24,026 nucleotides of DNA from Saccoglossus kowalevskii (lineage: Eukaryota > Hemichordata > Enteropneusta > Harrimaniidae). Shown here piece after piece: positions 1 through 24,026 of the stretch. A program made the position numbers and the translations under genes. A model generated the notes under the pieces. It saw nothing but the letters and a program-made list of their open reading frames with translations. It did no database searches and was not told the DNA's origin. The stretch spans positions 1 through 24,026 of the forward strand of contig NW_003136361.1 of the NCBI RefSeq assembly GCF_000003605.2. The letters run 5' to 3'. How positions within the stretch are numbered: position 1 is the stretch's first letter; every line of letters begins with the position of its first letter.

Positions 1-357
1 TCCCGATAGCATAAACAACATTCCCAGAGCATAAACGACGCGACCTTGCATCCTCGGGTCATAAAAACAACATGACTATGCATTCCTGGGAACATGAACA
101 ACATAGCCTTGCATCCCCGGGTCATAAACAACATGGTCTTGCATCCCCTGGGTCATACATAACATGACCTTGTATTCATTGGAACATAAACAGCATGATC
201 TTATATTCCCCGGAACATAAACAACATGGTCTTGCACTCACAGGAACATAAACATAGTGACCTTGCATTGCCGGGGCATAAACAACATAAACTAGTATTC
301 CCGGGAGCATAACAACATGACCTCACAATCCCGGGAACATAAACAACATGGCCTTGG
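1..357. repeat. Degenerate ~31-bp minisatellite, about 12 units
   Basis: About twelve imperfect head-to-tail units of 30-31 bp. Each has a core like CATAAACAACATGACCTTGC followed by a C/G-rich ATTCCCCGGGA-like spacer. The array starts before the window and ends near 357, where the last unit breaks down into GGCCTTGGCC. Units differ by several substitutions and small indels, so this is an old array. No coding potential was seen. Confidence 0.9.
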
Positions 358-1245
358 CCAAGCTGAGCTAAGATGGAATTCTACATGTTATTGACTCAGA
401 CACGGGTGTGGCATTAGATAAATATCAGGTGCGATTTATACAGGTCTCGGACCTTCTCTAAAAAAAAAGAGTTACGTAATACACGTACGATGTGACAACA
501 CAACTCGCGATGCAAAAAACACCCAAAACTCGCAAATTCACAGTATAACATTGCTCGCCTCGGGCTCTTGCCATACCTCTCGCCTCGGACTCTTGCCAGA
601 CCTCGATCCAAAAATAGTCTGTTAATCAACAATAGCGACGTCTTAGTCATAATCTAGCTAACAGATGTTACGTCATATGATCCTAGTTGCTAACTCTATC
701 AAATATAGTAACGATATCGTTTATTAACCGAGCCTTGATATTATTTTACACGGACATTTAAAAACATATCTTCTTGCATAAATGGACAACTGGCGATAAC
801 TTTCAGCCTGAACTATATAGTTGATTAATTCAACACATGGAAATTAACTCACCATATGTTCAAACAAAAATGGTTGAATTAGACTAGGTCTTCATGAAAA
901 TTGGTCATAATTACAAATTCTAATTTTTTGATATATTCAAAAATATATATGTATATTGACATATATTGTGCCTGGATGTCTTTACAATTCGTTCCTTGTA
1001 TTTGGAGAAATAACGTTTTCCGATATCCAGCTGCCGTGAAAATCATGTTTTTAATTAGAACTGTCCTATATATAATAAAACAATTCTATCTATTTTATTT
1101 TATGTTTTTAACACTTTAGTTAGGAAAAATAAATAATTGTTCTTTTTTCACATCGACATTGTTTATTTTACATTTAGACCAAACTAAAAACATTGTGTGT
1201 GATATTACGAAACAGCCAGGGTCAGTGGTGGATGTATAATCTTAC
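358..1245. other. Non-coding flank downstream of the minus-strand glycosidase exon
   Basis: AT-rich, with no recognisable gene. Positions 554-603 hold two copies of a 25-bp unit (CTCGCCTCGG then CTCTTGCCA, with one or two differences). If the minus-strand glycosidase has the same exon structure as its paralogue, this stretch is the start of its last intron. I searched the minus strand by eye for the expected C-terminal motifs (WWIAP, FLIGD, VAPVLE, LPPGKW) and did not find them. Confidence 0.6.
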
Positions 1246-3025
1246 CAGATTTAATTGCATCATGCGCTGCTCTCAAAATAATAGGTGTCACAACTTGTTC
1301 GTGAATTTCGACCATTTTCCGAGTTATGTCAATAACCGCCGAGTTGAATTCCCATGGACATACAGAGAATTTCATGACGGGTAGGTAAGCACTCAGTTGC
1401 ACCCAGCGAATGAAAAGTTCCCTGTCAGGATCACCGTCAAGATCGCCTTGCTCCCAAGCGTCCCCACCTACCATATCCAGTAAAACAAATGGATAACCAA
1501 GAATTCCCGTCGTCAGTGCAGTTGGTATAATACTTTTGATTCCATTATTATAATTCCGGTAGGGATTTTTATTGAACGTTCGAACTAATACCGATAACTT
1601 GTGAGTTTTAGAAGCAAGGTTGACATCGATCCTGTCCCCTAGCCTGGCCACCATTTCCACGTATTTTGTACTGTATTCATTTGGACTTCGCAACGGATGA
1701 CTGTTTGTATAACTGTTAGGAAGGTAATATACTTCTCCGCCTTTACACTTAAAGGTATCAATTCCAATATCATGACGTAATTTTTCCAGTCTTCCCAGAA
1801 ACCAATCCACAGCGTCAGGGTTTGTGACGTCAAGAAGTCCTCCGATGTTATTAAAAGCCGAATTCGGCCATTTCACAAGTGCTGGCGTTTGAGATTTTCT
1901 ATCCAAAATCCAGTATTTTTTTTCCAACCCCTCTCTGAATGCATAGGAATCTATGCTGGCGAATGGGCTTATCCAGACACTCACTAAGAACCCCATACTA
2001 TGGAGATGATCTACCATTCCCCGGGGATTGGGGAACTTATCAGGCGAAAATTCGAAGTCGCCATATTCATTTGACCAGAAACTGTCTATTTCAAATTGCC
2101 CCTTAGAAAACCAGTTTGTATCTATATTATCTGCGAATTCCAATATACTACTTTCATTTATTTCCCCTGCATACGTTGGCCAAGTGGTCCAGATTGGGTA
2201 CCGGAGTAAATCCTCATTCGGCATGCCCTTGGGTAAATCAAAATGTCTCCTCGACATAAACTGGTGTGTTGTTTTTACGTCATTGCCGAGACAAACTTGG
2301 TAACTTAGTTTTAAAAAGGGCCATCCTTGATCGGAGTAAACAATCGAGTCGTATTCAGATTTTAAACACAACATCATATCATCGTTGTTCATACTGACAT
2401 GCAGCGGGATAAAGTCGTCCACTTTGATACCTACGCCACGACTATTCAGCCAATACCTTTCCAGAACGGAAGCATCGCGTAGTGTGACGTACGGTTGCAT
2501 TGACATGTGAAGGCGTTCAATGGGCCATTGCTGATACACATTAGCCGACCCACCGTACCAGTGTGAATTGGACATGTGCATACAATCCATTGGTATAACA
2601 CCACACGACAATGATGTCCATTCGATATCGTAACAATCTATCAAATCATAACGCGAATGAGTTACTGTCAACTTTATCTTGTTTGGGATTTCAACGCAAA
2701 CAGTGTCAACAATATCGTCCGACACACGGGAAGGCACGCTACATTCCTTAAAACCATCGATAAAATCTTCACCAACACCGTATGAGACTCGTAGCCTGTC
2801 GTAATGAGAGCGATTCTTAATCACAAATTGGCCCCCATCCAGAATTAGATTACCGACTATCAATGTCTGTATGCCCTTATCACTATCGATGGTGGCAGTT
2901 CGGGGAACCCCGTACTGAGTGAGGACTGAACAAGGCAGCAAATACCATATTAATATACTCAGCGTAAACATAAATAAAATGCTTAATATAACCTTCACCA
3001 GATTGAAATTCCCTGCAGGACCCAT
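1246..3025 (-). CDS. MYORG-like GH31 glycosidase homologue, exon 1 of a probable pseudoenzyme (3' partial)
   Basis: Family 31 glycoside hydrolase of the MYORG (myogenesis-regulating glycosidase) type; human MYORG is an ER-resident alpha-galactosidase. The start is the ATG at 3025-3023: upstream in frame there is only a non-ATG stretch and then a TAG. Residues ~9-30 form one hydrophobic span near the N-terminus, giving a type II signal-anchor topology with the rest lumenal. Family landmarks in order are HWYGGS, the ERYWLNSRGVG strand, FEIDSFW, YGDFEF, VSVWISPFA, GGEVYYLP, LGYPFVLLDMVGG and RELFIRW. The nucleophile motif reads FKCKGGE instead of FKFDAGE, so Lys428 replaces the catalytic Asp. 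Asn485, 57 residues later, replaces the acid/base Asp, and an active-site Asp of the IDD motif is Ser315. Catalysis by the family mechanism is therefore unlikely. The exon ends at a TCTG|GTAAG donor in the same phase and place as in the plus-strand paralogue. Reading through gives a stop at 1207-1205. The C-terminal exon is not in the window. Confidence 0.88.
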
Positions 3026-3424
3026 CACGCATTGTATGTACCGGAAACGGTTCTGACCGGTTAAGCACAACTGCAGTGTAAACTCGTGCTAGGCGCCGGT
3101 ACGATGAAAGATTCTGGTCAGGAAATCATATTAAATCACGTCTGCTAGCTTCGCTCATAGACTCTATCTTGCTTTGTCAATCGCCTGTTCGTTGTCCCCT
3201 TGTTGATCTCACTCCACGGCACATAACAATCCCGGAAATTGTCTGGCTTCTTGACCTATTTGACATGAACTTTCTTTTCATCATTTTCTCGCGAGATTTG
3301 ATACGAGGCTAGACAGACTAAGGGATGTAAGGGGCGTGTCATTCCATTTTGTCAGGGAGTGCCTAGCTTCAGGTAATTTGAGAAAAGTACAGTTCTGCAT
3401 TAGAAAATATCGAAATAATAACAC

Positions 3425-3575
3425 TGTCAGATCCAGAAATTCGGTAAGGGGGGTGCGCTCCCATTGACGAAGCCAAAGGCCACGTCTGCGAACCTCCGGT
3501 GGGCTGGGTTTGTCAATTGATTTGTCAATTTTGTTTGTGGGCTGAAGGGGAGGCTCCCCCTAAATCCGCGCGTAA
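3425..3575. mobile_element. Possible non-autonomous transposon remnant
   Basis: A GC-richer island in AT-rich sequence. It begins with CAGATCCAGAAATTCGG followed by a G-run and ends with a GGGGAGGCTCCCC palindrome and CTAAATCCGCG. Paired ends of this kind (ATCC...G-run and C-run...AATCC) are common on short DNA-transposon remnants in marine invertebrates. I could not define clear terminal repeats or a target-site duplication, so this is only a suggestion. Confidence 0.3.
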
Positions 3576-3602
3576 ATAACAGCACAAGTTCCTTTCATAA
3601 AA

Positions 3603-3617
3603 TGTTTATTTATTTGT

Positions 3618-3684
<67 letters not shown>

Positions 3685-3688
3685 TTAT
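3603..3688. repeat. (TTTA)n tetranucleotide microsatellite
   Basis: About 21 copies of TTTA/ATTT with a single interruption near the start (TTTG at about 3615). It sits in the divergent intergenic region. A shorter related run, on the opposite strand sense (AAATAAATAAATG), occurs at about 4217-4246. The longer run is expected to vary in length between individuals. Confidence 0.97.
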
Positions 3689-4254
3689 TGACAAATCAAT
3701 TTATTAAAAAAATTATACTCGATAGTGTGCCAGACACATGTAGTCAGATCTCTTACACGTATTGTGTTTGTGTACATGCCAAGGCAACATAAGGTAACAC
3801 AAGGTAAACACAACATAAACTTCGCGAAAAAATGTCAATATGTCATATTTGTTGATTTGCAGATTTCAGTGCAATTAACCAGCTGGTCATTTTCAAAAGT
3901 CAACAATATAATTTATTTCACTAAAATTAAATGATTTAAGGTATCATCACCAAATAAACAAACACACCAATTGTCAAAGCAATCGGGCAGGAAGTCCGTA
4001 ATATTATGTCTACCCAATATGACATATTTGGTAAAAAAAAAGTCGATAGTTTGTACAAATGCATTATGAGATGAAAGACGTGTTTAAATTAGATTCAGGT
4101 TTAAATTTATTTTAATACACCCTCTTAATAATGGTGTGACCCAAAACCGAAATGCTAGTCCCAATGCTCAGCTGAATGGTTCTACCAGTACTGGTGATTT
4201 GGTGTTCCAATCACGATTTAAATAAATAAATGTAAATAAATAAATGCTATGCTA

Positions 4255-4268
4255 GTAACCATGACAAC
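4255..4268 (+). promoter_or_regulatory. RFX X-box match upstream of the plus-strand glycosidase
   Basis: GTAACCATGACAAC fits the X-box consensus GTHNYYATRRNAAC bound by RFX transcription factors at every position. It lies 187 bp upstream of the ATG at 4456, a normal promoter distance. Binding is inferred from the motif only. Confidence 0.4.
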
Positions 4269-4303
4269 TGTGTTCCACGCCGTTGAACCTGGGTGTACCA
4301 CAA

Positions 4304-4334
4304 TCACGTGACACGGGGCAAAGTTCATAGTTCA
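4304..4334 (+). promoter_or_regulatory. CACGTG box plus overlapping DR1 nuclear receptor sites
   Basis: TCACGTGAC at 4304-4312 matches the bHLH-Zip E-box and is one base short of the lysosomal CLEAR motif GTCACGTGAC. It is followed at once by GGGGCA-A-AGTTCA-T-AGTTCA (4315-4334), two overlapping direct repeats with one-base spacers, of the kind bound by HNF4/COUP-TF/RXR-type receptors. The cluster ends about 120 bp upstream of the glycosidase ATG and is the best promoter-proximal candidate I see. The motifs are seen directly; factor identity is inferred. Confidence 0.4.
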
Positions 4335-4455
4335 TGAATTAGAATACCGGCGTGTAATCGGTCTCCTTTTTGACATTTTCGTCAATCGGACGTTATGTAT
4401 ACCGTGACCTGTGTGCCGTAGAACTTTTTTTACATTGGCAGATCGATATGCAAGC

Positions 4456-6202
4456 ATGGCAAACCGAATGACCGTGGTATCACTGAGCATCGCCTTGTTT
4501 GCCTTTGTTGTGTGGTATTATTGTTGTTCATCTGACGAACTACCAAACAAAACAAGACCAAAATATGGTGGTTATATCGGTGGGAGTCTACGGATCGATT
4601 ACGGCGAACGGTCGATTATTATCACAAACGCCGACCAAAGGGAGGTCGTTTACATTCGTTTGAAAAGTTCATCGGCCGAATTCAGGTCATCGCAATGCGA
4701 TGCCAACAGCTTGAGCTCGCACGAACATTGTGAACTGTTCGACGACGTTTTAGTGACATGGAATAAAAAAATACACGACCTAGCAGAATGTTATGATATT
4801 GAATACCAGGCTGTCCTCCCTGGCGCATCGCTTGTGAACTGTATTGACCTCAAAGAAGCTCATTGGTACGGTGGTAGTGGGTTCTTTGATCAGCGTTGGC
4901 CAATTGAAGCCAAGATACCGATGCAACCTTATTTATCGAGCGACGTTGGTCTTGATGATAAAAGTACGTCCAAGTTTGGTTCAATTCTAGAGCGTTACTG
5001 GGTGAATAGCCAAGGTGTTGGAGTCCATCTTGACTATCAGATTCCTTTGCATGTCAGTATTAACAACGATAACGATGACATGCTATGTCTCAAATCAGAC
5101 GGATCAGTCCCGCCGTACCAGAACTCAGCTGACAAAGATGAATCACTACGTTATCGAGTTTGTATCAGTGATAATGTCAAGAAAGTTCACCAGTTTATGG
5201 CAGGACAATATTTCGATAAGCCATACGACATACCCGATGAGCGCATGTTCCGATCCCCCGTGTGGTCCACGTGGGCACGTTATAAGATGAATATAAACCA
5301 GACGATCGTTGTCAACTACGCCCGCGAAATTCGAAAACATGGATTTTCCAATAGCCAGCTTGAAATAGACGATAAATGGTCGACAACTTATGGAGATATG
5401 GAATTCGACACAAACAAATTTCCAAAAGCCGCTTTGATGGTTTCTACGTTACAACAACTGGGTTTTAGGGTAACTGCCTGGGTGACTCCATTCGCCAATG
5501 TTGACTCCAAAGCATACGAAGTGGGATCACGGAAAGGATACTGGGTCAAAGATGCGTCTGGAAAAAAACCGGCGTTGATAAAGTGGTGGCAGGGTGAGGG
5601 CGCCCTTCTCGATGTTACCAACCATAACGCCATCCAGTGGTACGTAGACAGACTGAGAGAATTACGTCATGACGTCAGACTCAGTTCGTACAAGTTCGAT
5701 GCCGGAGAAATAAACTTTCTTCCACCGTCCTGCATTACGCAAACTCCGTTGCTACATCCGGGACAGTACACTACAAATTACGTAAAAACGGCGGCGAGCC
5801 TAGGCGATCAAATCGAGGTTCGAGCAGGACAGCAAACGCAAAGCAGGCCCATATTTGTCCGGATGTTCGACAAATTTTCGAAATGGGGTTATGATAACGG
5901 CTTGAAAACCATGATACCAACGGCACTCATGATGGGGTTGCTAGGTTACCCGTTCATCCTCCCGGACATGATTGGAGGCAATGCGTACGGGGAGGACTTC
6001 TCTAATGACGTCATCATGCCGGATCGAGAACTTTACATTAGATGGATGCAACTTACCGCTTACATGTCCGCGATGCAGTTCTCCATATCACCATGGCAAT
6101 ACGATAACGAGGTTGTTCTCATTGGGCTAAAGATGGTGAAAGTACACGAAGAAATTGTCACCCCACTTATGATAAGACTTGCCAAAGAAGCGACACAGAC
6201 AG
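4456..6202 (+). CDS. MYORG-like GH31 glycosidase, exon 1 (catalytically intact)
   Basis: First exon of a two-exon gene (join 4456-6202, 7835-8115; 675 residues, compared with about 714 in human MYORG). The start is the ATG at 4456, in a good context (A at -3, G at +4); the frame upstream has no ATG before a TGA at 4405. Residues ~5-24 are a hydrophobic signal-anchor followed by a Cys pair, so it is a type II membrane protein with a lumenal enzyme. An N-terminal beta-sandwich contains HWYGGSG from residue 136. A (beta/alpha)8 barrel follows with LEIDDKW (from 302), YGDMEF, AWVTPFANVD, the nucleophile motif YKFDAGE (Asp415), candidate acid/base Asp472 in RMFDKF, and LPDMIGGN (Asp504). The 57-residue spacing of Asp415 and Asp472 agrees with the D463/D520 pair I recall for MYORG. 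The exon ends ACAG|GTAATA in phase 1. By homology it hydrolyses alpha-linked sugars, possibly alpha-galactosides; the natural substrate is unknown. It is divergent from the catalytically altered paralogue. Confidence 0.93.
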
Positions 6203-7834
6203 GTAATATGCAAATTTCAGTACAGTCATGAGGAATAAATCTGCTGCCCCTACTACCAAATGTCACTGTGGAACTAGCGCCATCAACAGTTGGCCTTGAT
6301 AAATTGTGTAAATCAGAAGAGGGTGTTCATACCATTGTATTGCATGTAAATTTATAATAATCATACGACGTGACTCCAAGCCATGTGGTTCTTTATTCAA
6401 GCCATTCGTTTATTCCTGTCATATTATTGTTCTAACCATGCCTTCTTTTTCCCAAAACCTACCTTTTTTTGTTTGTTTTTTCTGGAGCCGGTTTCTCTTT
6501 CAAAACAGTAAATCGGACAGTCTTTGTTAAAAGCGTCTGCCTTTACTGGATTGTCAGACAAATTCACACAGGGGTTGCTTTCCCACCATGAAGACGGAGA
6601 GTGTAACTTTCTACATACTATTAAAACAGATATGTTTATATTAGCATAATCGGGAACCCTTTCTTGAGATCAGCCAAGTCGTGTTACGATACCAAGTCTA
6701 AAACATACCTTATTGTAGTTTGTTGTAAAAGTTCTATATTCCACAGTTTCTCGAAAAACGAAAAGTCGGAAATCTAAATTCACCGCATCACACAGTTAAT
6801 TAGTGTATATCCTTAAACGTCCTCGCATCTGTCGGATAACTCTTAGTAAATTCACACATTTAATTTGCTTATAGACTATCGTAACGTCTATGGTTTGCAA
6901 TGCTTAAATTGCGACTTACAGTTTTTCGATTGAGACAGATTTCTTCCTCGATATAGAGAAATATGAATAAATAGTTAGATTCAAACACGAACCTCTGGAA
7001 AACACAAGTTTAGAATGGTACTTTTAAACTCACGTGGCCAGCTTTGAATTATCAATGAGCGAACGACGGAGCGTACTGTCGTATTTACGTAATTTATGTA
7101 TGTAAATTAACCTTTTTTCAGCGCACATTGAGCATTGCTCACTAAATCTTTCAATGTTATCGTTTTCGTCTTTCTTGGTGTTAATTGTTAATCGCAACTT
7201 GTCATCGTGTGTCTTTGGCTGTTAAAGCGGCAATAGCTGTGATTTTGAACATAAAGGTGGCCACAATTGCCTTGGCAAATTGACAAGGCAAATGTCACAT
7301 AAAATGCGATGCGCAAACTAAGGGTCAAGTAGATGCCATTTCGTTGTAATCGGTCTTGTGATGGGGACCGTGTATCATTGTGGGAAATGACACACAAAAT
7401 CATCAGTTGGAGACCATCATAGAGACACGTAGCCTTTCAAGAAGGCGATGTATTCGACATTTTCCCAGGTTCCCCGGTAAGTTGTCATCATGTACCGTAA
7501 TCTCTGAGGGGCACCCTTGAACGCGACCCTTTCCCCTAAGTGATTTAATGTACGACATCGGTTATATAGAGTATATGCTATGCTTTCAGTGTTAACATTT
7601 CGGCGATAGCCGTTACATATTGACACGGGAAATGTTCTATTAAAATAAAAATCGGAGAAAAATATCAATAGTTACAGCTATTGCCACAGTCGTTGCCAAC
7701 ATCTTATAATTTAAAACACAATCGGCCTTCGGCCTCGTGCGTTTACATGATGTCGACGATCACAACTGTGGCGTTTACATATACACGCTAGTATGATTAC
7801 ATTATACTAAACCCGTCACATGTCTATTTTACAG
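6203..7834 (+). other. Intron of the MYORG-like glycosidase gene
   Basis: A 1,632-bp phase-1 intron with GT at 6203 and AG at 7833-7834 (TTTTACAG|GAG). Splicing restores the conserved T-G-D-P...R-P-x-W-W junction. Retaining the intron would add only eight residues (through TCA) before a TGA at 6229-6231, and an AATAAA follows at 6234-6239. A short inverted repeat CGGCC-TT-CGGCC lies near 7724. ORFs inside the intron show no family signature. Confidence 0.85.
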
Positions 7835-8115
7835 GAGATCCTCTTATACGTCCAGTGTGGTGGATCGCCCCCACCGACGAAACCGCCTTAACTATCGACT
7901 CTGAATTTCTTATCGGAGATGACCTCCTGGTTGCTCCAGTTCTAGAGAAGGGAGCCCGGGTACGAGATATATATCTTCCACCTGGGAAATGGAAAGATGA
8001 TCTTGGTATTTTTGAAAGTGGTGTTGATGGTGGAAAGTGGTTACGCGATTACAAAGTTGAACTTGACCAAATTGCTACGTTTTCCAGGGTTCATGAACCT
8101 GGTAACAGTATTTAA
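7835..8115 (+). CDS. MYORG-like GH31 glycosidase, terminal exon (C-terminal beta domain)
   Basis: Completes the protein begun at 4456. The first two bases finish a Gly codon, giving the junction [14 protein letters not shown]. The family C-terminal motifs [14 protein letters not shown] and [10 protein letters not shown] follow, and the reading frame ends at TAA 8113-8115. In GH31 enzymes this region forms the C-terminal beta-sandwich that packs on the barrel. Phase (1+2), splice signals and family alignment all agree, so the join is secure although made by eye. Confidence 0.92.
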
Positions 8116-8815
8116 TTGTTTAGTTGAGCAGTAAATAATTTCATCTAGTATATTTTGATACTAAATGTGTATGTATCTTTTCGGATTTTCTGAATTATTG
8201 AGTAAAATTGAACAATTTGAATTGAAGAGTATTGTATTATATCTTTCACAATTTAAATCATAGCTACAATAACTTTGGATATGATGCAAGGAACGTTGTA
8301 GCAGGTATGAGGAACATTTATTTGAATATCTATATTCAAATCAAACATCGACATGAGTTGAGCAACGTGTTTCCTACAATATGTAATCGTGCATCCTCTG
8401 GGTTCAGGAACTCAACCTGAATTTAGGTGGTGCTTCTGTTTTATCTATAATCTAAACAGAGTGTGACAATGTACCAAGTGTAATCGATGAATATAAACAA
8501 TTTTTTCAAATACATATATTGATATATTCTTTGTCTTAATATAATAATATTTGTATTCATGTTTATATCACTGGGTCCTATAGTAGCACAGGACAATTTA
8601 TCATAAAATACAATAGTTTTTTATTTCAATACAATTGAAAGATCTTAAGTCTTCAACTATTATTCCAAAACATGACAACAAATCATATTATATTTAAAAC
8701 TAATTGCCTTATTAAGTTCGCCATTTCAAGATACAAAACATACAGCTATATAGTTAACAATAAAGTTGACTGAAATACACAAATGTCGTCCAATGTTCAC
8801 ACAATTCATAACATG
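8116..8815. other. Shared 3' flank between convergent glycosidase and Prrx genes
   Basis: AT-rich tail-to-tail spacer between the glycosidase stop (8115) and the likely Prrx polyadenylation site. It probably contains the glycosidase 3' UTR. No other gene is recognisable. Confidence 0.6.
8759..8764 (+). terminator. Candidate polyadenylation signal for the plus-strand glycosidase
   Basis: AATAAA in the sequence AACAATAAAGTTG. It is the first canonical hexamer I see downstream of the stop at 8115 on this strand and implies a 3' UTR of about 670 nt. It is weak as sole evidence in AT-rich DNA. Confidence 0.35.
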
Positions 8816-8821
8816 TTTATT
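8816..8821 (-). terminator. Candidate polyadenylation signal for Prrx
   Basis: TTTATT on the plus strand reads AATAAA on the minus strand, about 235 nt downstream of the Prrx stop codon (9057-9055). It lies only about 50 bp from the candidate signal of the convergent gene. Further hexamers exist downstream, so a longer 3' UTR is possible. Confidence 0.35.
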
Positions 8822-9054
8822 ACAAGTGTTCGTTGAAGACGTATTGTCACATTCAACTCATTCTGGTATCAAATGCGCAATATGGCGGTCGCCTGTCTGG
8901 CGTTTACGCATGCGTATTACCTAGGTTACCAGAAATTGTCACTGAATATTCAGATCATACATCCATATTTGGAAACATAACGGTCGCCTGTCTGGTGTGT
9001 GTTACGGTGCTGTTAACAGGCGTGGTACCAAGAATAGGTTAAAGTTCACGCTGT

Positions 9055-9351
9055 TTACACAACGTGTTGAACGTGGTATTCGTGAGCTCTCATTCGTAGA
9101 TTATTTATGCTCGAACTCATCATATTGTCTGTAGGAGCTAGCAATCCGTGTGACGTCATCATGTTACCGTGACTATTGGCAGGATTCGTCCAAGTGAGAT
9201 AATCCGGAGACGCGAGAGTGGAGGGCGCCGTCAACGGTGACTGTTCCAGTATATTATTATCCGCAATTGGAGCAGGATAGAGTTTTTGTCGAGCTGCCAA
9301 TACATTACGTTCATTCCGTCTGTATTTTGCACGTCTGTTCTGAAACCAGAC
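9055..9351 (-). CDS. Prrx: Prrx paired-related homeobox, exon 3 (end of homeodomain, OAR domain)
   Basis: Last coding exon, following the acceptor ACTAG at 9352-9356. It starts with the recognition-helix residues VWFQNRRAKYRRNE: homeodomain position 50 is Gln, which is paired-class Q50, and 51 is Asn. Next come DYLTW (residues 194-198), matching the DYLSW element typical of vertebrate PRRX proteins, and an OAR (aristaless) domain at about 221-239 with SINNLRMRAHEY just before the C-terminus. The stop TAA is at 9057-9055. The OAR tail is a modulator of transactivation in this family. The homeodomain is split by the intron between residues 46 and 47, the usual position for paired-class genes. 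Confidence 0.95.
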   Translation of the reverse strand, partial: VWFQNRRAKYRRNERNVLAARQKLYPAPIADNNILEQSPLTAPSTLASPDYLTWTNPANSHGNMMTSHGLLAPTDNMMSSSINNLRMRAHEYHVQHVV

Positions 9352-9947
9352 CTAGTAAATGAAAACGGGATTATTATTATTTAAAATACAACGAGAGTAA
9401 CTCAAGTGTAGATGACATGAACTGGGGTGCAGAAAGACACTTTCTTTTGTTATGATGGCACATATAAATATGTTAATCTGCGGATTTTATTTTTGTGACG
9501 TCCATTTGTGCATCAACAAACACGATATCAGGCGTGCATGTTCCAGTTATACCCCAGGGCCGGTATGCGCGCACACGCGAAACGCTGCATCTTCGACTTA
9601 CGGGAAAGAGATCTATTTAAATTGGTGTATCGACCGCTGTAAACATTGTCGTTCAAATTTACAATATCTCGTGTGAGGGCAGTCTATACTTTGACGTATA
9701 TCGTTTATTATCGCCATACTTTAGTACTCATGGTAAAGTGAAGAGCCTTTAATCTGGGTCAATCTGGGCCGTGTTCTAGCGGTACGAAACTGTTCAGTAA
9801 AGGTATTGGGATTTGATTACAATTGTAGTCATGTTTTTGAATATCACCCTCCGTCTAATGCCAAGAAAAAAATAACCGGCAAAATACAACAAGTAATATG
9901 CAGTTATGTTGGAACACAAATATATATATATAAATATAATAGCCAAC
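9352..9947 (-). other. Prrx intron 2 (splits the homeodomain)
   Basis: A 596-bp phase-0 intron, CAG|GTTGGC at the donor and TACTAG| at the acceptor. It contains a (TA)n-rich stretch near 9920-9940 next to the donor. Nothing else was recognised. Confidence 0.9.
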
Positions 9948-10132
9948 CTGCACCCTGGCTTCGCTCAGGTCAACCTTTTTAGCGAGTTCTTCTCGTACGA
10001 AGGCATCCGGGTAATGAGTTCTTTCAAATACTTTCTCCAGGGCACCAAGCTGGTTAGTAGTAAACGTTGTACGGCTCCGGCGCTGTTTTTTCGCTTTCTT
10101 ACTCTGGATCTCATCAGTATTCGTATTCTCTT
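9948..10132 (-). CDS. Prrx: Prrx paired-related homeobox, exon 2 (homeodomain helices 1-2)
   Basis: A 185-bp exon after the acceptor TTCTTTTCAG. It completes a Glu codon left open by exon 1. It encodes an acidic linker, a basic KKAKKQRR stretch (likely nuclear localisation) and homeodomain positions 1-46 (protein residues 99-144), including [20 protein letters not shown] and [10 protein letters not shown]. The [13 protein letters not shown] segment separates Prrx from Alx, Shox and other paired-like families. It ends exactly at ARVQ|. Confidence 0.95.
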
Positions 10133-10329
10133 CTGAAAAGAATTGTACAACAGGAGTTATACTTCATGAAGTGAGAGCGCCCCATAGCTATGTCGATTGA
10201 TTTAACCCTGTCGTTCTCACAGCCATCGCGTTAAAGAATTTATGACTAGTATGTGCTAATACAGTGGTTCAGGTCAGAGGATTTAATACGATTTCCAGAC
10301 TGGGTGTCACGTCCCCCAGGAAGTCATAG

Positions 10330-10343
10330 GTTGTCATGGAAAC
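10330..10343 (+). promoter_or_regulatory. RFX X-box match in Prrx intron 1
   Basis: GTTGTCATGGAAAC fits GTHNYYATRRNAAC at every position. It is located about 200 bp upstream of Prrx exon 2. Motif evidence only. Confidence 0.3.
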
Positions 10344-11758
10344 CACAAACATGTGTTAAACTCTTCAGCATCACATACCATTTCAACAAAATTAAATTAT
10401 CCACATCAACGATTAAGGGAAAGATTAGCGATCAGTATTTAGCGCTCTCCAAGGGTCGTGTCTGTGTTTGCTCTATCATTTATTATATGAAACAAGATTG
10501 AATCAAAGTTTACATTGACAGACCACTTCTACACCTGTTGACATTAATCACCGCTCGTTAAATACGAGAAAACACATCGAATAAAGATCTGCCAGGAGAC
10601 ATTAACAAGAACGTGTCCAGTGCAATGATGTGAGAAGATAAGCAGATGACCGGACAATGTGAATCAGTCCGACTCAGTGTCTATACATGGGTAATCTGAG
10701 TCCGTAGTGGTATGCTGCTGCGGGCTACCGTCTGATGAAGCCATGGCGTGGGTAAATTAGATCGAGTGAAACCCTTCAAACATTGAAAGCTAGTTATTAC
10801 TAAGGTATAATATTCATAATAATATTATTTGAACAATTTGAAGCGTAAAGCTTATACTTGATGGAAGGATAATGTGTAGTTGTCTGCGTAGTGAATTCTG
10901 ACTTGAAACATTCGACACACGGCAGAAGTACACTGTAACTGTACTGTCGTCGTAAATTAGACATTTAATTTACTGTTTCTTGTTAAATTCCTATCTATCG
11001 TGTGATAATATCACATTATGCTATTTTCTTGCTGATGTCACATACATAAATGGTTCTATTCATTTGACTTATAATCGATTTAGCATATATTTGAATAAAA
11101 TACTGGAAAACCTGAAAACACTGCATGGCAACCAAAATAACACAATATACATGTAAAATCTCTCCAAGAAACCGAACACAAAAACTAGTCGGACAACCAA
11201 TGTTTGCAGTGAAGTGTATGCGCTGTCATGAAATCAATGCTGTCGGGGGAAACGGATTTTAAACTAAGACTCGGATACTTATGATGATGATAATACTGCC
11301 TTGGCATTGCATCCTCGTTGTACATCCCAGATCCACACTTTTAAATTCACAGACAGAAGCAGCTTAAAAAGTTTCAACAGAATCCAGGTAAATGTTGTTA
11401 CCACAGAAGAAATATTGGATAATTTGAATATTAATACTTTTATTATTTTATTTTTAACTTGTTAAGCCAGGTGACATTGACATTGAATGCAACTCGTGTA
11501 TGTTTTGGTTTTCAAACGCAAGTGAATTCTATTTCCTAAAATTCACATCCTTTATTGAATGAGTTTTTGCCAATCATGGATATGGCCTCTTCGTTGGGTG
11601 CGTGGATCCGTTTAGATAATACGACTACACGAATTCCTGAAGATGTGCTTGTTTAATCGCAATATCTGACAATTAAAAGTACCATCAGATTTGTTAATTA
11701 TATTACATAATCTTTGCTCTGATTTCAAAATATGCTACTTTTCTTTGTAAGCTCCAAC

Positions 11759-11882
11759 TTAAAGGGCGGTGGTCGTCGCGACGCATCCTGTTCGATATGG
11801 GACTAATAGCGACGTATACAATGCGTGTAAAATACATTTGTTGTTACAGAACACGCACTGCGTGACGACATCCACCCTTTAA
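11759..11882. mobile_element. Small inverted-repeat element (MITE) flanked by TTAA
   Basis: TTAA (11759-11762) is followed by AGGGCGGTGGTCGTCGCGAC. The other end is GTGACGACATCCACCCT and then TTAA (11879-11882). The ends are imperfect inverted repeats (AGGGYGG...GTCGTC... against GACGAC...CCRCCCT), with weaker pairing inward. The internal element is 116 bp. TTAA on both sides fits a TTAA-targeting cut-and-paste transposon, but the terminal AGGG differs from the typical piggyBac CCC end. It is too short to encode a transposase. Confidence 0.7.
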
Positions 11883-12157
11883 AGATAGAATATGTACGAA
11901 AACATGTATTTTCCAATATTTTTTGTTTATGAGGCATTTTGAGGACCAAATTGGATTATGATTTATCGTACACTAACAATCAAATGAAAACTATCTAATG
12001 CGCATGTGCGGTGATGTACGTACCAAAACAAGTATTGCACATGCGCCCTATGAACTTTCATTGTTTCATCGAATGAATACTTAGGTGTTCACATCAACGT
12101 TTTTAGTTTGTGATAAATCATAATCCAATGTGTTTATTAACATGCAGTATCAATGAA

Positions 12158-12468
12158 CAATATTCAAAACAGTATCAAACAGCAATATTCAAAACAGTAT
12201 CAAACAGCAATATTCAAAACAGTATCAAACAGCAATGTTCAAAACAGTATCAAACAGCAATATTCAAAACAGTATCAAACAGCAATGTTCAAAACAGTAT
12301 CAAACAGCAATGTTCAAAACAGTATCAAACAGCAATGTTCAAAACAATATCAAACAGCAATATTCAAAACAGTATCAAACAGCAATATTAAAACAGCATT
12401 AAACAGCAATATTCAGAACAATATCAAACAGCAATATTCAAAACAGTATCAAACAGCAATATTCAAAA
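12158..12468. repeat. 25-bp tandem repeat, about 12.4 copies
   Basis: Unit CAATATTCAAAACAGTATCAA plus ACAG, tandemly repeated with a few variants (TATT/TGTT, CAGTATC/CAATATC, one 24-bp unit). Because 25 is not a multiple of 3, each reading frame cycles through all phases. The lack of stop codons in the unit creates long Q/S/N-rich open frames that are not evidence of a gene. It lies within Prrx intron 1. Confidence 0.98.
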
Positions 12469-12835
12469 TTACATGTTTTCATCCTTATTGCATCTTCAAT
12501 ATAACACGAGGTTCTGATTGTTACGTGACTTTCCGCTCGACCTTTAAAAAACACTATGCTATTGTTAACCTTAAATTTTGATATAAAGTAAACTCTACAA
12601 GAGGCATGTATGTCTTGTAGTAACTGGGTGCTATTAGTGTCAACATATAATTGCCTTGGACAGAACGTTGTTTGAAATAGAAGGTACTTTTTACTACATT
12701 ACAAAATAAACAACGCGTACTCCAAAGTATCTATACTATCGGTGCGTTCAGTTGTTTACATAAAAATGACTCACACTGATTTTGAGATAATTTATTTGAC
12801 AGCGATGAAACTGAACTATACCAACCCGAACGTGC

Positions 12836-13315
12836 TGAAAGAGTGGTGGGGTGGCATTTTACAATCACAGTCCATATATGAGGGTCGGCAAGGGGTATTT
12901 TCAAAAGTTATAATCAATTGATTTATTCTCGTAATAATGTAATTTAAATAAATAAAAAACGCCGGTAAATTCGTAGACATGGGCAAAGTGTAAAATGTAA
13001 TCATCTATTTTATTCGTCCGTAATTTGTAGATTTTATTTTCTCGTAAGCGTATAAAGCATTTTCCACATTAAATATCGTAATTCAGTACGCAATTTCCAA
13101 TTTTGATTCTTAAACACAAATTATCAAATATATTATATAAATGTAATTAGGAATTTGCGTTATCTGTAAAGTGTAAAAACTTATTTTTTACTGTACATGA
13201 TACTTTCATTTTATTTCTTGCAACAAATGTCTTGTAACCTGTACCAGCAATCCCCCTTTCCCCTCCTATATCACTGTGTGTGAAAGAGTGGTGGGATGGT
13301 ATTTTACAACCCCTG
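12836..13315 (+). repeat. Dispersed repeat, copy A, bracketed by 35-bp direct repeats
   Basis: The core (12881 to about 13265) begins AGGGTCGGCAAGGGGTATTT and matches positions 21432 to about 21809 in the same orientation over most of its length. The core is bracketed by direct repeats starting TGAAAGAGTGGTGGG at 12836-12870 and 13281-13315, with about 30 of 35 bases the same. No terminal inverted repeats or coding capacity were seen, so the class is unknown. Confidence 0.75.
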
Positions 13316-14510
13316 TGTTACAGCGTACAGTAATTTATAGTATATAGTTATGTGTCCAATTCTATGAGATTGACATTGTTGAGACTTTGCTAATATCCAC
13401 TACATCTGACGATGATACTATTTTCGTAATTAACACTATATAGTTTTCTAACGATTTACATGGTTACTCTTGGGTATATAGTTATAGCCTCCGTTACGAT
13501 TTTGTCGCTAAACTAAGCGACGGCCGCGGCACGCACTAGATGACAATATATACCAGCAAGAAGATCTGTGATAATGAAAGAGAAGATTCTGCACAGTCGC
13601 TCAACAAAAAAGGGGCTGTGATTTCTGCTATAATTTTAAATTTAAACCATTGAACAGCAAACCACGTTAGTAGTTCCGTGATTTAACAATACATGCGCTT
13701 ATAATGACAAATACTGTCTCAATGGTGTCGTATAAGGCGTGTCAAATCACACCCATCCTTGGTACTCGGTTACTATGGCAGCAAGCCTGGTGTATTGACA
13801 ACTGGCAATGATTGTAGTCGTGTAAGACCATGGAAGAATACCTCCATCTGTATACCATCCTGAACGAGTTGCAGCTATCACGCTGAGTGGCGAGAGTTTT
13901 CGTTAGCTTATTTGATTTGATTCTTGGTCATAAATAAACATTGGTTAAACTAACAATAAATTAATAAAACATGCTTTCTTCAAAGTGTAATACAGCAAAA
14001 ACAAACCATATGTACTATATAAACGAAATATATCGCCGATACGTCAACAATTTATTTACTCGACGGGGTGGTAATGAACTACACCGGCTATCCGGTATCT
14101 TTGGACTTGTTCCCGAACACATTGTGAATACAAGTAATGTGTTGTTTATATTCATAGTCAGGCGTTTTTGTTTTACTACTGTTATTTCCTGAACATCACA
14201 ATGCTTTCCAATGCTGTTCCGTACTTTTCTGAAACATCGAGTATGGTTGCGTGCATGTAGACACACTTTGTGTATTTGCTTTTGTAATCAAATATATGAA
14301 TTAAGAGTGAACATATGCCGTATGCAAATATGAATGAAAACCAGCTGGTATGTTTATATCGTTTACAGTTCTTAACACCCACTGATTACACATGTTTCTA
14401 AATTAATCATTCTGTAACAGCATGACAACAATAATTCCATTACTTAAAAATGTATATGACACATACCAGGGCGGGAAGAAGCCAAAACTTGGCGGGATGC
14501 CGCAATGAGT

Positions 14511-14592
14511 CTTCCTGTCAGAACACTTCGTCACTGCTAAACCTAGGTTGCCTTCCTGTCAGAACACTTCGTCACTGCTAACCCTAGGTTGC
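14511..14592. repeat. Recent 41-bp tandem duplication
   Basis: Two adjacent copies (14511-14551, 14552-14592) of a unit starting CTTCCTGTCAGAACACTTCG and ending CCTAGGTTGC, with a single difference (AAACC against AACCC). The near identity suggests a recent duplication. It lies in Prrx intron 1. Confidence 0.97.
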
Positions 14593-15325
14593 AGTGAATG
14601 AAAAGTAGCGTGTTCTACAACGTTTACAAATACTATCATCACAAGTGGTTTGAGTTTTACTCAGTATATGGTACTATACTAACTTATACCCTATACATAG
14701 TGTTCAACTTAAAAGTCGTTGTCAGTAACGCTAATTCCATAACTTAATTCATTCATTTACTGTTCCATATCACGATCCAGGGTGGATATTCAAGACAATT
14801 GCTGGCAATTTACACCGGTCAGTCCGCCGGGTGTTATGGTACACGCTAACCAACTTTTAATTGAAAATTCTATATAAACCCTACAGACCTTACTGCGTAC
14901 CCTGCTGTGCAGCTGAGCGACCGTCGTGCCACGTCCCTGTAATTTGTGTGATGTCAAAAGAAGAGGTACTTAGATGTATCGGCATGGCTCGGGACAGCGT
15001 AAAGGGAATTTCGATAATTATATTTGATAGCAACATTGCTTTATGTACGTGGATTCGAGATGAAACATTGAATTTTTAGTTTTATTCCCCGGGTATATTA
15101 TAAGATAGGATATTCTGATTAACAATTGTCTATTGCTTTCGTTATGTTTACATCATTAACTTATTCTGGAAATAGAATAGTAATCGCGTATGCACACATA
15201 AACAGCAACTGGTATATATGTACACACATACTCCAAGCATAGTAAACCGAAACAATTGAACATGCGTTCCTTTTACGCAAGCTGCACTACATTTTCTGAA
15301 TGGAGAGAGGGTATTTTTGTCTTAC

Positions 15326-15572
15326 CTTCATTGATTTTGTTTCCGTTCTCTAAGTCTTCTATATCGTCACCTACATCGTCAGTCGTCACCTTTGACGAGG
15401 CTTCCACGTCGTTATAAACATTGTTTCGATGTATATTGCTATCTTTACATTGTGAACTTGAAAAGTCAGGGAGATTTAGAAGCTGACACACAGAAAACCC
15501 ACGACATTGGGTGTCAGCGTTGGACGAGTACATTACGTTCGGCACGGTCCTGCCACTAGTGTACGCGTCCAT
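15326..15572 (-). CDS. Prrx: Prrx paired-related homeobox, exon 1 (PRX domain)
   Basis: First coding exon of a three-exon gene (exons 15572-15326, 10132-9948, 9351-9055) encoding 242 residues, close to the 245 of human PRRX1. Prrx proteins are nuclear transcription factors of mesenchymal and connective-tissue progenitors in vertebrates. The start is the ATG at 15572-15570, the only ATG in frame after an upstream TAG. The frame preceding it reads SSYGQ, like the N-terminus of PRRX1, but lacks an ATG, so a non-AUG extension is a remote option. GFSVCQLLNL (residues 25-34) is the short conserved PRX motif (FSVSHLLDL in vertebrates). An acidic Asp/Glu-rich stretch follows at 54-84. Donor GAAG|GTAAG, phase 1. 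Symbol assigned by family; one-to-one orthology is not tested. Confidence 0.93.
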
Positions 15573-15573
15573 G

Positions 15574-15688
15574 CTAGTACTGGACAATTGACCGTAACTG
15601 GACAGCAGCAACAAACTGGTCTGGGATATATACTAACAGTGCTTTAACGTAAATCTTGTCAACTCCAGCGCAACAACACATCACACAT
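15574..15688 (-). promoter_or_regulatory. Prrx 5' leader with two overlapping upstream ORFs
   Basis: If the mRNA extends upstream, it carries a 9-codon uORF (ATG 15688-15686, stop TGA ending at 15659) and a 35-codon uORF (ATG 15681-15679) whose TAG (15576-15574) ends one base before the Prrx ATG (TAGcATG). This layout favours termination-reinitiation control. It depends on an unverified transcription start. Confidence 0.35.
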
Positions 15689-15903
15689 GGCCTGGTCAGA
15701 TTTAGTCGCGCCTTATCTTGCTCGCTGGAAATAAGACTATTCGAGATGAAAGTGAAAACGCTATACCGACACCAGCACCGACAACCAGAGCTATCCCACG
15801 AGAATACTTCCCGAACAACACAGGCGATCCCTTCCTTTCCCCGCGGCGCCCCCACGAGCGACTAATCCTACATAGACACACCTTTTTCCGTGACAAGCAT
15901 TGT

Positions 15904-15953
15904 GATTGGTCGAAGTAACAACAAACTGACAACTATATACAGTAACAGCCAAT
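15904..15953 (-). promoter_or_regulatory. Candidate Prrx promoter: TATATA flanked by CCAAT boxes
   Basis: On the minus strand an inverted CCAAT (15953-15949), TATATA (15939-15934) and a direct CCAAT (15909-15905) lie in 50 bp, about 335-380 bp upstream of the Prrx ATG. The surroundings (about 15830-16000) are GC-richer with CpGs (CCGCGGCGCCC at 15840-15850). The CCAAT-to-TATA spacing is shorter than usual, so this is tentative. Confidence 0.3.
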
Positions 15954-15999
15954 CACAGGCTGTGGGACTGCCTGGCGGGTGGGGATTGATAAAACCGTC

Positions 16000-17692
16000 C
16001 ACACTTTCACATATGCGAAGCTTATTTCGACACAAGAGCGTGATTTAGATTAATTAACTGTTTTTAAGAGTCAATTGGAAGAAGGGGTTAAATAACACTC
16101 GATCACAGATTGAGTTACAATTAAAGTACATCGTGAGAGTTATTCTGCTGACTTTCAGTTCCATCAACACTTGTTGCCATGGCTAACACATATATGCTTT
16201 AATTTTTAAATCAAAATTCACGACTTGCCTGTCGCGGGAAAATTAACCCTCAAAGTTTTTGCAATATTCTCTGAATTCATTCAATTTTGAAAGGGGTTAT
16301 CGTTTACGCCTACAGTATATCACAATGTTGTTCTACTACGAAAACGTTGTACAACGTGATATTTCCGAGTCGGAAAGATAATAAGATTTCAAAGTTCCGA
16401 ACTTTTATATATGTATATATCCCTTTCCTAACTCCAAGACCTAATCAAATTATTAAATAGTACGCACCAGTAATGTAATGCGCATGTGCGTTAGCATAAT
16501 TCAGCACTTCAGCAAAAGAATACTAATTCTCTTTGAACATCATGATGTTTGTGTCGATATTATCGAGTCCCCTGAGACAAAACACAAATGCTAAGCGTGC
16601 ACACTAATACTGAGCATTTCTATGTTTGAAACTACCGTGACGTTTTTGCTTCACAACAATCACCATTATCACAATTTTATCTTTATTGTGTGAATGTTTC
16701 CATAAGGCGTCTACATTGCTGAATATATGAAGGCAGAAATACCATCGTGGTCCGTGCAACACAGACGCAAAATTAGCACCCTCGGACACCGATTGCATGA
16801 ACTTCAAACAATCGGAATTTTCTTACAACACAGAAATCGTATTCACCCATCAACTTGAAGACAAGTCGAGCTGTATGTGTGCGAAGGAGTTTGTGAAGGC
16901 ATGAAACTCCATCGCGAGCGTGAATCAATATCACTGATAATCTGACGAAAACAGGAAGTCATCTGAAAAACTATTCTCGTACCCACTCGATTGAAATAAC
17001 AATGCATGCCGGTCTGAAATGGACAAAATGTCAAAACATGCTCAGACAGTCAACTCAAATTTCTCAATCGGCAACCTTTCTGCTTTTCACCGCGATTTCA
17101 AACGGCCCGTCCCTTTCAACCACTCTTTCAATCAGATTAATATTGTACATTTTTCCGCGTTCATTTGTTGTTTTCTACTTATCACGAGCAGCGCAGGAGT
17201 ATATGTTATGTGCACAGAAAAGAGGTGTGTATCTACATTATTAAAATAAACACAAGACCGCAGAAATGTCTTTAAAAACGTCTTGGGTAATCAAACACAT
17301 TGACATCCGGGATATCACGTATTTTTCTTGTTATTAGTATTTCGAACCGGAAGGTATGATCTGCAGAGAGTTGGAGATAAGCGCATTGAATTACAGCCTG
17401 GGTAGACGACCAAGTGAAACAGGGTTTTGAGAGTAGACATGTTTAGAGTGTTGTCACAGATCGATATCACACTGTGCCGCCGATGGATCAACAATTTTTA
17501 AATATCGCTACCCCTTGATAGAGGGCGGACTGTAGGACTATTGCCGAAAACAACTTTTATGAGTAGTGTGTTATGACCACAGTCACTATAGTGAACATAT
17601 ACTGTGAAATGACTAATTTTTACTCCGTTTAAATTTCGCTGATTTACCATTTCAGGCATATTCAATGAGTCTTAAATTCATGGTTTTATCAT
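16000..17692. other. Upstream non-coding region, no gene recognised
   Basis: AT-rich sequence upstream of Prrx. Overlapping short ORFs at 17002-17249 show no family signature. AATGCGCATGTGCG at 16478-16491 also occurs at 11998-12011 in the Prrx intron, where a near-inverted copy (GCACATGCGCC) follows at about 12038. Nothing else was identified. Confidence 0.5.
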
Positions 17693-18022
17693 TTAGGTAA
17701 TGTGTTTTTTGCTACATTTTACATATTCACTGGGTTTTATTTTAGCGCATGTTTCAGTCAGCGAAATAAGCAAAATTAAAACCCAGTGAATAATTAACCC
17801 CTTTACAGTATGTCGTTTTATCTGTATTTTCATGTGTATTTCTATGCCATGTATCACGTGTTGGTCACCCCGACCAAGATGGCCATGATATAGATTTTTA
17901 TGTTCGTTCTCAGCCCTCAAATTGTAGATAGACTGTGGTTGGATCGTGTCCTCACAGTCCAAATCTAGAATGGACCAGGAGCTGCTAGTATATTCTCCGG
18001 ATCCACGGGCTGTAGCATCCAT
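17693..18022 (-). CDS. Unrecognised 109-codon ORF (doubtful)
   Basis: Starts at ATG 18022-18020 and encodes MDATARGSGEYTSSSWSILD followed by an acidic stretch. The first ~45 codons look fairly coding-like, with mixed residues and few AT-only codons. The 3' half is low-complexity, AT-rich and overlaps the hairpin at 17724-17792. I recognise no domain. It might be the first exon of an unknown gene, but no strong splice donor is evident; chance is at least as likely. Confidence 0.12.
   Translation of the reverse strand: MDATARGSGEYTSSSWSILDLDCEDTIQPQSIYNLRAENEHKNLYHGHLGRGDQHVIHGIEIHMKIQIKRHTVKGLIIHWVLILLISLTETCAKIKPSEYVKCSKKHIT
17724..17792. other. Near-perfect 23-bp inverted repeat hairpin, 69 nt overall
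   Basis: Left arm 17724-17746 begins TATTCACTGGGTTTTA; right arm 17770-17792 ends TAAAACCCAGTGAATA. The first 16 base pairs are perfect and 21 of 23 pair overall, with two T:T/A:A-type mismatches. The 23-nt loop can add TTTC:GAAA pairs. The size resembles a miRNA precursor, but a tiny foldback transposon is equally possible. Confidence 0.65.
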
Positions 18023-18240
18023 CAAATCATCTCAAATGATCAAACTCAAATAAAGGCTGTTTTGATCCCTAAATCGCAGGCAATTGGAAAAAGTGTGTGA
18101 CTTCCAGGAGTGACCCAGACAGGAAATGACGTATTTACGAACTGACCAGTGCCGATATTGCATGGTGCATATTGTCTGAAACATTTCACATCCCAAAGCA
18201 AATATTTCAACGTTCAGTGCGTATTCAAAGAAACTACTTA

Positions 18241-18264
18241 CACAGTCCCTCTAGAGGAACTGTG
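18241..18264. repeat. 24-bp palindrome CACAGT..CTCTAGAG..ACTGTG
   Basis: CACAGTCCCTCTAGAGGAAC followed by TGTG equals its own reverse complement except for one symmetric pair. It may be a dimeric protein-binding site; no function is known. Confidence 0.6.
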
Positions 18265-18474
18265 CTACTTATTTTACTTTATATTAATTCGAACAATTGT
18301 GCGGAGTTGTTCTTTCAGAGTCATTCCATCTGACAGTGATGCGGGTGATCACGTGACATAGGTATATTCGAACTTCATTAACAGTTCAAATAAACACTAC
18401 GAGTTTTCAATTAAAAATGACCGCCGGAAGTGAACGTATAATATTTTCGGAAGAAAAACCATCGTACAGTTTTT

Positions 18475-18488
18475 GTTTCTATGGAAAC
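18475..18488 (+). promoter_or_regulatory. RFX X-box match upstream of Prrx
   Basis: GTTTCTATGGAAAC fits GTHNYYATRRNAAC. It lies about 2.9 kb upstream of the Prrx start codon. Motif evidence only. Confidence 0.3.
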
Positions 18489-21431
18489 AAGTGAGATTAT
18501 CCCCTAATTGTCATTTTAATTGGTGTATGATTTGATCAGCACAATATCATGGTTTGGATCATGTACTACGTTTAGTATTTAGTCTGCAATTCTATTAATA
18601 GTAGTACACCACCTTACAATGTAACAACATGCATTTCACGAGGTGCATCAAACATAGGATTTTTAGGCATATCCGAAAATGTTCAAGCGAACGTGACCCC
18701 CCCCCTGTTAAATGAAGTAACGAATTCCACTGTATTGAGGAAATGGGAAATAAATACACACATTAATCAATGTCCTCGGGTCTATGTTTGTATCCCATAA
18801 CGAATAACGAAATGTAAACCAGCTTTTAATAGGCTGTATTGTGTATTAAACTAGTTACAGTGGGTATATGCACTTCACATTTCTTTAAAAAATTCTAAAC
18901 TGATTCGCAGCAAATTTGTAACTACAGGCAAATTGATTTCGCCGTGGCCTGAACACTAATGATAGATGTTCCGGCGTGTGTTGGCCGCTATTGAGTCGGA
19001 CCTTGTGTTTTCGGCAATGTGCGTTGTCCGTGTGCGTCACGCTGGGAGATTTTTGTCGTGACATTGGGCGTTAACATTTTGAACAAATAAACAAATCATT
19101 CCTCTAATATTATGTTTCAAGCTTGGTTCTTGACTGGGTAGAATCCGTCGCCAGTTACGACTACCTTCTCTCTAGTACGCAACCTATTGCATTGTTTGTG
19201 TTCTTGTTTCTTTGATAGTTGACATTTATTTTTTATTTAAATGGTCATAATTAATAGCTAAACTATCAAAAATTACAGGACCTCAATATCTCGTTCCATT
19301 ATAAATTGTCTTTACAGTTTTGCTGGAATTTCATATTAGTTTCAAATTGTATCTTCCAACCAAAAATGAATCATGAAGGCATGCAATACAATACATGACA
19401 AATGAATATCGGCATGAACTGAAAAATAGTCGATACTTTTGTATTCTGAAAGCTAAATCCAAATCTGTTGTAATGCCAGTAACCTTGAACACTGATAAAC
19501 TACTGGTTTGGTGAAGTTAGGTTGAACCATTATATTCAGAATGTGAATATTTTTTCCAAAGAGTTGTTTTGTTTTTTCTCTCGGCTTGCTGGAATACATT
19601 AGGTCTATGGGCTGTGTGCACATTTCTAAACCATTCCCAACAAATAGTTTCAGTCCAGTGATTGGTTCAGTTCAACTCAAGAAATCATATATAAACCCGT
19701 TTTACGCAATCAGCGAAGTCCGAATAACTAATGTAAAATACCACTCGGGTTAGTTATTAGAGAATACTCAGTGGGGTCCAAAAAGACATTACAAATATTC
19801 AAAATATAAAAATATATAAAGTAAATATTCAAACGATATCACGCGACTGAAAAAAACGGTCAAAATAAAAGCTAGTCCTTCTTAATTAGTATTTTTAGAA
19901 ATAATATTAAGTAGTACGTAACAATGGACAAAATCAGTGCAAGAATAATTGGCGAAAAATAGAGATTACTGGAATGGAATGAATAATAGCGTGCAGCAAA
20001 TATGTTAACAAATAGATGCCAATTGTATTGTGGTGAGTGAAATTAATGCAGAAAATAAAATCCGGGGAAAATAATAATTAAGAACCTACAGTAAATATTA
20101 ACAAAAAATTTAAATTTAAAACGCCGCATACGAGTCTAAGAACAAAAGTTGCTGAAAGGTTTGAAGCAAGAATGACTTAAGAAATGTATTTTTATTTCAG
20201 TAATTTACCAGTAAAATGAAATAGTACGGCGTTTCTTTCCAGCGAGTTTCACGAGTTGCCATTGAGTAAACCAGAAGACTTGAATTGGATTTGTTTCACT
20301 CCCTTCGAATTTAACAAGAACACCCGAGTTGTCGCTTCACTTGATTCAAGATAATTCATAAATGAAAATACATGGAAAATGTTACCACGTTGTACTTAAG
20401 AACACTTATTTATATAATTATATTGTGACTGACATGGTACTTATTGTTGTCGTTTTATTATAGAATCCACAGTTTGGTACTACGTTCTACAAAAACTTGA
20501 TTTTAAAATATATAATCTTGTTGACTGTTGAAATACCCTAATGTATATTTATATATTAATTCAAAATTTAAAGAGGAAACTGTCAATTCAGGGGATTACG
20601 CTGTTTATTAATCCTTAATCTATCTTTTGTTTTCAATTACAAATTTAATCAAGTTAGTAAGTCTGTTGTGAGATTAGACAAATTAATCTAGTATTTTGTC
20701 AAATTGTTTCAACAATTGTGCATGAGTAGTCAGTCTTCTGTTCATGAACAAATTTCTTTAGGAAGGGAGCTAAAAAGGGTTTAAACAAAATAACACTTTG
20801 CCAGTTGATCAACACTTATAACTGTGACATCTATGTATTTTAAAACGCTTAGATACAGGATAACGCATACATTGACACTAGGTAGACGGACATGTAGTAC
20901 TCATATTTACTCTTATAGGATCATCGCAGCGAATAATCTCGTTAACAACATAAATAATGTATCACAATTAATATTTCTGACAAACATATGAGGCAAAACA
21001 AACAATAAAATATAATATAATGCCACAGATTAATTTAGGACGTATACATGCGAGTATCCTAGTTCCACGGGATACATGGACTGATTGTATAGAGCATGTT
21101 TAATTATATCTCTTTTGAACTGTGACTTACAGACTGGCAGTTTAACGGTGAAATGAAGCAACAGTTGTTCGTTTCACACCAAGAACTATGGCGTCACTTG
21201 TTCAGCTGTATAATGTTTTACGACGTGCCTTGGCATCCGAGACCCTACTCTGTTTCAGCTCTGTGTACTCTAGTTATTAAAATAGCAATGCGCTTATAAT
21301 TGATAGTCTCAGTATGGATTACAGACATCGTCATTTTCGTCGCCGATTGAGAACGTCTTCTGAGTGAAGGTCTGTAAATAGACCATGTTTCAGGTCCATG
21401 TCAAATCAAAACATGTATGAATATGTAAACT
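18489..21431. other. AT-rich non-coding region, no gene recognised
   Basis: Long AT-rich stretch with dense stop codons on both strands and no ORF of note. There is a C-run at 18698-18707. No RNA gene or element was recognised by eye. Confidence 0.55.
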
Positions 21432-21809
21432 AGGGTCGGCAAGGGGTATTTTAGTAAACTGTAATCACATGTTTTTAATTTCGTAAAAATGTAACTTAAA
21501 TAAACAATGTGTAAAATGTAATCAGCTATTTTATTCGTCAGTAATTTGTACAAAAAAATTATTTTTTAAGCGTATAAATCATTTTCTAAATTAAGTATCG
21601 TAATTCGTACGCAATTTCCATGTTTTGAACTTTAAACACAAATTATCGAAAATATTATAAAAATGTAAAATGTTATTAGGAATTTGCTTTATCTGTAAAG
21701 TGTAAAACCTTTTTTTACTGTAAATGAAACTTTCATTTTATTTCCTGTAAAAACGTAAAATGCCGTTTTTATTTCCTGTAACCTGTATCAGCTACCCGCC
21801 TGCTCCCCG
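21432..21809 (+). repeat. Dispersed repeat, copy B
   Basis: Begins AGGGTCGGCAAGGGGTATTT and aligns with copy A at 12881-13265. Shared blocks include ATCTATTTTATTCGT-like, ACGCAATTTCCA, TTAAACACAAATTATC, TTAGGAATTTGC and TTATCTGTAAAGTGTAAAA. It carries small indels relative to copy A, including an extra ~30 bp near its 3' end and a deletion near its 5' part. No coding capacity was seen. Confidence 0.8.
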
Positions 21810-24026
21810 TAAAACTACACTCAGTCTGGTGTTACAATTGAGAAAGAAATGAAACCAAACAGCGGGGTGTAAAAAGCACGAAAGTGAGTAAACAACTTGA
21901 AATAAGATGTTTCTTGTACAACATTTCATCAGTAAGGGCCGCGCGTGAACAAATACTAGTATTCTTTCGATCTTATGTTGGAATTAAACAACAAATGATT
22001 GTGAAACTTTGTAGGTTACAAATTAGAACTGACGGCGGGTATTATTTATTTGTTTATTTGTAAATACTTAAAACAAGTCAAAGATGGTAAGTTCATAAGA
22101 AACTTTGCTCTCATAAAAGATATGCTACGAACGGGACTATGGATGTCTACAGCGGCCAAGGCAAATGCTCACGCAAGTTGCCCTACTGGGTTTCTTTTCC
22201 ATCGAACACTGAGTTCCCCGGCGCCACTCCTCATAACAATGTAGTAATCAGTGTATGCAAGTGGAGAACGCAGCTGGAGAATTACTTACGGCTGAAATAC
22301 TTCGTGGGAAAATAGTTAATCGAAAAATGTTACTTGCCGAAAGCGGTCGATAACAGACCAAACACCCGTGTACCCTGACTCGCTGGTCGTTGTTGATATC
22401 ACGTGATTATCAACTTCCACTGGGATTTAAACATATTTTGTTTTGTTTTTGGTGTTAAATTGAAGTTCTTGGAACTGTTTTACCTCCGCTTTCTTGTGCA
22501 CGTGCTGGCTACGGATGACGCTATCCGAACTTAAAAGAGAGCAAAATCAAGGCTAGGTTCCCAATAGGAGGAAATACCATCATTAGTTACTGAATATACA
22601 GTTAATCAGCCCCATCGGCCATCCATATGCATTTTCACACACTATGCATTGCCAGGAAGAGATTCATTTCTGTACGTATACCCAACTTTAATGACGACTA
22701 GTAATCGCCTCCGTTTACGGTCACGCTTATATTTACCGGTATTATAGTTTTTGGTGACTACATTCTGAATACTCACAGATATTGATAACATTAGTACAAA
22801 TCCAGATGGCAGTATCATTTCTGTCATACACCACAGGGAACTTGAAACATGTACCCTTGGTAATCTCAAAATATATGTATCATCTCCTTTACCAAACGTA
22901 TTCTCATGATGAACCAAAGATGAAAAGAGGTCCCACAAAACGCCGGCATGACTTTTTTATATTTTCTCTATGTTTCTAAATTTGTTTAAATAATCTATCT
23001 ACTAATAAGACTAAAAGTATTCACACAAAGCGGGGGGAAGTTATTGGCTTCAAATTGGATGAGTGGGTGCTATGGGTGCGACAGAGCTTATTAACCAGAC
23101 ACCATGGCATGTCGAATCTCCCAGCGTGCACCATTGGTGAATAATTGATACATTAACTGCGTGTTGATATTATCATTTACATTTTCAGAATTTTATAAAT
23201 GAAGCTTATTATAAAAATTAGCAATTATATCAAATGTAATTAAGTAAGATACACGAAACTCGGCTTTAGCCTCGGGGCATTCTGATGAAATTTGATAATC
23301 ATGTTTTTCTAGAGGCAGGATTCTGGCGCTGTTTTACGTGACGGTTATTTTAGTTTATTGTTCAATATTGAATTACACACGAGTTTATGATTTATCATAA
23401 GGGTAGACCATTCAGAGAATCGGGCGTGGATAGGGTGAGGAATTTGAAGAAAAAAAAGCAATCTGAAAAGCGAAAAAAAGCATCAATTATACTACAAGAA
23501 AACATACAGAAAAAAACACATTCACAGACAAACAAACATATTCGTTCAGAAAATCAGCAACAAACACATGTTCACAGCAACACGTCGTAGACCGGACCAG
23601 ATTTAGTTCAAAACTAAATAGGAAATAAATAATACAAGCCTATAGGGTTAAATGTTTTCTGGTGTTGCCATGGTAACGGTAGGCCAGAAATTTGTTTTCC
23701 AAAATGTTTCCGCCTAACAAGAGTGCAGGCCGGGGTCACCAGCTTTTCAAGTTTTAACAGACACACAGACAATAGATTTCTGTAAAGGCTTATTAACATC
23801 GCCATTTCAATCAATGAATTCGAATGTAAGAAACGATTTAGACTATCACTGACTGCGCGTCTTAAGGGAAATCCTAGCGGAGCGCATCGCCGAAAAACAA
23901 TTTGTCGACGATACATGTTTATCATAGTTGGGGGATTGCCGTATTGTATATTATGTGGGCATACTATAAGCAAAATCAAACAATAATACTAAATTATTCA
24001 AAAAAATCAAGTCAGAAACTATATTT
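21810..24026. other. Right-hand flank, no gene recognised
   Basis: Several ORFs of 60-120 codons (for example minus strand 23614-23979 and 22642-22938) begin on non-ATG codons and match no family I know. CTCGGCTTTAGCCTCGG at 23260-23276 is a short hairpin typical of repeat debris. CACGTG occurs within ATCACGTGAT near 22400. Confidence 0.5.
23664..23677 (+). promoter_or_regulatory. Near-palindromic RFX X-box
   Basis: GTTGCCATGGTAAC fits the classical X-box (GTTGCC-AT-GGYAAC) and is the strongest of the four matches in the window. No gene is recognised next to it; it may belong to a gene beyond the right edge. Confidence 0.45.

Follow-up and report, generated by a model that had tools for sequence, protein, structure and literature searches.

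Can a gene that has lost the catalytic residues of its family be retained for something other than catalysis? The question is raised by two genes resembling MYORG, a gene of brain calcification, that adjoin head to head on contig C2830 (24026 bases; this whole contig was analysed and is called the window below). The first-pass annotation proposed that the gene on the minus strand is a candidate pseudoenzyme beside an intact copy on the plus strand, and that it is under selection for a role other than hydrolysis, with sugar binding, the chaperoning of a partner or a decoy as candidates. Our reading is that the minus gene probably encodes a membrane-anchored pseudo-glycosidase from the MYORG branch of GH31, which purifying selection has preserved for a non-hydrolytic role, most likely binding.

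Two MYORG-like genes in the window

The two genes have the following features, with introns placed from the sequence:

1246-3025, minus strand: exon 1 of the probable pseudoenzyme gene, coding for an anchor, the rest of the N-terminal region and the GH31 TIM barrel
2936-2992, minus strand: predicted signal anchor, residues 12-30
1241-1245, minus strand: presumed splice donor GTAAG, phase 1, directly after the exon end at 1246
4456-6202, plus strand: exon 1 of the neighbouring MYORG-like gene, in which the nine pocket residues are all kept (PF01055, 100.7 bits)
7835-8115, plus strand: exon 2 of the same gene, GH31 C-terminal beta domain (PF21365, 62.8 bits), with the stop codon at 8113-8115

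Exon 1 of the minus gene comprises 593 codons, all of them open, with the first Met at 3025, and lies within a stop-free frame of 627 amino acids that runs from stop to stop (3088-1205). The open frame of nearly 600 codons, the signal anchor and the splice donor that had been described for this gene are all present: the anchor is seen by hydropathy (Kyte-Doolittle 19-residue maximum mean 2.53 at residues 12-30), and the donor agrees in place and phase with that of the plus gene and of a third paralogue, L004, marking a phase-1 intron before the C-terminal domain. The glycosidase domain of the minus protein presumably lies on the lumenal side, behind the anchor. The plus gene reads as a complete two-exon gene, and its splice sites, on either side of an intron of 1.63 kb, give a joined frame of 675 amino acids.

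The two barrels have equal scores against the Pfam model of the GH31 barrel, PF01055 (100.7 bits each; 1.3e-28 for minus exon 1, cut-off 23.5), and the two proteins are 42% identical across 567 aligned positions. The closest solved relative of both, by a wide margin, is human MYORG. The minus protein matches 7qqh at 2.1e-108 and 7qqf (human MYORG) at 1e-107, the next match being 8j53 at 5.2e-54, and the plus protein matches the human structure at E=1.8e-127. The minus protein shares with human MYORG (7qqf, 7qqg, 7qqh) the GH31 barrel and, by prediction, the N-terminal anchor. Next closest to it in the PDB are the GH31 alpha-galactosidases 8j50-8j53, which are considered here as matches only.

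Elsewhere in the window, paired-type homeobox exons lie on the minus strand at 9055-10163, presumably in a Prrx-like gene; the frame at 9855-10163 matches the Pfam Homeodomain (2.3e-15), and the frame at 9055-9351 matches Homeodomain and OAR at 16.2 bits each, below the cut-offs. Together with the inferred introns and the MYORG relatives, the homeobox gene points to an animal genome. A tandem array at 12145-12468 (25-bp unit, 13 copies, 93% matches) is overlapped by an open frame of 146 amino acids that is probably spurious, and two direct copies of 41 bp (97% matches) occupy 14511-14592. A search of viral contigs gave one stretch matching a pattern and no relative.

The active site of the minus protein

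In human MYORG the nucleophile is D463 and the acid/base is D520; a galactose-like ligand is contacted by R504, R517, K461, D353, D354 and W426, galactose specificity is set by W321, and D213 and R504 touch the next sugar (PMC9491548, in excerpt). Nine pocket residues were scored, W321, D353, D354, W426, K461, D463, R504, R517 and D520; D213, which pairs with D or with a gap depending on the alignment, was excluded. All nine are identical in human MYORG, the plus protein and the acidobacterial locus L012, in which, unlike in the minus protein, the catalytic residues are intact. In the minus gene the codons at the following pocket places have been replaced:

2081-2083, minus strand: S315 (AGT) in place of human D354, the 6-OH contact; D306 (GAT) in the plus protein
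1742-1744, minus strand: K428 (AAA) in place of the nucleophile D463; D415 (GAT) in the plus protein
1619-1621, minus strand: N469 (AAC) in place of human R504, from alignment and codons
1571-1573, minus strand: N485 (AAT) in place of the acid/base D520; D472 (GAC) in the plus protein

The codons and an unambiguous register uphold the earlier observation that both catalytic Asp have been replaced, by Lys428 and Asn485. The same is true of the AGT codon of Ser315 at the Asp of the IDD motif and of the change from YDNG to YNNG, where human D528 corresponds to D480 (GAT) in the plus protein and to N493 (AAT) in the minus protein. W426 is replaced by F, a less certain pairing that adjoins an insertion of four residues after W425. 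Compared with MYORG, the minus pocket keeps four of the nine residues (W321, D353, K461, R517) and lacks the nucleophile, the acid/base, D354, W426 and R504; leaving aside the catalytic pair, four of the seven galactose contacts are kept.

The distance of 57 residues between nucleophile and acid/base, described as equal in the two proteins, is indeed so (428-485 in minus, 415-472 in plus) and recurs in the human protein (463-520). Two gap-free blocks around the catalytic places give BLOSUM62 sums of 110 and 112 in register and no sum above -24 when shifted by up to six residues either way, so no other Asp occupies these places; likewise, no different Asp was found at the catalytic positions in the alignment with MYORG. 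The minus protein has neither the Asp nucleophile nor the Asp acid/base of an active retaining alpha-galactosidase and, to judge from its sequence, is very likely without hydrolysis.

The D520N form of MYORG is a catalytically impaired variant that was used to trap substrate, and a nucleophile mutant does not support a normal myoblast phenotype (PMC9491548, in excerpt). A change of the D520N type need not by itself abolish binding. Unchanged binding of galactose by the minus protein would be unlikely, because a Lys stands at position 463 and R504, D354 and W426 are gone; in all, five of the nine contact residues are lost, which speaks against a simple retention of that binding.

MYORG-like genes in the genome

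The minus and plus proteins were used as queries on the 572-Mb assembly, and the counts obtained are lower bounds. The same MYORG-like loci, at least four, were found with both queries, together with a more distant GH31 locus. Those outside the window are:

C4069:98384-100216: L003, a single frame of 730 amino acids, with FAGGE and an E at the acid/base place
C4069:145368-148105: L004, with FDGGQ, an E at the acid/base place, and ISD
C2729:318478-319479 (-): L005, the distant GH31, whose two aligned catalytic places each carry Asp

L003 carries the barrel and the C-terminal domain within its one frame; it has D463A and D520E and has lost W321, K461, R504 and R517. L004, separated from L003 by 47 kb on the same contig, keeps D463, has D520E and has lost W321, D353, W426, K461 and R504; this copy may yet act as an enzyme of a different kind. 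R504 and D520 are changed in all three altered copies. L005, which we take to be YihQ-like, is the best of the set against the C-terminal Pfam model. A dead copy next to an intact one describes the pair itself but is too small a picture of the genome, since minus, L003 and L004, three of the four MYORG-like genes identified, have altered pockets.

For the minus gene alone, four of nine pocket residues are kept as against 67 of 98 other conserved positions, a difference that is not significant (p 0.14), and the looser set of positions at which human and plus agree gives a similar result (4/9 against 123/189, p 0.18). The stricter set yields p 0.011 for L003 and p 0.037 for L004, and the human=plus set 0.048 and 0.10. 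When the three altered paralogues are pooled, 10 of 27 pocket cells are kept, and among the invariant cells outside the pocket 210 of 294 (Fisher p 4e-4; the pooling, on the stricter set, was chosen after the single-copy results, and the cells are not independent if losses are shared).

For the alignments and the tree, 31 bacterial loci were fetched and 10 translated; seven of them are in alignments A2 and A3, and L012 alone is in the tree. The best gene tree pairs plus with minus at an SH-aLRT of 59.5 and an ultrafast bootstrap of 55, values that make this pairing tentative. The AU test rejected two of 18 topologies at 5% (trees 4 and 15). Trees that group the three altered copies together, with plus next to them, were not rejected (trees 2, 5 and 8, with AU values of 0.56, 0.17 and 0.53), and shared derived residues give no decision between the paralogue topologies.

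The missing second exon

No PF21365 domain was found after the minus barrel, and searches of the assembly with plus exon 2 and with the C-terminal Pfam model did not recover a second exon belonging to the minus gene. The model gave 13 assembly matches at E up to 1, of which 12 were above the cut-off; full-length matches to plus exon 2 were limited to the plus gene, L003 and L004. A match on contig C3102 was considered as the missing exon and rejected, as the exon beside it looks like that of another type of GH31. After the minus donor, 1.24 kb of sequence remains before the contig ends, and near this end is the following feature:

65-350, no strand: 31-bp minisatellite; the remainder of the minus gene would be on its far side

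Since the contig ends so soon after the donor and the plus intron measures 1.63 kb, exon 2 may well fall outside the contig. When the 1.2 kb past the donor was searched as DNA, the matches were to a dispersed repeat, and no adjoining contig came to light. An assembly break is the simple account of the missing exon, with exon loss as a possible alternative. The dispersed repeat (424-549) falls in the presumed minus intron; of nine matches scored, eight are to other places in the genome, at 71-80% identity.

Selection or decay

If the 3' exon were truly lost, the minus gene might be a pseudogene in early decay, its enzyme function gone. That none of the 13 matches to the C-terminal domain supplies its second exon points this way, as do the five pocket residues lost, some of them through two-base changes, and a stop met some 14 codons beyond the donor when the frame is read on. 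Against this, only 1.2 kb and a minisatellite separate the donor from the contig end, less than the 1.6 kb of the plus intron, and the frame and donor are intact. So are four cysteines that each of the four paralogues has, two of them lacking in human MYORG, and a sequon common to both neighbours (N290 in minus, N281 in plus). The protein branch and the pattern of replacement, moreover, resemble those of the plus gene, as follows.

Under simulated neutral drift, modelled by substitutions alone and without indels, the minus frame stayed stop-free in 38 of 1000 runs at 0.05 substitutions per site and in 2 of 1000 at 0.1. Protein branch lengths over 432 columns are 0.60 for minus, 0.52 for plus, 0.78 for L003 and 0.93 for L004. 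Between minus and plus, 27% of second codon positions differ, as do 70% of the 81 four-fold third positions. At the 230 sites where the two proteins differ the mean BLOSUM62 score, a measure that also takes in change on the plus branch, is +0.04, as against -0.71 +/- 0.10 under neutrality, and was reached in 0 of 300 simulations; the same measure is -0.13 for minus and L003 and -0.14 for plus and L003.

A codon test on three topologies rejected omega = 1 on the minus branch (2dlnL 13.1, 13.6 and 12.8), a result that is supportive only, with synonymous sites saturated, branch lengths at their bound and some fits unconverged. For minus, the one-ratio fit surpassed the free fit by 0.2 on the third topology. 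With plus as the control branch, 2dlnL came to 15.8 and 15.6 for two of the topologies; for one it was 0.4, the free fit there being unconverged and poorer than the fit with one ratio. Because synonymous change is saturated and some fits did not converge, the omega values are unreliable and a short recent neutral phase of the minus gene is possible.

Taken with the saturation and the missing exon in mind, the open frame, a branch length like that of plus, conservative replacements and the rejection of omega = 1 favour selection over decay, as had been argued from the open frame, and we consider an early-decay pseudogene unlikely. With the same two caveats, the minus gene shows what marks a pseudoglycosidase: its catalytic residues are lost and its frame is kept by selection.

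What the minus protein may do

As a pseudo-glycosidase the minus protein would keep the family signature without the machinery of a retaining alpha-galactosidase (D to K and D to N), and purifying selection, as suggested by the constraint tests, would retain its gene for a non-hydrolytic role. Within the secretory pathway, a glycan or protein ligand might be held either by the remodelled pocket, with W321, D353, K461 and R517 and a Lys at the anomeric position, or by the dimerisation insert. That a ligand or partner is bound is more weakly inferred than the retention of the gene for a non-hydrolytic role.

A special case that overlaps with this reading is a regulatory subunit that heterodimerises with the plus product through the MYORG insert. 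The two genes are head-to-head neighbours, and activation of a partner by a dead paralogue has a precedent in the AdoMetDC/prozyme pair of T. brucei (PMC5201418, in excerpt). The human MYORG homodimer is formed through F402, V406, L419, L422 and I429 and a bond between Y397 and E407 (PMC9491548, in excerpt). At places 397, 402, 406, 407, 419, 422 and 429 the minus protein has I, F, L, E, T, L and I, thus F, L, T, L and I at the hydrophobic interface places and I and E at those of the bond, whereas the plus protein has V, Y, S, R, K, L and E, with Y, S, K, L and E at the five hydrophobic places. Because the dimer residues are better kept in minus than in plus, pairing of the two products is less fitting, and the residues would better fit a minus homodimer or pairing with another paralogue. 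Regulation of the plus product by the minus protein is, on this comparison, likewise doubtful.

It is improbable that the minus protein is a still-active carbohydrate enzyme that works by another mechanism (substrate-assisted, or with another carboxylate) or on another substrate. Four contact residues and the E of the FDAGE motif (human E466) are kept, and L004, with its nucleophile and an E at the acid/base place, suggests that re-specification in the family is possible; but Lys and Asn occupy the catalytic places in minus, and no register shift supplies an Asp. Base-calling or assembly error, even in a fragmentary assembly of 4830 contigs, is hardly credible as the source of the replacements, as several separate codons are changed, some by two bases, in a protein with 42% identity to plus and no frame errors, and two other paralogues display the same kind of loss.

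Relation to known pseudoenzymes

Pseudo-glycosidases of other families have become parts of hormone receptors and glycan-binding proteins. In the klothos (GH1) and the chitinase-like proteins (GH18) the fold was kept, activity was lost and the protein was reused for binding (PMC7828330, in excerpt), and heparanase 2 (HPSE2) is an animal pseudoglycosidase whose fold was kept after loss of activity (PMC12406646, in excerpt). These differ from the minus protein in that none belongs to GH31 and their functions have been reported, whereas any role of the minus protein is putative. The pair of T. brucei prozyme and AdoMetDC is alike in that a dead paralogue and its active relative are present in one genome; it differs in being a decarboxylase and in that activation of the partner, shown there, is only possible for the minus protein (PMC5201418, in excerpt). 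Inactive metabolic paralogues are no rarity in themselves, since one third of the carbohydrate-metabolism paralogues identified in a Drosophila study are predicted pseudoenzymes (PMC11836677, in excerpt). For MYORG, its branch and GH31 as a whole, no report of a pseudoenzyme was found in the openly licensed literature, as covered by titles and the opening lines of abstracts and by part of the longer sets of hits.

A tentative extension is that the altered copies form a MYORG-derived branch of pseudo-glycosidases, in which an early paralogue lost R504 and D520 and diverged into several receptors or lectins of the secretory pathway, one of them, with a Lys at the nucleophile place, binding a ligand that is acidic or new in some other way. 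Paralogues with the signature of the fold but lacking the chemistry could make it possible to separate the binding or scaffolding roles of MYORG from hydrolysis.
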